From: Halalkaliarchaeum sp. AArc-CO
GTDB lineage: Archaea; Halobacteriota; Halobacteria; Halobacteriales; Haloferacaceae
DNA length: 64,000 bases
Assembly: GCF_024972735.1 (NCBI RefSeq)
Contig: NZ_CP087723.1
Coordinates: forward strand, 558,001 to 622,000
Direction of reading: 5' to 3'
Shown: piece by piece, positions 1 through 64,000 of the stretch
How positions within the stretch are numbered: the stretch's first letter is position 1
How the letters are laid out: every line of letters begins with the position of its first letter
Program-made: the position numbers and the translations under genes
Notes under the pieces: model-generated
What the model saw: the letters and a program-made list of their open reading frames with translations, nothing else
What the model was told of the DNA's origin: nothing
Databases searched by the model: none

Positions 1-434
1 GCCAGGTCGTGGATCCCGATCGCGCCCTTCGCCCGCTTGCGGCCCATCGTGGCGTGGAGCTTCTCCTGGAGCTGGATCAGCGAGTCCAGCGCGTCGTCGT
101 CGAGGTCGATTCCCCGGACGATCGCTCCCGTGACGTACGGGCGCTGGTCCGGAGTCGACGCCTCGACCTCGATCGTCCAGTCGGCGTCGTTCGTGTCGGG
201 AACGTGGACGCCCCGGTCGTCGCCGTACTGGTACCGCAAGGATCGGGCGACGCCCTCGACAGAGAGCCGGTCGAGACGGTCCGGCGCGAACTCCAGCTGG
301 AACGCTCCATCCTCGGTCTCGCCTTCGAATTCCAGTCCGAGATCGAACAGGTCCCGCTTCAGTTCGTCGTCACTCTTCTCGGCCTGGCCGGTGAGCGTCC
401 GCAGCTCGTCTGGGTCGACGTCGACGACGGGCAT
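1..434 (-). CDS. pheT: Phenylalanyl-tRNA synthetase beta subunit, 5' part only
   Basis: This is the beginning of the beta subunit of the two-subunit PheRS; the rest lies beyond base 1. Read on the minus strand from ATG at 434-432, it begins MPVVDVDPDELRTLTG and continues through an RPYVTGAIVRGIDLD segment, as in archaeal PheT N-termini. Its ATG shares one base with the TGA of pheS (TGATG), so the two subunits are translationally coupled. Family knowledge: PheT forms the alpha2beta2 enzyme with PheS and contributes to tRNA binding and editing. Those domains are not visible here because the gene is cut by the window edge. Confidence 0.93.
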   Translation of the reverse strand, partial: MPVVDVDPDELRTLTGQAEKSDDELKRDLFDLGLEFEGETEDGAFQLEFAPDRLDRLSVEGVARSLRYQYGDDRGVHVPDTNDADWTIEVEASTPDQRPYVTGAIVRGIDLDDDALDSLIQLQEKLHATMGRKRAKGAIGIHDL

Positions 435-1990
435 CAGTAGCTCACCTCCGCGTTCCGGAGGAACTCGACGTCAGTCAGGGTCCCGTGGAGGTCGCGGATG
501 TCCTCGGCGCCGGTGGTGAGCATCGCGAGCCGCTCTAAGGCGAGCCCCCAAGCCATCACGTCGCAGTCGACGCCCAGCGGTTCGAGCACCTCCCGGCGGA
601 ACATCCCGCTGTTGCCGATCTCGATCAGTTCGTCGGTGACGGGGTGTCGACCGAACAGCTCGAAGGACGGCTCCGTGTAGGGGTTGTAGTGGGGCTTGAA
701 CTGGATGTCGGTGATGCCGAACTGGCGGTAGAACTCCTCGAAGGTTCCCATCAGGTCCCGCACCGAGAGGTCCTCGGCCATCACCCACCCCTCGATCTGG
801 AAGAACTCCAGCAGATGTGTCGCATCGAGGGTGTCGTTGCGGTACACCTTCTCGACGGAGAAGTACCGCTGTGGCGGTTCGAAATCGACGCGCTGCGGTT
901 CCCTCTCGCCGCCGAAGGTGGCGTCGGCGTACCCGGAGAGATACCGCATCGAAAGCGACGTGGTGTGACCCCGGAGGTCGACCTCGCGGGCCACCTCCTC
1001 GGTCCAGGGTGAATGGTAGCCGTCGCCGTCCTCGTCGACGCCCTCGAGGTGGGCCGCCTTCACGTCAGCGACCAGTTCTTCGGGCAGTTCCTGGATCGGG
1101 GGCACGTCCAGCGCGAACTGGTCCCAGTGCGTCCGGGCGGGGTGGTCCTGGGGCATGAACAGACAGTCGTTGATCCAGAACTCCGCGTCGGCGTGGGGGC
1201 CTTCCATCTCCTGAAAGCCCATCCCCACGAGGGTCTCCTTCACGCGCTCTGCGGTGCGCCGGAGGACGTGTTTTCTGCCACCGTGGATCTCCGGGGCGTC
1301 GGCCTCGACGTTGTACTCGGCGAACTCGACGTCGTGCCACTCCCCGCTCGAGAGCATCTCGGGGGTGAGCCGATCGACCGTCTCGGCGGCCTCGATCCCC
1401 TCCATCATGGCGGTGACGCCCTCGTCTGTGAGCGTCACCGTCCGGACGGTGTGCTCGATTCGATCGATCAGGTTCCGCTCCTCGAGCCGGTCGAGCACTG
1501 CGGGATCGACGTGGACGTCCACGCCGGCGCCGTCACCCGACTCGGCCAGCGTCGCGAGGGCGTCAGCCTCGCTGTCGGCGTCGGGGTCGGCGTCGGAATC
1601 GGCGCTGATCTGGCCGTTTTCGACCGTCCCGTACCCCTTCCGAGCGTAGTTGGCCAGCGCGATGTCGACTTCTCCCCCTTCGAGCCCGCTTTCGCCGATG
1701 GCCTTCCCCATCGACACGGGTTCGTCTGTCCCGCCAGCGCCGGCGGCGGCTCGGTAGAGCCGAACTTCCGGGAGGCCAGTCTCGACGTAGTCGGCCCCCT
1801 CCTCGGTGAGCGTGATCCGTTCGTCAGTTCGTTCGACGACCTCGAGCAGTCCGGTCTCCTCGAGTTCGAACGCCGCGCCGGTGACCGTCTCGGGTTTCAG
1901 ACCCGTCTCCTCGCTTATCGCGTCGATGCTCCGTTCGTCGGTCGCGCTCGCCGCCTCCAGGACGGCGAGCTGTCGTTCCGGGAGTTGCAT
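434..1990 (-). CDS. pheS: Phenylalanyl-tRNA synthetase alpha subunit
   Basis: This is the catalytic alpha subunit of PheRS, 518 residues, charging tRNA-Phe in the cytoplasm. The N-terminal half has winged-helix-like modules typical of archaeal/eukaryotic PheS. The C-terminal half has class II synthetase motifs: EFFQIEGWVM, GNSGMFRREVLEPLG and the motif-3 segment MAWGLALERLAM. An in-frame extension upstream to 2110 exists, but the ATG at 1990 (MQLPERQLAVLEAA) fits the family start and has a TATA-like box about 30 bases upstream. pheT follows with a one-base overlap. Confidence 0.96.
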   Translation of the reverse strand: MQLPERQLAVLEAASATDERSIDAISEETGLKPETVTGAAFELEETGLLEVVERTDERITLTEEGADYVETGLPEVRLYRAAAGAGGTDEPVSMGKAIGESGLEGGEVDIALANYARKGYGTVENGQISADSDADPDADSEADALATLAESGDGAGVDVHVDPAVLDRLEERNLIDRIEHTVRTVTLTDEGVTAMMEGIEAAETVDRLTPEMLSSGEWHDVEFAEYNVEADAPEIHGGRKHVLRRTAERVKETLVGMGFQEMEGPHADAEFWINDCLFMPQDHPARTHWDQFALDVPPIQELPEELVADVKAAHLEGVDEDGDGYHSPWTEEVAREVDLRGHTTSLSMRYLSGYADATFGGEREPQRVDFEPPQRYFSVEKVYRNDTLDATHLLEFFQIEGWVMAEDLSVRDLMGTFEEFYRQFGITDIQFKPHYNPYTEPSFELFGRHPVTDELIEIGNSGMFRREVLEPLGVDCDVMAWGLALERLAMLTTGAEDIRDLHGTLTDVEFLRNAEVSY

Positions 1991-2019
1991 TCGTGTCGTG
2001 TGTGTCGTGTCGGTATCGT

Positions 2020-2029
2020 CAGTTATCCG
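2020..2029 (-). promoter_or_regulatory. Probable pheST promoter (TATA-like box)
   Basis: On the minus strand the sequence CGGATAACTG lies about 30 bases upstream of the pheS ATG at 1990. This is the usual spacing of a haloarchaeal TATA element for a leaderless transcript. I infer a promoter from position and composition only. Confidence 0.4.
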
Positions 2030-2306
2030 TTCCGAATCTCCGAGCGGGTTCCATGGGAACCCGGCGTGCCTGGGCCGCGCTCGTCGGGCGACCGCGCCGA
2101 CCGGTTTCACCGCCCCGACCGCGGGGGCGGATCCGCCGGCCGATCAGGCGAAAACAAAGCCGAACCCGTCGGCTGGCGCTTCGCGAGCGAGCACGTCGAT
2201 GGCGGGTTCGGATGCCATGAGGGAACGAAGCACGCGGACCGTTATAGGGGTTTTCGTTCGAGACAGTGGGTGAACTACATTCAGCTTAATCGGGTTTTGC
2301 ACCCGG

Positions 2307-2314
2307 CTTAACTG
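2307..2314 (+). promoter_or_regulatory. TATA-like box of the surface protein gene
   Basis: The sequence gcttaact ends about 20-27 bases before the ATG at 2334, which suggests a leaderless transcript. A small hairpin lies just upstream. Evidence is positional only. Confidence 0.4.
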
Positions 2315-2333
2315 GATTTGCAGATTCATTACA

Positions 2334-5300
2334 ATGGCTTCTCGGGAGAGCTACATCCCCATGTACGGCAGCAAGGTGTTCCTCTTCTGGATCTGTGCGA
2401 TGGTACTCGCATCGAGCCTCGCAGCCGGGGGCGTCGCCTTCGTTGCCGGAGCCGACGCCGCAGTGAACGACGCCGAATTCGAGGTGACGGATACGACGCT
2501 CTCGGAATCGACGATCACCGAGGGCGAATCGGTAACCGTGAGTGCGACGGTCGAGAACGACGGGGATCGGGCAGGGACGTTTACAGCCGAACTCCAGATT
2601 GACGGGGATGTAGTGGAGAGAGAGGACGTCACCGTCGGGCCAGGCGAGAGTAACGCGGTCACGTTCGGCTGGACTGCCAACGAGGCAGACGACTACGAGA
2701 TCGCCGTCAGCGGCGAGTCAGCCGGGACACTCGTCGTGCTCGAACCGGCCGACATCGAAGTGGACGACGTGGAGTTGTCGGAAGACGAGATACTCGAGGG
2801 GGAAACCGTCGAGGTAACGGCCGAACTCAAGAACGACGGCGAGGCGGAAGGAAGCTTCACAGCCGAGCTCCAGATAGATGGGGAGACTGTCGACGAGAAA
2901 GAGGTCACAGTCGCACCCGACACAACTGAAGCTGTTACGTTCACTCGACAGTTCGACGAACCGGGAGCATACGAGATTGCCGTCAGCGGGGAATCCGGGG
3001 ACACGCTCGAAGTCAAGGCCGCGACTGCAGAGTTCGAGGTGGACGACGTGGAGTTGTCTGCTGATGAAATATTTGAAGGGGAGACCGTTGAGGTAACCGC
3101 CGAGATAGCGAACGACGGCGAGGCGGAAGGCAGCTTCACTGCCGAACTCCAGATCGACGGCGAGATGGAAGATACTGCGGACGTCACCGTCGACGGTGGT
3201 GGTGTCGAAACGGTTTCCTTTAGTCAGCAATTCGATGAGGCAGGAGAATACGAGATCGCCGTCAGCGGGCAGTCTGCAGGCCAACTCACGGTGAAGCCGG
3301 AACCCGAACCCGATCTTTCCGTGACTCGTGCGACGCTCTCGGAATCGACGATCACCGAGGGCGAATCGGTAACCGTGAGTGCGACGGTCGAAAACGACGG
3401 CGACGCTCCCGGCTCTCTCGAACTGGAACTATTCGTCAACGAGACCGTCGAGGACGACGCGAACGTGTCAGTCAACCCCGGCGAAGAAGAGATTGTCACG
3501 TTCGACTTCCTCCCGGAGGAGGCCGGAGAGTACGCCATCACAGTGAACGACGAACACGCAGGCACCCTTTCCGTCAAGACGCCGGCGGATCTGGAGCTGA
3601 CGGACGCGAACGTGGACACTGACGCGATTCTGGTGGGTAGCTCGACCGAGGTGACAGCCGAGATCGCAAACCACGGCGACCGGGACGGTGACATGGTCGT
3701 CGACCTCGAGGTCGACGGAAACATCAGTAAATCCCGAACAGTCACAGTCACCGGGGGCGCCTCGAAGACCGTTTCGTTTCTCGAACAGTTTGACGACCCC
3801 GGCGAGTATGACGTCTCGGTAAACAGCGTCAACGCCGGAACTGTCACGGTGGAAACGTCGGCGAACCTGACCGTCACGAACGCGAGTCTCGAACCCCATG
3901 CCGTCGTCGAAGGCGAGTCGGTCACCGTGAGTGCGACGGTCGAGAACGACGGGGATCGGGAGGGTGATCTCCGCACGGAACTGGTGGTCGACGGGGAGGT
4001 CGAGAACAGCACGACCGTCTCCCTCGGAGGACACGAAACAGAAACGATCACCTTCACGTACACGCCCGGGGACGCAGACGAGGACGGACACGAGATCGCG
4101 GTGAACGACGCCTCGGCTGGATTCCTCGACGTGCTCGAACCCGCCGATATTTCGGTCGTCAACGCGTCACTCGACTCCGAGTCGATCGAGGAAGGCGAAT
4201 CGGTCCAGGTCACTGCCGACATCGAGAACGTCGGAGAGGTAGCGGGGACGACGACAGTGCGGCTCCAGGTGGACGACGAGACTGTCGAGAGTTCGAACGT
4301 CACTGTCGACTCTAACGCGACCGAAACGGAGACGTTCACCCGAACGTTCGACGAACCGGGTGAATACAATCTCTCGGTCGAAAGCATTGACGTCGGTGTG
4401 GTGACCGTCGAGGAGTCGAGTTCTGGATCGCCGTCGGGCCCGGTATCTACCACCCCGATAACCACTCCGGATCCGCCGTCCGACGATCCCCAGGGGGACG
4501 AACCGGGTCCCTCCGACGATCCCCAGGGGGACGAACCGGAGTCCTCCGAACCGACGGACGAAGGTGACGAGGAGCCGATCGATGTCGAGCCGACGATCAA
4601 TCGGACCGAGACGAGCGACGCAGTCACGGTCCGGATCGAAAACGCGACCGACGACAGCGTCGTTGTCCCGGTCGACCTGGCCGGACCGGAGACGGTGCAG
4701 CCGTCGCTGTCGCTGTCCTCCCTCGAAATCGATCCTGCCGGCGATCGGGAAGCGTTCGCGGTGACTGTGTCACAGCCAGTGGTCGATCCTGGTGACCGGC
4801 CTGCAGTCCCCCGCGGCGATGTTCTCGCGTACGTCGATCTCGACACGGATCTCGACGCGAACGCAACCACCGACGCGACGCTGCGGTTCGAACTGGATCG
4901 GACTGCGATCCCGGACGGACTCACCCCCGAGAACGTCGCGGTACTGCGCTACGCCGACGGGGAGTGGACAGCCGATGGGGTCGCACACGACGTCGTGGAG
5001 TCCGGGAACACCGAGGATGTCCACCGCGTGAGACTCCCCGAACTGTCTCCCGTCACCGTTGTCGCGCTCGAACCCGGGACCGTCGAGGTCCTCGACGCGG
5101 ACGTTCCGGCCGACTGGGTTCGGGCCGGTCACGAAACCGAACTGCATGTGACAGCCCGGAACCCGGGTGATCTACCGGCCACGCGTACCCTCGTTCTCGA
5201 AGCGGACGGCAACCCCGTCGAAGAATGGGACGTGTCGCTCGACGCCGGTGAGACCACGACCGTCGAATTCACGTTTACACCGACTCGCGGCGGAACGCTC

Positions 5301-5468
5301 ACGCTGGAGGGAACCGACGCCGGCACGCTCGCTGTCGGAGACGGGGACGATGAGGTCGCTGCCGACCGAGACGCAACCTCCACCGATATCCCCGGATTCG
5401 GTCCAATCGTGGCTGTCTTTGCACTCCTGATCGCGGCGCTCGCCGTCCACGTTCGGCGGTCGCACTGA
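2334..5468 (+). CDS. CARDB-repeat surface protein with PGF-pre-PGF domain and PGF-CTERM anchor
   Basis: This 1044-residue exported protein starts with a Sec-type signal segment (residues about 13-40). It then has seven roughly 94-residue beta-sandwich repeats of CARDB type, each opening like 'V-x-x-A-x-L-x-x-x-x-I-x-E-G-E-S-V-x-V-x-A'. A Pro/Asp/Gly-rich linker (about 700-750) follows, then a domain like PGF-pre-PGF (about 755-910), an eighth CARDB-like unit, and a C-terminal tripartite PGF-CTERM tail: PGFG, a hydrophobic helix and a final Arg-Arg. Family knowledge: PGF-CTERM proteins are processed by archaeosortase A and lipid-anchored at the cell surface. The role is probably adhesive or structural; no catalytic domain is visible. 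Confidence 0.85.
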   Translation: MASRESYIPMYGSKVFLFWICAMVLASSLAAGGVAFVAGADAAVNDAEFEVTDTTLSESTITEGESVTVSATVENDGDRAGTFTAELQIDGDVVEREDVTVGPGESNAVTFGWTANEADDYEIAVSGESAGTLVVLEPADIEVDDVELSEDEILEGETVEVTAELKNDGEAEGSFTAELQIDGETVDEKEVTVAPDTTEAVTFTRQFDEPGAYEIAVSGESGDTLEVKAATAEFEVDDVELSADEIFEGETVEVTAEIANDGEAEGSFTAELQIDGEMEDTADVTVDGGGVETVSFSQQFDEAGEYEIAVSGQSAGQLTVKPEPEPDLSVTRATLSESTITEGESVTVSATVENDGDAPGSLELELFVNETVEDDANVSVNPGEEEIVTFDFLPEEAGEYAITVNDEHAGTLSVKTPADLELTDANVDTDAILVGSSTEVTAEIANHGDRDGDMVVDLEVDGNISKSRTVTVTGGASKTVSFLEQFDDPGEYDVSVNSVNAGTVTVETSANLTVTNASLEPHAVVEGESVTVSATVENDGDREGDLRTELVVDGEVENSTTVSLGGHETETITFTYTPGDADEDGHEIAVNDASAGFLDVLEPADISVVNASLDSESIEEGESVQVTADIENVGEVAGTTTVRLQVDDETVESSNVTVDSNATETETFTRTFDEPGEYNLSVESIDVGVVTVEESSSGSPSGPVSTTPITTPDPPSDDPQGDEPGPSDDPQGDEPESSEPTDEGDEEPIDVEPTINRTETSDAVTVRIENATDDSVVVPVDLAGPETVQPSLSLSSLEIDPAGDREAFAVTVSQPVVDPGDRPAVPRGDVLAYVDLDTDLDANATTDATLRFELDRTAIPDGLTPENVAVLRYADGEWTADGVAHDVVESGNTEDVHRVRLPELSPVTVVALEPGTVEVLDADVPADWVRAGHETELHVTARNPGDLPATRTLVLEADGNPVEEWDVSLDAGETTTVEFTFTPTRGGTLTLEGTDAGTLAVGDGDDEVAADRDATSTDIPGFGPIVAVFALLIAALAVHVRRSH
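2494..3391 (+). repeat. 61-bp exact intragenic repeat (2494-2554 and 3331-3391)
   Basis: Two CARDB units, the first and fourth, share 61 identical consecutive bases although the flanking units are diverged. A shorter version recurs near 3925-3965. This suggests recent gene conversion or duplication inside the surface-protein gene. Confidence 0.85.
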
Positions 5469-5623
5469 TCCGGTTCGACCCAGGATTGACGAACTAGTTT
5501 ATCGGGGCGTCGGTCGGCGGGCCGTTGCGGTCATCTTGCTTTCCGACACGGACCAGCGTCTCGGGGGTCGGATCGGAGACACGGTCGTCGTCTCGACCTG
5601 AGCGGAACCTGGAGTGCCCGGCG

Positions 5624-6139
5624 TTATCGCGTCGGCTCGACGAGGAACCGCTCGAGAACCTCGCCGTCCGGCGTCACCAGCCGGCCCGAAAGCCCGTTAC
5701 AGGTCACCTCGAGTTCGGCGTGGGCCGCCCGGTTCCCCCGCGGCTGGGCGTGGCTCCCGGGATTTAACAGATACACCGGCCCGCCGGCGTCGAACGTCGG
5801 CCGGTGAGTGTGCCCGAAGACGACGACGTCGGCGTCGCGTTCCCGCCCGAACAGCGCGAGTGCAGTCTCGCCTCCCCGACGGGTGTGGGTGACTGCAAAC
5901 CGGATCCCGGCGTACTCGACTGTCCGTTCGGCCGGCAGGCGTTCCCTGATCGCGGCGTCGTCGGTGTTGCCGTACACCCCCCGGAGGTCGGTCGCCTCGC
6001 GCTCGAACGCGTCCAGCACCGGCCCCCGGTTGAAGTCCCCGGCGTGGATCACGAGTTCCGCCTCCCGGACCGCCGCAAGCGTCCGGTCACGGAGCCCGTG
6101 CCCGTCCGTCCTGTGGGTGTCGGAGAGGATCGTCAACAT
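5624..6139 (-). CDS. YfcE/MJ0936-type metallophosphoesterase
   Basis: This 171-residue calcineurin-like phosphoesterase probably hydrolyses phosphodiesters using two metal ions in the cytoplasm. Metal-binding motifs visible in order are SDTHR (8-12 region), HAGDFN, GNTDD, THTRRG and FGHTHRPTF, which is the full set for the family. Length matches the YfcE/MJ0936 group. It ends the minus-strand run behind rfcS: rfcS stops at 6164 and this gene starts at 6139, so co-transcription is plausible. The substrate is unknown. Bases 5469-5623 between it and the convergent surface-protein gene hold no gene. Confidence 0.88.
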   Translation of the reverse strand: MLTILSDTHRTDGHGLRDRTLAAVREAELVIHAGDFNRGPVLDAFEREATDLRGVYGNTDDAAIRERLPAERTVEYAGIRFAVTHTRRGGETALALFGRERDADVVVFGHTHRPTFDAGGPVYLLNPGSHAQPRGNRAAHAELEVTCNGLSGRLVTPDGEVLERFLVEPTR

Positions 6140-6163
6140 CGGTCTTGTCTCGGCTCCCTTTAC

Positions 6164-9100
6164 TTACCGCTCATCGTCTGCGTGCAGTGCCAGCGACGCC
6201 AGCAGCGACTCCAGCTGGACCTTCTCGTTCGCCCCTTCGGCGATGCGATAGTCCGTCTCGCCGATGCGTTCCATCAGCCGAACGGTCTCGCGATCAGAGA
6301 GGTCGAACTCCCAGACCGACCGGTGGAGCTGATCGATCACGTCGCCGCCGGCCATCCCGGTCTCGGTGAGCAGCGTGTCCAGGGTCGCCCGGGCTTTCGT
6401 GAAGTCGCCGGCCAGCGCGTCGGTCACCATCGACTCGATCACTTCGGGTCGGGCGGTAGCGGTGATCGCGTACACCGCCTGCTCGTCGACGACGTCGCCG
6501 GTGGTGGCGGCCGCCTGCAGGGAGTTTATGGCCCGTCGCATGTCGCCGTCTGCGGCGTACACCAGGGCGTCGACCCCGTCGGCTGTGATCTCGATCTCTT
6601 CGGCGTCGGCAATCTCTCTCACCTGCGCCGCGATCGCCTCGTCCGAGAGGGGCGAAAAGCGGAACACCGCACACCGCGACTGGATCGGGTCGATGATCTT
6701 CGAGGAGTAGTTACACGAGAGAATGAATCGGGTGTTGTCCGAGAACTGCTCCATCGTCCGGCGGAGCGCTGACTGGGCGTCCGAGGTATTGTGGGTCAAC
6801 ACTCCGTTAGCCAGCATGAAGTTCGGTGTCCTCTCCATACTGATGTTGTAGGCTTTTCCACGGTGGCTGTATTCGATCCGACTGACACCTACTGTTTGAA
6901 CTCCCCGTAGACCACCATCGGTGACGAGCGTTGGCTCGAATTCTTCTCGCTCGTAGTGTTCGTGGTGGGGAAGATCGCCATCGCCCACAACGACGAACGT
7001 GTATTCGTCACCGTATGTTTCTAGGAACTCTTCTACTTTCTCCGTCTGCCCCCATAGTGCGGCAACTCCTTTGACCTCGATTACCGTATCGTCGATCAAG
7101 AAGTCCGGATGATAGACCGACTCGGACAGTTCGAACGCCGGTTCGTACTCGTATTCGATACCAGCGTCCTGTAACGCTTTCCCCACTTCGTACTCCCAGT
7201 CGGACCGGACCAAGTGACCGAGTTCCTCACTGTGTCTGATGTTGCCTCCTGTCGGCTCGTGGCCCTTCAGCGCTTCCGAAACCTTCTGTGCAATCTCGGG
7301 ATCGCGCATTGGATTGTTGTCACCGCTGATGTCACAGACGGGATAGTCACAATTTTCGACGCTCTTTTGAATGACTGCCTCCCTTTCGTCGTCATCGAGA
7401 TTTTCCCACCATTCGGCCGAGGCCTCCCCGATATTTTCTTTTACTTTATCGGGATCGGCGTCAACGACCCATTCCTCCCACGGGGTTCCGGATCGCATTT
7501 CGCTGATCGTTTCGCGGAATCGTTCGACCGTCTCCTCGTCCATATCGAGGACGTGGACACCGTGGAATTCTCCTCCGTAGTTCGGATTGTTTTCGCCTGC
7601 AAACCGACCGTCTGATAACTTCTCGACGATTATTTTTCGACGTTCGTCCGACCAGGTTGTCCCATACATGGGATTCTTCTCTCCACTCATCTCGCGACTG
7701 TGCCCCTCGTTCTTGCAGTCGAGGGAACAGAACCGGCCTGCAGTCCAGGTTCCGCAGACGTCACACCGTGACACGCCGATGTCGTCTTTGAAATCCGCGA
7801 TCTCGTCACCTGGTGACAACTCACGTAATTCTTTTTCGACCAGCCTTCCGTCCTCGTCGACCACGAAGAACGGATGGCTCAAACTCGCAAGTATCGTCCG
7901 CCCATCCTCCAGTTCGATTTCGAAGAAATCTGCGACACCGGAATCTACGAGTTTACCTTTGTCAGATTGTATCTCGTTCGTCTCGAAATCGACGGACGGA
8001 ATCGGCTCGCTGTCGACACTCACCTCTTCTATCGGCTTTACTTCTGGGCTCGACGGATAGCCGGTTAATACTTCAGTGCCTGGCGGTACGCACAACGAGT
8101 CTGCCTCGTCGAGGAATATCAGTCTGTGGTCGTATCCACCGAACGACGAGCGCGCGAAGTTCTTGATCCGATCCCGGACTACGTCGATGCCGCGCTCGTC
8201 GGAGGCGTTGAGTTCGAGGAAGTTCCCCCGCCAGTCGTCACCGTAGATTTCGCGGGCTATTGAAGTGGCTGCTGTCGTGTTGTGCACGACGGTCGGTACG
8301 TCGCCGGCGACGTAATTTCGCGTCGCTGGGACGGTGAGGTCGTAGACTCGCTCTTCTGCCTCCACTCGTTCGACCGAGTCGATCCGGTCGTAGTACAGTT
8401 CCGCGTTCCCGATCCGTGCCGACCGGTCGATCAGTTCGATCGTTTCCAGCGAGATGCGGTCGGCGGCGATTTCCCGGAGCCGTTCGGCCACCGTTTCGAA
8501 CCGCGTCAGCGACTCGATCTGGTGATCCTCCGAACGGAGCAGGTTCGTGAGCTCGGACGCCCCGAACGGCAGCCCGTCGGCAATTTCGCCGTACTCGGCG
8601 CCGATCAGATCGACGCATTCCCGAAGCTCCGCCTGGACGTGATCCAATTTGGCGCCCTCCACCGATCGATCGATTTCCGCAAGCACCGCAAGCGAACGAC
8701 TCGCGTACGGCGTCCGGCGTCCGTCCGCGTATTCGAGGAGACGATCCTGACGCACACCGACGGCCTCGGAGAGTTCGTTTCTCACGTCGATCGGTTCGAG
8801 TTCCGATCGGGCGTCGATCCACCTCGCCGGAACCCCTGCGGTCGCGGCGAGTTCGGGCTCGAGGTCGTCGAGCCGTTCCAGGGCCCGCTGGACGTTCTCC
8901 ACACGGGTTGTGGCCTCGTCGACCACGTCGTCGAGCACCTCACAGTATCGTTCCCGTCCGGGCGAGTCGGGATTCAGCGTCTTCGGCAAGTGGTCAGTCA
9001 CCGGGATGTCCAATCGACGGCAGAGTTCACGAAGAACGGTCTGTGCAGGGATGGTGTCGTAGTTCGGATTCGACTTCTTTTCCGCATGCTCGGCCAGCCG

Positions 9101-10405
9101 CGCCGCCTTCTCTTCGACCGTGAAGCCGACGCGATCGCGGAACGTCGATAGCGCCGACGCTCCCGAGATATACAGCGTGTGGTACGTCCGTTCGTCTCCG
9201 GACCCGTTCGTCGCGGATTTCCGCACCCGCTTTCGCCGCGACGGGATTCCGAACGTCGAGAGCAGATACGACACGAGGGTGATATGTTCAGGGATACGCT
9301 GTGTGAGTTCGATTCCGCCCTGTTTGTCGACGTGTGCCTCGGCGTCGAACATCGCTCGCAGGAACGCGGCCCGAGAGGCGTCGTCCGCCGCGAGGATCGC
9401 CGAGCCGATTCCGGAGTCGCCGGCGGCTCGCGCGAAGACGTCGAAGGTCGATTCGAGGAAGTGGGTGAGCGTGCGGGAGCCGATCCGGACGTACGGCACC
9501 CCCTTCTGGACGCCCCGCGTCGTCTCCACCTCGAAGAGGTCCCGCGCAGTGGCCTCGAACGCGGACAGCAGTTCCTCGTCCGTGTTGTAGAACTTGATCT
9601 TCCCACCGTCGATATTCGCCTCGCTGATGGCGAGAGCGACGAAACGTGCAAGTTCTGGTGTGATTTCGGTCGGCGGGACGATCGGTCGGGAGCGGTGACC
9701 GCGGACGTTGACGTACTCGATCTGCTCGACTGCCGGCAGCCACTCGCCGGAATCGACGTCTGCGGCGTGAAGCTCCGCGAGTGACACCGTCTCGGGAAAG
9801 TCGTACCGATCCGCATCCGAGGCGGAAAGTGTGACTTCGATCCGATCCAGGTCCATCTCCTCGTGCCACTGGATCTCCCCGTCACCCTCGGGCGTCGGCA
9901 GCGACAGTGGGCGGGCAATCCTGTCGTCCGGCGACAGTTCGGCGGCCGGAACCCACTCGAACCCGTGGTGGTTCAGGACGCGAAATCGGTGCTCGGGCGT
10001 CACGCGGAACTCGCCGCCGTCGCGCGTCCGGACCCGGACGAGTTCGTCGACGTCCTGCGCGAACACGTGTGAGGGTTCGACGTACTCGAACTCGTTGCGG
10101 TCGGTCATTGTCGCGACTGTCGTGCCCTCGTCGGGTTCGTCGAAGCCGTCACCTCCGTCGTCTACGTCGCCGACGACGTCCTCGATACGTCGAACGCCAT
10201 CTCCAGTCACCACCGGCGTCTCGCCGGTAACACACTTCCCGACGCCCGCAGGACCTGAAAAAAGCATGTGCGGTACGTCGTCCTCCTCGATATAGCTCTT
10301 TAGCCGCTCGACAATCTCTTCCTGACCGTGAATCTCCGACAGCGTCTGTGGCCGGTACTTCTCGATCCAGATCTCCCGGCCCGGCGCGGCCTCGCCCTCG
10401 CTCAT
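6164..10405 (-). CDS. rfcS: Replication factor C small subunit precursor with two inteins
   Basis: This clamp-loader ATPase loads PCNA onto primed DNA. The 1413-residue precursor splits into three exteins of 57, 62 and 207 residues, giving a mature 326-residue RfcS, the normal family length. Extein 1 ends in the P-loop (GPAGVGK), extein 2 runs from the P-loop Thr to the DEAD box (FLDEADSL), and extein 3 starts [13 protein letters not shown] with sensor and SRC motifs (QSRCAVFRF). I chose the ATG at 10405 ([20 protein letters not shown]), which matches the family start and has a TATA-like box about 25 bases upstream. Both inserts have Cys at position 1, terminal His-Asn and a Thr +1, so splicing should work. 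Without splicing, the P-loop would be broken. Confidence 0.96.
6788..8092 (-). other. Intein 2 after the RfcS DEAD box, zinc-finger/NUMOD3/PD-(D/E)XK-like nuclease
   Basis: This 435-residue intein lies directly after DEADSL. Splicing elements: Cys1 ([11 protein letters not shown]), block B-type T66...SHPF (His73), block F-like [18 protein letters not shown] and terminal THN. No LAGLIDADG or HNH motif is visible. The insert instead shows a four-Cys zinc finger (C110, C113, C122, C126), three NUMOD3-like 'G-x-N-N-P' segments (137-144, 166-174, 256-278), and a PD-(D/E)XK-like core with RSDWEYEVG (297-304), HPDFLID (328-334) and VIEVKG (337-342). Its DNA is clearly more AT-rich than intein 1 and the exteins, with many ttt/aat-type codons, suggesting later arrival. 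Confidence 0.9.
8279..10234 (-). other. Intein 1 in the RfcS P-loop, LAGLIDADG homing endonuclease
   Basis: This 652-residue intein lies between Lys57 and the Thr of the Walker A motif. Splicing blocks visible: Cys1 ([13 protein letters not shown]), block B TPEH (79-82), block F-like [16 protein letters not shown] and terminal VVHN. Two LAGLIDADG-type helices, [15 protein letters not shown] (195-209) and [13 protein letters not shown] (291-303), each end in an acidic residue, so the nuclease may be active. About 200 further residues (about 390-600), perhaps DNA-binding, separate the nuclease from the C-terminal splicing block, which makes it long for an intein. Base composition matches the host, suggesting long residence. 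Confidence 0.95.
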
Positions 10406-10428
10406 ACTCGATGGTAGTCCGGCGGTCA

Positions 10429-10435
10429 CATAAAC
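10429..10435 (-). promoter_or_regulatory. TATA-like box of rfcS
   Basis: Minus-strand GTTTATG lies about 25-30 bases upstream of the ATG at 10405, the expected spacing for a leaderless haloarchaeal transcript. This supports that start over the longer in-frame extension to 10588. Confidence 0.45.
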
Positions 10436-10650
10436 GAACCGAGACGGGGCCAAAGGATCGAGGAACCCGGGTTCCGTCCGCTTCGAGTCGTCCCCGGGTC
10501 GTCCGCGAGTCGACGCGATCGAATGCGTCCGAATCCTCTCTTTTCTCACCGCCTGGCCTCCAAGTTCACACCGCCTCCCACCGCACACCGCCTCCCCTCA
10601 CACCTCCCCAACCGATTCGCTCGCTGCGCTCGCTCATCCCTCGCGCGCTG

Positions 10651-10680
10651 GCTGGCGGGACACGAACGTCCCGCCAGCGC
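10651..10680. terminator. GC-rich hairpin downstream of truA
   Basis: The arms gctggcgggac and gtcccgccagc are perfectly complementary (11 bp) around a 6-base loop, with further GC pairing outside. On the minus strand it lies about 90 bases after the truA stop, so it could end or stabilise that transcript. It could also be a dispersed REP-like element. No clear T-run follows. Confidence 0.4.
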
Positions 10681-10769
10681 GCGCCATTTATAAGATCTAT
10701 CGGTCGCAGTTAGTGGCCCCTTATGTATCAATTGAGTCGTCAGTTATTCGGAAACACGTCAGGGTGACG

Positions 10770-11627
10770 TCACTCGCGCACCCGATCGACCACCTCGCCG
10801 GCGACCCGATCCAGCACTGCCCCCTGCCGCTTCCGCTCGATGAAGGCTTTCCGCGTCCGGTCGGCCGCCTCCGGGTCGACCTGGAACTCGACGTCCTGAT
10901 ACTCGACCGTTCGGAGCAGCAGCGGCTCCGGCGGCGCCGGGCCGATCCCGTCGGGCCCCGAGAGCGATTCGCTCCCCAGCACCCGGTCGATCCGTTCGAA
11001 CGACGACGCCCCCGTCGCGACTGACCGAACGAGTGTGGCCAGCCGGCGCACGAACTCGCGGGGAAACCCGCCTGCCGTCGCGTCGATGAGAAAAAACCGG
11101 CCCGCACGAGTGCCGGACAGCCGGAGGTCGCGCTCGGTCCCGTCGTCGTCGGGCGTGAGATTGCAAAAATCGTGCCGGCCCGTGAGCCGGGAGAGCGCTC
11201 GCCGGGCGCGGTCGTCGTCGAAGCCGGTCGTGTCCGGGTCGATCGCGTCCGGGTCGATCGCGTCGGCTCCCCCGGTCGGCGCGTACAGGAAGTACCGGTA
11301 CGACCGCGAGTTGGCGTCGTGGGTGGCGTGAAAGTCGTCGCCGACGTCGGCGGCCGCCCAGGCCCGGACGCTCCCCGGGAGTTCGCTGTTGAGCGCCCGT
11401 GGAGTCAGCCAGCCCGGGGCCTCGAAGGCGACGGTCTGTGCGACGGCGGAGACGCCGGCGTCCGTCCTTCCCGCGGCCGCGTATCCGGGCGGCTTGTCGG
11501 CGTCGGCGGCGAGGACGGACAACGCCCGGAGGGCGTCGAAGAGGACGTCCTCGACAGTGGGGACGTTCGGCTGGCGCTGGAATCCGTGAAACGGTCGGCC
11601 GTCGTAGGCGATCCGGAACGCGCGCAT
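10770..11627 (-). CDS. truA: tRNA pseudouridine(38-40) synthase TruA
   Basis: This 285-residue enzyme isomerises uridines in the tRNA anticodon stem-loop to pseudouridine. It starts MRAFRIAYDGRPFHGFQRQP and contains the catalytic loop AAGRTDAGVSA (Asp in GRTDAG), then SRSYRYFLYAP and RFFLIDATAGGFPREFVRRL, all TruA landmarks. It sits downstream of hisS in the same direction with a 30-base gap, so an operon with hisS is likely. The Asp/Pro-rich insert at 'DAIDPDAIDPDTT' is a small internal duplication typical of halophile linkers. Confidence 0.95.
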   Translation of the reverse strand: MRAFRIAYDGRPFHGFQRQPNVPTVEDVLFDALRALSVLAADADKPPGYAAAGRTDAGVSAVAQTVAFEAPGWLTPRALNSELPGSVRAWAAADVGDDFHATHDANSRSYRYFLYAPTGGADAIDPDAIDPDTTGFDDDRARRALSRLTGRHDFCNLTPDDDGTERDLRLSGTRAGRFFLIDATAGGFPREFVRRLATLVRSVATGASSFERIDRVLGSESLSGPDGIGPAPPEPLLLRTVEYQDVEFQVDPEAADRTRKAFIERKRQGAVLDRVAGEVVDRVRE

Positions 11628-11657
11628 TGGTGACTGGTACCCCTCGCGGGTCGCCGT

Positions 11658-12962
11658 CTACTCGTAGTCCTCGTAGGTCGGTCGCCCGGATTCGGGCGGG
11701 AAGTCGTCGAGGGGAACCTGCGTCTGGTCGCCGCGTTCCATGTCCTTGATCGTCACCGCGTCGTCCGCGAGGTCCTGCTCGCCGACGATGACGACCGTCT
11801 CGGCGTTGATGGAGTCGGCGTACTCCAGTTGCGCGCCGAAACTCCGCCCCGCGACGTCGGTCTCGACGACGTGACCCAGCGACCGGAGCTCGCGGGTGAT
11901 CTGGGCCGCCTCGGATTGGGTGTCGCCCACCTGGAGGACGTAGTAGTCCGTCGAAGGAGCCTCTTCGGGCCAGACACCGGCGCGCTCACACAGCAGCTGC
12001 AGGGGGGCGTGTCCCGGCGCCACGCCCACCGCCGGCGTGGGCTGGCCGCCGAACGACTCGATGAGATCGTCGTATCGGCCGCCGCCGAACACCGCCCGAG
12101 AGATGTCGCCCGTCGAGTCGAAACACTCGAAGACGACGCCGGTGTAGTAGTCCAGTCCACGGGCGGTCGTAAGCGAGATTTCACAGTACTCCCGGGCGCC
12201 GAGGTCCTCGACCGCCGCGAGTACGTCCTGCAGATTCTCCACCGCCGCCGCCACTTTCTCGCCGCCGGCCGCGGCGACCGCATCGAGGTCCCCGTCGGCG
12301 ATCAGATCGTCGAACTCGCGGGCGGTCGACTCGGCGAGTCCGGCGTCGACGAGGAGGCCGAGATACTCCGCCTGCTCGACTTTCGCGCGCTTGTCGACCG
12401 CGCGGATCGCCGCCCGGGTGTCGACGCCGTCCGGATCCGCGGCCAGTTCGCGAACCAGCCCACCGAGGATGTCCCGGTGGGAGACGCGGAACTCGAAATC
12501 CTCGCCGGTCAGGCCGAGCGCGGTCAAGGCGTCGGCGGCGTACGCGAGGATCTCTGCGTCCGCCCGGGGATCCGAGGAGCCGAAGATGTCCACGTTGGTC
12601 TGGTAGAACTCCCGGAACCGGCCCTGCTGGACCTGCTCGTACCGCCAGAACGGCCGCGTGGAGAACCACTTGATCGGCTTGGACAGCTCCTGTCCCTTCG
12701 CGACGACCATGCGGGCGACCGTCGGCGTCAGTTCGGGCGTGAGCGCCACGTCGCGGCCGCCCTTGTCCTCGAACGCGTACAGTTCCTCGACGATCTCCTC
12801 GCCGGACTTGTCGACGTACATCTGGGTTCGCTCGAGGGCGGGCGTTCCAACCTCGCGGAAACCGTACTGCCTTGCCTCCTCCTCGAGCGTGTCGAACACC
12901 TCCCGCCGAGCGCCCATCTCGTCGGGATAGAAGTCGCGAAAGCCTTTCAGGCGGTCGTACAT
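11658..12962 (-). CDS. hisS: Histidyl-tRNA synthetase
   Basis: This 434-residue class II synthetase charges tRNA-His. It opens with MYDRLKGFRDFYPDEMGARR. Motif 2 is visible in the STRPFWRYEQVQQGRFREF region, and the histidine-specific motifs GLDYYTGVVFE and GGGRYDDLIESFGG follow. A C-terminal anticodon-binding domain (about 335-430) completes the normal length. The ATG at 12962 fits the family; the open frame upstream is only the shadow of the next gene. It lies in the rps19e/PDCD5/PP-loop/hisS/truA run on the minus strand. Confidence 0.96.
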   Translation of the reverse strand: MYDRLKGFRDFYPDEMGARREVFDTLEEEARQYGFREVGTPALERTQMYVDKSGEEIVEELYAFEDKGGRDVALTPELTPTVARMVVAKGQELSKPIKWFSTRPFWRYEQVQQGRFREFYQTNVDIFGSSDPRADAEILAYAADALTALGLTGEDFEFRVSHRDILGGLVRELAADPDGVDTRAAIRAVDKRAKVEQAEYLGLLVDAGLAESTAREFDDLIADGDLDAVAAAGGEKVAAAVENLQDVLAAVEDLGAREYCEISLTTARGLDYYTGVVFECFDSTGDISRAVFGGGRYDDLIESFGGQPTPAVGVAPGHAPLQLLCERAGVWPEEAPSTDYYVLQVGDTQSEAAQITRELRSLGHVVETDVAGRSFGAQLEYADSINAETVVIVGEQDLADDAVTIKDMERGDQTQVPLDDFPPESGRPTYEDYE

Positions 12963-13050
12963 GCACCGGGGTTCGTGGGTCGGCGGCTTGAAACCTGCTT
13001 TCCTCGGTCGCCGGCACCGAGACCGGGTGCTCTCTTTGCCCGGCGGGGTC

Positions 13051-13644
13051 TCACTCCCGGAAGCCGTGCACGTACGTCTGGTCGTGATCCGGGAACACTT
13101 CGGCGACGGCATCGGCGCCGTGCTCCTCGGCGAGCAACCGTCGGAGCTCGCCCTCGTAGTCGGCTTTCGGGACGTCCTCGCTGGGGCCTGTCTGGACGTC
13201 GAACGTCGCCTCGACCAAGCGGTCGACCGCGTGCCGACCGAACCCCGAGAGGGGCGCGATGTAGTCGACGTCGTGACGATCCTCGAGCGACTGGGCCTGT
13301 GCACGCGATACTGTCGGCACCCGGTCATCCCGACGGGTGCCGTCGGCGACGGCGTCGACGTCGCGCTCGGCGACAGCCTCCAGCGCCCGTTCGTGGACGT
13401 ACTGGATCCCACGACGGGGATAGCCGTCCTCGCGCATCCGAGCGATGGCCTCCTCGGCCACTTCCGTCTCGAGGACGATCGTCTCGAACGGGAAGCCAAT
13501 CGCCTCGGCGGCGGTTTCGGCGTGCTGCCAGTCGTCGGTGACGTCGAAGTGGGCCGTGACCAGCTGCACGTCGTAAAACGAATCCACGAGGAGCGCGGCG
13601 AGCGAGGAGTCCTTCCCGCCGCTGTACAGGAGTGCGAGATCCAT
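13051..13644 (-). CDS. PP-loop ATPase family protein
   Basis: This 197-residue protein begins with the PP-loop MDLALLYSGGKDSSLAALLV, an ATP-pyrophosphatase signature (SGGKDS at 9-14). It belongs to the adenine-nucleotide alpha-hydrolase superfamily, which includes tRNA thiolation and amidation enzymes. A further conserved-looking segment is VADGTRRDDRVPT near the middle. No CxxC zinc or catalytic Cys pair is visible, so a sulfur-transfer role is not supported. It starts 3 bases after the PDCD5-like gene stops and precedes hisS, suggesting a link to translation. Exact substrate unknown. Confidence 0.8.
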   Translation of the reverse strand: MDLALLYSGGKDSSLAALLVDSFYDVQLVTAHFDVTDDWQHAETAAEAIGFPFETIVLETEVAEEAIARMREDGYPRRGIQYVHERALEAVAERDVDAVADGTRRDDRVPTVSRAQAQSLEDRHDVDYIAPLSGFGRHAVDRLVEATFDVQTGPSEDVPKADYEGELRRLLAEEHGADAVAEVFPDHDQTYVHGFRE

Positions 13645-13647
13645 CGG

Positions 13648-13998
13648 CTACCGGCGTCGGATGTCGAAGCTCTTCGAGTCGGGCTGCAGTTCCTTCAGCA
13701 GGTCCCGCATCTGGTCTTCGTCGATGCGGTCCTGGAGCCGGCCGCTTTGCGCCAGCGCGACCACCTGCTGTTTCACCTGTTTCGCGAACTGCGGCTTCGA
13801 CATCTCCACGGCGTTGAGCCGCTGTCGAGCCCCGTCAGTGAGGTACTGCCGGAGCACTGCTTCCTGCTGGGCGTCTGCACGTTCCTGTGCTGCGTCCTGG
13901 GCCTCGGCGGCGTCGCCCTCCTGGGCGCGATCCTGGAGCTCCTGGAGCTTCTCTTCTCGAAGCTCTTCGAGCCGTTCGTCGTCGGGGTTGCCACTCAT
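13648..13998 (-). CDS. PDCD5-like DNA-binding protein
   Basis: This 116-residue protein is related to archaeal MTH1615 and eukaryotic PDCD5/TFAR19. It has an N-terminal charged helix ([17 protein letters not shown]), then [20 protein letters not shown], and ends [16 protein letters not shown], the family's C-terminal signature. It is predicted to be a small helical protein that binds DNA or chaperonin partners; the archaeal role is not settled. It lies between rps19e and the PP-loop gene in one direction, probably in the same operon. Confidence 0.9.
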
Positions 13999-14082
13999 AC
14001 CTATTCGTTCCGTTGCCGGCAGGAAAACGATTTCGGACCCGAATCCGGTGGAACCGGCCGTCCGGCGAGGTTCACCGATCGG

Positions 14083-14538
14083 TCAGGCGTAGCGTTCGAG
14101 GTCCGGCCGGTCGAGCGATTCGAAGACGTCCGCGGCGGCGTCGTCGAGGAACGCCCGCCCTTCGTCGGTGATGCGTCGTCCCTCGCCCTGTGCGGTCTCG
14201 ACGAGGTCTTCCTCCTCGAGCGTCTGGAGCGCCGCCCGGATGAGCTTCCGGGAGCCGCCGGCGTGGCTGCCGGGCGCGACGCTGTATCGGTTCGATCCGC
14301 GCTTTTTCCCGCCGTACTCGGTGGCGAGCCGCTCGACGCCGATCGGGCCGTTCATCGCGACCTTCCGGAGCAGGCTGGCCGTCCGGACGTACCAGAAGTC
14401 GTCCTGTTCGGGGGGAAGTTCGTTGTGAGCACCGCCCTTGACGAGGCCGGCCCACGCCGGCTCCTCGATCCGATCTGCGAGCCGGTCGGCGACCTCCTCG
14501 ATGAGGTCCTCCGCCGGGACGTCGTAGAGAGTTACCAT
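14083..14538 (-). CDS. rps19e: Small-subunit ribosomal protein S19e
   Basis: This 151-residue protein is the archaeal/eukaryotic S19e. It begins MVTLYDVPAEDLIEEVADRL and carries DDFWYVRTASLLRKVAMNGP, EYGGKKRGSNR and GSRKLIRAALQTLEEEDLV, the typical winged-helix core. I use the ATG at 14538; the 18 extra upstream residues do not fit the family. It leads the PDCD5/PP-loop/hisS/truA run. Family knowledge: S19e acts in 30S assembly. Confidence 0.96.
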   Translation of the reverse strand: MVTLYDVPAEDLIEEVADRLADRIEEPAWAGLVKGGAHNELPPEQDDFWYVRTASLLRKVAMNGPIGVERLATEYGGKKRGSNRYSVAPGSHAGGSRKLIRAALQTLEEEDLVETAQGEGRRITDEGRAFLDDAAADVFESLDRPDLERYA

Positions 14539-14690
14539 GGGAATCCGTTCTGCCGGGCGCTGTTTAAGGGTTACGAGACGGAAGCGGCACACTCCCGACG
14601 AACGGCCGTGTGAGGCAGTGACGCGGCGGTCGTCGGCGCAGACAGTGGATCGAACGTAGCTTGATGGTTCCGCACGTTCAAGCGTCGTCC

Positions 14691-15542
14691 ATGGCCACGC
14701 TTTCGGAGGGTGGTATCCTCCTGGTTCCGATATCGAACCCCGACACGCGAGACAGGCTCATGGACACGGCGATCGATATCGCCCGAGAGCGCTCGATGCG
14801 GATCGTGGTGCTTCACGTCGTCGAGGTGCCGGCACAGATTCCGTTGTCCGAGGGCAGTGCGGTGCTCTCGGAAGACGACGCGGAGCGGCAACTGCTCTCC
14901 TCCGCCGCTGAACAGGCGAGGGAGGCAGGCGTCGAGGTCGACACCAGGCTCCGGTACGCCCGGGACGTCGCGACCGGCATCGTCGGCGCGGTCGAGGAGT
15001 ACGGCGCCGACGGACTGTTCGCCGGCTGGCACGGCCGTCCACGGCGACGGGACATCGTGCTCGGGAGCTTCCTGGACCGACTCCTCGCGGAGGCGGCCTG
15101 CGACGTGTTCGTCAAACGGATCCGTGCCCCGTCGGCGGAGATCGAATCGGTCCTCGTCCCGGCGGCCGGCGGTCCACACGGGGAACTCGCGGTCGAACTG
15201 GCCGGGGCGATCGCAACACAGCACGGCGCGAGAGTCCATCTGCTGCACGTCAACTCCCCCGACGCATCGGACCCGGACCGCGAGGAGACGACAGCGCTGT
15301 TTGCCGACTACGAGTCGCTGCTCGAACCGTTCGGCGTCGAAGTGACGACCGCGATCGTCGAACACGACCACGTCGCCGGTGCGATCACCGACGAGACGCA
15401 ACATCACGATCTCACAGTTCTCGGTGCGAGTCAGGAGCCGTTCATCAAGCGCAAGCTGGTCGGATCGGTCGCGGAAGGTGTCGGACGGACCGCCGAAAGC
15501 TCGGTGATCATGGTCCGTGGAGGGCCTCGAGAGGAGAGCTGA
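14691..15542 (+). CDS. Tandem universal stress protein (two UspA-like domains)
   Basis: This 283-residue cytoplasmic protein has two Usp-type alpha/beta domains, about 1-140 and 145-283. Domain 1 starts GGILLVPISNPDTRDRLMDTA and domain 2 starts ESVLVPAAGGPHGELAVELA. Domain 2 keeps the region LGASQEPFIKRKLVGSVAEG followed by a Ser-rich beta strand, resembling the nucleotide-binding G-x2-G-x9-G(S/T) loop. Start chosen at the ATG at 14691; a TTG 30 bases upstream is also open. It is divergent from rps19e and stands alone. The specific stress role cannot be read from sequence. Confidence 0.82.
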   Translation: MATLSEGGILLVPISNPDTRDRLMDTAIDIARERSMRIVVLHVVEVPAQIPLSEGSAVLSEDDAERQLLSSAAEQAREAGVEVDTRLRYARDVATGIVGAVEEYGADGLFAGWHGRPRRRDIVLGSFLDRLLAEAACDVFVKRIRAPSAEIESVLVPAAGGPHGELAVELAGAIATQHGARVHLLHVNSPDASDPDREETTALFADYESLLEPFGVEVTTAIVEHDHVAGAITDETQHHDLTVLGASQEPFIKRKLVGSVAEGVGRTAESSVIMVRGGPREES

Positions 15543-15566
15543 TCCGGAATCCAGGGGGCTAGTCCG

Positions 15567-15944
15567 TCACCGATGGTCGACGTCCCGCCGGGAGATCCGG
15601 AGGGTGAACCCGTCCGGAGAGACAGAGAGTTTCACGTCGTCGACGAGACGCTCGTATTCGGAGGTGTGATTGCCCGAGGTGGAGAGTCGAACGCCCTGAG
15701 ACACGATCCCGGCGTCGGCCAGCAGTTCGAGTTTCCGGTAGGCCGTCGACAGCGGGAGGTCACACACCTCGGCGATCTCGCGGGCCGAAAGCGACTCCTC
15801 GTCGATCGCGTCGAGGATCGCGAGACAGTCGGGATCGTCGAGCGGCTCCAGCACGCGCTGGATGACCTCGTCGTCCTGGAACGTCTCATGGCGGGGATCC
15901 TCCCGAGACCCTTGTCGGAAGCGCTGCGGTGACGTCGGATCCAT
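15567..15944 (-). CDS. Winged-helix transcriptional regulator (paralogue of 17866-18273)
   Basis: This 125-residue ArsR/HTH_20-like regulator has a recognition segment AREIAEVCDLPLSTAYRKLELLADAG. The C-terminal half (about 75-125) is beta-rich and may sense a ligand or dimerise. It shares the motif CDLPLST-x-YRKLELL-x-DAG with the regulator at 17866-18273, so the two are paralogues within 3 kb. Start taken at ATG 15944 (MDPTSPQRF). It converges with the UspA gene. Its target is unknown; the adjacent Bat-like gene is a candidate. Confidence 0.8.
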   Translation of the reverse strand: MDPTSPQRFRQGSREDPRHETFQDDEVIQRVLEPLDDPDCLAILDAIDEESLSAREIAEVCDLPLSTAYRKLELLADAGIVSQGVRLSTSGNHTSEYERLVDDVKLSVSPDGFTLRISRRDVDHR

Positions 15945-16000
15945 ACCCGTGTTTAGTATCCGAAACGGCAGGTAGCTCAAGCCACGCTATCCGGGGAGGT

Positions 16001-16747
16001 TCAAGTACCGTCCTCGAAGACGTCCGCGAGGAGTTTCGTCTGGGCGGCCACGAGATGCTCCGAGAACGTCGACTGGTTTATCCCGAGTTCCGCGGCGAGT
16101 TCTGTCGCGTTCGTACTCCGTGGGCGGTCGAAGTAGCCCTTCTCGTAGGCGATCCGGAGTACCTCGAGCTGTCGGTCGGTGAGCTTGCCGCGGTCGACGA
16201 AGACGGTGTCGCTTTTCTCGTCCCCGGACGGTGACCGGACCAGTCGCCGGATGTCCGTTCCGGGAAACCGCTCGCGGAGCTCCCCGATAACTGCCTGGAG
16301 CTGTTCGTAGTCGGCAGCGTGGAATACGATCTCGAGTGTTCCGCGGCGGGCTACGTATCGGTGTGGGGGACAGCCGAACTCTCCGAGACATTCACAGGGA
16401 CAGCCGACGGTTCCGTCGTGGACGAGCCGATAGAGATGTTTGTCACCGTAGGAAAACACCAGCTCTGCGGGGAGATCCTCCGGAGGTGACGCCGTGTCGA
16501 CGACGAACTCCGTGACGCTTCCGGTGACGCGGTTCGGATTTCCGGTAACGGGGTTCGAATCGTCGTCTCCGGGGTCGGTGTCGGAGCCGGAGGTGGTATC
16601 GGGCACCGAGGAGGTGTCGGAGCTGGAACAGGAGGCGACGCTCGCGGAGACGTTGTCGATTACCGTGTCCGTGATAGCCGAGATCCGCGAGATCGGACAG
16701 ACGTCGGGGGTGGAGAACACGACGGTTGCGCGGATTCCGGAAGACAT
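16001..16747 (-). CDS. Bat-like HTH-10 regulator with Cys-rich segment
   Basis: This 248-residue haloarchaeal regulator ends in a bacterio-opsin-activator-type HTH: LTDRQLEVLRIAYEKGYFDRPR followed by ATELAAELGINQSTFSEHL (about 190-235). The N-terminal region starts with a beta-rich stretch and a Ser/Asp/Thr-rich insert (about 30-75). The middle carries VGCPCECLGEFGCPPHR, four cysteines that could bind metal or sense redox state. The start at 16747 is an ATG and the only clear option. It is transcribed in the same direction as the wHTH gene downstream. Confidence 0.8.
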   Translation of the reverse strand: MSSGIRATVVFSTPDVCPISRISAITDTVIDNVSASVASCSSSDTSSVPDTTSGSDTDPGDDDSNPVTGNPNRVTGSVTEFVVDTASPPEDLPAELVFSYGDKHLYRLVHDGTVGCPCECLGEFGCPPHRYVARRGTLEIVFHAADYEQLQAVIGELRERFPGTDIRRLVRSPSGDEKSDTVFVDRGKLTDRQLEVLRIAYEKGYFDRPRSTNATELAAELGINQSTFSEHLVAAQTKLLADVFEDGT

Positions 16748-16817
16748 CAGAACGGTACTGGCTTGGACACAGGCGTATTTGAGCTTGGGGGTCCGAGCCG
16801 GGTTCTCTCCGGGTTGC

Positions 16818-17288
16818 TCACTCGCCGACCGGATCGTCTTCGCGCTCCTCCAGGTCGATCCGTCGACCGCCGATCGATTCGATGTCGAGCTGGTACAGCT
16901 GGATGTCCAGCTCGCGTTTCGACTTCCCCCAGATCTCGAACAGCGGTCGCTTGGCGCCGCCGTACTGGACGACGTGTTCGACGCTCATTTCGTCGGGGTC
17001 GATGCGCTCGAGGGTGCCGTCGGCGACGACGCTTCGGTACGTCGGTTCGAGTTCCTCGTAGACGACTATCCGAGCGCGCGGCGACGAAGTGAGGAACGCC
17101 CGTTTTTCGCTTTCCGGAGTCGAGACGAGACGGAAGTAAAACCGGTTCGAGTCGGGGTCGTATCCGTACGATATCGGGATCGCGTACGGCTCGTCCGCGT
17201 TCGCCAGCGACAGCACGGCTGTCTCGTGGCGACCGAGCAGCTCCTCGATCTCGTCGGGAGCCATCTCCGTCTGTTGATCCAAAGCCAT
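16818..17288 (-). CDS. Pyridoxamine 5'-phosphate oxidase-like flavin-binding family protein
   Basis: This 156-residue protein has the split-barrel fold signature: LLGRHETAVLSLANADEPYAIPISYGYD, FYFRLVSTPESEKRAFL, ARIVVYEELEPTYRSVVADG. It belongs to the PNPOx-like group that binds FMN, F420 or heme; which cofactor is used here cannot be told. A second member of the same broad family is at 59034-59477. Its neighbours are regulators and zinc-ribbon proteins, hinting at a stress or redox role (inference). Confidence 0.8.
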   Translation of the reverse strand: MALDQQTEMAPDEIEELLGRHETAVLSLANADEPYAIPISYGYDPDSNRFYFRLVSTPESEKRAFLTSSPRARIVVYEELEPTYRSVVADGTLERIDPDEMSVEHVVQYGGAKRPLFEIWGKSKRELDIQLYQLDIESIGGRRIDLEEREDDPVGE

Positions 17289-17397
17289 CGTGTGTTACCT
17301 ACACGTACGGCTGCACCGACTAATCACTGTTGTGAAGTGGCTTTGTCCTGCCTGTTGTGCTTGTACCCGCCCCCGACAGCGCGGATGCCGGGTACCG

Positions 17398-17565
17398 TCA
17401 CGCGGTTTCGAACGCGTCCCTGGTGACGCTCGAACCGCAGATCACACATCCGTGGCTCAAAACTGCTTCCAGCATCCGCTCGTCGAGAGAGATCGATTCC
17501 GCACACGCCGGACAGACGAACACGTAGTCGTCCGTTTCGGCCGTCCCGTCGATCCCGTGGCTCAT
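17398..17565 (-). CDS. Small zinc-ribbon protein (55 aa)
   Basis: Translation from the minus-strand ATG at 17565 gives a 55-residue protein beginning MSHGIDGTAETDDYVF and ending TRDAFETA before TGA. It carries two Cys pairs, CPAC (18-21) and CVIC (40-43), separated by a short helix with an LSHGC segment, a typical zinc ribbon. It aligns with the protein at 17684-17869 (CSDC...LTHGCPVC), so they are paralogues. It is too short to be found by simple length cut-offs but has host-like codon use. The function is unknown; single ribbons of this size often bind proteins or nucleic acids. Confidence 0.75.
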   Translation of the reverse strand: MSHGIDGTAETDDYVFVCPACAESISLDERMLEAVLSHGCVICGSSVTRDAFETA

Positions 17566-17683
17566 CACGATTGATGCTATAGTATAAATTTATAAATATT
17601 TCCCAGGGATTCCAGCCTATCGAGAACGTTGTACACTCGCCGTCACTGGCGTGCCACAACGGCGTGCAAAGGGAGTGAAGCGG

Positions 17684-17869
17684 TCACGACTGTGCGATCG
17701 ACGTGAACTCCTCGTCGCAGACTGACGCACCGCACACCGGACAGCCGTGGGTCAAAAGCGCCTCCCGCATCCCGGAGTTGACCTCGAACTCCTCGCCGCA
17801 GTCGGAACACTCGAACGCGTAGTCGTCGGTGGGGGATTCGCTCATCGTAGGTTGTCTGATCGTCGTCAT
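17684..17869 (-). CDS. Small zinc-ribbon protein (61 aa), coupled to upstream regulator
   Basis: This paralogue of 17398-17565 carries CSDC and CPVC pairs around an ALLTHGC segment, with a third partial CDEE at the end. The ATG at 17869 overlaps the TGA of the regulator gene (ATGA), which argues for translational coupling. An alternative start at 17845 (MSESPTDDYAF) gives 53 residues and aligns better with the paralogue. Probably co-expressed with the winged-helix regulator, as a partner or output. No function assigned. Confidence 0.75.
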   Translation of the reverse strand: MTTIRQPTMSESPTDDYAFECSDCGEEFEVNSGMREALLTHGCPVCGASVCDEEFTSIAQS

Positions 17870-18273
17870 CGACTTTCCGGGTCGGACTCCCGGCCGTCAC
17901 CGTCGGCGGCGACCTGGCGGAAGTCGACCGACAGTTCGTCGCCGGCTCGAAGCGAGACGGCGAGGGTGTCGAACGTCGTCGAGAACTCGGTGGGATGGTT
18001 GTTCCGGGAGCGGATGCGGCGGCCCTCTTCGAGGAGCCCGGCGTCGCCGAGCAGTTCGAGCTTCCGGTACACCGTCGACAGCGGGAGGTCACACGCGTCG
18101 GCACACTCCTGTGCGGTTCTGGGACGCTCCTCGCAGGCGGACAGCAGCTGCCGGCAGTCGGGATCGCCCAGTGCCGAAAGGACCTCGGCCGGATCCGCCT
18201 CGGGCTCGCCGACGGAAACGCTCGGATGTCGGTCCGGAACGTCGCGTCGAGCCTGGGTTAGGGAGGCGTTCAT
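17866..18273 (-). CDS. Winged-helix transcriptional regulator (paralogue of 15567-15944)
   Basis: This 135-residue regulator contains QECADACDLPLSTVYRKLEL followed by LGDAGLLEEGRRIRSRNNHP, an ArsR-like winged helix with a wing rich in Arg/Asn, then a beta-rich C-terminal half (AVSLRAGDELSVDFRQV). It is clearly related to the regulator at 15567-15944. I use the ATG at 18273. Its stop overlaps the start of the zinc-ribbon gene by four bases. The pairing suggests a two-gene regulatory unit that has been duplicated locally and partly rearranged. Confidence 0.8.
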   Translation of the reverse strand: MNASLTQARRDVPDRHPSVSVGEPEADPAEVLSALGDPDCRQLLSACEERPRTAQECADACDLPLSTVYRKLELLGDAGLLEEGRRIRSRNNHPTEFSTTFDTLAVSLRAGDELSVDFRQVAADGDGRESDPESR

Positions 18274-18329
18274 ATCTCTACACACGAACTCTCCCCGCAG
18301 GTATCCGGTTCCACGATATCAGGGGTGGT

Positions 18330-19520
18330 TTAAGTGTCGTCGGCATCGACGCCGCGATCGTGAGGCTGGGAGACGAACCACGGCTTCTCGTCGGGATCGT
18401 ACTCGTCGATCGCCCCGCCGTGGCTCCGAGTCTCCGGGGCGAGTACGCCGACGTGTTTCAGTTGCTGGACGAAGTTGAACAGGACGTTGTTGCGGACCAC
18501 GTCCGTCCAGACGCCACGATCCTGGTAGAGTCGTTCGCTCTCGCCCCGCTCGATCAGTTCCCTCGCCTGCTCGCGCCCTCCGGTGGTACAGAACGCGCTC
18601 AAAAAGACGTTCGGATACTCCCGGACCAGCCGTTCGAGCAGTTCCGGGAAGTACACCACCTCGCCTTCCTTCCGGAGCGCCTCCAGCAGGAGCCCGAACG
18701 CGGGATGACGACTGAAGGAGTTGCGCAAGAGGATCGCAATCGGGTGGTGGATTTCGACGACGGTACTCCCCCGGGTATTCTCTTTCGCGAGCCGGAGGTC
18801 ATCGAGAGTCTCGATCCCGTAGCCCCGCAGGACGGTCGCGGCAAGTTCCCCCTGATCGGTGAGTGTGATGGGGCGGGACGAAGCGAGGAGACCGAGCGTC
18901 TCGGCGCCGGCCAGTGCTTCGCTTCCGGCTTGGAAACTGTACTCGTCTTCGATGGTCTCGAGGAGCGCTTCCCGCCCGAGCGGACCACGTCGGTCGACGG
19001 CCACGACGGGGGCGAGGTAGTTCAGCGGCTGGGTCAAAGACAGCGTCGTGACGTCCCCGCCGAACTCGGCCCCCTGGAGATGAAGCGACAGCTGTCCCTC
19101 GACGTCGGCCACCTGCCGAGCTGACTCGGCGGCCGGCGGCGACCGAACGAAGGAGACGCCCTCGTCGCCGACGCCGATAGCACCGACACCCTTCGCTCCC
19201 AGCAGGTCGCCGTGGGAGGCGACTGCCGACTCCTCGGCGGCGAGATACGAGACGTGAGCGCCATACTGATACGTCAACGCCTGTCCGATCCCCCGTAGGA
19301 TCCCGCTCGAGCCTTTTACCTCGACGGCGAAGACCCGGTTCGCGTCCGTAAACCCGAGAACGTCCGGATACCGGCCGCGGATCGAAATTTCGTGGCGGCG
19401 ACACCGGTCCAGGACGTCGGCGTACGTATCGGCGTGAGCCTCCGGAACGTGCACGAGCGGCTCGTACTCCCGGTCCCGGAGCTCGGTGACGACGCGATCG
19501 AAAGCCGTCGCCTCCTCCAT
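18330..19520 (-). CDS. Conserved haloarchaeal protein with PD-(D/E)XK-like N-terminal motif
   Basis: This 396-residue protein begins MEEATAFDRVVTELRDREYE. Residues about 45-100 read 'RYPDVLGFTDANRVFAVEVKG', then a helix with GQALTYQYGAHVSYLAA, which looks like the PD-(D/E)XK nuclease core (Asp...Glu-Val-Lys) plus a conserved Q helix. The C-terminal 250 residues are helical and may include winged-helix segments (PITLTDQGELAATVLRG). It could be a nuclease or an inactivated relative; I do not recognise a named family. The start is at 19520; the nine upstream residues to 19547 are Arg-rich and less likely. Confidence 0.7.
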   Translation of the reverse strand: MEEATAFDRVVTELRDREYEPLVHVPEAHADTYADVLDRCRRHEISIRGRYPDVLGFTDANRVFAVEVKGSSGILRGIGQALTYQYGAHVSYLAAEESAVASHGDLLGAKGVGAIGVGDEGVSFVRSPPAAESARQVADVEGQLSLHLQGAEFGGDVTTLSLTQPLNYLAPVVAVDRRGPLGREALLETIEDEYSFQAGSEALAGAETLGLLASSRPITLTDQGELAATVLRGYGIETLDDLRLAKENTRGSTVVEIHHPIAILLRNSFSRHPAFGLLLEALRKEGEVVYFPELLERLVREYPNVFLSAFCTTGGREQARELIERGESERLYQDRGVWTDVVRNNVLFNFVQQLKHVGVLAPETRSHGGAIDEYDPDEKPWFVSQPHDRGVDADDT

Positions 19521-19649
19521 ACTCCGCCGGTCGACGCGCCGGCGCAAGAAACTACCGCCAGTAGGCTCTCACCCGGTTCGATGAACTGCTCTTCCCCGGC
19601 CCGTTGAGCGAAGCTTATCAGTCTCAATCCACTATAGGGTGACGACTGA

Positions 19650-20303
19650 ATGGTGACCCCGTCCGAGGTGTTGAACGTCGACGACGACGCCGACGAAGCC
19701 GAGATCCGACGTGCGTACCGCGAGCGGATCAAGGAGGCCCATCCCGATCAGGGCGGCAGCATGGAGGAGTTCCAGCTCGTCAGGCGCGCCTATCGGCTGC
19801 TGAAAAAGCGTGCGCGGAACGGGGCCGACGTCGACGCGGACGTCGACCTCACGGACGACGCCGACGCGACGGTTGAGGTCGGGCCCGCAACCGTCGAGTA
19901 TCTCGATTACGAAGTCGTCGCGGATCGCGGCTGGGACCTGTACGACGACGACGTGTTCGGGAAAGCGGCGATCGCGGACCTTCCGCCGGAGGCGTACGGC
20001 CGGCTACTCGTCGAGCCCGAGGAGACGCTGCTAGAGGCGGCCGAAAATCGGGGGTTCGTCTGGCCGTTCTCCTGTCGGGGCGGCGCCTGCGCGAACTGTG
20101 CGGTGTATCTCGTCGAGGGCGAACTCTCCCAGCCCGTCAACCACATCATGCCCGACGAGCTTTCCGACACCGGCTTCCGGCTCTCGTGTAACGGCTATCC
20201 CGCCAGCACCGAGCTGAAGGTGGTCTTCAACGTGAAACACCTCCCCGAACTCGACGACCTGATACTGCCCCCGGGCCCGTTCGCCTGGGCGCATTCGGAA
20301 TGA
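19650..20303 (+). CDS. J-domain / 2Fe-2S ferredoxin fusion protein
   Basis: This 217-residue protein joins an N-terminal J-like domain (residues 1-55, with the HPD tripeptide at 31-33, as HPDQGG) to a plant-type [2Fe-2S] ferredoxin. Cluster ligands are C142, C147, C150 (CRGGACANC) and C180 (LSCNGYP). An Asp-rich linker (55-80) joins them. The J domain would stimulate Hsp70 (DnaK), and the ferredoxin would carry electrons. The combination suggests delivery of redox power or help with Fe-S assembly, but that is inference. Ferredoxins of this halophilic type are known in haloarchaea. The ATG at 19650 has a TATA-like gcttatca about 30 bases upstream. Confidence 0.88.
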   Translation: MVTPSEVLNVDDDADEAEIRRAYRERIKEAHPDQGGSMEEFQLVRRAYRLLKKRARNGADVDADVDLTDDADATVEVGPATVEYLDYEVVADRGWDLYDDDVFGKAAIADLPPEAYGRLLVEPEETLLEAAENRGFVWPFSCRGGACANCAVYLVEGELSQPVNHIMPDELSDTGFRLSCNGYPASTELKVVFNVKHLPELDDLILPPGPFAWAHSE

Positions 20304-20385
20304 ACTCGGATGAGGATCTTTCGTGACGAAGGCCGAGGACTGATTTCGATGCGGATCCAACGTGAGCCACGGACCCTCACCGCCG

Positions 20386-20892
20386 ATGTTTGAAGCGATC
20401 GTCGACGCCGTGTTCGCCCTCCTCTTGTACGTCGGGCTCCCCGCCCTGTTCGTCTTTTTCGTCCTGAAGGGGGCGTTCGTCGCCAAGCCGATTCCCACGA
20501 CGGTGGTTCTTCCGGGTTACGTGCTGGCGATCTCCGCGACCCGGGAAGAGATGATCCTCGTCGTCCTCGTCTCGGCGACCGGCAACGTCATCGGTCAGAT
20601 GTCAATCTACTATCTGGCGCGACGGGAGGGGCTGACGTACGTCCAGTCCTCAGAACGGTTCTCGATTCCGTCCGAACGGATCGAACAGGCCGAACGGTGG
20701 CTGGATCGGTACGGCGGCATCGGCGTGTTCGTTACGAATTTCGTTCCGTATCTCCGTGGGCTGATCTTCATTCCGGCCGGGATCGCCCGCTACCCCGTCC
20801 CGCCGCTCGTATTCTTCGCCTTCTCGTCGACGCTGATATATCACGCCGCCATCGTCGCGATTGCTGTCGGTCTCGTCAGGGCGATCTTTTGA
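20386..20892 (+). CDS. DedA/VTT-domain membrane protein
   Basis: This 168-residue inner-membrane protein is of the SNARE-associated/DedA (VTT) superfamily. It has hydrophobic helices at about 10-35, 45-70, 110-140 and 145-168. The family core is visible as FVAKPIPTTVVLPG, ISATREEMILVVLVSATGN, and the re-entrant motif RYGGIGVFVTNFVPYLRGLI with the conserved 'G-x-F-x-x-R-F-x-P-x-x-R' idea. A GTG at 20362 adds eight residues; the ATG at 20386 is more likely. Family knowledge: these proteins move lipids such as undecaprenyl phosphate or help envelope stress. Substrate not known here. Confidence 0.82.
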   Translation: MFEAIVDAVFALLLYVGLPALFVFFVLKGAFVAKPIPTTVVLPGYVLAISATREEMILVVLVSATGNVIGQMSIYYLARREGLTYVQSSERFSIPSERIEQAERWLDRYGGIGVFVTNFVPYLRGLIFIPAGIARYPVPPLVFFAFSSTLIYHAAIVAIAVGLVRAIF

Positions 20893-21031
20893 CCCGCGGC
20901 CACCGTGCCGGCGCGTTCGGATCGCTCCGTCCGGATCGCTCTGTCCGAATCGCTCCGGTCTGGACGGCGTACTCGGAAACCCGGAAGCTCCCTCCCGTCG
21001 CTTATGCATTCTCCTGCCGACCCGTGTCAAC

Positions 21032-21730
21032 ATGATCGGTTCACGTCCGGGCAGACACACTACCCCGGAGCTTCCGAGCCTCGAACCGGGAACCCAGCTG
21101 CTCGACGTCGATTCGGAGGCGTCCCGGGCCGTTCACGCGTTGACTGTCGATCACGTCCTGCTGTCGTCGGGGGACGCCTGCTGGATCGATCCCGGGCCGC
21201 ACGCACGTTCGGCACCGTTCGTCGAACTCGCGCCGTCCGACAGGATCCTCGACCGCATCCGCCTCGCACGCGGGTTTACGCCGTTCCAGCACCTGGCCCT
21301 GATCGAGTCGGCGCCCGAGCTGCTGTCCGACCGCACCGAGCTGGTCGTCGTCCCCGAGATCGACGGGCGCTACCGGGACGACGATCTCCTCGCCGGGGAG
21401 GGTCGGGAGCTGCTCCTGTCGGCACTCGCGGCTCTCGCCCGGATCGCCCGCGAGCACGAGATCCCCGTCCTGGTCACGCGGGTGGCGGACGACGAGTTCG
21501 GCCGGCCGATCGCGCACGCGGCATCTCGGGAGCTCCACTGTCGCTCGACGCCGTTCGGCCCCCGGTTCCTGACAGGTGACGGAGACGGGGAAACGCTCGT
21601 GTATCCGGTCGACGGCGGGGCGAGCGTACAGACGACACTCGCGTTCTGGAAGCGCGTGCTCGCCGCCCGGACGCCGCTGTACGACGGCCCCGGGCTCCAT
21701 CAGGAGGTGACACACCGTGGGTCGAACTAA
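21032..21730 (+). CDS. RecA/RadB-like fold protein without a P-loop
   Basis: This 232-residue protein begins MIGSRPGRHTTPELPSLEPG. The layout resembles RadA/RadB: a 'PSLEPGTQLLDV' entry, a WIDPG strand, an ARGFTPFQHLALIE segment, ELVVVPEIDGRYRDDDL as a Walker B-like strand, then IAREHEIPVLVTRVADDEFG. There is no GxxGxGKT/S P-loop where one is expected, so it probably does not hydrolyse ATP. Its stop overlaps the next gene by 14 bases and that gene overlaps the PolB fragment by 17, so the three genes form one cassette. A SulA/ImuA-like accessory role to a polymerase is inferred. Confidence 0.55.
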   Translation: MIGSRPGRHTTPELPSLEPGTQLLDVDSEASRAVHALTVDHVLLSSGDACWIDPGPHARSAPFVELAPSDRILDRIRLARGFTPFQHLALIESAPELLSDRTELVVVPEIDGRYRDDDLLAGEGRELLLSALAALARIAREHEIPVLVTRVADDEFGRPIAHAASRELHCRSTPFGPRFLTGDGDGETLVYPVDGGASVQTTLAFWKRVLAARTPLYDGPGLHQEVTHRGSN

Positions 21731-22064
21731 CCCCACCTACCGGGATCGGCTCGCGTCGATCGAACGGGAGTGGCAGTCATACCGCCGCGGGTTGCGGGCC
21801 GTCGACCAGCCGCGGTTCGATCGGCTGTTCGAACACGGGCGAGGGTACGCCCACGCGGCGAGCAATCTCAACCACCCGACGCCGGAGCTTCCGTTGCTCG
21901 TCTCGGCGCTTCTGGCCCACCAGCGGCGACTCGACGAACGCGAGCAGCGGCTCGACGCTCTCGAGCAACGACTCGACGAACGCGAGCAGCGGCTCGACGC
22001 TCTCGAGCAGCGGTTCGACGAACTCGCGGATCGACGTTCCGGTGGAGATGCCGTTCTCGATTGA
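21717..22064 (+). CDS. Small coiled-coil protein in the RecA-like/PolB cassette
   Basis: This 115-residue protein starts at GTG 21717 (MGRTNPTYRDRLASIEREW), 14 bases before the previous gene stops. The first 60 residues are globular; residues about 70-108 are a strong heptad coiled coil built from two near-perfect repeats of LDEREQRLDALEQR. It overlaps the start of the PolB fragment by 17 bases. It might link the RecA-like protein and a polymerase or oligomerise. No named family recognised. Confidence 0.65.
   Translation: MGRTNPTYRDRLASIEREWQSYRRGLRAVDQPRFDRLFEHGRGYAHAASNLNHPTPELPLLVSALLAHQRRLDEREQRLDALEQRLDEREQRLDALEQRFDELADRRSGGDAVLD
21930..22013 (+). repeat. 42-bp tandem repeat (2 copies) encoding coiled-coil heptads
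   Basis: Two adjacent 42-base units, differing only at the last few bases, each encode 14 residues, i.e. two heptads. Such repeats expand and contract by slippage, so the coiled-coil length may vary between strains. Confidence 0.85.
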
Positions 22065-22712
22065 GTACGCTGACGGGGCGGTACTGGAATGGTACGCCAC
22101 CGATGACGGCGCTCGCGTTCGGCGCGTCTCGGACTACGAACCGACGATATACGTCGCGTCGCAGTCCGCAGACGACTTGTCGTCGCTCGTGGCCGCTCTG
22201 CACGACCGGACTGACGTCAGCCGGACCTCGCGGGAACGCTGGCGCACCGCGTTCCGAAACGATCCGGAGCCGGTGCTCCGGATCGACGTCGCCTCGATCG
22301 ACCGGGTTCGGCCGCTCGCCGGCTGGATTCGCCGCCGGGACCGTCCCGGCACGTACCGGCTGTTCAACGTCGACCTGTCCCCGGAATTCCGGTACTGTCT
22401 CGAACGCGACGTTACACCGGTTCCCGATCGGGAGCTCCGAACGCTGAAGCTGGGCGATCCCACGTCCGGGACGCCGGACGATCCGGTCACTGCCGTCGAA
22501 TTCGGTGGCGAGTCGGCCGAACGCGAACAGATCGAGGGCGATCCGACCCACGTCCTCGGGACGCTTTCAGACCGCCTGGAACGGGTCGATCCGGACGTTC
22601 TCGTCTGTTCGTCGGCGGAACTGGTCCCTGCGCTGTTCGAGACCGCACGCGCCCACGACTGTGACTTCCAGCTCGGGCGCCGCCCCGGGTACGAACAGCT
22701 GGCGGGCGCGTC
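22048..22712 (+). pseudogene. Truncated family-B DNA polymerase (PolB2-like), N-terminal part only
   Basis: About 220 codons starting MPFSIEYADGAVLEWYATDD resemble the N-terminal domain of the haloarchaeal second B-family DNA polymerase, including RTAFRNDPEPVLRIDV, YRLFNVDLSPEFRYCLE, VPDRELRTLKLG and LGRRPGYEQLAG. Full-length members are around 700 residues with exonuclease, palm and thumb domains. Here the similarity stops near 22705, where unrelated sequence starts. The reading frame runs on to 23232 but with no recognisable protein, so I treat the gene as broken. It is the last member of the RecA-like/coiled-coil cassette. Confidence 0.65.
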
Positions 22713-22829
22713 GACGAGCCCAGATCGAAGCGCACGGTCCGGAAGTACCTCCGGAAACTGGAGCAGTACAACCTCGTCGAAAGCGAAGGCCGCGGTCCGA
22801 GTCGCAGATACGACATCGTACAGAAGTAA
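22713..22829 (+). pseudogene. 3' fragment of a winged-helix gene at the PolB breakpoint
   Basis: In a different frame from the PolB fragment, 38 codons ending TAA at 22827-22829 read DEPRSKRTVRKYLRKLEQYN then LVESEGRGPSRRYDIVQK. This looks like the C-terminal winged helix of a replication initiator or regulator (helix, helix, wing). No start codon belongs to it. It appears to be the tail of a gene joined to the truncated polymerase by deletion or recombination. The parent family is uncertain. Confidence 0.5.
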
Positions 22830-22830
22830 T

Positions 22831-22863
22831 CGGGCGGTCGGCGGGCGGTCGGCGGGCGGTCGG
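22831..22863. repeat. Three tandem 11-bp repeats
   Basis: The unit cgggcggtcgg occurs three times in a row just after the broken polymerase/winged-helix junction. It is a simple slippage-type repeat and marks this stretch as non-coding. Confidence 0.8.
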
Positions 22864-22972
22864 CTGTGTTTCGATTCGAGTTCCTCCGCCCTGCGTCGAC
22901 GCGCTCGAACCCGGAAACCCGGAACCCCGGCGAGAACCCTCATTCCGCTATCGGAAGTAGAAACGGGCAGCC

Positions 22973-23665
22973 ATGGGAACGAAACTGACGCCGGTCGCGT
23001 TCGACATCGAAACCACGGGATTCGAAAGCGACGCCACCGTCACCGTCCTCGGTCTCGTCGTCCCGCGGGGGTGTCGCGTGTTCCTCAATACAGGTGGAAG
23101 ATCGGCCGATCGGGAACACCTCCAGCGGGACCTGGAAACGGCGTTCGACGCGGTCGTCCGTGTGAGTTGTCACCGGAACGAACGGAAACTCCTGGCGGCG
23201 GTTGCGGAATTCGTCGCGGAATCGATCGCTGACGACGACTACATGCTGGTCGCGTACAACGGCGAACTGTATCGCGGCGGGTTCGACCTTCCGTTTCTGC
23301 GTACGCGGTGTGCGCTGCTTGACTGCCGGTGGCCGTTTGACGGCGTCCCCTACGCGGATCTGCTTCCGATATTCAGGGCCCGGTTCAACACGACCGTCGG
23401 CGAGGAACAGGTGAACGATCTCGTGGGCGCTTATAAGGCGCTGATCGGCGACGGAATGACCGCCCTGGACCCGTTCGAGGAGAGTCTGGAAGCCGTCACG
23501 GCGTTCGAGCGCGGCGAGTTCCGGCCCCTGCTGGCGCACAACATCGCGGACATCCTCCGGACGGACGCGCTCGCGGGGCTCGCCCAGCGATACTGCGGGA
23601 CTTCCGAGTTCGATCTCAAGTCGCTCACGCCGACGCTTCGCGATCCGGCGTTGACCGACGGCTAG
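22973..23665 (+). CDS. DEDD-type 3'-5' exonuclease-like (RNase H fold) protein
   Basis: This 230-residue protein begins MGTKLTPVAFDIETTGFESD with the exonuclease I motif DIETTG (Asp11, Glu13). Motif II-like YNGELYRGGFDLPFLRTR and a C-terminal HNIADILRTDALAGLA (motif III-like His...Asp) follow. It fits the YprB/RNase H-like exonuclease group that trims DNA or RNA 3' ends. The start is the ATG at 22973. It lies downstream of the broken polymerase cassette, so a DNA repair link is possible but unproven. Confidence 0.8.
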   Translation: MGTKLTPVAFDIETTGFESDATVTVLGLVVPRGCRVFLNTGGRSADREHLQRDLETAFDAVVRVSCHRNERKLLAAVAEFVAESIADDDYMLVAYNGELYRGGFDLPFLRTRCALLDCRWPFDGVPYADLLPIFRARFNTTVGEEQVNDLVGAYKALIGDGMTALDPFEESLEAVTAFERGEFRPLLAHNIADILRTDALAGLAQRYCGTSEFDLKSLTPTLRDPALTDG

Positions 23666-23726
23666 CAACCACCGACGGTGGTCACAACGCGGCTGGGGAA
23701 AATTGAATTCGGAGGCTACCGATCCG

Positions 23727-24071
23727 TCAGACGCCGGGGACGCCGAACGCGCTGATGCCGAGACCGAGCACGCTGTTCAGTAGTGCGATAATGAGCAGCG
23801 CGGCCACCCACGCCACCAGCCCCATGATCGCGGCGTCCTTCCAGCCGCCGGGATATCGCCACTTGATGACCCAGATCCAGGCGATCAGCGCGACCAGCGA
23901 CCCGATCAGCGGAATCAACGACCCGATCGCCCAGGCGATGGCACCGATCAGTGCCGTAATCACCGCGTGCGAGTAATCGTCGACGCCCGTGACGACGCGA
24001 CCACTGATGTAAATTGCCAGTCCACCGATCAGGAGCGCAACGACGAAAGAGACGAGTGTTCCAAGGACCAT
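23727..24071 (-). CDS. Small multi-helix membrane protein
   Basis: This 114-residue protein is almost entirely hydrophobic, with about four helices (3-25, 35-65, 80-100 and the tail). The middle has KWRYPGGWKDAAIMGLVAW, a polar turn. It converges with the exonuclease gene. It resembles small haloarchaeal membrane proteins of unknown function. Start at ATG 24071. Confidence 0.65.
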   Translation of the reverse strand: MVLGTLVSFVVALLIGGLAIYISGRVVTGVDDYSHAVITALIGAIAWAIGSLIPLIGSLVALIAWIWVIKWRYPGGWKDAAIMGLVAWVAALLIIALLNSVLGLGISAFGVPGV

Positions 24072-24561
24072 ACCTGACGCATTGGCTGCCAGTCGTATAT
24101 ATTGTGGGGTAATTATATCAGATAAATTATCTAGTTTGTCAGACGCAAGTCAGACGTTTCGACATTTAATTGATCAAAAATGTATATGTTTTTCAGGTTA
24201 TATTAACTAACCACCGTCACAACATTGTCTCGTGACCTACTACCGTACGACACGTCGCTTCGTACGGTTCGTCTCGGCGATGCGATGGAGATCTTCGCGG
24301 TGGTCGTTCCACGTGGCGTACTTCGATATCGGCGTCGTTCCTACTGGTGTTCTGCTCTTCACTGCCATTTTGGTTCCTCGATAGTATATTACGCCTTACG
24401 AGGTAATAACATCTTTTCACAATCACCGTGAATACTTCTCGTTACGATAACGTTTAGCAGACTAATTCCCCCAGTTTTCGTATTGACAATTTCTGTCACC
24501 GAAGGACTGGCGTCCCGCCGTCGTAGCCCCCAGAACGGACCGTTTGTGCGTCCAGCCCTCC
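24072..24561. other. AT-rich intergenic region
   Basis: These 490 bases are clearly AT-richer than their surroundings, for example around 24100-24215 and 24370-24500. They include a perfect palindrome agataaattatct at 24120-24132. Two short overlapping open frames near 24217-24431 have no recognisable features and unlike-host codon use, so I call no gene. It may be a decayed insertion or a promoter-rich spacer. Confidence 0.5.
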
Positions 24562-25491
24562 TCAAAAAACCCGGTTTGCCGGCCCGTCGCCGGCCCGGAT
24601 CCGGCGGACGCTCTCGCGTACGATCGTCGCAATGTGGCGGTAGTAGTCCCGCGTGAACGCGCCGCAGTGCGGGGAGACGATCACCTCTTTTAGTTCCCAG
24701 AGTGGTGAGGCCTCGGGCAGCGGTTCGGTTTCGAAGACGTCGAGTGCGGCTCCGGCAATCTCCTCCCCTTCGAGTGCGTCCACCAGCGCCGACTGATCGA
24801 CGACGCCGCCCCGGGCGACGTTGACCAGGTAGGCGTCCTCCCGCATCGCCGACAGCGCCTCGCCGTCGATCAGGTGACGTGTCTCCTCGACGAGCGGCAC
24901 CGCGAGAACGACGAACCGGGCGTCGGCGATCGCTTCGTGCAGCTCCGACGGCGGATAGACGCGGTCGACTCCCGGTTCCGGCGTCGGGGTTCGCCGGACG
25001 CCGACGACGTCGAGCCCGAGCCCGGTCAGGCGATCGACGATCCCGCGTCCGAGCCCACCGACGCCGACGACGCACGCCTGCTCGCCCGCTACCGTCCAGG
25101 CCTCGTCCCACTCGGGCTGGGACCACTCTCGCTGTCGCTGGTTGGCCACGTGGACGTGGAACCGACGGGCGAGCATGAGCACCTGGACGGCGACGGTCTC
25201 GCCGATGGCATCGCCGTGGATCCCGCTGCTGTTCGAGAGCACGACGCCGGCTTCCTCGAACTGGTCCCGGTCGAACCGGTCGACGCCAGCCTGGATCGAG
25301 TGGACCCACTCGAGGTCGAGAAACGACTCGCGGTTCACGAACGTGATCACGGCCTGGCAGTCGGACAGCGAGTCCGGGCTTCCATCGACCTGTTCGACGT
25401 CGACCGGGAGGTCCGAGAGCGCTTCGACCAGCTTTTCCGGCGGAAACACCGTCGACACCGATTCGTCGACGCCGAGACGTTCGACGTGCAT
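24562..25491 (-). CDS. D-2-hydroxyacid dehydrogenase (NAD-dependent)
   Basis: This 309-residue cytoplasmic enzyme interconverts 2-keto acids and D-2-hydroxyacids. Visible motifs are the NAD-binding CVVGVGGLGRGIVDRL (Rossmann GxGxxG), the catalytic Arg region NVARGGVVDQSALVDAL, the Glu in ALDVFETEPLPEASPLW, and the HCGAFT segment with the catalytic His. The start is ATG 25491 (MHVERLGVDESV). Such enzymes include glyoxylate and phosphoglycerate dehydrogenase relatives; the substrate here cannot be told. Confidence 0.9.
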   Translation of the reverse strand: MHVERLGVDESVSTVFPPEKLVEALSDLPVDVEQVDGSPDSLSDCQAVITFVNRESFLDLEWVHSIQAGVDRFDRDQFEEAGVVLSNSSGIHGDAIGETVAVQVLMLARRFHVHVANQRQREWSQPEWDEAWTVAGEQACVVGVGGLGRGIVDRLTGLGLDVVGVRRTPTPEPGVDRVYPPSELHEAIADARFVVLAVPLVEETRHLIDGEALSAMREDAYLVNVARGGVVDQSALVDALEGEEIAGAALDVFETEPLPEASPLWELKEVIVSPHCGAFTRDYYRHIATIVRESVRRIRAGDGPANRVF

Positions 25492-25564
25492 GCAATCTGC
25501 TCGCCCGTTCGGCTGGTAAGGTTTTCGGCGAAATGGCCGAACAGATCGGCCCGTCTCCGCCCGC

Positions 25565-27460
25565 TCACTTTCGGCGTCGTGGGGGGTTCCGACCGCCGCC
25601 CGTGTTTCCGCCACTCCTCCCGCCCGTGTTTCCGCCACTCCTCCCGCCCGTGTTCTCCCTTTTTCTACTCCCGGAGCGACCAGTCCGGCGCCTCCGACGA
25701 TCGCTCGATCGTCGTTTCCTGGATCGATCACTGCCTCCTCCGTCTCCTCCGCCGGTTGCATCGTCGCGATGGTCTCGCTGGCGAGCGTCGGCGTCGTGTC
25801 TGTCCCCGATTTTCCGCCGAAGTTCGTCGGCGATCCGGTCGCGGTAGACGCGGTGTCCCTTTCGGTTGGGGTGCATCATTCCCTTGAAGTTCCGCTGGTC
25901 GTTCCAGGTCTCGGAGGCCGTGACGAAGTATCGGTGTTTCTTCGAGCGGCAGTAGCCCCGCCCTTCGAATCCGTCAGCGATACCGTCGACGTACGTCCAG
26001 CCGTGTCGCCGTGCCGCCTCTTCGACGGCTTCGTTGAGTCGCGTTCCGAGCCGCTTGATCGCCCTCGCGTCGCGTTTCGAGATGCTCGGGAGCACTTCTG
26101 AGACGAACTCCCCGATCGGTCCGGGCACGATCGCGTCGAGCGGAAGCGGATTGAAGGTCCCACAACCCCCGCCGACCGACCCGTTTGCTCTGTCGAACAG
26201 TCCTGTCGGGTAGCCGGTCACGAACACCTCGCGTACCTCGGGCTCGAGGGCGTCGATCCGTTCGGCGAGCCGATCGTACTTCGCCCGCTGGGTCCGGCCG
26301 TTCGCGTCGGTGTGTCGCTCGAGGAGGCGATCGATCGCTTCCTCCGTTTCCCGAACCGTCGCGGAACGCGTCCTGTGAACCCGGTACAGCAGATCCTTCA
26401 ATCCGTCGGCGAACCCGACGTCGTTGCCGCCGATCGAGATAACCAGTGCGTCGATCGTTCGGTTTCCGACGGTTCGTTCGATCTCGTCCAGCTGGCCGCC
26501 GTTCTGCCAGGCGTTCTGCGGCCCCAGGAGCCCCTCGTCGATCGTCGCGCCCGTGCTCGCGACCGTGAGGAAGGTCGCGAGGTTCCCGTCGAACCGGCTC
26601 TCGAATTCCGCGGCCGCGAGCGCCGGCCCGCCCTGGAGCGATCGGTGGGCCTCCGGCTCCAGCCAGACGGGCCCGGTACTGCCGCCGTCGGGCGCGGACC
26701 GGCGCGGTTCGTCGGGATTGCCCTCCCCGGAAGCGTACGAATCGCCGACAGAGACGATCAGGCGATCGTTCCGGAGTTCGAACGACGTCGCGGCGGTTTC
26801 CTCGCCGTCCGCCAGCTCCAGGCGGAGCCTCGCCGTGTAGCGTCCGAGGTCGGGCGCGGTGAGGGTGGCACCACAGGCGTCCGGACCGAGGTTCGCCCGA
26901 CGGCGGGTCCGGCTCACCACTTTGCCGTCGACGTCTTCGAGGGTCCAGTGCCACGCCACGAAGTCGTCCGGGACCTCTAGCCGTCCGCCGACGTTTTTCG
27001 TCGGCGGCTCCCTCCCGGGCATGGAGCTGCCGTCGCCCGGCCGGGGGTTCCGCCGGCGTTCGCGTTCGAACTCGTCGATGATCTTTTCGGCGTCCTCACC
27101 CGAGATCGGGCTCGTCAAACCGCCACAGGCGCTGACGCCGATCCTGTACCCGCTGGTTGCCTGGACGTACGACTCCCTCCAGGCGTGGGCGGTGCGGTCG
27201 TAGTCGTCGAGCGTTGGGAACCGACTGTACGGCCGGATACTGATCTTCGACCGATCGGAGTCAGCGCGATCGTTACCCCAGGTGTCGACGGCCTCGCGTC
27301 CGCGCCTCGCGTTGACGCGGGTTCGTTCCCGCGAGTCGTTCGAACGACGGTCGCGTCGATGTTGTTTTCCTCCGCGCCTCGCGTCGACGCGGGTCCGCTT
27401 TCGGGGTCGCTCTCGGTGTTTGCGCTCGTCCCGATCCCTGTCGCGTCGTCGTGGACTCAT
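25565..27460 (-). CDS. SGNH/GDSL-type hydrolase with basic tails
   Basis: This 631-residue predicted esterase has a serine-hydrolase core: GDSYASGEG (Ser241), SIGGNDVGF (344-347 GGND) and MHPNRKGHRVY (catalytic Asn/His at 530-536), the full SGNH set. A PKD/Ig-like beta domain (about 165-230) precedes it. Unusual flanks are an Arg/Lys-rich N-terminal extension containing two copies of RTRV-(D/N)-ARRG (22-30, 46-54), and a C-terminal tail of basic and Gly-rich repeats. No signal peptide is seen. A haloarchaeal protein this basic is odd, and acquisition from bacteria such as actinobacteria is possible (inference). Confidence 0.78.
   Translation of the reverse strand: MSPRRRDRDRDERKHRERPRKRTRVDARRGGKQHRRDRRSNDSRERTRVNARRGREAVDTWGNDRADSDRSKISIRPYSRFPTLDDYDRTAHAWRESYVQATSGYRIGVSACGGLTSPISGEDAEKIIDEFERERRRNPRPGDGSSMPGREPPTKNVGGRLEVPDDFVAWHWTLEDVDGKVVSRTRRRANLGPDACGATLTAPDLGRYTARLRLELADGEETAATSFELRNDRLIVSVGDSYASGEGNPDEPRRSAPDGGSTGPVWLEPEAHRSLQGGPALAAAEFESRFDGNLATFLTVASTGATIDEGLLGPQNAWQNGGQLDEIERTVGNRTIDALVISIGGNDVGFADGLKDLLYRVHRTRSATVRETEEAIDRLLERHTDANGRTQRAKYDRLAERIDALEPEVREVFVTGYPTGLFDRANGSVGGGCGTFNPLPLDAIVPGPIGEFVSEVLPSISKRDARAIKRLGTRLNEAVEEAARRHGWTYVDGIADGFEGRGYCRSKKHRYFVTASETWNDQRNFKGMMHPNRKGHRVYRDRIADELRRKIGDRHDADARQRDHRDDATGGGDGGGSDRSRKRRSSDRRRRRTGRSGSRKRENTGGRSGGNTGGRSGGNTGGGRNPPRRRK
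25597..25655 (-). repeat. 24-bp tandem repeat (about 2.5 copies) in the hydrolase C-terminus
   Basis: Each unit encodes GGRSGGNT. The repeats form a Gly/Arg-rich tail at the end of the SGNH hydrolase and probably arose by slippage. Confidence 0.8.
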
Positions 27461-27552
27461 CGTCGGCTCACCTCGAGCAGCCGTCCGGCCGGTGTGTGTC
27501 GCTTCTCGATCTGTACCCCGTTTCGGTTCTGGATTCTCTCCTCGTTTGTCAT
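27457..27552 (-). CDS. Possible 31-residue protein coupled to the hydrolase
   Basis: From the minus-strand ATG at 27552 a short frame encodes MTNEERIQNRNGVQIEKRH and ends CGACGATGA. Its TGA overlaps the ATG of the SGNH hydrolase (ATGA). A Shine-Dalgarno-like GGGAGGTCACG sits 8 bases before the ATG, which is uncommon in a mostly leaderless genome. No family recognised; it may be a leader peptide for translation of the hydrolase. Confidence 0.35.
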   Translation of the reverse strand: MTNEERIQNRNGVQIEKRHTPAGRLLEVSRR

Positions 27553-27781
27553 CACGTGACCTCCCCACAGTTACAGAAGCACCTCCCGTTTCTCCGGGAC
27601 CTTGCAGATCGACGTAGAGGCGGGCTCCATCGACTGTGGTATGAGATAACAATACATGAGTTTCGGCGTACGTATCAACGCATCCCCTGACGCATCCGCA
27701 GTGGGTGACAGTTTCTCAGGGGGTGGGCAGTCGATTCCACGGAGTAGGTAGTCGACGTCGTGAGGGGTCGCGTTCGGACCG
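27461..27781. other. Intergenic region hydrolase / histidine kinase
   Basis: These 321 bases, apart from the possible small frame at 27457-27552, hold no convincing gene. On the minus strand the stretch from 27640 to 27680 (AT-rich, CATGTATTG) could host the hydrolase promoter. The kinase gene ends at 27782. Confidence 0.4.
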
Positions 27782-29197
27782 TCACCGCCACCTCGACTGT
27801 GCCGCCGGTAGCGCGATGGTGATGAGGTTCCCCGCCGGATCGTTTTCCGCGAACGTCACCGTCCCGCCGGATCGGGTCACCACCCAGTGGACGAACCAGA
27901 GCCCGAGCCCCGCCGAATGGAACGTGGGGCTGCCTGCCTCGTCGTGTTGCTTGGTCCGGTATTCGATCTCCGGAATGCGGGGGCCGTCGTCCCGGACGTG
28001 TATCTCGACCTCCGTCTCCCCCGGTTCGACGGCGAGTTCGACCGTGGGTTGCCGGGAGTCGTTGTGTTCGAGGGCGTTCTCGACCAGTTCCTGGAGCGCC
28101 TGCTCGAGGGCGGGAACCGTCGAGACGAGCGCCGCCTCCGGGAGTTCGTACTCGACGCACGCGTCCGGGTATTCGTCGTCGAATTGCTCTCCGATCGACG
28201 CGACGAGTTCGACGGCGTCGATCGCCTCCGTGTAGTGTCTCTCGGTGAGCAGTTCCACGATCCGGTGGTGGTTGTCGAAGATGGAGAGGAGTCGATCCGT
28301 CGCGTCGGTGATGCGTTCGATCTCCCGGCGGTCCGCCCCGTCGAGACCTTCCCCGAGTCCCATCGCCGCCCCCTGCACGATGTTGAGCTGGTTCCGCATG
28401 TTGTGCTGGAGCACGCGATCGGCGATGCGGAGGTGTCGCTCCCGTTCCTGTCGCGCGGAGACGTCCCGGCCGATCCCGACGAGTCCGGCGACCTCGCCGT
28501 CCTGGAGGAGCCGCCGTTTTCGGAATTCGAACGGAACGGTCGCACCCCGCTTCGTCAGAAGAGTCGCGGTGAGAGTGTCTTCCCCCTCCGCGAACGCGGT
28601 GGTGATCGATCGCGAAACGCGGTCGGTGTGCTCCTCGATGAAGAAGTCTTCGACGTCCAGGTCCTCGATCTCGGACTCGTCGTATCCCGTCACCTCGAGG
28701 AGCGTGTCGTTCCACCGCTGGAGATGCCCGCTCGGGTCGATGACGTAAAACACGTCCTGGAGAGTGTCGAGGGCTGTTTCCACGAACTGCCGTTCCGCGA
28801 CGAGGCTCTCCCGGAGCTCCTCGAGTTCGGTGATGTCGACGACGACGGCCTGCCCGATGTCCCGCCCGTGGTACCGTCCGGGGGCGGTAGAAACCCGGAT
28901 GGTTCGCGTGTCGCCGTCGGGCCGGTGTAACTGCATCGTGGTTGGCCCGGTCGCCCGCTTCTCCTCGACGACTTCGGCGAGTTCCTGTTGTGCCGTGTAC
29001 TCGTCCTCGGGGTGGATGAAATCGAAGATCGACCGCCCCACGAGTTCCTCGCGGATCTCGAGACCCAGGAGATCCAGCACAGCGTCGTTGCCCCAGATGA
29101 TTTCCCCGGACGCGTCGAAGAGGTTGATGGGTGCGGGGGAGGTTTCGATCAACCGTCGGTATCGCCGTTCGCTCTCTTCGCGCTCGCCGTTGTCCAT
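27782..29197 (-). CDS. PAS-PAS sensor histidine kinase
   Basis: This 471-residue soluble sensor has two PAS domains (about 15-120 and 135-245; PSGHLQRWNDTLLEVTGYDES), then a phosphoacceptor helix with RVLQHNMRNQLNIVQGAAMG (His in LQHNMRN), and an ATPase domain with an N box ELVENALEHND, a G1-type DDGP and a final GLGLWFVHWVV. The LQHNMRN H-box is the haloarchaeal HATPase type. No membrane helix is visible, so the signal is probably cytoplasmic (redox, light or oxygen). No response regulator is adjacent. Confidence 0.88.
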   Translation of the reverse strand: MDNGEREESERRYRRLIETSPAPINLFDASGEIIWGNDAVLDLLGLEIREELVGRSIFDFIHPEDEYTAQQELAEVVEEKRATGPTTMQLHRPDGDTRTIRVSTAPGRYHGRDIGQAVVVDITELEELRESLVAERQFVETALDTLQDVFYVIDPSGHLQRWNDTLLEVTGYDESEIEDLDVEDFFIEEHTDRVSRSITTAFAEGEDTLTATLLTKRGATVPFEFRKRRLLQDGEVAGLVGIGRDVSARQERERHLRIADRVLQHNMRNQLNIVQGAAMGLGEGLDGADRREIERITDATDRLLSIFDNHHRIVELLTERHYTEAIDAVELVASIGEQFDDEYPDACVEYELPEAALVSTVPALEQALQELVENALEHNDSRQPTVELAVEPGETEVEIHVRDDGPRIPEIEYRTKQHDEAGSPTFHSAGLGLWFVHWVVTRSGGTVTFAENDPAGNLITIALPAAQSRWR

Positions 29198-29599
29198 TGT
29201 GGAATCAGCTCACGTATATCCGCTGTGTGATCGTCTGTCCCTGTTCCAGCGGCGAGGCTTCACGAATACACGGTGTTCCGACAGGGTTAAGCTTTTGTAC
29301 TGTTCGGGTCGCGCCGGTGAGACGGTGGCGGAACCGGGTCGAATTCTGCTGAGGTTCCTGCGAGTCGTCCCGAGAACTTAGAAATGGGTTGAGACGGATT
29401 CTCACCGAGTGGAGACGTTCCGGGATGCTCGCTGCGCTGCGCTTCCGGGCTGCGACTCCCCGGGTTCGAATCCTTCGACAACCACACAGACGACACGGAC
29501 CGCACGCGGTTGCGGTGTCGTCAAAAATGGGTTGGGGCGGACTAACCCACGGGAAATCAAATCGGTCAGTACAGACTATACACTGACGGAACTTTTCGC
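29198..29599. other. Intergenic region, kinase to toxin, with one tRNA-derived repeat unit
   Basis: These 402 bases contain no gene. The 29384-29543 segment is a diverged copy of the repeat units that follow tRNA-Val. The stretch 29198-29380 shows no features I can assign beyond short palindromes. Confidence 0.5.
29384..29543. repeat. Diverged copy of the tRNA-Val repeat unit
   Basis: The string atgggttg(a/g)g(a/g)cgga, matching the tRNA-Val 3' end, appears at 29384 and again at 29527, 143 bases apart. Between them are a gggttcgaatcc T-arm-like string and the 'acacggaccg...cggttgcggtgtcg' hairpin region also found in the units at 31324-31754. It is the same element as the array 1.8 kb away. 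Confidence 0.8.
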
Positions 29600-29950
29600 T
29601 CAAATGCCGAGGCTATTTTTGATTGCCGAGTCGATTTTCATCATGTCTGATGACAGGACAGATCCAATGTTCTTTTTGACACGTTCGTCGATGTCGATAA
29701 CCCGGATTTGACTTAGATCTGCCACTGAATCGTGATCGAGGGCAGTATCCGAAGCCAGTACTTCCACCTCGAACGGGTACGTGTCTCCAGACGTGTACTG
29801 CTTTGTGAATGGAGCGATGATGGTTGTCGGTGAGTACTGATTCCCAACATCGTTCTGGATGACAACACAGGGCCGGCTCTTTCCTTGCTGCTCACTCCCT
29901 TTCGTGGGATTCAGTTCAACGATGACAATGTCGCCGCGGCGTACCTGCAC
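29600..29950 (-). CDS. MazF/PemK-type endoribonuclease toxin
   Basis: This 116-residue protein begins MQVRRGDIVIVELNPTKGSE and continues GKSRPCVVIQNDVGNQYSP and IAPFTKQ, the MazF/PemK SH3-barrel signature. Family members cleave mRNA in a ribosome-independent manner. The start is a GTG at 29950, 15 bases after the stop of the putative antitoxin gene, so the two are co-transcribed. Codon use is less GC-rich than in the flanking chromosome. Whether it is active cannot be judged from sequence. Confidence 0.88.
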   Translation of the reverse strand: MQVRRGDIVIVELNPTKGSEQQGKSRPCVVIQNDVGNQYSPTTIIAPFTKQYTSGDTYPFEVEVLASDTALDHDSVADLSQIRVIDIDERVKKNIGSVLSSDMMKIDSAIKNSLGI

Positions 29951-29965
29951 ACTTGACTCCAGAAT

Positions 29966-30241
29966 TCACTCGCTCCAGCCCGGTGCGTCACCAAGATGCC
30001 CGGTTGCTTCTGAGGATGCTTCTTCCATTTCTTCAGCCAGCTCACGAGACCGCTCGGCTCTCTTTCGATATCCTTCAGCAAGCCGTTCCTCATCTGTCGG
30101 CGGTTTGATTATGATCTCGTCATTCACTTCGACGAATTCAACTTCGTCACCGCCTTTGATGCCACGACGGTCCCGAAGTTCCTTCGGAATCGTCACCTGT
30201 CCCCGATCTCCGACTTTCCGTTTGTGTTCGGGCATACCCAT
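29966..30241 (-). CDS. AbrB/SpoVT-type antitoxin for the MazF-like toxin
   Basis: This 91-residue protein has an AbrB swapped-hairpin DNA-binding domain (KRKVGDRGQVTIPKELRDRR, then GDEVEFVEVNDEIIIKPP), followed by a charged C-terminal helix (ERLAEGYRKRAERSRELAEE) likely to wrap the toxin. ATGs at 30241 and 30235 are both possible. Family knowledge: such antitoxins repress their own promoter. Upstream on the minus strand are the direct repeats AGTATGAA...AGTATGAA and a TATA-like CTATATCAG, possible operator and promoter. Confidence 0.86.
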   Translation of the reverse strand: MGMPEHKRKVGDRGQVTIPKELRDRRGIKGGDEVEFVEVNDEIIIKPPTDEERLAEGYRKRAERSRELAEEMEEASSEATGHLGDAPGWSE

Positions 30242-30270
30242 TCATACTTTTTTCATACTGATATAGATGT
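30242..30270 (-). promoter_or_regulatory. Probable promoter/operator of the toxin-antitoxin pair
   Basis: On the minus strand CTATATCAG lies about 25 bases before the antitoxin ATG, with two AGTATGAA copies just downstream. This fits autoregulation by the AbrB-type antitoxin. The assignment is by position only. Confidence 0.4.
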
Positions 30271-30301
30271 CGGTGGCATGGTCATTCAATTCGCACATGT
30301 A

Positions 30302-30337
30302 GTTAGCAGGTGATTCGCCGCTTTCGGCGTGAAACTA
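30302..30337. repeat. Nested hairpin
   Basis: The stretch has inner arms cgccg/cggcg around cttt and outer arms gttag/ctaac. It may be a terminator, or a structured end of a lost mobile element; no transposase is next to it. Confidence 0.4.
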
Positions 30338-31323
30338 ACGGAGTTGTCGTGCTGCATTGATCCTCTATATCTTGCACTGGTCCTCCTGCCAATACGTGAG
30401 GAGGTACCGCTGTTTCGCTGTGTTCGGTAAGAGCCAGCGTGAACTCCGTAGGGGTTGTGTAACTGTTGCGAGATTCAGTACTATTGAGTCGTAATTGGTA
30501 GTGATTCTGTTTTACTTTCGCTGTGGATGGCGCACGTTTTTCTTGGTGGCGGCGGGAACTTATCCTGTCACGATGACTGTAACCATCGGCCTATATGGAC
30601 GCTCTGGGCAGTCAACGTGGCAGCTAGCACAATCACACGCTTGCTGGCCGTTCCGCAGGCGTGCGTGCCTCGATGACCGACCAGCCGCTCCGCTGGTGCC
30701 GGGAACGTCACCTGAAGGGCCACTGAGCCGCCCGGTGAGCCGACCGAGAGCCACGAAAATCGATGGTGGTCAATTCGAGAGCGTGGCCCAGCCGCTCGCA
30801 GTACCGATTACATCCAATTGGTACCACAGACTACTGAAAATTGGAACGGTTCCGGGATTGCGACAGTCGCGTCCGGAGTCCCGACTGACTCGCAGCGACG
30901 GGGAGGAGACGGCGTCGGTCGTGTTGTGAGTCTCCTCTTTCCGACTGTTGTCACGCTTGTTTTGTTGTTCTGGTCCCGGTGATTGGTAACATCAGCGGCG
31001 GTATGTTCCTGCCGAGAGTCTCCCATCTCGTCTCTCCTCGTGATTGTTTTGTCGTCTGCAGGTGGTGTTCCTGCGGGCACCGAGCAGTGGTGTGTGGTTC
31101 TGAAGGAGGACGATCGGAGGGTGGACCTGCTGCGATTCCTGTTGCCTGCGGCCGGTGGTTACTTGAGTCCTTCAACCGATGTCGGGGACGTGTCCGGGGT
31201 GCTTGCGCGGGCGCTACGTGGCTGCATGGATTCAAACGCGGTTGGAGGTTCGAGTGTGATAAAATGACGGGTAAAGCTGCTTATACTGGCGATTCTTGTC
31301 CTTCAAGAACGCGTAAGAGAGAC

Positions 31324-31754
31324 ATGGGTTGGGGCGGATTCGAACCGGAGCCAGACGTGCTCGCTTCCTTCGGTCGCTGCGCGCGACTGGCAGGGCTCGA
31401 ATCCTTCACGGACTCATTTCGCCGACACGGACCGCTCACTTCGTTCGCGGTTGCGTGTCGACAGAAATGGGTTGGGGCGGATTCGAACCGGAGCCAGACG
31501 TGCTCGCTTCCTTCGGTCGCTGCGCGCGACTGGCAGGGCTCGAATCCTTCAAGAACTCATTTCGCCGACACGGACCGCTCACTCCGTTCGCGGTTGCGGT
31601 GTCGGCAGAAATGGGTTGGGGCGGATTCGAACCGGAGCCAGACGTGCTCGCTTCCTTCGGTCGCTGCGCGCGACTGGCAGGGCTCGAATCCTTCAAGAAC
31701 TCATTTCGCCGACACGGACCGCTCACTCCGTTCGCGGTTGCGGTGTCGGCAGAA
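31324..31754 (-). repeat. Three 143-144 bp tandem units each carrying the tRNA-Val 3' end
   Basis: Units start at 31324, 31467 and 31611, and the tRNA gene itself follows at 31755, so spacing is 143, 144 and 144. Each starts with 23 bases identical to the tRNA 3' end region (T-arm to acceptor). It is followed by a gccag...ctggc hairpin, a T-arm-like ctcgaatcc, and a gccgacac...gtgtcggc hairpin. Read on the minus strand they lie downstream of the tRNA. They look like repeated attachment sites or a duplicated trailer. Confidence 0.9.
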
Positions 31755-31755
31755 A

Positions 31756-31830
31756 TGGGTTGGGGCGGATTCGAACCGCCGGCCTGCTCCGTGTGAAGGA
31801 GCCGTCATAACCTGGCTAGACCACCAACCC
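31756..31830 (-). tRNA. tRNA-Val (anticodon CAC)
   Basis: The minus strand gives a full cloverleaf of 75 bases: acceptor GGGTTGG/CCAACCC with A discriminator, anticodon stem GCTCC/GGAGC around loop TTCACAC (anticodon CAC, Val codon GUG), and T-stem GGCGG/CCGCC around TTCGAAT. The 3' CCA is not encoded. A TATA-like TTAAG lies about 30 bases upstream (31855-31862 region). Its 3' end is repeated downstream in the array. Confidence 0.93.
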
Positions 31831-31854
31831 GCGAACCAATCTACCCGACGTCCG

Positions 31855-31863
31855 AACTTAAGC
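31855..31863 (-). promoter_or_regulatory. TATA-like box of the tRNA-Val gene
   Basis: The minus-strand sequence GCTTAAGT is centred about 28 bases upstream of the mature tRNA 5' end. The location and AT-rich composition fit an archaeal stable-RNA promoter. Confidence 0.45.
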
Positions 31864-31953
31864 ATTGCTTTGTCTTTCGTCTCCGCCGATGCGCGACACC
31901 TCTCCACCATCTCCCGGCACAAAACACTCGTATCCCGACCCCGAACACCGACT

Positions 31954-32913
31954 ATGCGCCGCCGTGCCCTCCTGTCCAGTGTCGCTGCCGTGTCGACCGC
32001 AGGCCTCGCCGGCTGTCTCTCCGTCGGTGGCGGCTGCTCCCAGGGTCGAACCGTCATCTTCTCTCCAGTCGATGCCGAGGACGTTGCCGACCGCGAGGCC
32101 GCCCCCGCGACGGCGGACCGCCCCGAACTGTTCGAGACGCTCCTCGATCGAGTGCTCGACGGCGACGACGTCGAAATCGAGACGATACACCGCGATCCGC
32201 TGGGGTGGGTGACCTACTACCGAACCGGCGACGACTACTACGAGTTCTCCTCGACGGTCGTCTCCGAGGGGGACGTGACGGGCCCACAGTATCGCCTCCG
32301 CAGAGACGAGGACGTTCCCGCGGAGCCGGAGCCGGCTGACACGCTGTCGTACGCGGAGCTCCCGTTCCAGGATCGGCTCCGCGTCGGCGAGGCTGTCGAC
32401 TACCAGCCGGAACTGTTCGCGTCCCGGGAGCGCGACCGCGACTTCGAATCCCGACCGTTCGTCGTCGCGTATTTCGACCCCGACGACCAGGAGGATTCAC
32501 ACCTGGCGGCGGGAATCGAGGAATCGTATCTCGGGGCCGGCGGGGGACACTTCGCGATCGACGACCTCGGCGAGGGAACGTCGTCTGCACGCCGGCTCGC
32601 CTACGCCGCCGACCACGTCGCTGGCGACACGGCGGCGTTCGCCGACCTGATCTTTGCCGAACGGGGGACGACGATCGATTCACCGCCCGAGGAGGTCGAA
32701 CAGCTCCTCCTGACTGCTCGCGAAGAGGACGGCCGACTGGAGGTGTGTGACGACGACCCGGGCGAGGAGGGTGAGGCGGATCCGAATCAGGGGGCTGCAA
32801 ACGCCCTCCAGGACTACCTCTCCGAGCTGGAATCCGAGGTCCCCGGCGACCTCGAGTACGGTCGATACGAGGGAGAGTGGCACCGAATCGGGATCTCCGG
32901 ATGGGACGTCTGA
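31954..32913 (+). CDS. Tat-exported lipoprotein of unknown function
   Basis: This 319-residue protein starts MRRRALLSSVAAVSTAGLAG followed by Cys, a twin-arginine signal with a lipobox (LAGC), so it is probably exported folded and lipid-anchored. The mature part is acidic with repeated short strands (YYRTGDDYYEFSSTVVSEGD) and no known motif. A much longer in-frame extension starts near 30979 but runs through the tRNA repeats. The ATG at 31954 with the signal peptide is right. It is next to tRNA-Val on the opposite strand. No function assigned. Confidence 0.78.
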   Translation: MRRRALLSSVAAVSTAGLAGCLSVGGGCSQGRTVIFSPVDAEDVADREAAPATADRPELFETLLDRVLDGDDVEIETIHRDPLGWVTYYRTGDDYYEFSSTVVSEGDVTGPQYRLRRDEDVPAEPEPADTLSYAELPFQDRLRVGEAVDYQPELFASRERDRDFESRPFVVAYFDPDDQEDSHLAAGIEESYLGAGGGHFAIDDLGEGTSSARRLAYAADHVAGDTAAFADLIFAERGTTIDSPPEEVEQLLLTAREEDGRLEVCDDDPGEEGEADPNQGAANALQDYLSELESEVPGDLEYGRYEGEWHRIGISGWDV

Positions 32914-33040
32914 CCAATCCGGTGGATTGTGACTGACTGGGCCGCATTTTACAGGTCGCGAGAGGTATCCAGGGACAGTCAGAGACCGGACAACGGGAAT
33001 CGACGAAACGTATTTGACACGTTTCTGTGAACTAACACGT

Positions 33041-33118
33041 ATGTGCGGGGTTCACACGGCACCGGTTCGTCAGCGGATGGGGGACGCGTGGCCGGCCGTC
33101 TCCGAAACGCCGAGGTGA
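33041..33118 (+). CDS. Possible 25-residue leader peptide before the mnh operon
   Basis: ATG 33041 opens a 25-codon frame (MCGVHTAPVR...) ending TGA at 33116-33118, which overlaps a GTG at 33115 (GTGA), the likely mnhE start. A TATA-like acgtattt at about 33008-33015 lies 26-30 bases before the ATG, so the operon mRNA would be leaderless and begin with this peptide. Coupling of translation, perhaps a sensing leader, is inferred. No homologue recognised. Confidence 0.4.
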   Translation: MCGVHTAPVRQRMGDAWPAVSETPR

Positions 33119-34227
33119 CTGCTGTGAACGTATCCAGTGACGTCCTTCTCCCAGTGTCGCAGTCGCCAACGTTGCCGGCGGTGATCGACGCCGCAGTCGA
33201 GCGGGCTGGCGACCAGGCTGTCGAATCGGACGCTCCGGTCACGCTGCATCTGATCCGTGTGTTGCCCCACGTTCGCGACGACGTCGAGGTGGCCACCGAC
33301 CGCCAACTGAACCGGGCCGAAGAGCGCGCACGGGAAACGGCTCCCTCGTCGGTTTCCGTCACGACCGCGCTCGTCGCGCCGGATCGGTATCTCGCCGATC
33401 CCACCGACCACGCCGAGGAGATCCACCGGTACGTCGACGAGCACGGGATCGGACTCGTCGTCCTGGATCCGAACTACGCGATCGACGCGACCGATCCCGA
33501 CCTCCACTCGATCGGTGCCGCGCTCGAAGACGAGGGCGTTCCGTACGACCGACCCGCGGTCACTGCCGAACGGCGGCTCCCCTCGCGGGCGGAGGTCGTC
33601 CGGTTCGGCGGCGTGTTCCTCCTCTCGTTCGGGTTCTACCTCGCCGTCGCGGGCGAGCGGTATCTCTACGCGACGGTGACGGGTGCGCTGACGGCACTCG
33701 TCGTCGCCGGACTCCTCAGGAACGTGGTTTTCGAAACCACGCCCAGGGCAGCGCGGGGTCCCCACGTCGTGGTTCGGGGCATCGCGTACGTTCCGTACCT
33801 CCTGTGGGAGATTCTCAAGGCAAACGTCGTGATCGCGTACGTGGTGTTGCATCCGTCGCTCCCTCTCGAAACCTATCTGGATCGGATCGACACGCCGCTT
33901 TCGGGTGGGCTTCCGGTGACGGGGTTCGCGAACAGCCTCACCCTTACCCCGGGAACGCTCACGGTGGACGCCGACGGTAACGATCTGCTGGTGCATTCAA
34001 TGACCGCCGGCACTCGTCGCGATCTCCTCGAGGGAGGCCGGGAGCGGGCGATCCAGTTCGTCTTTCGGGGCCGATCAGCTTTGGACCTCCCGGGGCCGAT
34101 CGAGCGGGACGCAGTCGTCGAACTCGTCGGTTCGGTCCCGATCGATCCCGCAAAGGAGCCCGAGGACATCCCGACGCCGGAAGCCGACGCCGGCGCGCAG
34201 GCCACGGAGGGTCCCGCGGATGAGTGA
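33115..34227 (+). CDS. mnhE: Mrp/Mnh antiporter subunit E with N-terminal Usp-like domain
   Basis: This membrane subunit of a multisubunit cation/proton antiporter has about 370 residues, long for MnhE (about 160 in bacteria). The first 165 residues form a soluble UspA-like domain starting VLLPVSQSPTLPAVIDAAVE and ending with GLVVLDPNY. The E domain follows, with VFLLSFGFYLAVAGERYLYA, YVPYLLWEILKANVVIAYVV and TPGTLTVDADGNDLLVHSM, the MnhE core. The start is GTG 33115, or GTG 33124. Its ATGAGTGA end overlaps mnhF by 8 bases. It opens an 11-gene run to 44549. Confidence 0.85.
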   Translation: MTAVNVSSDVLLPVSQSPTLPAVIDAAVERAGDQAVESDAPVTLHLIRVLPHVRDDVEVATDRQLNRAEERARETAPSSVSVTTALVAPDRYLADPTDHAEEIHRYVDEHGIGLVVLDPNYAIDATDPDLHSIGAALEDEGVPYDRPAVTAERRLPSRAEVVRFGGVFLLSFGFYLAVAGERYLYATVTGALTALVVAGLLRNVVFETTPRAARGPHVVVRGIAYVPYLLWEILKANVVIAYVVLHPSLPLETYLDRIDTPLSGGLPVTGFANSLTLTPGTLTVDADGNDLLVHSMTAGTRRDLLEGGRERAIQFVFRGRSALDLPGPIERDAVVELVGSVPIDPAKEPEDIPTPEADAGAQATEGPADE

Positions 34228-34498
34228 ACTCGCCGGAACCGTGATGCTCGGTGCAGCCGGGCTCGTCATTCTCATGGCCGTCGTGGTGTCCTACCGGGTC
34301 GCGACCGGGCCGACCACCCAGGATCGGCTCATCGGTGTGAACGTCATCGGCACCTCGACGGTGATCGTCATCGTGTTCCTCGCTGCCGGCCTCGACCGCC
34401 CGGAGTACGTCGACATCGCGCTGGTGTACGCGCTGTTGAATTTCCTTTTGAGCCTCGCGATCGCCAGGTTCACATACCACGAAGGGAGGGTCGAGTGA
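34220..34498 (+). CDS. mnhF: Mrp/Mnh antiporter subunit F
   Basis: This 92-residue protein has three membrane helices. MrpF landmarks are SYRVATGPTTQDRLIGVNVIG and YVDIALVYALLNFLLSLAIARF. It overlaps mnhE by 8 bases and mnhG by 4 (GTGA). Family knowledge: small F and G subunits help assemble the Mrp complex in the cell membrane. Confidence 0.9.
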   Translation: MSELAGTVMLGAAGLVILMAVVVSYRVATGPTTQDRLIGVNVIGTSTVIVIVFLAAGLDRPEYVDIALVYALLNFLLSLAIARFTYHEGRVE

Positions 34499-34896
34499 GC
34501 ATGACGATCCAGACTGCCGTCGTGATCGGGCTCACCGCCGCCGCCGTCTTCTTCACCTTCGTGGGCGCGGTCGGACTCCTCCGTCTCCCCGACATTTACA
34601 CCCGGGCACACGCCGCATCGAAGGCCGACACTCTCGGGGCTGGCTTCGCCGTCGCTGCGGTGGCGATCCACTTCGGTGTCCAGATCGTGGTGGTCAAGAT
34701 GCTGCTTTTGCTCGTGTTTATCTACATCACCAATCCGACGGCAAGCCACGCCATCTCCCGGGCGGCGTATCTCCAGGACGCGGCGGTCTGGATCAGGACC
34801 GAAGACGGGTCGGGGGAACTGGTCTCGCCGCGGTCGGACGTGGATGAATCACACCTCGAGGAGCAGTTTGCGGAAGGAGAGGGGAAGGAGCCGTGA
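34495..34896 (+). CDS. mnhG: Mrp/Mnh antiporter subunit G
   Basis: This 133-residue protein contains FTFVGAVGLLRLPDIYTRAH and AASKADTLGAGF, both MrpG hallmarks, followed by two more helices ending in NPTASHAISRAAYL, and an acidic tail. A GTG start at 34495 overlaps the mnhF TGA; an ATG at 34501 is possible. It overlaps the next gene by four bases (GTGA at 34893). Confidence 0.9.
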   Translation: MSMTIQTAVVIGLTAAAVFFTFVGAVGLLRLPDIYTRAHAASKADTLGAGFAVAAVAIHFGVQIVVVKMLLLLVFIYITNPTASHAISRAAYLQDAAVWIRTEDGSGELVSPRSDVDESHLEEQFAEGEGKEP

Positions 34897-35465
34897 TTTT
34901 GGTCGAATTCGTTCTGGTGGCGTTCGTGGTCCTGATGGCAGTTCTCGTGGCGCTCCTCGAGGACATCGTGGGAGCGATTGCCACCTTCGCGGTGTTCAGT
35001 CTGGGGCTCGGACTGGTCTGGATCCTGCTTGCGGCGCCCGACGTCGCCCTGGCGGAGGCGGCGGTCGGGGGTGGTATCCTGTCTGTGCTGTACGTTCTCG
35101 CGGTGATTCTGACGAGCCGAGGGGTGCCCGACGCCGACCCCGAGGAAGAAGGACTGTTCCGGTCGATAAACCTCCGCGCACTCGCCGTGGTCGTTGCGCT
35201 GGCGGTTCCGCTGTTGTTCGCCATCACTGGGCTCCCGGACGTTGGCGACCCAACAGCACCGGCGGTAAGCGAGACGTATCCCGACGGATCGTTGACTCCG
35301 TACGGCTTCTACGTGGGACACACGCTCGAGGAGACAGGACTGTCGAACGCAGTCGCGGCGGTGCTCGTCGTTTTTCGGGGGCTCGACACCCTCGGTGAGG
35401 CCGTGGTCGTCTTCACCGCCGCTGTCGGCGTCCTGATCGTCCTCGAACGGGAGGTGCTGACGTGA
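34893..35465 (+). CDS. MbhD/MbhE-like membrane subunit (DUF4040 type)
   Basis: This 190-residue membrane protein includes LLEDIVGAIATFAVFSLGLGLVW and PDVALAEAAVGGGILSVLYVLAV, the DUF4040/MbhD segment, and then a second half with YGFYVGHTLEETGLSNAVAAVLVVFRG, similar to the MbhE/MrpB N-part. In bacteria these sequences sit in the C-terminal part of MrpA; here they are a separate subunit, as in archaeal Mbh/Mrp complexes. GTG start at 34893, with four-base overlaps on both sides. Confidence 0.85.
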   Translation: MILVEFVLVAFVVLMAVLVALLEDIVGAIATFAVFSLGLGLVWILLAAPDVALAEAAVGGGILSVLYVLAVILTSRGVPDADPEEEGLFRSINLRALAVVVALAVPLLFAITGLPDVGDPTAPAVSETYPDGSLTPYGFYVGHTLEETGLSNAVAAVLVVFRGLDTLGEAVVVFTAAVGVLIVLEREVLT

Positions 35466-36001
35466 CAGCTCCCGCAACCGGGTCCGATTCCGATTTCGAT
35501 TCCGATTCCGTCCCCGGTCGGAACTCATCCTCGCCCCCAGGTTCGAGAGGACCGAGTCATCCCCCGTACGTTCGGAGTCCGGTTATCACGACGGCGGCCC
35601 GGACGACAGCCCCGTTCGTGATGACGTACGGCTGGTATCTCGTTCTCTACGGCGCTCACGTTCCAGGCGGCGGGTTCCAGGGCGGTGTCGTTATCGGGGC
35701 GACGGTCGTGCTCCTCGGACTCGCGTTCGGACTCCAGCCGACTCGCGAGTGGCTCGACGACCGCGTCGTGACCGGCGGTGCCTTCGTGGGGTTCGGGCTG
35801 TTCGGCGCCCTCGGTGCGGGATCGATCGCCGCGGGCGGGGCGACCCTGGAGGTCTTCGTCTTCCCGATTCCGGTGACCATCGTCGTCGAGATCGTCGAGG
35901 TCGCGATCGGGCTCATCGTGGGCGGGATGGTCTCGGGTCTGTTTCTCGTCATCGGAGCCGGAGTTCGGGAGCCCGTTCGGGAGAGCGGTGATCGTGCGTG
36001 A
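35462..36001 (+). CDS. mnhB: Mrp/Mnh antiporter subunit B
   Basis: This 179-residue protein starts at GTG 35462 with a disordered Ser/Asp/Pro-rich stretch (5-35), then the MnhB core: VRSPVITTAARTTAPFVMTYG, YGAHVPGGGFQGGVVIGATVV and a chain of helices to residue 170. The N-terminal extension of about 35 residues is unusual. It overlaps the neighbours by 4 bases. Role: membrane scaffold in the antiporter. Confidence 0.9.
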   Translation: MTAPATGSDSDFDSDSVPGRNSSSPPGSRGPSHPPYVRSPVITTAARTTAPFVMTYGWYLVLYGAHVPGGGFQGGVVIGATVVLLGLAFGLQPTREWLDDRVVTGGAFVGFGLFGALGAGSIAAGGATLEVFVFPIPVTIVVEIVEVAIGLIVGGMVSGLFLVIGAGVREPVRESGDRA

Positions 36002-36360
36002 TCGACCCTGTCGTTCCAGATGTCCACCACTACTACCTGATGTTTCTCGCGGTCTTCATAATCGGTCTGTACACGCTGATCGACGACCCACACCTCGTGA
36101 AGAAGGTCATCGGGCTCGGTCTGATGCAGATCTCGGTGTTCATGCTGTTCGTCTCGATCGGCTACATCGAGGGTGCCAATCCGCCGCTGGTCGACGAACC
36201 GGGTCCGCACGCCAATCCCCTCCCTCACGTCATCGTGTTGACCGCGATCGTGATCGCGGTGTCGCTCAGTGCGCTCGCGCTGGCGATCGTGATCCGCCTG
36301 TACGCAGAGTTCGGCACGACCGACGTGAGAGAGATCGAGGAGGCGCTCGCCGATGAATGA
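35998..36360 (+). CDS. mnhC: Mrp/Mnh antiporter subunit C (NuoK-like)
   Basis: This 120-residue subunit has three helices, with LMFLAVFIIGLYTLIDDPHL and KKVIGLGLMQISVFMLFVSIG, then HVIVLTAIVIAVSLSALALAI, as in MrpC/NuoK. GTG start at 35998, four-base overlap upstream and 8-base overlap with the next gene. It follows mnhB as in bacterial mrp operons. Confidence 0.9.
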   Translation: MIDPVVPDVHHYYLMFLAVFIIGLYTLIDDPHLVKKVIGLGLMQISVFMLFVSIGYIEGANPPLVDEPGPHANPLPHVIVLTAIVIAVSLSALALAIVIRLYAEFGTTDVREIEEALADE

Positions 36361-37945
36361 GATCCTCCCTCTTTCGGCCGCCGTCGAGGTCACCTCCTGG
36401 CGTCCGTTCGCTGCCGTCCTCGTGACCGGAATCGCGGCGTTGTTCATCATGGGACTCGGTCGGTGGCCGAACGTCAGGGACGGGGTAACCGTCGTCGTTG
36501 CCCTCCTCAAGTTCGGCCTCGTCGCGAGTCTGGCCCCGGCTGTTCTCGCCGGACGACGCCCGACGACGGACCTCGGGACGCTCGTCCCCGGCGTCGAGTT
36601 CGCCTTCCAGGCCGAGCCGCTCGGGATGGTGTTCGCGCTCGTCGCCAGTGGACTATACGTCGTCACCGCCGTCTACAGTATCGGCTACATGCGGGGCCTG
36701 TCTGCGGACGAACAGACGCGCTTTTTCGCCGGACTCGCGGCGAGCCTGAGTGCGACGCTGGGTGTTGCGTTCGCCACGAACCTGCTCGTGTTGATCGTCT
36801 TTTATGAACTGTTGACGGTCGCCACCTATCCACTGGTCGCACACGACGAATCGAAAAGCGCCAGGGAGGCCGGTTACAAGTATCTCGTCTACGCGTTCAG
36901 CGGCGGTGTCGTCGCGCTCGCCGGGACGCTGGTCGTGTTCTGGGCGGCCGGGACGGTGACGTTCGATCCCGGTGGAATCGCCGGCCTCGCCGCGACGGAT
37001 CCCTCGATCGCCCGGACGGCGTTCGCGCTGCTGGTCGTGGGGTTCGGAGTCAAGGCGGCGGTGATGCCGCTGCACTCCTGGCTTCCCAGCGCGATGGTGG
37101 CGCCGACGCCGATCTCGGGGCTGCTGCACGCCGTCGCCGTCGTGAAGTCCGGGGTCTTCGGCATCGCCCGGACTGTCCTCGAGGTGTTCGGTCCCGCTAC
37201 AGCCGAGGCACTCGGGTTGGCCGTCCTGCTTGCGGTCGCAGCCGGTGCGACCATCCTCCTCGCCAGCCTGCTCGCACTCCGGCAGGACAACATCAAACGG
37301 CTGCTCGCGTACTCGACGATCGCACAGCTGTCGTACATCGTCCTCGGCATCGCCTTGCTTACGCCGGCTGCGATCACCGGTGCGCTACTGCATCTGCCGG
37401 CACACGCGTTCGCCAAGCTGACGCTGTTTTTCTGTGCCGGCGCGTTACACGTCGAACTTCACCTCGACGACGTGAGCGATGCGGTCGGAGCCGGAGCACG
37501 GATGCCGGTGACGATGGGAGCGTTCGCGCTTGCGAGCGCCAGTATGGCGGGCATCCCGCTTTTCGCCGGCTTCACGAGCAAGTGGCACCTCCTCCAGGGC
37601 GGGTTCGAGGCCGGCGAGATCGTCGTCGGGCTGTTCGTCGTCTCGGGGGTTCTCAACGTTGCATACTTCTGGCCGGTCGTCTCCGCCGCCTTCTTCGAGA
37701 CGCAGGAGACCGCCGATCCGAAGCCGCTCATCGACGGGCCGTTCGGGGGCGGCGAGAGGGGCACTGACGCAGAGCAGTTCCAGCGGGTGGAGTCGTGGAC
37801 TGACGAAACGTCGCTTCTCATGCTCGGGCCGATTCTCGCAACACTGGCGCTCGTCGTCGTCTTCGGGATCGTCCCGTGGGCGACCGGGCTGTACGACCTC
37901 GTCGGCCTCGCCGTCGAGTGGTCCACTGGGGGTGATGTTCCGTGA
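36353..37945 (+). CDS. mnhD: Antiporter-like (MnhD/NuoM-type) subunit 1
   Basis: This 530-residue membrane subunit is from the proton-conducting transporter family. Key residues are all in place: Glu152 in FYELLTVATYPLV, TM7 Lys234 in GFGVKAAVMPLHSWLPSAM, and TM8 Lys265 in HAVAVVKSGVFG. Helices continue to residue 520. It overlaps mnhC by 8 bases and the next gene by 4. This is the only one of five such subunits in the operon with both lysines. Confidence 0.88.
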   Translation: MNEILPLSAAVEVTSWRPFAAVLVTGIAALFIMGLGRWPNVRDGVTVVVALLKFGLVASLAPAVLAGRRPTTDLGTLVPGVEFAFQAEPLGMVFALVASGLYVVTAVYSIGYMRGLSADEQTRFFAGLAASLSATLGVAFATNLLVLIVFYELLTVATYPLVAHDESKSAREAGYKYLVYAFSGGVVALAGTLVVFWAAGTVTFDPGGIAGLAATDPSIARTAFALLVVGFGVKAAVMPLHSWLPSAMVAPTPISGLLHAVAVVKSGVFGIARTVLEVFGPATAEALGLAVLLAVAAGATILLASLLALRQDNIKRLLAYSTIAQLSYIVLGIALLTPAAITGALLHLPAHAFAKLTLFFCAGALHVELHLDDVSDAVGAGARMPVTMGAFALASASMAGIPLFAGFTSKWHLLQGGFEAGEIVVGLFVVSGVLNVAYFWPVVSAAFFETQETADPKPLIDGPFGGGERGTDAEQFQRVESWTDETSLLMLGPILATLALVVVFGIVPWATGLYDLVGLAVEWSTGGDVP

Positions 37946-39768
37946 CTGCTCCGACAGCCCTCTTCGCGGGGACGATTCCGACCGACGTACTGGCGTATCC
38001 ACCTGCCGCAATGGTCCTCGTCGCTGCCGTGCTCGTCCTCGTACTTCCCCGACGACCGGCCCACTGGACGGCTTCGCTCGTCCTGCTCGGGGTTCTCGGC
38101 TGGATCGCACTGCTCCCGGACGGAACCGGGACGACGGTCCGGTTCCTCGAGTACGACCTGGTCGTCGTTGCGGTCGACGACGTCTCGCGGCTGGTCGGGC
38201 TGTCGTTTGCAGGCTTTGGCGCCCTCGCGGTCCTGTACGCCGACGCCGCGGGGTTCGACCGGTGGCATCTCTCGGCGGCGCTGGGCTACGTCGGCGCAGC
38301 GCTGTGGGCCGTTTTCGCGGGGGACTGGCTCGGGCTGTTGATCGGCTGGGAGATCATGGCGCTTTCGAGCACGCTCCTGGTGTGGCTTCACGGGGGGGAC
38401 GCGGTCCGGGCGGGCTACCGGTACGCGCTCTGGCACGGCCTGGGGGGCGGCCTCTTTGCAGCCGGGGTCGCCGCACACGCCGTGGCTGGCGGTACGTTCA
38501 CGGCGGCTGCACTCCAGTTCGACGGGACGGGGATCGCGCCGGGACTCCCGACGCTGCTGGTGGGGACTGCGATCGCGATTAACGCGGGGGTGATCGGGTT
38601 GCACGCGTGGCTACCCGACACCTACCCGCGACCGCACGTCGCCACCTCGGTGTTTCTCTGCGTCTACACGACGAAAACCGCTGTCTACGCCGCCTATCGA
38701 GCGTTCCCGGACGGACAGCTCCTCCTCGCGTACCTCGGAGGCGTGATGACGGTTTATGGGGCGGGATACGCGCTGGCACAGAAAGACATGCGCCGGCTGC
38801 TGTCGTATCACATTCAGGCGCAGGTGGGATACATGCTTGCGGGCATCGGAATCGGGTCGGCGCTCGGTGTCGCTGGCGGGTTCGCCCACCTGTTCAACAA
38901 CGTCCTTTACAAGGGTCTGCTGTTCATGGTCGCGGGGATCCTGGTTCTCCGGACCGGGAGGAACCGCCTCGACGAGTTCGGAGCTGTCGGTACCACTGCT
39001 CCGGTTCTTCTCGTCGTGTTTCTGATCGCCGCACTGTCGATTTCGGCCGTACCGGGGTTCAACGGGTTCGTGAGCAAGGGGATGATAATCGACGCGAGCG
39101 TGGCGGCGGACCGTCCGGCGCTGCGGTGGCTGTTGATCGCCGGCGGGGTTGGGACGGTGATGTCGTTTGCCAAGTTCGGCTACTACGCGTTCCTCCAAGG
39201 AACCGGCGAGAGACTCGGGAACACGACCGGGAGGGGGCTCGGGGAGACGTCACTCCAACACGCGGCTGTCGGCGTCGCGATCGCGGTCGCCTGTGTCTTC
39301 TTCGGGCTCAATTACGGGGCGCTGTTCTCCCTGTTGCCGGCGACTGACGCCTGGGCTACGGATCCGTACTCGACGTCCCACCTTCTGGACGGGTTCGCGA
39401 TCGTCGCAGCCGGTCTCGTCGGATTCGTGGTGGCCAAAGGTGTCCTCGATCGACTCCACGGTGGCGTTGACGTCGGCGTTCTCCAGGATCGAATGGCGTT
39501 TTACGGGACACGATGGTTCGTCGGAGCCATCAGCGCGACGTATCGCACAGTCGACGACCGGGCAAGCGCCACTGGCTGGGAGGTGGCGCGTGCCGTCCGC
39601 GATCCCGTCGAGACGATCGCCGGGCTGCTCCCCTCGAAATACGAGGACCGTTACCGTCGACGCGCCCGGCGTACGCCGGGTGAAACGGGGACGAAGTTCA
39701 GCTTCCGTTCGTGCCTGTACCTGACTGCACTGGTCATCGCGTTCGCACTCGGGGTGGCGCTCACATGA
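37942..39768 (+). CDS. Antiporter-like (MnhA/NuoL-type) subunit 1, TM7 Lys replaced by Asn
   Basis: This 608-residue proton-conducting transporter-family subunit starts at GTG 37942. The membrane Glu is present (Glu137 in LIGWEIMALSS) and TM8 Lys245 is kept (YTTKTAVYA). The position of the usual TM7 Lys is Asn214 (AIAINAGVIGLHAWLPD). A long C-terminal extension (about 480-600) holds a lateral-helix-like region. Its closest relative is the subunit at 42708-44549, with many blocks of identical DNA. It overlaps its neighbours by 4 bases (GTGA, ATGA). Confidence 0.88.
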   Translation: MTAPTALFAGTIPTDVLAYPPAAMVLVAAVLVLVLPRRPAHWTASLVLLGVLGWIALLPDGTGTTVRFLEYDLVVVAVDDVSRLVGLSFAGFGALAVLYADAAGFDRWHLSAALGYVGAALWAVFAGDWLGLLIGWEIMALSSTLLVWLHGGDAVRAGYRYALWHGLGGGLFAAGVAAHAVAGGTFTAAALQFDGTGIAPGLPTLLVGTAIAINAGVIGLHAWLPDTYPRPHVATSVFLCVYTTKTAVYAAYRAFPDGQLLLAYLGGVMTVYGAGYALAQKDMRRLLSYHIQAQVGYMLAGIGIGSALGVAGGFAHLFNNVLYKGLLFMVAGILVLRTGRNRLDEFGAVGTTAPVLLVVFLIAALSISAVPGFNGFVSKGMIIDASVAADRPALRWLLIAGGVGTVMSFAKFGYYAFLQGTGERLGNTTGRGLGETSLQHAAVGVAIAVACVFFGLNYGALFSLLPATDAWATDPYSTSHLLDGFAIVAAGLVGFVVAKGVLDRLHGGVDVGVLQDRMAFYGTRWFVGAISATYRTVDDRASATGWEVARAVRDPVETIAGLLPSKYEDRYRRRARRTPGETGTKFSFRSCLYLTALVIAFALGVALT

Positions 39769-41231
39769 GCGAACTCGCCTGGCTGGCCAGCGTCATCGTC
39801 CTCGTCCCGCTTTTATCCGCCGTCATCCCGGTGGTCGCTAGCCTCCGATATGATCGCGTCGGCTGGTGGGTCGCCGCGGCCTCACTCGGTATCACGTTCG
39901 CCCTCACAGTGGTCCTCGCTGTGGAGATTTTAGCCACCGGCACGATCCGCTACGAAATGGGTGGAATTCCCGCACCCTTCGGCGTCGAACTGTACGCCGA
40001 TGCCTTCTCGGGGACAGTGCTTCTCCTGGACATTCTCATGGCGCTGGGCGTGCTCGCGTACACCCGGACCGCCGGCCCGCGGGGGAACGCCTTTTATAGC
40101 GGCTATCTGCTGCTCACCGGCGGGATGATGGGAATCATCCTCACTGGCGACCTGTTCAACCTGTACATCTTCCTCGAGATGATGGGGATCGCGGCGTACG
40201 CGCTGGTCGCCTCCGCGGAGTCCCGATGGTCGACGTACGCCGCGTTCAAGTACCTGATCCTCGGGACTATCGGCGCGATGTTGTATCTCCTCGGGGTCGC
40301 GTTTGCCTTCGCGGCGACGGGAACGTTGAACATGGCGGATCTGTCGATCCGGCTGGCCGAAGTCGGCTACTCTGATCCGGTCGTCGTGGCGAGCTTCGCG
40401 TTGATGACGATCGGTCTCGCGATCAAAATTGCGCTGTTCCCCCTCCACACCTGGTTGGCCGACGCCCACGCGGCCGCCCCCAGCGCGATCAGTGCACTGA
40501 TCTCGGGACTGTTACCGGCGGTCGCCGTCTACGCGTTCGTCCGGGTTATTTACACGGTCTTTACAACCGAGTTCCTCGCGGCCAATCCGATTATCGCTGA
40601 GGGATTGATATATGGAACGATCCTCAGTCTCCTGATCGGAAACGTCTTCGCGATCCTCCAGCGGCAGATTAAACTCATGCTGGCGTACTCGACAATCTCC
40701 CAGTTCGGACTTATCGTGGTTGGACTGATGATCGCAAACGAGACAGCGCTGTTCGGATCGATCCTGCAGATGTTCGGTCACGGGATCATCAAGGGCGGGC
40801 TGTTCATCCTGGCGGGGATGTTCGCGCTCCGGTTCGACGCGTACACGCTCGAAGAGTACGCCGGGCTGGCTAAGCGAGCGCCGATCCTGGGAGGGACGTT
40901 CGTTGCGCTTTCGATTACGATGATCGGGCTTCCCCCCTCCGTCGGATTCATGGGGAAGTGGTACATTGCGCTGGGGGCCATCGAGGAGGGGCTGTGGTTG
41001 ATCGCGGTTCTCGTCGTCGTGAGCACGGTGATGACGCTGGCGTACACGGTGCCGTTCATCAACCGGCTGTACTTCAAACCGTTCGACGACGACCGACCGG
41101 ACCGACCGAACGTCACGACCGGCATGGTGATCGCGGTCGTCCTCGCAGCGGCAGTCGGGCTCACGCTCGGGCTGGCGTCGGCGTGGATCGAGGCCGCCTT
41201 GCGCGAGGTCATCGCGACCCTGGTACAATGA
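39765..41231 (+). CDS. mnhD: Antiporter-like (MnhD/NuoM-type) subunit 2
   Basis: This 488-residue subunit starts at ATG 39765, overlapping the previous TGA by 4 bases. Motifs are Glu138 in YIFLEMMGIAAYALV, TM7 Lys221 in GLAIKIALFPLHTWLADAH, and PSAISALISGLLPAVAVYAF, where the TM8 Lys is replaced. It is a paralogue of the following gene. It ends 22 bases before the next start, the only real gap in the operon. Confidence 0.88.
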   Translation: MSELAWLASVIVLVPLLSAVIPVVASLRYDRVGWWVAAASLGITFALTVVLAVEILATGTIRYEMGGIPAPFGVELYADAFSGTVLLLDILMALGVLAYTRTAGPRGNAFYSGYLLLTGGMMGIILTGDLFNLYIFLEMMGIAAYALVASAESRWSTYAAFKYLILGTIGAMLYLLGVAFAFAATGTLNMADLSIRLAEVGYSDPVVVASFALMTIGLAIKIALFPLHTWLADAHAAAPSAISALISGLLPAVAVYAFVRVIYTVFTTEFLAANPIIAEGLIYGTILSLLIGNVFAILQRQIKLMLAYSTISQFGLIVVGLMIANETALFGSILQMFGHGIIKGGLFILAGMFALRFDAYTLEEYAGLAKRAPILGGTFVALSITMIGLPPSVGFMGKWYIALGAIEEGLWLIAVLVVVSTVMTLAYTVPFINRLYFKPFDDDRPDRPNVTTGMVIAVVLAAAVGLTLGLASAWIEAALREVIATLVQ

Positions 41232-41253
41232 ACATCCCCGTAGACTTGAGACG

Positions 41254-42711
41254 ATGATACTCACCGGACTGACGCTCCCGATTGCAGTTGCGCTTCCGTA
41301 CGCGGGAGCCGTCCTCGCGCTTTACATGGGGCGTTCCGTCCGTCGCACAGGGTGGCCGATTGCCGCTGTGACGCTGAGTTCCACGCTGGCTGTCGTGGCC
41401 CTCATTACTGTACAGGTCGCCGCCTCCGGCGTCATCTACTGGGAGTACGTTTACGTCCCGGACGTTCGGACGGTTCCCTTCCAGGCCGACGGGCTGTCGG
41501 CGACGTTGCTCTTCGTCGGTGCGTCGATGACCGCCGGAGCACTCGCGTACACCCGGTCTGCAGGTCCTCGGGGGAATCGATTTTACGCCGGCTATCTCGT
41601 TCTCGCCGGGAGCATCAACGGGCTGGCGGTTACTGGAAATCTGTTTTATGTGATCGTGTTTCTCGAACTCACGTCGCTTTCGATCATCACGCTGGTCGCT
41701 GCAAGCGACAAGGAGGGGGCGACGTTTGCGGCGATCAAGTACCTGTTCCTGGCTGCATCCGGCGGCGTCGTCGCTCTCATGGGGGTCGGCGTCGTCTATA
41801 CCCGGACCGGTACGCTGCTGCTTTCCGAGCTTCCCGATGCGATCGCGGCAGTCGGGTACGCCGATCCCGGATTCCGGATCGCGTTCGCCCTGATCGTCGT
41901 CGGCCTCTCGATGAAAGTCGGGCTGTTCCCCCTCCACGGCTGGCTGGCGGACGCCCACGCGGCGGCGCCGGACGCGGTCAGCGCCCTTATTTCCGGGGCG
42001 GTCCCTGCCCTCGCCGTCTTCACGTTCGTCCGGATCGTCGTCTCCGCGTTCACGCCGGATTTCCTGGCGGTCGTACCCACGCTCGAGGCGGTGTTCCTTT
42101 ACGGCATGGTTGCCATCATGCTCGTCGGAAACGTGCTGGCTCTGTATCAGCGCCACGTAAAGCTCATGCTGGCGTACTCGACGATTGCTCAGTTCGGTCT
42201 CGTGGCGATCGGTGTGGCGCTGGCAAACGACACGGCCACGTTCGGGGCGATTGTCCAGATGGCGGGCCACGGGTTCGCGAAAGGGGGGCTGTTCATCCTG
42301 TCGGGGATGCTCTCTCTTCGGTTCGGAGCCCGGACGATCGAGGAGTACGCCGGCCTGGCCGATCGTGCACCACTTCTGGGTGGGACGTTCGTCGTGCTGG
42401 CTATCTCGATGATCGGCCTGCCACCGACCGTCGGATTCGTCGGCAAGTGGTATATCGCACTGGGTGCGATCCAGGAGGGCGCCGTACTCGTCGCCGCCCT
42501 GGTCGTCGTGAGCACCCTGTTGACGCTCGGATATACTGTGCCGTTCATCAACGCACTTTACTTCAAACCGTTCGATGAGGAACGATCCGACCGCCGCGAC
42601 CGCCCCGCCGTTACGCGGGGCATGACCGCCGTCGTCGTCCTTGCTGCCGTGGTCGGCATCCTGCTCGGATTGACGTCGAACTGGATGCTCGAGGTGATGG
42701 TCGTCACATGA
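41254..42711 (+). CDS. mnhD: Antiporter-like (MnhD/NuoM-type) subunit 3
   Basis: This 485-residue paralogue of subunit 2 has Glu138 in VFLELTSLSIITLV and TM7 Lys221 in GLSMKVGLFPLHGWLADAH, but no TM8 Lys (LISGAVPALAVFTF). ATG at 41254 follows a 22-base spacer without an obvious promoter. It overlaps the next gene by 4 bases. Similar length and layout to subunit 2 suggest an old duplication. Confidence 0.88.
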   Translation: MILTGLTLPIAVALPYAGAVLALYMGRSVRRTGWPIAAVTLSSTLAVVALITVQVAASGVIYWEYVYVPDVRTVPFQADGLSATLLFVGASMTAGALAYTRSAGPRGNRFYAGYLVLAGSINGLAVTGNLFYVIVFLELTSLSIITLVAASDKEGATFAAIKYLFLAASGGVVALMGVGVVYTRTGTLLLSELPDAIAAVGYADPGFRIAFALIVVGLSMKVGLFPLHGWLADAHAAAPDAVSALISGAVPALAVFTFVRIVVSAFTPDFLAVVPTLEAVFLYGMVAIMLVGNVLALYQRHVKLMLAYSTIAQFGLVAIGVALANDTATFGAIVQMAGHGFAKGGLFILSGMLSLRFGARTIEEYAGLADRAPLLGGTFVVLAISMIGLPPTVGFVGKWYIALGAIQEGAVLVAALVVVSTLLTLGYTVPFINALYFKPFDEERSDRRDRPAVTRGMTAVVVLAAVVGILLGLTSNWMLEVMVVT

Positions 42712-44549
42712 TCGGGCTCGAACTCGTTCCGGCGATCCCGGTCGCAATCGCCGCCCTGCTTGCACTCGTCCTCCCGGACCGGATCAGCTACACGTTTGCC
42801 GGCGTCGTCCTGGCGGGGATCTCGATCTGGACCCTCCTCGTCCCCGCCGGTACGGGCCCTGCGGTCGGATTTCTGGGGTTCGACGTGATCCTCGTCGAAG
42901 TCGATGAGATCACGCGGCTCGTCGGGGTCGTCTTCGCCGGGTTCGGAACCGCTGCAGTCGGATACGGTGCGATCACGGACGCCGACCGGCGGCATCTCGC
43001 CGTCGCTCTCGGTTACGCCGCGGCCGCGTTCCTCGCTGTTTTCGCGGGGGACTGGCTCGGGCTGTTGATCGGCTGGGAGATCATGGCGCTTTTGAGCACG
43101 CTTCTGGTGTGGCTTCACGGGAGGGACGCGATCCGTGCGGGCTACCGGTACGCGCTCTGGCACGGGCTCGGCGGCGGGCTCTTTGCCGCCGGGATCGCTG
43201 CTCACGCGATTGCAGGAGGCGGGACAACGGCTACCGCGCTCCAGTTCGACGGGACGGGGATCACTCCGGGGCTGCCGACGCTGCTGGTCGGGACGGCGGT
43301 CGCGATAAACGCGGGCGTGATCGGGTTGCACGCGTGGCTTCCGGACACCTATCCCCGACCGCACGTGATGGCTTCGGTGTTTCTCTGTGTGTACACGACG
43401 AAGACCGCCGTCTACGCCGCCTACCGGGTGTTTCCGGAGGGGAACTTCGTTCTCGCATATGTCGGGGGCGTGATGACGATCTACGGGGCAGGATACGCAC
43501 TGGCACAGAAAGACATGCGCCGACTGCTGTCGTATCACATTCAAGCGCAGGTGGGGTACATGCTCGCGGGGATCGGAATTGGATCTGCGCTCGGGATCGC
43601 CGGCGGATTTGCCCACCTGTTCAACAACGTCCTTTACAAGGGACTGCTGTTTATGATCGCCGGTGCGATCGTGGTCCGGACCGGACGGAACCGCCTCGAC
43701 GAGTTCGGGGCGCTTGGGACCGCCAGTCCCGTACTCCTTGTCGTGTTTCTGATCGCCGCACTCTCGATTTCGGCGGTGCCGGGGTTCAACGGATTCGTAA
43801 GCAAGGGGATGGTGATCGACGCGAGCGTGGCGGCGAACCGGCCCGTGCTGCGGTGGCTGTTGATCGCCGGCGGGGTGGGGACGGTGATGTCGTTCGCCAA
43901 ATTCGGCTATTACGCGTTCTTCGAAGGGGAGCCCGTATCGGTGCCGAAGACGGTCCGCGGGGAGTGGATCGTTTACGGCGGGATCGCAGCGGCGTGTGTC
44001 GTTTTCGGGCTCGCTTACGAACTTCTCTTCGGGCTCCTTCCGGCGAGGGACGCCTGGGGGACAGATCCGTATTCGACGTCACACCTCCTCGAGGGTGTCG
44101 CCATCGTCGCGACCGGCCTCGTCGGGTTCGTCCTCTCGAAGAAAATCCTCGATCGACTCCATGGCGGCGTCGACGTCGATCGAGTCGTAGATCCGCTGGC
44201 CTTTCGGGGGACGCGAGCGGTCTCACGTGCGATTGCGAGCGTCGCCGCAGGGGCCAACAGAACGACGGCCGACGCCGGCTGGTGGATTCTCGGGACGGTC
44301 CGCGATCGTGGAGGGCGGACGATCGGCGACGAGACCGCCGACACGGTGATTTACGCTGCGATCGACGTCGTTCGGGCTCCCCGGAATCGGATCGTTTCTG
44401 CCCTTTCACCGCGTCTCCTCGAGCGATATCACCGTCACCAGCAACGAACCCCATTCAGCGAAACGGGATTCAAACTGAGCGTGGAGACCAGTGTCCTCGT
44501 TCTCGCTTTCGTCCTCGCGCTGGTCATCGCACTTGCGCTGTACTTTTGA
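42708..44549 (+). CDS. Antiporter-like (MnhA/NuoL-type) subunit 2, TM7 Lys replaced by Asn
   Basis: This 613-residue paralogue of subunit 1 of the A type (37942-39768) begins MIGLELVPAIPVAIAALLAL and keeps Glu124 (LIGWEIMALLS) and TM8 Lys232 (YTTKTAVYA). The TM7 position is Asn201. Long stretches are almost the same at DNA level as 37942-39768, for example a 53-base identity near 38311-38365 and 43039-43093. Final gene of the operon. Whether it pumps ions is doubtful without the TM7 Lys; it may act structurally or with altered coupling. Confidence 0.88.
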   Translation: MIGLELVPAIPVAIAALLALVLPDRISYTFAGVVLAGISIWTLLVPAGTGPAVGFLGFDVILVEVDEITRLVGVVFAGFGTAAVGYGAITDADRRHLAVALGYAAAAFLAVFAGDWLGLLIGWEIMALLSTLLVWLHGRDAIRAGYRYALWHGLGGGLFAAGIAAHAIAGGGTTATALQFDGTGITPGLPTLLVGTAVAINAGVIGLHAWLPDTYPRPHVMASVFLCVYTTKTAVYAAYRVFPEGNFVLAYVGGVMTIYGAGYALAQKDMRRLLSYHIQAQVGYMLAGIGIGSALGIAGGFAHLFNNVLYKGLLFMIAGAIVVRTGRNRLDEFGALGTASPVLLVVFLIAALSISAVPGFNGFVSKGMVIDASVAANRPVLRWLLIAGGVGTVMSFAKFGYYAFFEGEPVSVPKTVRGEWIVYGGIAAACVVFGLAYELLFGLLPARDAWGTDPYSTSHLLEGVAIVATGLVGFVLSKKILDRLHGGVDVDRVVDPLAFRGTRAVSRAIASVAAGANRTTADAGWWILGTVRDRGGRTIGDETADTVIYAAIDVVRAPRNRIVSALSPRLLERYHRHQQRTPFSETGFKLSVETSVLVLAFVLALVIALALYF

Positions 44550-44648
44550 ATGTCTCCCTAGTCGACTGCCGGGGATCCGTGCCAAGGTGCAACCCGGTCG
44601 TCAACGAGCCGGGCATACGCTGAAGCCGATCGAACCTAATGTGAACAC

Positions 44649-45155
44649 ATGACGCACGAACTCCGGTTCTTCGAGCGGATTCGACAGCACGTCGCCTCGC
44701 TGTTGCACGCCCCGATTTCGATTCTGGGGCTGTACGCAGAGCGGACGACGCCCCACGACCAGTACGCGCTCACGATTCGACAGCCTTACGAACTGTTCGA
44801 GGCTGAACTCCATCGACTGGGGTTTATCAGGAACCTCGTCTCCTCGCTCAAGCGACGGGAGTATGCCGCCCCCGCGGAGGTGACCGTCGCCAGCTGGGTG
44901 TGCTATCCCCGGGGAGCATTGCGGAGCCACTATCAGCTCCATCTCGGGCTTTATGTCGGCCCGGACGAGGAGTCGACCGACGTGTATGCCCACTGGGAGC
45001 CCTCCTGGATCCGGCATCCGATCCGACACTACCGTGCCCGGGAGGTCGACGCCGAAACGGGGGTACAGAAGATCAGGGACCTGCTGTCCGAGGCGGGGGT
45101 GGAGTACGTCGTGAAACCGGTCGAGGACCGCTATCCCCCCGCAGAGACGGCGTAG
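44649..45155 (+). CDS. Conserved haloarchaeal protein of unknown function
   Basis: This 168-residue soluble protein begins MTHELRFFERIRQHVASLLH. It has no obvious motif; a stretch of aromatic residues, HWEPSWIRHPIRHYRAREVD, lies near the end. Promoter-like cgaacctaatgtg precedes the ATG at 44649. It follows the mnh operon after 100 bases. No function or family recognised. Confidence 0.6.
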   Translation: MTHELRFFERIRQHVASLLHAPISILGLYAERTTPHDQYALTIRQPYELFEAELHRLGFIRNLVSSLKRREYAAPAEVTVASWVCYPRGALRSHYQLHLGLYVGPDEESTDVYAHWEPSWIRHPIRHYRAREVDAETGVQKIRDLLSEAGVEYVVKPVEDRYPPAETA

Positions 45156-45234
45156 CACAGTCGGTTTCGGGGGAGGTGGTCCCTCGGAGCCGAGACGGGC
45201 GGGTATTTATCCCGGGCGATGGAACGGGCGAACG

Positions 45235-46035
45235 ATGCCACTGTTCGGCGAGCTGGCGATCGTTTTCGTCGCGGGGCTCCTCACCGGGCTCGCGACGGGA
45301 CTCGGTGTGCTCCCATTTTTCCTCACCGAGCAGATCACCGGACGGTGGCTGGTCGCCCTGTGGGGGATTGCCGCCGGCGTGTTGTTGTCGGCGGCGTCGG
45401 TCGGGCTGCTGATCGAGGGTGCCACAGACGGAGAGTTTGCCCACGTTGCGGCAGGCTGTCTCGCCGGTATCGGATTCGTCTACGGCGTCGATCGATTGCT
45501 CGCCGACTACGACCTGGTTACGGGTACCGACATCTCCCCCGACCGACGGACGATTATCCTGGTGGTCGGCGTGCTCACGCTTCACAGCCTGCCCGAAGGG
45601 GTTGCTGTCGGCGTCGCGTTCGCGGACGTCGATCCAGACGTCGCTTTCACCATCGGCGAGTTCGGGGTGTCGACGCTCGCGGTTTCGATGCTGGTTGCGA
45701 TCTCGATCATCAACGTACCGGAGGGGCTGGCGATCGCAATTCCACTCGTCGCGTCGGGGATGGGACGGTGGCGGGTCGTCGGCTGGGCGGTGTTTTCCGG
45801 ACTCCCACAGCCGATCGGGGCGGTCGGCGCGTACGTGTTGACCGCGAGCCTTCAGCAACTGCTTCCCGTGAGCTTCGGTTTCGCCGCCGGGGCGCTGCTG
45901 TATCTCGTCGTTGCCGAGTTCCTTCCCGCGGGAGTTAGCGCCGGCGAGGCGCTACCCGGTGGCGGCCGCACTGAACTCGCCGTCGGAACCGTCGTCGGGT
46001 TTTTGGGGATGTTGGGGCTGTTGACGCTGCTTTGA
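45235..46035 (+). CDS. ZIP family metal transporter
   Basis: This 266-residue membrane protein has about eight helices. Family metal-binding motifs are TLHSLPEGVAVGVAF (helix IV) and IINVPEGLAIAIPLV (helix V), with His/Glu pairs, the ZIP core for Zn/Mn/Fe uptake or efflux. Ordinary length. Start is ATG 45235. It stands alone in the same direction as the gene before. Metal preference unknown. Confidence 0.88.
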   Translation: MPLFGELAIVFVAGLLTGLATGLGVLPFFLTEQITGRWLVALWGIAAGVLLSAASVGLLIEGATDGEFAHVAAGCLAGIGFVYGVDRLLADYDLVTGTDISPDRRTIILVVGVLTLHSLPEGVAVGVAFADVDPDVAFTIGEFGVSTLAVSMLVAISIINVPEGLAIAIPLVASGMGRWRVVGWAVFSGLPQPIGAVGAYVLTASLQQLLPVSFGFAAGALLYLVVAEFLPAGVSAGEALPGGGRTELAVGTVVGFLGMLGLLTLL

Positions 46036-46110
46036 CGGCAGTCTGCTGTCAGTATCGGGAAAAAACGAGACGACGATCCGAAAAACCCGGGATCGTCGGT
46101 CGTCAGCCGA

Positions 46111-47454
46111 TCACAGCAGGTCGATCGCCTCGATCGTCTCGGGGAGTGTTTCGATCAGCCCCTGCACGCTGAGAACCAGCGTGATGCCGATGACGACCAG
46201 GATAATCGTCCGGACGTGCCACAGCCACGCGCCAGGCAGCCAGTCTGCCGAGACGCCCTTGCTCACCTCGTCGAGCGCCTCGTCGTAGAACCAGCCCACG
46301 AACAGTACGAGCAGGAACACCGTAAGCGGGAGGAACAGCTCCGCAGTCACCTGGTCGTACAGCTCCAGGACGGCCAAATCCAGTGCCGTCGGGATTCCTA
46401 GCACGAAGATTCCGCCGGCGACGATCCCCGTGGCGACGGGCCGGTCGAGTCCGAACCGGTCGATGAGGAACGAGACGGTCACTTCGGTGAGGCTGATCGC
46501 CGACGACAGCGCCGCCACGAGCACCGTACCGAAGAACAGCACGCCGATGATCCGGCTGCCGGGCAATCCAGCTATGGCGCCCCCGACGCCGATGAACAGC
46601 TCGCCCGCCCCGCCGGCGCCGGGCTCGACGCCGATAGTGAACAGCACGGGGAAGATCATCAGGCCGGCCATGATCGCGATCGCGGTGTCCAGGCCGACGA
46701 TCCAGGCGCCGTCACCCACGAGACTCCGGTCGTCGTCGATGTAGGAGGCGTAGGTGATCATGATCCCCATCCCCAACGAGAGGGTGAAGAACGCCTGTCC
46801 CGCCGCCGCCGGCAGGATCGACGTCCAGTTGGCCGCGACCGCTCCCGGCTCCGGCGAGAGGTAGTAGGCGTACCCCTGTACGGCGCCGTCGAGCGTGAAC
46901 CCGTAGACGATCAGCACGATCATCAGGGCAACCAACGCCGGAACAAGCGCCTTCACCGCCATCTCGATCCCGCGCTGGATCCCGAGGCCCACGATGATCG
47001 CAGTGATGCCCATGAACAGGAGGTGGAACAACAGCGCGTCGGTTCCTGCGGCAATATCCACGAAGTACTCGGCCGGTTCGGCGAAGTACGCCCCCGTCGC
47101 GCTCGCCAGCGTGTATCGGGTCACCCACCCGGCGACCACCGAGTAGAAGGACATGATGATGAATCCACCCATCACGCCCAATACGCCGGCGGCTGTCCAC
47201 GCCCGATAGCCCAGTCGATCGAACGCGTCGATCGGGTTCCGTTCGGACCGGCGACCGATCACGAACTCGACGAGGATCGCCGGCAGGCCGATGAGGAGGA
47301 TAAATGCGAGGTACACCACGAGGAAGGCGGCACCGCCCTCCTGTCCGACCTGGAACGGGAACCGCCAGATGTTTCCGAGTCCCACGGCGCTGCCGACCGC
47401 CGCGAGGATGAACCCGATACGCGTCGCCCATTGTTCTCTGTCAGTGGATGACAT
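46111..47454 (-). CDS. Sodium-dependent transporter of the NSS (SNF) family
   Basis: This 447-residue protein has the LeuT fold: ATRIGFILAAVGSAVGLGNIWRFPF (TM1 with the unwound GLGNIWRFP), LLIGLPAILVEFVIGRRS, and LGMGIMITYASYIDDDRS in TM6/7. It carries 11-12 helices and takes up amino acids or similar solutes with Na+. The start is ATG 47454; a GTG/ATG 21 bases upstream is open too. A TATA-like TTTTTTAATG at about 47480-47490 (minus strand) supports the shorter start. It is divergent from the lipoprotein gene's 3' end. Confidence 0.9.
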   Translation of the reverse strand: MSSTDREQWATRIGFILAAVGSAVGLGNIWRFPFQVGQEGGAAFLVVYLAFILLIGLPAILVEFVIGRRSERNPIDAFDRLGYRAWTAAGVLGVMGGFIIMSFYSVVAGWVTRYTLASATGAYFAEPAEYFVDIAAGTDALLFHLLFMGITAIIVGLGIQRGIEMAVKALVPALVALMIVLIVYGFTLDGAVQGYAYYLSPEPGAVAANWTSILPAAAGQAFFTLSLGMGIMITYASYIDDDRSLVGDGAWIVGLDTAIAIMAGLMIFPVLFTIGVEPGAGGAGELFIGVGGAIAGLPGSRIIGVLFFGTVLVAALSSAISLTEVTVSFLIDRFGLDRPVATGIVAGGIFVLGIPTALDLAVLELYDQVTAELFLPLTVFLLVLFVGWFYDEALDEVSKGVSADWLPGAWLWHVRTIILVVIGITLVLSVQGLIETLPETIEAIDLL

Positions 47455-47573
47455 CCCAAGGTGTCTGTGCATCACTGTTCATTAAAAAACCACTGCATGA
47501 TCTCGCCCGGAGAAGCGGCCTCTGGTGTGGATCGAGCAGGATCTCCCTCAGTATATAGGGCCGTTCGACGTGG

Positions 47574-47629
47574 ACGTCATCCGGGCCCGACGACCGTAAA
47601 CACGTCATCCGGGCCCGACGACCGTAAAC
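47574..47629. repeat. 28-bp tandem duplication over the lipoprotein stop codon
   Basis: The unit at 47574-47601 is repeated exactly at 47602-47629. The second copy holds the last codons and TGA of the lipoprotein gene (minus strand); the first copy is downstream. It looks like a recent slippage duplication. Confidence 0.9.
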
Positions 47630-48225
47630 TCCTCTGCGAGCGCTCCCTCGGGGATGCCCCAGTAGACGAACCTGTACGATCCAGTCCCGAGGGACGGACA
47701 GACTGACAACGACGTGGAGGCTCCAGATTCGTCGACGTCGACGAGATCGGGCTCCTCGAGGGTTAGATCCCAGACGAACCCCTCGCTGGGACCGTGGACG
47801 GTTCCCGACTCGCCGCGTTCTCCGTCGAGCCATTTGTCGACGGATTCGTCGGTCGTCCCCCGGACGTCCTGCCAGCCGGCCTCGGTGGCCCGCTGGAGGC
47901 TGAACGCCGTTCTCGGGCCGGTCTCCCGGGGTTCGTCCGTCCGGTTTCGGAGGGCGACTCGGACCGTGCTCCCGTAGGCGATCGTCCGCCCGTCCAGCGC
48001 CAGTTCGAACAGTGGCTCGCCGTCCCCAACGAACGTCGTGTACGACACCTCGTCCTCCTCGAACGGCGGTTCGAGGCGGCGAAAGCCTTCGTCCTCGCAG
48101 ACCAGATCCGCCGGCGTTCCCTCGGGCCCTTCAGGCTCCCTCCCGGCGCCTCCGAGACAGCCTGCCGATCCGACTGCAGTTGCTGCACCGAGGGCCGAAA
48201 GCACTCCCCGTCGGGTGACTCGCAT
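47605..48225 (-). CDS. Tat-exported lipoprotein, unknown function
   Basis: This 206-residue protein begins MRVTRRGVLSALGAATAVGS then AGCLGGAG, a twin-arginine signal with lipobox (SAGC), so it is a lipid-anchored exported protein. The mature part (about 40-206) looks like a beta-sandwich: SYTTFVGDGEPLFELALDG, TVRVALRNRTDEP. It has a Cys pair (VCEDEGF, LSVCPSLG). No enzyme motif. The stop lies in a 28-bp tandem repeat. Confidence 0.8.
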   Translation of the reverse strand: MRVTRRGVLSALGAATAVGSAGCLGGAGREPEGPEGTPADLVCEDEGFRRLEPPFEEDEVSYTTFVGDGEPLFELALDGRTIAYGSTVRVALRNRTDEPRETGPRTAFSLQRATEAGWQDVRGTTDESVDKWLDGERGESGTVHGPSEGFVWDLTLEEPDLVDVDESGASTSLSVCPSLGTGSYRFVYWGIPEGALAEEFTVVGPG

Positions 48226-48312
48226 GCAGCAGCCGAAGGACCGCAGCTAAAAGAGCCTGTTCGAACGCGCCGAGATCGTCTGTCTAGCTGCCGGGATCGG
48301 CTGTCGTGGACG

Positions 48313-49392
48313 CTAGAATCCGTCCTCGAAGACGAACGTCCCGTCCCGCTGGATCGTTTCCCCGTCGACTTCGATGGTCGAGTCTTCGCTCATGTCGACG
48401 ATCATGTCGACGTGTTCGGCCGACTCGTTGCGCTCGTTTCCGTCACCGACCGTGTCGGGGTAGGCCGATCCGACGGCCATGTGAACGGTGTCGCCCATCT
48501 TCTCGTCGAACAGCATGTTGTAGGTGAACCGATCGATCGCCCGGTTCATCCCGATACCGAGTTCACCGACGTAGCGGGACCCCTCGTCGGTGTCGAGGAT
48601 GCTCTCGAGCAGGTCTTCGTTGCGACCGGCGCTGTGGCTCACGACGCTCCCGTCCTCGAACCGCAGCCGGACGTCCTCGATCTCCCTGCCGTATCGATAC
48701 AGCGGCATGTCGAAGTGAACGGTTCCCTCGAGGCTCTCCCGGACCGGGGCGGTGAACACCTCTCCGCCCGGCAGGTTCGCCTCCCCGTAGTCGTTGAGCG
48801 CGGTGTTTCCCGCGATCGACATCGTGAGGTCGGTTTCCTCGCCCGACTGAATCCGCACCTGTTCGCCCTCGTCGAGGATCTCCTCGAGGTTCGCCTGTCG
48901 CTCCCGCTGGGCGTCCCAGTCCAGCGAGACGGCGTCCCACACGAAGTTCTCGTAGGCCTCGGTACTCATGCCGGCCAGCTGGGCGTGACCGGAGGTCGGG
49001 TACTGTGTGAGACACCAGGTCTTCGAGAGGCGCTCTGTTTTGACCGGCTCCATCGCCCGGTTGTAGTCGGCCGTCGTCTCCGGGTCGACGTCGCTTTTTT
49101 CGGTGACGTTCTTCCCGCCGCGGGCGATGACGAAGACGTCGGTCTCCTCGTACAGTGCGAGCCGATGCTCGGGGAGTTCGAAGTCGTCGCTCGATCGCTG
49201 AAACGCGCGGTCTGCGCGCTCGGAGTGGCTGAGATACACAGGGTTCGCTCCGCGATCGCCACACAGTTCGTGCAACGCGACGGCGAGGTCCTCGGCCTCC
49301 GGCGGCATCTGAATGACGACGTCGTCGCCGGCCCCAATGCCGGTCGAGTGATCGACGATGATCTCGGCGTGTTCGCGAACGCGCGGGTCCAT
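48313..49392 (-). CDS. M29-family aminopeptidase
   Basis: This 359-residue metallopeptidase of the thermophilic aminopeptidase (M29) type has EANLPGGEVFTAPV (metal Glu), TVHFDMPLYRYG, GELGIGMNRAIDRFT and a C-terminal AYPDTVGDGNERNESAEHVD with HVDMIVDM, the usual metal-binding layout. It begins MDPRVREHAEIIVDHSTGIG. Start at ATG 49392; upstream in-frame residues are not part of it. Role: removal of N-terminal residues from peptides in the cytoplasm. It is divergent from the SWIM gene. Confidence 0.88.
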   Translation of the reverse strand: MDPRVREHAEIIVDHSTGIGAGDDVVIQMPPEAEDLAVALHELCGDRGANPVYLSHSERADRAFQRSSDDFELPEHRLALYEETDVFVIARGGKNVTEKSDVDPETTADYNRAMEPVKTERLSKTWCLTQYPTSGHAQLAGMSTEAYENFVWDAVSLDWDAQRERQANLEEILDEGEQVRIQSGEETDLTMSIAGNTALNDYGEANLPGGEVFTAPVRESLEGTVHFDMPLYRYGREIEDVRLRFEDGSVVSHSAGRNEDLLESILDTDEGSRYVGELGIGMNRAIDRFTYNMLFDEKMGDTVHMAVGSAYPDTVGDGNERNESAEHVDMIVDMSEDSTIEVDGETIQRDGTFVFEDGF

Positions 49393-49508
49393 ACGCCTTC
49401 GGTTCGGCGGCGGGGACATACGCCTTGCGAAACGGGTCACTGCGGGTCGGTAGTTGTCGGAGTGCTCGCACCGACGCCGTTTTGAGGGGTAACTGTGAAA
49501 TACCAGGC

Positions 49509-49856
49509 GTGAGCGAGGGGGACGACTGGCGAACGGCACTCTCTGAGGCGGGTGAACTCACCCCCGAGATAGCCGACGCTATCGTCTCTGCACACGGCGA
49601 TCGCGGCCAGCGGGCGATATCCGCCGTCGGGGAGGGGCGAGTGAAGCAGTACCGGGATTTCACCGTCGTCGTCGGTCTCTCCGAGGAGTACATCGTCGAA
49701 AACGGGGACTGCCACTGCAAGGACAGCGAGTACAACCTCGACTCGACGGACCCGGAACAGCGGTGCTGGCACGCGCTGGCGGTCGACGTCGCGGAGGCGC
49801 TCGACGCCGTCGACTACCACGATATGTGGTACTCGGAAGTACGGGAGTTCCTGTAG
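49509..49856 (+). CDS. SWIM zinc-finger protein
   Basis: This 115-residue protein starts at GTG 49509 (MSEGDDWRTALSEAG). The motif CHCKDSEYNLDSTDPEQRCW then HAL is CxC...CxH, a SWIM zinc finger. Small SWIM proteins in haloarchaea are common and may bind DNA or proteins. Divergent from the M29 gene, sharing a 116-base promoter region. Partner unknown. Confidence 0.82.
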   Translation: MSEGDDWRTALSEAGELTPEIADAIVSAHGDRGQRAISAVGEGRVKQYRDFTVVVGLSEEYIVENGDCHCKDSEYNLDSTDPEQRCWHALAVDVAEALDAVDYHDMWYSEVREFL

Positions 49857-49914
49857 TTGAGCGAGGCTCGGTGCGGCGAACCTCCCCGAGATCACTCCGA
49901 AGAGAGTCCGGAGA

Positions 49915-51201
49915 TCACTCCCGGAAGTACTCCGGATCCTCGAACGGCTCTTCTTCGCCTTCCACCGCCAGGACGTCGAGTGCAGTCACCGTCGCTTCGA
50001 CGCCCAGCAACCCTGCAAGGCTCGGTTCCGTCCGCCCTTCGTCTCCGGAGATCAGCTCCTTTATGTACAGACCACCCTCACCGTCGATCTCGACGGTCGC
50101 CCGTCGCGGTCCATCCAGCGTGGCCTCGATGTCGTACACCGTTCGCTCCCGGGTCTTGCTCGCGCGCCGGTGGTCCACGCGGTTGGGAGTGTACTGCTCG
50201 ACGGTCACACCCTCGAGCGACTCGACTGCCTCCGAGAGCATCTCCTCGTCGACGTCCTCGTCGAACGTCACCGTCGCGCGGTAGCGCTTCGAGGCTGGCA
50301 GCCGTTTGACGCGCTCGACCATCTCGTAGGTCGCCAGCCGGAGCCCCTCGACTTCGATAGCTCCGTCGGCGAACGCGTTGACGTCCTCCTCCAGCCGCTC
50401 GACGTCGACGCGCCGTCGCGTCGGCTCCGAGACCTCGATCACGAACGGTCGCCCCGTCCCGAGCATCTTCGCGTCGACGTCCTCGCGCCCTGCGCCGTGA
50501 AAGGTCGCGTCTGTGCCGTCCATCACGTCCCTGACGATCGGGGCGGTGAGCTCCTCGACGCTTCTGTCGTACAGGTAGCCGGTCCCGCCGCAGTGGTCAC
50601 ACTCCAGTTTCCCCTGGCGCCCCGATCCGTGACACTCCCTGCAGGGCCACTCTGTCTGCGGGATGTCCCGCTCTATTTTCCGGTATCGCCCGTAGACGAA
50701 CGCGCTGTTTATCTGACGCTCGACTCGGTCGTCGGCGACGTCGATGGTGAACTGGACGTCCGGCCGCTCGAAGGACACTTCCGTGTCGGTCAGTCGGCCG
50801 ACCCGCTTTCCGACTTCCCTGTTTACCTCCGACTTGAGCGGTTCGCCGGCGTCGTCCTCGAGGCCGGCATCCTCCCTGAGAAGCTGTTCGTTCTCCGCGA
50901 GCAGCGGCGGGACGCGGGTTCCGACCTGATACGTCTCGAACTCGACGTCTTCGATCGTCTCGACGCAGCGACGTGCCCACTCGTCGAACCGTCCGCACAG
51001 CCCTTCACACACCCAGCAATCGTCGGGTTCGACGTCGTCTGGCTCCTCGTCGGAACGCAGCGCGAGCGCGACCCGGAGCGATCGGCCCCGCTGTTCGTTC
51101 GTGAGGCCGTAGCTTCGGTCCGCAAACGGGCGTCCGAGACACGCGTCGCACACGGGTCCTCCTGCCGTGATCCGGGCAGCGACGTCGAGTAAGTCGTCCA
51201 T
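49915..51201 (-). CDS. pus10: tRNA pseudouridine synthase Pus10
   Basis: This 428-residue enzyme makes pseudouridine at positions 54/55 of the T-loop in archaeal tRNA. An N-terminal zinc domain has CDACLGRPF and CWVCEGLC. Catalytic-domain motifs are GRYRKIERDIPQTEWPC and AGREDVDAKMLGTGRPF (catalytic Asp region), and a zinc-binding insert CRECHGSG...CDHCGGTG. Start at ATG 51201 (MDDLLDVAARITAGG). The 5' upstream run to 51462 is not coding. It converges with the SWIM gene. Confidence 0.93.
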   Translation of the reverse strand: MDDLLDVAARITAGGPVCDACLGRPFADRSYGLTNEQRGRSLRVALALRSDEEPDDVEPDDCWVCEGLCGRFDEWARRCVETIEDVEFETYQVGTRVPPLLAENEQLLREDAGLEDDAGEPLKSEVNREVGKRVGRLTDTEVSFERPDVQFTIDVADDRVERQINSAFVYGRYRKIERDIPQTEWPCRECHGSGRQGKLECDHCGGTGYLYDRSVEELTAPIVRDVMDGTDATFHGAGREDVDAKMLGTGRPFVIEVSEPTRRRVDVERLEEDVNAFADGAIEVEGLRLATYEMVERVKRLPASKRYRATVTFDEDVDEEMLSEAVESLEGVTVEQYTPNRVDHRRASKTRERTVYDIEATLDGPRRATVEIDGEGGLYIKELISGDEGRTEPSLAGLLGVEATVTALDVLAVEGEEEPFEDPEYFRE

Positions 51202-51307
51202 ACAGTGAATCACAGTCGTGGCGGTAAACCGTCTTGTGGTTCCGTTTTCGCCCCGGAGCCGTCGTTCGTCCGGTGGACGGTCGACGCCGGTCGGGTTCCG
51301 TCCCCTC

Positions 51308-51499
51308 TCAGGCAACGGCCCGGTGTGCGACGGCGCCGACCGCCATCGCGCCGAGGTAGCCGACGACCGCGGGGAACGCGGCGGCGACGACCGCGACGGC
51401 CAGCGCCGCAAAGAAGCCGGCCACGAGCGCGGGGTTCTGTGACGCGTTCGCGGGGCGTGCACTGTGCTGTTCGTAGGGCGATTGGTTGGGGTCTAACAT
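51308..51499 (-). CDS. Small membrane protein, two helices
   Basis: This 63-residue protein (MLDPNQSPYEQHSARPANAS...) has a polar N-terminus and two hydrophobic stretches (25-45 and 46-60). No family recognised. It has a plausible ATG at 51499. It lies between pus10 and the next minus-strand gene. Confidence 0.55.
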   Translation of the reverse strand: MLDPNQSPYEQHSARPANASQNPALVAGFFAALAVAVVAAAFPAVVGYLGAMAVGAVAHRAVA

Positions 51500-51609
51500 T
51501 GTCGTCTCCTGTCTTGTCGCAGTGCGTTTCGCACCCGGGAGACCCTGGAGGGCGTGTCGAGGTGCGATCGATTCGGCGTCAGCGGGGACCGTCTCGTTCG
51601 TCGGCGGAG

Positions 51610-51936
51610 TCAGCGGGGGCCATCCTCGGGGGAAGCCGGCGAGACGCCGACGAGTTCCGCGAGTTCACCGCGCAGGGCATCCGGCGAAGCCGAGGTTCGG
51701 AACTGTGCGGTCGCGTCCACGCTGAGATCGTTGAGACGCGGCCGGAGTTCGTGTACCTCGAATCCGACGAGCCGGTCGACCGCCGACGGCCTGGCGAGTT
51801 TTGTCTCGACCCCCTCCCGGAGGTCGCCACCGCAGTCGCGAGGAACCTCCACGCGAACGCGAACTTCGATCCGGGCCTGATCGTCGGCCTCGTGGCTGTC
51901 GGGGACTGTCCGCCTGTCGTGTCGTGCTGCTGCCAT
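51610..51936 (-). CDS. Small hypothetical protein (108 aa)
   Basis: This frame begins MAAARHDRRTVPDSHEADDQ and continues with alternating strands and charged residues (ARIEVRVRVEVPRDCGGDLR). It looks like a real halophilic protein from the acidic, regular pattern, and overlaps only weak open frames on the other strand. I do not recognise the family. Its start at 51936 has no clear promoter. Confidence 0.5.
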   Translation of the reverse strand: MAAARHDRRTVPDSHEADDQARIEVRVRVEVPRDCGGDLREGVETKLARPSAVDRLVGFEVHELRPRLNDLSVDATAQFRTSASPDALRGELAELVGVSPASPEDGPR

Positions 51937-52323
51937 TGGATTCGGGGCTGGGTGGTGTGACGTTTGAAGGCCGAAACGGAGTCGGGGGCGACGGCGACAC
52001 CTCGCCGGTCGGCACGCGGAGAAAGTGCAGCCGTCGCCGGAAACGTGCGTTACGCGGCGACGGCCGGGAGTCCGACCACGTCACCGCGAGCGAGACGCAC
52101 GGACCACTTGGGGATAGTGGTCGACGGGTTCGCGGTTGGGTACGTGGTCATGGGTTGATCGACCCGGGGATCCGGGACAGACAGACCGTAGGATGGAGGG
52201 ATATTAATTTTTGTTTGTGTATGGTACACACTGTCGGATCGTCGAACGACCGGTTTTTCTTCCGTTTTCACGACGTGACTGTAGCCACGTCGTTTATACG
52301 GGTTCGGGACCAGAGAACGTGTA
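51937..52323. other. Intergenic region upstream of the UvrD-like helicase
   Basis: These 387 bases contain a 33-codon minus-strand frame at 52050-52151 (MTTYPTANPSTTIPKWS...), too short to be sure. They also hold a palindrome (tgtgta/tacaca arms) at 52216-52230 and the operator-like inverted repeat plus TATA box at 52270-52301. AT-rich 52195-52220 could hold a minus-strand promoter. Confidence 0.5.
52270..52301 (+). promoter_or_regulatory. Inverted repeat and TATA box before the UvrD-like gene
   Basis: Arms acgacgtg (52270-52277) and cacgtcgt (52286-52293) are perfect 8-bp inverted repeats with an 8-base spacer. They sit right before the TATA-like ttatacgg (52294-52301), which is 23-30 bases ahead of the ATG at 52324. 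The arm next to the TATA box would overlap the BRE, so a repressor site is plausible. Confidence 0.55.
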
Positions 52324-54183
52324 ATGAGTTCGGACCCGACGGTAACCCGGCTGTTCGGCGGCCCGGGGAGCGGAAAGACGACTGCACTTCTCGATCGGGT
52401 CGAGGAGCTGCTGGAGGAAGAGGACGACGTCACCTTTCGGGACGTCCTCGTCGTCTCGTACACCCGGGCGGCGGCAGCCGAGGTCCGGGAACGCCTCGCC
52501 GAGCGTCTCGACGTTTCCCCTCGATCGCTGCAGGGGAACGTCTGTACGATGCACGCGAAGGCGTACGAGCTGTTGAACCTCTCGCGTGGGGACGTCGTGG
52601 GCGAAGACGACAAAAAGGAGTTCTGTGAGGACTACGGCATCGACTTCGAGGACGAGCACAGCGGCGCCGGACGTCGGACTGCCCGGTCGACGACGATCGG
52701 CAACAAGATCATCGCCACCTCCCAGTGGCTCCAGCGAACCCAGCGTGACGTCGCCGACTGGTACGACGTCCCGTTCCAGTGGGACCTAGAGGAGGTCCGT
52801 CTCCCGCCGGAGATCGATCCGAACGCTCAGGAGGGCAACAAGTACACCCCGACGTGGCCGTCCTCGGACGACCGCATCGACGTTCCCCAGACGATCCGCG
52901 CGTGGCGGGCTTACAAGGGCGAACACGGGCTCGTCGGCTTCGCCGACATGCTCGAACGCGTCGCACAGCGATCACTGTTACCCAACGTGGACTACCTGGT
53001 GATCGACGAGTTCCAGGACATCACGACCCTCCAGTACGAGGTGTATCGGGAGTGGCGCCCCCACATGCGGAAGGTGCTGATCGCCGGCGACGACGACCAG
53101 GTCGTGTACGCCTGGCAGGGTGCCGACCCCGACCTCCTCCTCGATACCCCGGTCGACGAGGACGTCGTGTTGCCGAACTCCTATCGGCTTCCCTCGCGGA
53201 TCCTCGACGCCGTCAACGCCGAAGTCAGACACATCGACAAGCGGCAGGAGAAAGACCTCAAACCCCGCAAGGAGGGCGGGCTCGTCGAGGCCCAACAGAA
53301 CCCCTCGATGCTCGAGGTCGCCCGGAACGTCCGGTACACCGTCGAAAACGACGACGAGGAGACGATCATGGTGCTGTTTCGGGCCCGATATCAACTGTTC
53401 CAGTTCATCGACGAGTTCATCGACACCGGGATCCCCTTCAGCGCGCTCACCGACCAGCGAATGTGGACGGATCGACTCACCGACTACGTGCGGGCCATCG
53501 AAGCGATCGACGCCGACGAGCCGGTCACCGGCCTGCAGGCGCGCCGACTCGCCGACATGCTGCAGGCGTCAGCGTTCGGCACGAACGACCGCGAGGAGTT
53601 TTACGACTTGCTCGAGGAGATCGAAGAGGCGGCCGACGTCGACGACATCGCCAAGATCGACGTCGATCCCGACCGGATCCGCGATCGAGTCCCGTTCATG
53701 CCCGGCCCCGCAAGCGCCGGCGACATGCTCCGGAAAGTAACGAGCTTCCAGCGCAACTCCGTGAAGGCGTACTTCGCGGGCGACTACCACGGGATGGATC
53801 CCAATCGGGTGCGGGTCGGAACGATCCACTCCGCGAAGGGTCGCGAGGCGGATCACGTGTTCGTCGGCACCGATCTCACGGAGAAGGTGGTCGAACAGAT
53901 GGCGGCTTCGGTGGACGATCCCGGAGACGTTCCGGGGATCGACGGAGAGTTCACCAAGACGACGAGCCCGGTGCCGATCGTGACCGACAACGAGCGCCGG
54001 GTGTTCTACGTCGGGATGTCCCGAGCCCGCGAGCGTCTCGTCCTGCTGGAGAACGTCATCAAGGGCGCGCCGACGCTCCCGATCAGCGTCCTCCTGTGTG
54101 GGGAGTCACGCGCCGAACCGATCGACGAACTGCTCGAGGAACTCGGAATCGCGCCGTCGGTAGAAGCAGAGACGGCGACCTAG
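52324..54183 (+). CDS. UvrD/Rep-type superfamily 1 DNA helicase
   Basis: This 619-residue ATP-driven helicase or translocase has Walker A GGPGSGKTT (12-19), motif Ia (VVSYTRAAAAEVRERL), motif II DEFQD (228-232), motif III GDDDQVVYAWQGAD, motif IV PNSYRLP, motif V VGTIHSAKGREADHVFVG and motif VI FYVGMSRARERLVLL. It is shorter than bacterial UvrD but complete for the core. Likely role: DNA repair or replication restart. It is preceded by an operator-like inverted repeat and ends overlapping the convergent small gene by 4 bases. Confidence 0.92.
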   Translation: MSSDPTVTRLFGGPGSGKTTALLDRVEELLEEEDDVTFRDVLVVSYTRAAAAEVRERLAERLDVSPRSLQGNVCTMHAKAYELLNLSRGDVVGEDDKKEFCEDYGIDFEDEHSGAGRRTARSTTIGNKIIATSQWLQRTQRDVADWYDVPFQWDLEEVRLPPEIDPNAQEGNKYTPTWPSSDDRIDVPQTIRAWRAYKGEHGLVGFADMLERVAQRSLLPNVDYLVIDEFQDITTLQYEVYREWRPHMRKVLIAGDDDQVVYAWQGADPDLLLDTPVDEDVVLPNSYRLPSRILDAVNAEVRHIDKRQEKDLKPRKEGGLVEAQQNPSMLEVARNVRYTVENDDEETIMVLFRARYQLFQFIDEFIDTGIPFSALTDQRMWTDRLTDYVRAIEAIDADEPVTGLQARRLADMLQASAFGTNDREEFYDLLEEIEEAADVDDIAKIDVDPDRIRDRVPFMPGPASAGDMLRKVTSFQRNSVKAYFAGDYHGMDPNRVRVGTIHSAKGREADHVFVGTDLTEKVVEQMAASVDDPGDVPGIDGEFTKTTSPVPIVTDNERRVFYVGMSRARERLVLLENVIKGAPTLPISVLLCGESRAEPIDELLEELGIAPSVEAETAT

Positions 54184-54467
54184 TCCTGCGGTTCTGTCCC
54201 CTCGTCGCCGCCGTCGGTGACGCTTTCGTCGCTGTCGTCCACGCTCCGGAAGCGCCGCGGGAGCAATCCGGAGACGAGTGCTTTCACGATCCGCCCCGGA
54301 TCGAAGAAGAACTGGGGCAACACGACCATCGCGACGGCGACGGCGACGAGCCCCGCCCCGAACAGCGTCTCCCCGCCCAGGATCCGGAGCACGCCGACGT
54401 TGGCAAGCGGGATGGCGAACACGAGCGTCGTCGCCAGCCCGATCATGTCGAACAGTCCGAAACGCAT
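54180..54467 (-). CDS. Small membrane protein
   Basis: This 95-residue protein begins MRFGLFDMIGLATTLVFAIP and has two or three hydrophobic helices (8-28, 35-60), then a segment DPGRIVKALVSGLLPRR and an acidic tail. Start chosen at ATG 54467 rather than the longer upstream frame. It overlaps the helicase end by 4 bases (convergent). It follows the DtxR-like gene in the same direction. No function assigned. Confidence 0.65.
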   Translation of the reverse strand: MRFGLFDMIGLATTLVFAIPLANVGVLRILGGETLFGAGLVAVAVAMVVLPQFFFDPGRIVKALVSGLLPRRFRSVDDSDESVTDGGDEGTEPQD

Positions 54468-54517
54468 CACAGAGGCTACGCCTCTCGACGATAAAAGTTC
54501 CTCGTCCTCCGGATCGG

Positions 54518-54958
54518 TCACCCGAACAGGCGCGAACAACGGTCGGCCTCGCGGTCGTAACAGTCTGGACACTCATCGGGGAGGTCGACGAACCGGTCGA
54601 GCGCGCGGGCCACGTCGTCGCTCATCGCGTGTTCGAGCCGGCACGCCTCCTCGTGGAACCCCGTGGTCTTGCCCAGTTGTTCGACGAGGAACCGTTCGAT
54701 CCGACAGTGTTTCCGCAGGACGCGTTCGGCTTCGCGCGTCCCGGTTTCGGTGAGCCGCGTCCCCCGGTGTTTCTCGTGGGTTGCGAGCCCCTGTTCGGCA
54801 AGCCGATCGACCATCTCGGTTACGCTCGGTGGGGACACTCCCAGCGAGTCGGCCAGCAGTCCAGTTTTGGCCGGCTCACCGTCCCGGGAGAGCAGATATA
54901 TCTCCTTCAGGTACATCTCGACGCTTTCGCTGTACTGTTTTTCGGGTTCGTGGCTCAT
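54518..54958 (-). CDS. DtxR/MntR/SirR-type metal-dependent repressor
   Basis: This 146-residue regulator has an N-terminal winged helix (MYLKEIYLLSRDGEPAKTGL then ADSLGVSPPSVTEMVDRLAE) and a C-terminal metal-binding/dimerisation domain with HCRIERFLVEQLG and HEEACRLEHAMSDDV, both with His/Glu/Cys ligands typical of the family. A final CPDCYDREADRC adds Cys residues. It is normally activated by Fe(II) or Mn(II). Targets not known; the small membrane gene next to it may be one. Confidence 0.9.
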   Translation of the reverse strand: MSHEPEKQYSESVEMYLKEIYLLSRDGEPAKTGLLADSLGVSPPSVTEMVDRLAEQGLATHEKHRGTRLTETGTREAERVLRKHCRIERFLVEQLGKTTGFHEEACRLEHAMSDDVARALDRFVDLPDECPDCYDREADRCSRLFG

Positions 54959-55143
54959 GACTCGTTTTCGACTCCCGTGGGTCGTCGTCCGGTGCGGCCG
55001 CGGACACGTCGAAGTTGTATCCTCCCGGTCAAGAGGTTTCCCGTTGTGACACTCGCGATTGCGGTGGGTTGTCGGGTGGTCCGGCTCTCAAAAACGGTAA
55101 CTACACCGAACAGTATTTGAAGGGGTGGTAATAGCTGTGACAT

Positions 55144-56562
55144 ATGGTGCGTGATCTGGGGCGGACTCTCGTCGTGGGGTTTCTCGGTGTCGTGCTGTTG
55201 CTCTCGCTTCTGGGGGCCAACCTCGTCGTCGGGGTCGACAGGACTGCCCTCGAGGGCGACTTCGTGAAAGAGAGCCTCGAGGAGGAGGACGGGTACGCGG
55301 TTCTGCTCGAGGAGATGCAAGCGGGGATCACAAAACAGCAGGAACCGGCCGACGGTACTGCCGAGGGCGAGCCGGATCCCGAGGAACTGCTCGGCGAAGT
55401 GCTCACCGAGGAGTATGTCCAGGAACAGACTGACGCGAACGTCGACCGTCTGTACGCGTATCTGCACGGCGAGCGCGAGGAACTGTATCTCGCATTCGAG
55501 ACGGCACCACTGAAGGACGACCTCGCGGCGAAAATCGCGGAGTCACTCGTGGACGTCGAGGAGATCGCCGAGACGGATCCGCGGTTCGCTGCGCTGCGGG
55601 AAAGCGAAACGGAGTTCGAAGCCACGAGAGCGGAGTTCGAGGAGGAACAGAAACAGCGCATTCAGGAGGAAACCACGCCGTACCTCACCGACGAGGAGCT
55701 CGAGGAGGCGTACGACGAATCGCGCGAGGAGATCCGCGAGGAGGCGATCGCCGAACTCGAAGCCGATCTCGCACAGGAAGAGTACCCGCCGGCGGTCGAA
55801 CGCGCTGCACTCGAACTGGGGACGGTGTACGTCGACGGGTTGATCGAGGCGGACCTCACCTACGGGGAGTTCATCGAACGCGTCGAGAACGCCGAGGCGA
55901 CTCTCCTCGAGGCGGCGGAAACGGCGGCACACAACCAACTCGACGAGGAACTTCCCGACACCGTCGAATTGACCGAAGGGCTGACCGACGAGGACAGACA
56001 GGAGCTGGAGACGGTCCGTGACGGCGTGTCGGTTCTGAGTCTCCTCGCCATCGTGCTGCCGGTGATTGCCTTCGTCGTCTCGGCGCTCGTCGGCTGGGTC
56101 GCCGTCACCCGATCGACGAGCCTTCTCGTCGTCGGATCGGCGTCCGCACTCGCCGGAGCCGTCCCCCTCGCGGGCCTGACCGTGTTGCAGGACGTCGTCG
56201 TCGAGGAGCTGGAATCCGCCGCAGGCCACGGGGAAATCCAGCCAGAATTCGTGGAACTGTCGCTCGGTCTGCTCGATCGAACCCTGGCGGTGTTCTTCGC
56301 TCAATCGTGGGTGCTCGTCGGCCTCGGGCTGGTGCTGGTGGTCGGCGGTATCGCGATTCGCACCGGGATCGTTCCCGTCTCGGATCGGCCGACATCGGGC
56401 TCCGACGTCGCAACTGTGGACAGAGACGATGAATCGGTGGAAACCGACGACGGAACGGAGGACGACGAGTCCGGGCAGATGGACGAGAATCGGGAGGGAA
56501 CTGAAGGGGAGTCGGATCCCGGCGGTGACGACAACTCCGACGACGACCCGACCGTCGGGTGA
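55144..56562 (+). CDS. Large membrane protein with coiled-coil ectodomain
   Basis: This 472-residue protein has an N-terminal helix (8-30), a long Glu/Ala-rich, mostly helical region (about 40-285, with EELEEAYDESREEIREEAIA), four C-terminal membrane helices (about 290-425) and a very acidic tail (430-472). The middle part looks like a coiled coil outside the membrane. Start ATG 55144. No family or function recognised. It is followed closely by the histidine kinase. Confidence 0.65.
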   Translation: MVRDLGRTLVVGFLGVVLLLSLLGANLVVGVDRTALEGDFVKESLEEEDGYAVLLEEMQAGITKQQEPADGTAEGEPDPEELLGEVLTEEYVQEQTDANVDRLYAYLHGEREELYLAFETAPLKDDLAAKIAESLVDVEEIAETDPRFAALRESETEFEATRAEFEEEQKQRIQEETTPYLTDEELEEAYDESREEIREEAIAELEADLAQEEYPPAVERAALELGTVYVDGLIEADLTYGEFIERVENAEATLLEAAETAAHNQLDEELPDTVELTEGLTDEDRQELETVRDGVSVLSLLAIVLPVIAFVVSALVGWVAVTRSTSLLVVGSASALAGAVPLAGLTVLQDVVVEELESAAGHGEIQPEFVELSLGLLDRTLAVFFAQSWVLVGLGLVLVVGGIAIRTGIVPVSDRPTSGSDVATVDRDDESVETDDGTEDDESGQMDENREGTEGESDPGGDDNSDDDPTVG

Positions 56563-56604
56563 CGTTCCAAAACGTTGATACAGGTGGACGGTACGTCTAT
56601 CGTA

Positions 56605-58245
56605 ATGGTGCTGTCGACTTCGTCGATTGATCCGCTCTTTCTCGGATACGTTCTGCTTTTCGCTGTTGCCGCGGCCGGGTCCTTCGCGAGTCTGGCGAAG
56701 GTCGACGCAGTCGACGACGAGGACACCCAGTGGGGACTGTACACGCTGCTGCTCGCGAGCGGTGCCTGGGCGACGACACACGTCGGCTATCTGCTCGCAC
56801 CCGCCCCGTCGTTCCAGTACGGCTTTTATGTCGCCGGCCTGGTCGTCGGATTTGCCGCGGTCGGCCCGTGGTTGTATTTCTGTTCGGCGTACACCGGGCG
56901 ATCGTTACACCGGGACGCCACCATCCGACGGCTCGCGCTCGGAGTGTATCTCGCCGTCGTCGCAGTCAAACTCACCAATCCGTTGCACGGTCAGTACTTT
57001 ACGACCGAACTCGCGACGGTGCCGTTCTCCCACCTCGCGGTGCTTCACCAGCCGCTCCACTGGCTCGTCATGGGGCTGGCGTACTCGCTTGCGGTGGTCG
57101 GGTTCTTCATGCTGTACGAGCTGTTCTTTCAGGTCGGCGGCGACACCAAACCGCTCGCAGTTCTCGTGGCGCTCACCGGACTTCCGGTCGTGTTCGACGT
57201 TCTCGGGGCCGTTTCGCCGGTCGTCCTCCAGTTCACCTACTCGCCGATCGGTGTCGCCGCCTTCGCGATCGGGGTGCTTTTTGTCTTCCTCGATCGGTTC
57301 CAGCGGGTGCAACTGGCCGGCGCCAGAGACGACCCGGTCGTCGTCCTCGACGACGACGGAGAGCTGTGGGACTACAACCGTCCGGCCCTGCAGCTGTTCC
57401 CCGCGCTCGGCGGCGCTATCGGGAAGCGACTCGAGGCGGTCGTTCCACATTTTGCCGACCACGTCGCTGCAGGGGAGGAGCTCATCGAGATCGACCGCGA
57501 GGGAGACGTCCGCTACTACCAGCTCTCAACGAACCCGTTCACGACCGGCCACACCCGACTGGGCCGGGCGATTACGCTCACCGACGTCACCCACCGGGAG
57601 CGATATCGACAGGAGCTCGAGCGACAAAACGAGCGTCTCGAGGAGTTCGCGGGAATGATCTCACACGACCTCCGGAACCCGCTCAACGTCGCGACCGGCC
57701 GGATCGAACTGGCCCGCGAGGAACACGACAGCGAGCATCTCGAGGCTGCACGTGACGCACTCGAGAGGATGGAAGCGCTGATCGAGGACGTCCTCGCGGT
57801 GGCGAGACAGGGACAGCCGATCGACGACCCCGAACCCGTCGAACTGTCGACGGTCGTCCGGAACTCCTGGGGCATGGTCGAAAGCGAGGGCGCGGAGATA
57901 CGGATTACAACCGACCACCGGGTACAGGCGGATCCGGATCGGCTGCAACAGCTGCTCGAGAACCTCTTTCGCAACGCGGTGGAGCACGGCGGTAAGGAAG
58001 TGACGGTGACGGTCGGTACCTCGCCGGACGGTTTTTACGTCGAAGACGACGGTCCGGGAATTCCGGAGGAAGAACGCGGGCGCGTCTTCGAGTCCGGAGT
58101 CACCACCAATCAGGAAGGGACGGGGTTCGGCCTCGCGATCGTGAACGGGATCGCCAATGCCCACGGCTGGACGGTCGAGATCGTCGACGGCGACTCCGGC
58201 GGTGCCCGATTCGAGTTCGGGAACGTGACCGTCCTCGGCGACTGA
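56605..58245 (+). CDS. Histidine kinase with N-terminal 7TM sensor and PAS-like domain
   Basis: This 546-residue membrane sensor kinase has a hydrophobic N-terminal region of about seven helices (residues 10-240), as in HisK_N_7TM proteins, then a PAS-like segment (260-350), a phosphoacceptor helix SHDLRNPLNVATGRIEL (His in SHDLRNP), and an ATPase domain with ENLFRNAVEHGG (N box), DDGPGIPEE and TNQEGTGFGLAIVNGI. I use ATG 56605; the frame is open from 56575. It is 42 bases after the membrane protein stop. No response regulator is adjacent. Confidence 0.88.
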   Translation: MVLSTSSIDPLFLGYVLLFAVAAAGSFASLAKVDAVDDEDTQWGLYTLLLASGAWATTHVGYLLAPAPSFQYGFYVAGLVVGFAAVGPWLYFCSAYTGRSLHRDATIRRLALGVYLAVVAVKLTNPLHGQYFTTELATVPFSHLAVLHQPLHWLVMGLAYSLAVVGFFMLYELFFQVGGDTKPLAVLVALTGLPVVFDVLGAVSPVVLQFTYSPIGVAAFAIGVLFVFLDRFQRVQLAGARDDPVVVLDDDGELWDYNRPALQLFPALGGAIGKRLEAVVPHFADHVAAGEELIEIDREGDVRYYQLSTNPFTTGHTRLGRAITLTDVTHRERYRQELERQNERLEEFAGMISHDLRNPLNVATGRIELAREEHDSEHLEAARDALERMEALIEDVLAVARQGQPIDDPEPVELSTVVRNSWGMVESEGAEIRITTDHRVQADPDRLQQLLENLFRNAVEHGGKEVTVTVGTSPDGFYVEDDGPGIPEEERGRVFESGVTTNQEGTGFGLAIVNGIANAHGWTVEIVDGDSGGARFEFGNVTVLGD

Positions 58246-58270
58246 AAACGGTGGCTGTTGCGCTCGAGCG

Positions 58271-58702
58271 CTACGCTTCCTCGATCGGCGTCACCATCAC
58301 CGAACACGGGGCTTCCCGAACCACGCGTTCGGTGACGCTGCCGATCAGGACGCGCCCGAGACCTTCCCGACCGTGGGTCCCCATCGTGATCACGTCGACG
58401 TCGTTCTCCTCGGCGTATTCGACGATGTACTTCTCGGCGTGGCCCTCCTCGATCACTGTCGTCACGTCCACGCCGTCGGGCGCGTTCTCCGCGATCTCCG
58501 CGAGCAACTCCTCCGCTCGCCGCCGGTGTGCTTCCCTGATCGGTTCACTGTCGAGATTCGCGAACGTCGGCAGCGCTTCCACCTCGATGACGTACAACGC
58601 GTGCAGTTCGGCGTCGAACTTCTCGGCGAGTTCGTACGCCCGCTCGATCGCGTTCTCGGCCGCCTCGCTCCCGTCCGTCGGTAGTAGTATCCGTTCGATC
58701 AT
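58271..58702 (-). CDS. Universal stress protein (single UspA domain)
   Basis: This 143-residue protein starts MIERILLPTDGSEAAENAIE. It carries the ATP-binding loop pattern with MGTHGREGLGRVLIGSVTER and ends CSVMVTPIEEA. This is the full UspA fold of normal length. It faces the kinase gene on the other strand. Family knowledge: binds ATP or nucleotides, role in stress survival. Confidence 0.9.
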   Translation of the reverse strand: MIERILLPTDGSEAAENAIERAYELAEKFDAELHALYVIEVEALPTFANLDSEPIREAHRRRAEELLAEIAENAPDGVDVTTVIEEGHAEKYIVEYAEENDVDVITMGTHGREGLGRVLIGSVTERVVREAPCSVMVTPIEEA

Positions 58703-59033
58703 GGTGGACTCCCGACGCCGCCGATCGGCGTCAATCGAAAGTTATCTCTGGATTACAAAAACTGTGCCGGAATCCGACTGTATGTTTAGTTGTCTGCTTT
58801 TTCCCTCGCTAGTTAAGATGATAAATTGGTCTCTGCTTGTGGTTTGGGCACCAATTTTGCTAATTCGAACTGGACGGAACTAGACGGGGCCGCTCACTCC
58901 CCGAATCTGTCCGAGGTGACCGGTGCGTGTCGGTTCGTCGGGAACCATGTCCACGAGCTTCCGCTGTTCGTTTGTAGTGTTTTCCCGCCGATCCCGTGCG
59001 AGCGTATATTACCTCCGGTGACGAACGGTCTCT
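58703..59033. other. Divergent intergenic region UspA / flavin-type protein
   Basis: These 331 bases include an AT-rich stretch near 58730-58860 that could hold the UspA promoter on the minus strand. They also hold a TATA-like gtatatta at about 59003-59010, 24-30 bases before the ATG at 59034. No gene seen. Confidence 0.5.
59003..59011 (+). promoter_or_regulatory. TATA-like box of 59034 gene
   Basis: The string cgtatatta lies about 25-30 bases before the ATG at 59034, a strong archaeal TATA match for a leaderless transcript. Confidence 0.5.
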
Positions 59034-59477
59034 ATGGAAGATGTCAACTACGTGTACACTGCGGGGATGGACGAGGAGGACGTCGACTACCATCTGCAGT
59101 CCGGGGAACACGGCGTCCTCGGGTTGGCAGACGGCGACGACGCGTATGCGATCCCCCTGAGTTACCACTACGACGGCGACCGGTTTCTCCTTCGGGTGGG
59201 GGAATCCGGCTCGGCGGAGTTCGAGGAGGGCGAGAAGATGCGATTCCTCGAGACGACCGACACCGCGACGTTCGTGTGTTACGATGCCACCTCCGAGGAA
59301 TCCTGGAGTATTCTCGTTCGAGGCACCCTCCACGAGTGGCAGACGGAACTGGACGACGCGACACTCAACGAGTGGTTCCAGCCGTTCCGGCTGTTCGACG
59401 AGGCGATTGAGGACATTCAGTTTACCGTCTACGAACTCCGGATGGTGGAAGTTGTCGGCAGAATGACCATCGAATAA
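59034..59477 (+). CDS. Pyridoxamine 5'-phosphate oxidase-like protein
   Basis: This 147-residue split-barrel protein begins MEDVNYVYTAGMDEEDVDYH and has GVLGLADGDDAYAIPLSYHY then FLLRVGESGSAEFEEGEKM, a PNPOx-type flavin/F420-binding pattern. It is related to the protein at 16818-17288. The DASS transporter gene follows after 31 bases in the same direction. Cofactor and substrate unknown. Confidence 0.82.
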   Translation: MEDVNYVYTAGMDEEDVDYHLQSGEHGVLGLADGDDAYAIPLSYHYDGDRFLLRVGESGSAEFEEGEKMRFLETTDTATFVCYDATSEESWSILVRGTLHEWQTELDDATLNEWFQPFRLFDEAIEDIQFTVYELRMVEVVGRMTIE

Positions 59478-59508
59478 TTCGAGACTTCGAACGAACTCAA
59501 CCTGGACC

Positions 59509-61020
59509 GTGCACGGACGTCTCACACGCGAGCGCATCGGGCTGCTCTTCGGACCGCTCGCGTTCCTCTCGATTTACTTTTTGAACCCGTTCGGGATGCC
59601 TCCCGAGGCAGCTGCAGTGCTCGCGGGGACGCTGTGGATCGCCATCTGGTGGGTGTCCGAAGCGGTCCCGATCGCCGTGGCGGCGTTGCTCCCTGTCGTG
59701 TTGTTTCCGGTGACCGACGTGGTTTCGATCGCGGAGGCAACGGCGCCGTATGCGGATCCGATCGTCTTTCTCCTTCTGGGCGGGTTTCTCCTGGCGCTGT
59801 CGATCGAACGGTGGGAGTTACACGAGCGTCTCGCATTGCAGGTTATACGTACGGTGGGATTCAGCTCCCGCCGGCTGGTTCTCGGGTTCATGGTTGCGAC
59901 CGGCGGGCTCTCGATGTGGATCTCCAACACCGCGACCGCGATGATGATGGTCCCGATCGGCGGCGCCGTCATCCTCAAGTTCGCCGCGCTGTCGGATTCA
60001 CCGGCGGAACGCGGGATGGAACTCCCACAGGAACCGGTCGAGCAGATCGTCTTCGACGCCGATCGGGATCCGGACACGCTCCCGAAGACGAACTTCGGGC
60101 TGGCGCTGATGCTCGGGATCGCCTACGGCGCCTCCATCGGCGGTGCGACGACCCTGATCGGGAGCCCGCCGAACGCGATCTTCGCCGGCGTCGCCGAAAG
60201 CTCCCTGGGGATCACCGTCGGGTTCCTCGACTGGATGCTGTTCACCGCGCCGGTGTCTGCCACCTTCATGTTGCTCGCGTGGCTGTTTCTGGTGTACACC
60301 CTCCCTCCGGAAACCGAGACGATCGAGGGCGGCGGCGAGGTAATCGAGCGGAGCCTGGATGAACTGGGGCGGATGAGCCGCGGCGAGCGGCGGACGCTTC
60401 TGGTGTTCGGGCTGGTCGTGGTCGGCTGGATCTCCCGTCCGTTCCTGATCGAGCCGATCGCCCCTGCGGTTTCGGACACCGTCATCGCGATCGTCGGCGG
60501 AATCTTGCTTTTCGTCGTTCCGGCCGATCGCACCGACGGGACGTTCCTGCTCGACTGGTCGTCGACCCGGCGGCTCCCGTGGGGAGTGCTCGTGCTCATC
60601 GGGGCCGGGTTTTCGATCGCGCACGCGTTCCAGGCGAGTGGCCTGGATCGATGGATCGCCGACCTGATCGGCGCCCTTCCCGAGATGAGTTTCCTGCTGG
60701 TTCTCGTCACCGTCGCGGTCGTCGTCGTGTTCTTGACGGAGGTGAACTCGAACACGGCAACAGCGTCGGTGTTCGTCCCGCTGATGATCGGGATCAGCTA
60801 CGCGCTGGGCGTTCCCTCGATCTCGCTTATGGCCATCACCGCACTCGTGGCGTCGTACGCGTTCATGCTCCCGGTCGCAACGCCCCCGAACGCGATCGTG
60901 TTCGGGAGCGGCTACATGACGGTCCCGGAGATGGCCCGGGTCGGGTTCTGGCTCAACCTCTTCGGGGTCGTCCTGGCGACGGCGGCGACATACCTGTGGC
61001 TCCCGTTCGTGCTGGGATGA
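59509..61020 (+). CDS. DASS/SLC13 sodium-coupled carboxylate transporter
   Basis: This 503-residue membrane protein starts at GTG 59509. Two SNT signatures are visible: LSMWISNTATAMMMVPIGG and EVNSNTATASVFVPLMIG, each coupling Na+ and substrate. Eleven to twelve helices and loops with GASIGGATTLIGSPPNAIFAG match the family. Probable substrates are di- or tricarboxylates. It follows the PNPOx-like gene and is convergent with the deaminase gene. Confidence 0.9.
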   Translation: MHGRLTRERIGLLFGPLAFLSIYFLNPFGMPPEAAAVLAGTLWIAIWWVSEAVPIAVAALLPVVLFPVTDVVSIAEATAPYADPIVFLLLGGFLLALSIERWELHERLALQVIRTVGFSSRRLVLGFMVATGGLSMWISNTATAMMMVPIGGAVILKFAALSDSPAERGMELPQEPVEQIVFDADRDPDTLPKTNFGLALMLGIAYGASIGGATTLIGSPPNAIFAGVAESSLGITVGFLDWMLFTAPVSATFMLLAWLFLVYTLPPETETIEGGGEVIERSLDELGRMSRGERRTLLVFGLVVVGWISRPFLIEPIAPAVSDTVIAIVGGILLFVVPADRTDGTFLLDWSSTRRLPWGVLVLIGAGFSIAHAFQASGLDRWIADLIGALPEMSFLLVLVTVAVVVVFLTEVNSNTATASVFVPLMIGISYALGVPSISLMAITALVASYAFMLPVATPPNAIVFGSGYMTVPEMARVGFWLNLFGVVLATAATYLWLPFVLG

Positions 61021-61076
61021 CGGGGGCACATCGGGTCGCGAGTTTCGGAGGGAAACGACACGGACGGCCGACCCCT

Positions 61077-61529
61077 TCAGTAGAACTCCTCGTGGACGCG
61101 TCTCCCTTCGGATTCGAGGACGGGCCCGTCGACAGTTGTCTCCCCGCCCTTGCGTTCGATCACTTCCTCGCAGGTGATGCCACTTTTCGTCTTGCCCTGG
61201 ACGCTCGCCAGCGTCGCACCGGCGACGCTGTAGACGACCCGGTCAAGCCCCGCATAATAAATCGCAGCCGCACACATCTCGCAGGGCTCTGTGCTCGTGT
61301 ACATGGTGCACGCTGCGAGTTCGTCGTCGTCGAGTTCGCGGGCTGCCCACCGGGCGAGTTTGAGTTCGGGGTGGGCAGTGACGTCGTTTTCGCTCACCGT
61401 GGTGTTTTTCGACCGTTCGACGACTGTCCCGTCGACGACGAGCAGCGATCCGAACGGAGTGTTCCCGTCCGAAACCGCCTCCCGTGCCAGTTCGATCGCT
61501 TCCCGGATGTACTCCTCGTCGTTTCTCAT
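61077..61529 (-). CDS. Cytidine/guanine deaminase-family enzyme
   Basis: This 150-residue zinc-dependent deaminase carries the metal motif HPE (in TAHPELKLARWAARE) and the paired PCEMCAAAIYYAGLD. Start at ATG 61529 (MRNDEEYIREAIELA). The usual H-A-E is H-P-E here; such variants exist in guanine deaminase and nucleoside deaminases. It acts on nucleobases or nucleosides in the cytoplasm. It is divergent from the demethylase gene, separated by 210 bases with a palindrome. Confidence 0.85.
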   Translation of the reverse strand: MRNDEEYIREAIELAREAVSDGNTPFGSLLVVDGTVVERSKNTTVSENDVTAHPELKLARWAARELDDDELAACTMYTSTEPCEMCAAAIYYAGLDRVVYSVAGATLASVQGKTKSGITCEEVIERKGGETTVDGPVLESEGRRVHEEFY

Positions 61530-61589
61530 ACTCGCTTTTTTAGCGACGATTGCGTAATTAGCTCTGCCGTTCCCATTTCTTCTCATCCG

Positions 61590-61608
61590 GTATAAGTGGG
61601 TTATACCT
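61590..61608. promoter_or_regulatory. Palindrome between the deaminase and demethylase genes
   Basis: The arms ggtataa and ttatacc are perfect 7-bp inverted repeats around gtggg. The site lies in the divergent region and could be a regulator site for either gene, perhaps the Bat-like protein downstream. It also overlaps TATA-like sequences on both strands. Confidence 0.4.
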
Positions 61609-61739
61609 ATAAGCTACAGAGCAATGCGGTTGCGTGCCTTCTACTCTGTTATATGGGACAGGGAAACCATGTCGAAGATCGAGACGGAGCTACTGTATCA
61701 ACATTCTACTATTGCGCTGAATCACTGAAATAGATCCCA

Positions 61740-63098
61740 ATGTCCGGAAACCCGAACCACCCCAGTGTCGACCAATCGGATCGTACCGTTCCCAGAAACC
61801 TTCGACAAACAGGCGACGCAGACGTCGACCTCCTGATCTCTACCCGGATTCGGAAGTCACCGTTTTGGCACCTCTCCGTCGAGGAGGGATGCTGGCAGGC
61901 GACCGTCTACAACGATATGTACCACCCTCGGGCGTACATCGACCCCGAAGAGGGGGGACTGGAAGCCGAGTACGAACTGCTGGTCAACCACGTAGCGCTG
62001 TTCGACGTCGCCGTCGAGCGTCAGATCCGCGTTAAGGGGACTGATGCCGAGGCGTTCGTCAACTACGTCATCACCCGAGACGCGACTGAAATCGAGACAA
62101 TGCGTGGCAAGTACGCCATCTGCTGCAACCAGGACGGCGGGATCCTCAACGACTTCGTCCTGTTGCGACCCGACGACGACGAGTTCTGGTTCTCCATCGC
62201 CGACTCCGATCTGATGCAGTGGTTGCAAGGGGTCGCAGTCGGAACCGACTTCGAGGTCGACATCGACGAGATCGACGTCTCGCCGATGCAGATTCAGGGC
62301 CCGAAATCACTCGACGTGATGAAGTCGCTCATCGGTGACGACGCCGAAGGCGTTCCCTACTACGGACTGTTTGAAGCGACGATCAACGACGTTCCGGTGA
62401 TGGTGAGCCAGACGGGCTTTTCCGGAGAAGAAGGGTTCGAAATCTACGTCCGCGAGGCGACGGAAAACGCCGAAGCGGTGTGGAATCCAGTACTCGAGAC
62501 GGTCAAAGACCACGGCGGTGGCGTGACAGCAGTCTCCCATCACCGACGTGTCGCTGCCGGTATCCTGTCGTTGGGTCAGGACATGGACTCCGAGACGTCG
62601 CCGTTCCAGGTCAACCTCGGCTATCAGGTTCCCGACGACAAGGACGCAGACTACGTCGGCAAAGCCGAACTGGAACGCCAGAAGGAAGCGATCGAAAACG
62701 GGGAGTTCCCGTTCGCTCACAAACTGGTCGGGCTGAAAATAGCGGGCGAACCGATCCGGGAGTGGGCTCCGGACTTCTGGCTCATCTCGGACCCGGAGAC
62801 GGGTGAGGAATGTGGCTACCTGACGTCGGCGTGGTGGAATCCGGAACTCGAGACGAACATCGGCCTCGGATACGTGCCGGCGGAGAAACTGCAGGAGGCG
62901 ACGGACGTCCCCCTCGACGACTCGATATATGACGTCGACGCCGACGTCGAGTTCGGAGTGCACCTCCCGGACGAGTACGCCGAGGTGCCCGATGAACCCG
63001 TCTATGCGACGCTGGCGAAGGTTCCGTTCAAAGAGTCAGCCAATCCCAGTGCCCGCGAACAGGCCAAGATTCACGACAGGAACGACGTAGACGAGTAG
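61740..63098 (+). CDS. DmdA/GcvT-like aminomethyltransferase-family demethylase
   Basis: This 452-residue protein is of the GcvT/tetrahydrofolate-dependent methyltransferase family. Several segments resemble DMSP demethylase: SPFWHLSVEEGCWQATVYND, LVNHVALFDVAVERQIRVKG, FSIADSDLMQWLQGVAV, DVSPMQIQGPKSLDV and MVSQTGFSGEEGFEIYV. It likely takes a methyl group from a small molecule to tetrahydrofolate. The best guess is a methylated sulfur or nitrogen compound; a related O-demethylase (LigM-like) is possible given the length. A Bat-like regulator follows in the same direction. Confidence 0.78.
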   Translation: MSGNPNHPSVDQSDRTVPRNLRQTGDADVDLLISTRIRKSPFWHLSVEEGCWQATVYNDMYHPRAYIDPEEGGLEAEYELLVNHVALFDVAVERQIRVKGTDAEAFVNYVITRDATEIETMRGKYAICCNQDGGILNDFVLLRPDDDEFWFSIADSDLMQWLQGVAVGTDFEVDIDEIDVSPMQIQGPKSLDVMKSLIGDDAEGVPYYGLFEATINDVPVMVSQTGFSGEEGFEIYVREATENAEAVWNPVLETVKDHGGGVTAVSHHRRVAAGILSLGQDMDSETSPFQVNLGYQVPDDKDADYVGKAELERQKEAIENGEFPFAHKLVGLKIAGEPIREWAPDFWLISDPETGEECGYLTSAWWNPELETNIGLGYVPAEKLQEATDVPLDDSIYDVDADVEFGVHLPDEYAEVPDEPVYATLAKVPFKESANPSAREQAKIHDRNDVDE

Positions 63099-63218
63099 AA
63101 GTCGGTTCTCCGAAGACGAGCTGTGACGGGGTCTGCGGATTCCTACTCCAAGACACGACTCGCATTCAGAAACTGTGATCGCAAATACTCATATGTTGAA
63201 AACTTCTACCCCACAGCA

Positions 63219-63884
63219 ATGGCCGACAGTAAAGCGGTCGTCCGGGTCGAACATCCTGACATCGTGCTCACAGAGACCGTTACTCACGACCCGAGTTCGA
63301 AAGTCAGGTCGGTGTCGGAGGCAGGAACTGACCCGACGTCGGGAAAATTCTTCTATCACATAACGTCGTCCGATTTCCGCCAGTTCGAAGAGGGATTACG
63401 GAACGATCGCACGATTGGTGAATTCGAACGGGTCATCGAAACCGGAGACGAGGAGGCGATCTATAGCTTCGTGTATACAGACGAGGCGAAGATCGTCTCG
63501 CCAGTGATTTCGGCTGCGAATGGCGTCATCCTCGACATGGAAAACGACGGGAGCGCCTGGATCCTCACAGTGTGGATGCCCGAGCGAACGGGTCTGGCTT
63601 CTCTCTGGGACTATGCACAACAGAACGACATTAGCATCGAGTTACTGCGCGTGAACGAATACGCTAGTTTGGGCAATACGAACGCCGGCTTGACCGATAG
63701 CCAACGGGAAGCGCTCCTCGTCGCCGTCGAATCGGGCTACTTCGAAGAACCACGGAACGCAACTCTCAGCGAGGTCGCTGCCGATCTGGATATCTCTCAA
63801 CCTGCAGCCAGTGGGCTCCTCCGACGTGGAATCAAGCGACTCATCATATCGTCACTGATGGACGACAGCGAAGAGCCAGAGTGA
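63219..63884 (+). CDS. Bat-like HTH-10 regulator, likely controls the demethylase
   Basis: This 221-residue protein begins MADSKAVVRVEHPDIVLTET and ends with an HTH: LTDSQREALLVAVESGYFEE, then LSEVAADLDISQPAASGLLR. The N-terminal 150 residues probably sense a ligand. I chose the ATG at 63219; the frame is open from 63123. It lies 120 bases after the demethylase-like gene, a pattern like the known haloarchaeal Bat/DmsR family of activators next to their target genes. This is inference. Confidence 0.82.
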   Translation: MADSKAVVRVEHPDIVLTETVTHDPSSKVRSVSEAGTDPTSGKFFYHITSSDFRQFEEGLRNDRTIGEFERVIETGDEEAIYSFVYTDEAKIVSPVISAANGVILDMENDGSAWILTVWMPERTGLASLWDYAQQNDISIELLRVNEYASLGNTNAGLTDSQREALLVAVESGYFEEPRNATLSEVAADLDISQPAASGLLRRGIKRLIISSLMDDSEEPE

Positions 63885-64000
63885 CCGACGGGTACCCGCG
63901 GAGGACTCTTCGCCTTCAGGCTGGAGCGGAACTCGATCGGGGCTGTGACGACGATGACTTCTGTGCTCAGCTCACGATCTCATTCATCGAATTCGTCGTC

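Follow-up and report, generated by a model that had tools for sequence, protein, structure and literature searches.

The gene cluster analysed here, which lies in a 64,000-nucleotide stretch of the Halalkaliarchaeum sp. AArc-CO genome (the window), is very probably a recently disabled chromosomal copy of the haloarchaeal PolB2 mutasome operon. Its three overlapping genes are those of the known operon (PMC4104785, PMC11791011), present as a degenerate copy rather than a working member because the polymerase core is absent: the polymerase gene stops at codon 221 of ~708. The core is present in the sister species (G015) and on contig C1 of the same genome. The broken trio is thus a decayed copy of a described system, and the additions made here are the link with a freestanding exonuclease and a candidate operator. 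The genes and remnants of the broken operon are as follows.

21032..21730, forward strand: iRadA, RadA/Rad51-like, 232 aa, no Walker A
21717..22064, forward strand: PPB2 (arCOG07300-like), GTG start leading into the MGRT arm; C-terminal coiled coil
22048..22710, forward strand: 5′ fragment of polB2, codons 1–221 of ~708; 82% identical to G015 PolB2
22707..22710, forward strand: deletion junction, CGCG 4-bp microhomology; 2,423 bp of G015 missing
22711..22829, forward strand: 3′ remnant of orc1/cdc6, C-terminal winged helix ending ...DEPRSKRTVRKYLRKLEQYNLVESEGRGPSRRYDIVQK and stop; out of frame with polB2

The first-pass annotation of this DNA had proposed an overlapping cassette, made together, of a RecA-like protein without a P-loop, a coiled-coil protein and a secondary B-family polymerase cut after about 220 residues, and each of these elements was borne out. 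The three open reading frames are present and overlap by 14 and 17 bases. With iRadA as query, phmmer matched residues 47–179 to archaeal RadA chains in the PDB (E 2e-6); the match to Pfam Rad51 (E 2.3e-4) scores 21 bits, one bit below the curated cut-off of 22, and no Walker A motif (G-x4-GK[TS]) was found in the protein. In its C-terminal region, QTTLAFWK (window 21629–21652) is similar to a PCNA-binding motif; such a likeness has been reported for many archaeal iRadA proteins. The short second protein, read from the GTG at 21717, begins (M)GRTNPTYRD, in which MGRT is the diagnostic arm, and its residues 1–72 are 98.6% identical to those of the sister species. Its coiled coil contains additional heptad-type repeats (DEREQRLDALEQRL, window 21930–22040) absent from G015, which suggests that the length of the tail varies with repeat number. 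The third frame has PolB2 homology for 221 codons, and comparison with G015 shows that the break is real. Genuine polB2 sequence extends to 22710, two bases short of the 22712 given earlier; beyond it the frame runs on, out of register, to 23232. NCBIfam gave no useful name for iRadA, PPB2 or the exonuclease described below.

The linkage of PolB2 with an inactivated RadA and arCOG07300, often together with an orc gene, was described by Makarova and colleagues, who also found additional copies of the RadA–arCOG07300 pair in some haloarchaea (PMC4104785). The complex modelled by Timinskas and colleagues, who also coined the name of the MGRT arm, is a heteropentamer in which iRadA and PolB2 accompany a PPB2 trimer (PMC11791011); PolB2 of Sulfolobus is damage-induced and, according to work cited there, required in that organism for targeted mutagenesis. 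Our locus shares with this system (arCOG07763/arCOG07300/PolB2) the gene order, the MGRT arm, the ATPase-dead RadA homologue and the orc1/cdc6 neighbour, and, in the sister species and on C1, a full PolB2 whose first catalytic Asp is replaced (IVDS). It differs in that the window polymerase and orc are truncated by one deletion, and in the freestanding exonuclease and the common operator, both of which appear to be unreported, judging by the main texts of PMC4104785 and PMC11791011. The proposed error-prone repair module is hence a mutasome, but not a new one. The comparison first drawn with ImuA–ImuB–DnaE2 keeps its mutasome-like logic, that system and UmuC–UmuD′–RecA each combining a RecA-family partner with a damage-tolerance polymerase; it is an analogy only, as the polymerase families differ (here B-family PolB2, not C-family DnaE2), and the comparison used in the literature for the PolB2 mutasome is Pol V.

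The trio with a full polymerase, whose absence from every genome would have refuted the first reading, occurs in most relatives. We found 134 iRadA loci in 148 genomes of the family, with PolB2 at most 10 kb away in 120 of them, and a sample of 242 genomes drawn from the whole class has PolB2 in 158. Where PolB2 is missing, several loci retain iRadA and PPB2 (e.g. L158, L159), and some others lie at contig ends. IVDS, in which the first Asp of the DxD motif is replaced, is invariant in 46 PolB2 sequences of relatives.

G015, the sole further genome found for the genus, has the intact order iRadA–PPB2–PolB2–Orc–exonuclease. Window positions 17683–22715 align with it at 86%, as far as polB2 codon 221, and positions 22707–24163 align at 85%, starting within orc. 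Judged from these alignments, a single 2.4-kb deletion, known from one assembly of one strain, has placed the final 39 codons of orc1/cdc6 directly after polB2 codon 221, in another reading frame. The sequence lost relative to G015 is polB2 codons 222–708 and about the first 294 of the 333 codons of orc, and the orc operator would have gone with it. The remnant itself matches PF09079 (Cdc6_C, E 0.0029) and aligns to the tail of G015 orc. The suspected loss of the polymerase is therefore correct, with the amendment that one deletion also removed most of orc1/cdc6. In an alignment of 46 haloarchaeal PolB2 proteins the conserved sites all lie 3′ of the break: D319–R320 (in our reading the D(K/R) motif of PMC11791011), IVDS near 475 and motif A near 338. 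The fragment cannot be a polymerase, because it lacks the palm, and it also lacks the loop at which iRadA and PPB2 are expected to dock; going by the published models, it should neither polymerise nor dock its partners.

Downstream of the remnant lies an intact gene, and it and the iRadA gene are each preceded by a copy of the same direct repeat.

20974..20986, forward strand: candidate operator CGGAAACCCGGAA, a direct repeat 5′ of iRadA, ~14 nt before the TATA-like CTTATG
22912..22924, forward strand: second copy of the candidate operator, 5′ of the exonuclease
22973..23665, forward strand: predicted DEDD 3′-5′ exonuclease, 230 aa, of MrfB/RNase_H_2 type with the fold of a PolB proofreading domain

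The exonuclease gene begins 143 bp 3′ of the orc remnant. Its product matches PF13482 (E 2e-6), and D11, E13, D105, H189 and D193 are invariant in 30 sequences. The closest sequence match in the PDB is Bacillus subtilis MrfB (8un9, 8.5e-13), an RNase_H_2 protein of DEDDh type involved in mitomycin repair, with which it shares the catalytic set and the His-x3-Asp spacing (H258/D262 in MrfB, H189/D193 here). Different from MrfB, the protein is short and single-domain and is encoded with haloarchaeal PolB2 operons, and its fold search is topped by PolB proofreading domains. An alignment-based AlphaFold model (AF2, pLDDT 88), which replaced a single-sequence model of pLDDT 34, matches such domains with a Foldseek E of 1e-8 and VIA-align Z scores of 19–21 over residues 1–216 (Pol epsilon 21.3, archaeal PolB about 19). 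MrfB is absent among the best 50 fold matches of the model, which we did not count against relatedness. The model covers the PolB proofreading domain end to end; that domain is of DEDDy type and lies within a polymerase, whereas the protein here is encoded by a separate gene and carries His where Exo III has Tyr. PolB2 was long called inactivated, partly for its dead exonuclease domain. In the haloarchaeal PolB2 proteins an Exo I-like motif was found in 1 of 47 and an Exo II-like motif in 0 of 47, and on these motifs the internal domain is taken to be inactive.

Homologues of the exonuclease occur at 67 loci in the family, and 29 of these lie within 10 kb of iRadA, where ~0.4 would be expected by chance (an estimate); one of the 29, in G001, is divergently transcribed. 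The linkage takes at least four gene arrangements, and further linked cases were found in other families. In operons of the C1 type the gene follows PPB2, overlapping it by 4 nt, and precedes PolB2, which it abuts directly in L173 and L176; in L104 it lies between iRadA and PPB2, in the sister species (L102) and the window it is downstream of Orc, and in L103 and L170 it is divergent from Orc. Linked examples on Haloplanus rubicundus pCBA1113-02 and Halorubrum salinarum pHAR01 are annotated as 'ribonuclease H-like domain-containing protein'. In a tree of the exonucleases, whose long outgroup branches leave the root uncertain, the unlinked homologues group as one clade and the linked ones as two blocks. 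Most PolB2 operons have no exonuclease nearby, so the gene is an optional part of them, and no protein fusing the exonuclease to PPB2, iRadA or PolB2 turned up in a search. We had also considered it as an unrelated downstream gene, an idea rejected on the homologue inside the C1 operon and the several other arrangements. About 1 kb past the exonuclease of the sister species there is an integrase-like frame (L102, reverse complement 10504–11526; identified by eye from sequence only), which hints at a mobile or island boundary.

Exact matches to GGAAACCCGGAA number four in the whole 3.18-Mb genome, against ~0.4 expected from base composition (an estimate), and two of the four are at this locus (20975, before iRadA, and 22913, before the exonuclease); the reversed pattern does not occur. 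The other two (C2:1194911 and C2:1744414) turned out on inspection to lack a clear promoter setting, and a wider regulon is therefore not claimed. The operator position is conserved in G015, where a third copy precedes orc, and other genera carry CGGAA-N3-5-YGGAA at the same place, ~14–16 nt before a CTTAT-like TATA box. Among non-identical upstream regions the pattern matches 16 of 38 for iRadA (shuffled mean 0.04), 13 of 30 for Orc (0.12) and 4 of 5 for linked exonucleases outside C1-type operons (0.03), together with 2 of 72 PolB2 starts (0.22) and 0 of 19 unlinked exonucleases (0.07), counts that are not independent trials, since these regions share ancestry and some of them served to define the pattern. 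The strict pattern thus covers fewer than half of the promoters of iRadA and Orc; operons of the C1 type have a variant only, e.g. CTGAAACGCGGAAG, with the strict form in 3 of 43. The divergently transcribed exonucleases of L103 and L170 retain an operator copy of their own, which argues for shared control. On balance we favour the view that the CGGAA-N3-5-YGGAA operator governs a small regulon made up of iRadA, orc and the exonuclease.

Which protein binds the operator? By analogy, it is probably the adjacent Orc paralogue. In Sulfolobales, Orc1-2 is an activator of damage-response genes that also binds ANTTTC at the promoter of its own gene (PMC9738581), and this analogy makes the Orc paralogue the first candidate regulator. 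The likeness to the Orc1-2/DDRE regulon lies in an Orc1/Cdc6 paralogue linked to PolB2 and in a common element before promoters, including its own; the differences are the sequence, a CGGAA direct repeat as against ANTTTC, and the Orc binding, which is here predicted. With the operator before iRadA, orc and the exonuclease, haloarchaea accordingly have a specific candidate for a damage-response element, and a candidate regulator comes with it. To our knowledge no characterised equivalent of such a pair exists.

Why, then, has the exonuclease survived beside a disabled mutasome? Most likely it is a partner in the regulon. It is quite possible, though, that it is an independent MrfB-like repair nuclease hitchhiking near PolB2 operons on plasmids and islands: 38 of the 67 exonuclease loci are away from iRadA, the best PDB sequence match is MrfB, and the C1-type operon is often plasmid-borne, which favours passive linkage. 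Against hitchhiking stand the occurrence of the linkage in several arrangements and taxonomic families, the gene's close fit between its neighbours PPB2 and PolB2 in L173 and L176, together with the 4-nt PPB2 overlap of C1-type loci, and the operator copies, which separately transcribed linked exonucleases have for themselves and unlinked homologues do not.

With the exonuclease read as a regulon partner, the working form of the system, as in G015, can be pictured as follows. iRadA, PPB2 and PolB2 are made together and would form a translesion (extender) polymerase complex, as predicted by others; next to their genes are those of an Orc1/Cdc6 paralogue and of a freestanding exonuclease of PolB type. 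The Orc paralogue would bind CGGAA-N3-5-YGGAA and so control iRadA, orc and the exonuclease, and the exonuclease would work with the mutasome, by proofreading in trans or by end trimming, in place of the PolB2 exonuclease domain, which is dead. The window strain has lost polB2 and orc function to one microhomology deletion of 2.4 kb, and the operon on the second contig probably covers for it. The trans-proofreading role is the tentative part of this picture. The general form of the idea, in which haloarchaeal PolB2 mutasomes have a detachable proofreader, an active freestanding PolB-type exonuclease co-regulated through an Orc-bound operator and replacing the dead PolB2 domain in trans, we likewise regard as speculative. 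If it were true, an error-prone PolB2 could be switched between proofread and unproofread modes. An intact PolB-fold exonuclease encoded beside PolB2 prompts one to ask whether translesion synthesis in archaea is subject to editing in trans.

The remaining genes of the window operon were compared with those of G015 for signs of relaxed constraint. The dN/dS values are 0.28 for iRadA, 0.33 for the polB2 fragment, 0.037 for residues 1–72 of PPB2 and 0.18 for the exonuclease, and intact pairs in other genera give 0.07–0.37 for iRadA and 0.09–0.51 for the same part of PolB2. No relaxation was seen in the remaining genes, the values lying within the range of intact pairs; the ratio was accordingly dropped as a test of decay, and selection and decay are indistinguishable for these genes because the deletion may be too recent. 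An unlikely reading of these ratios, taken together with the absence of stop codons and frameshifts from iRadA, PPB2 and the 221-codon fragment, is that iRadA, PPB2 and the N-terminal part of PolB2 are maintained as a repurposed, polymerase-free complex with its own role, and iRadA–PPB2 pairs without PolB2 do exist elsewhere (e.g. L158 and L159; also in PMC4104785). Ratios inside the intact-pair range are also expected after a recent deletion, however, and the fragment ends in out-of-frame junk and lacks both the invariant D319–R320 and the loop before them that is thought to touch PPB2 and iRadA.

Nor are iRadA and PPB2 the orphan partners that the first-pass annotation took them for, since the same genome carries an intact second operon. 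It lies on the 167-kb contig C1 (G000 C1:79228–90018; L011:3228–14018) and consists of iRadA, PPB2, the exonuclease, an IS605-type TnpB inserted between exonuclease and PolB2, a full 721-aa PolB2 and Orc. Its proteins have diverged from those of the window operon (about 42–51% identity), and it probably covers the lost function of the disabled copy. It is very improbable that the deletion is an artefact of assembly or collapse in a strain that has an intact operon: although there is a single assembly only and a second PolB2 operon in the same genome could mislead an assembler, that operon, at only ~48% protein identity, could not be collapsed with the window copy, the junction is clean and has microhomology, and the 3.18-Mb genome contains no other close homologue of the window polB2.

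The C1 PolB2 is 80–96% identical to copies in many other haloarchaeal genera, which suggests frequent transfer. Between exonuclease and PolB2, some C1-type operons contain short decayed pieces of PPB2, exonuclease and PolB2 (L108:8946–9385 and 11173–11298; L128:9989–10399), as if operons had recombined or duplicated at that spot. A haloarchaeal iRadA–PPB2–exonuclease block, 64–78% identical to C1, was also seen in L132 (PUNF01000016.1), which is labelled Clostridia bacterium and is probably a misbinned contig. Elsewhere in the window, positions 18330–19547 (reverse strand), where gene order is collinear with that of the sister species, encode a protein of 405 aa that gave no Pfam hit at E 0.1, and positions 19650–20303 (forward strand) encode a single protein in which a DnaJ domain is fused to a 2Fe-2S ferredoxin domain.
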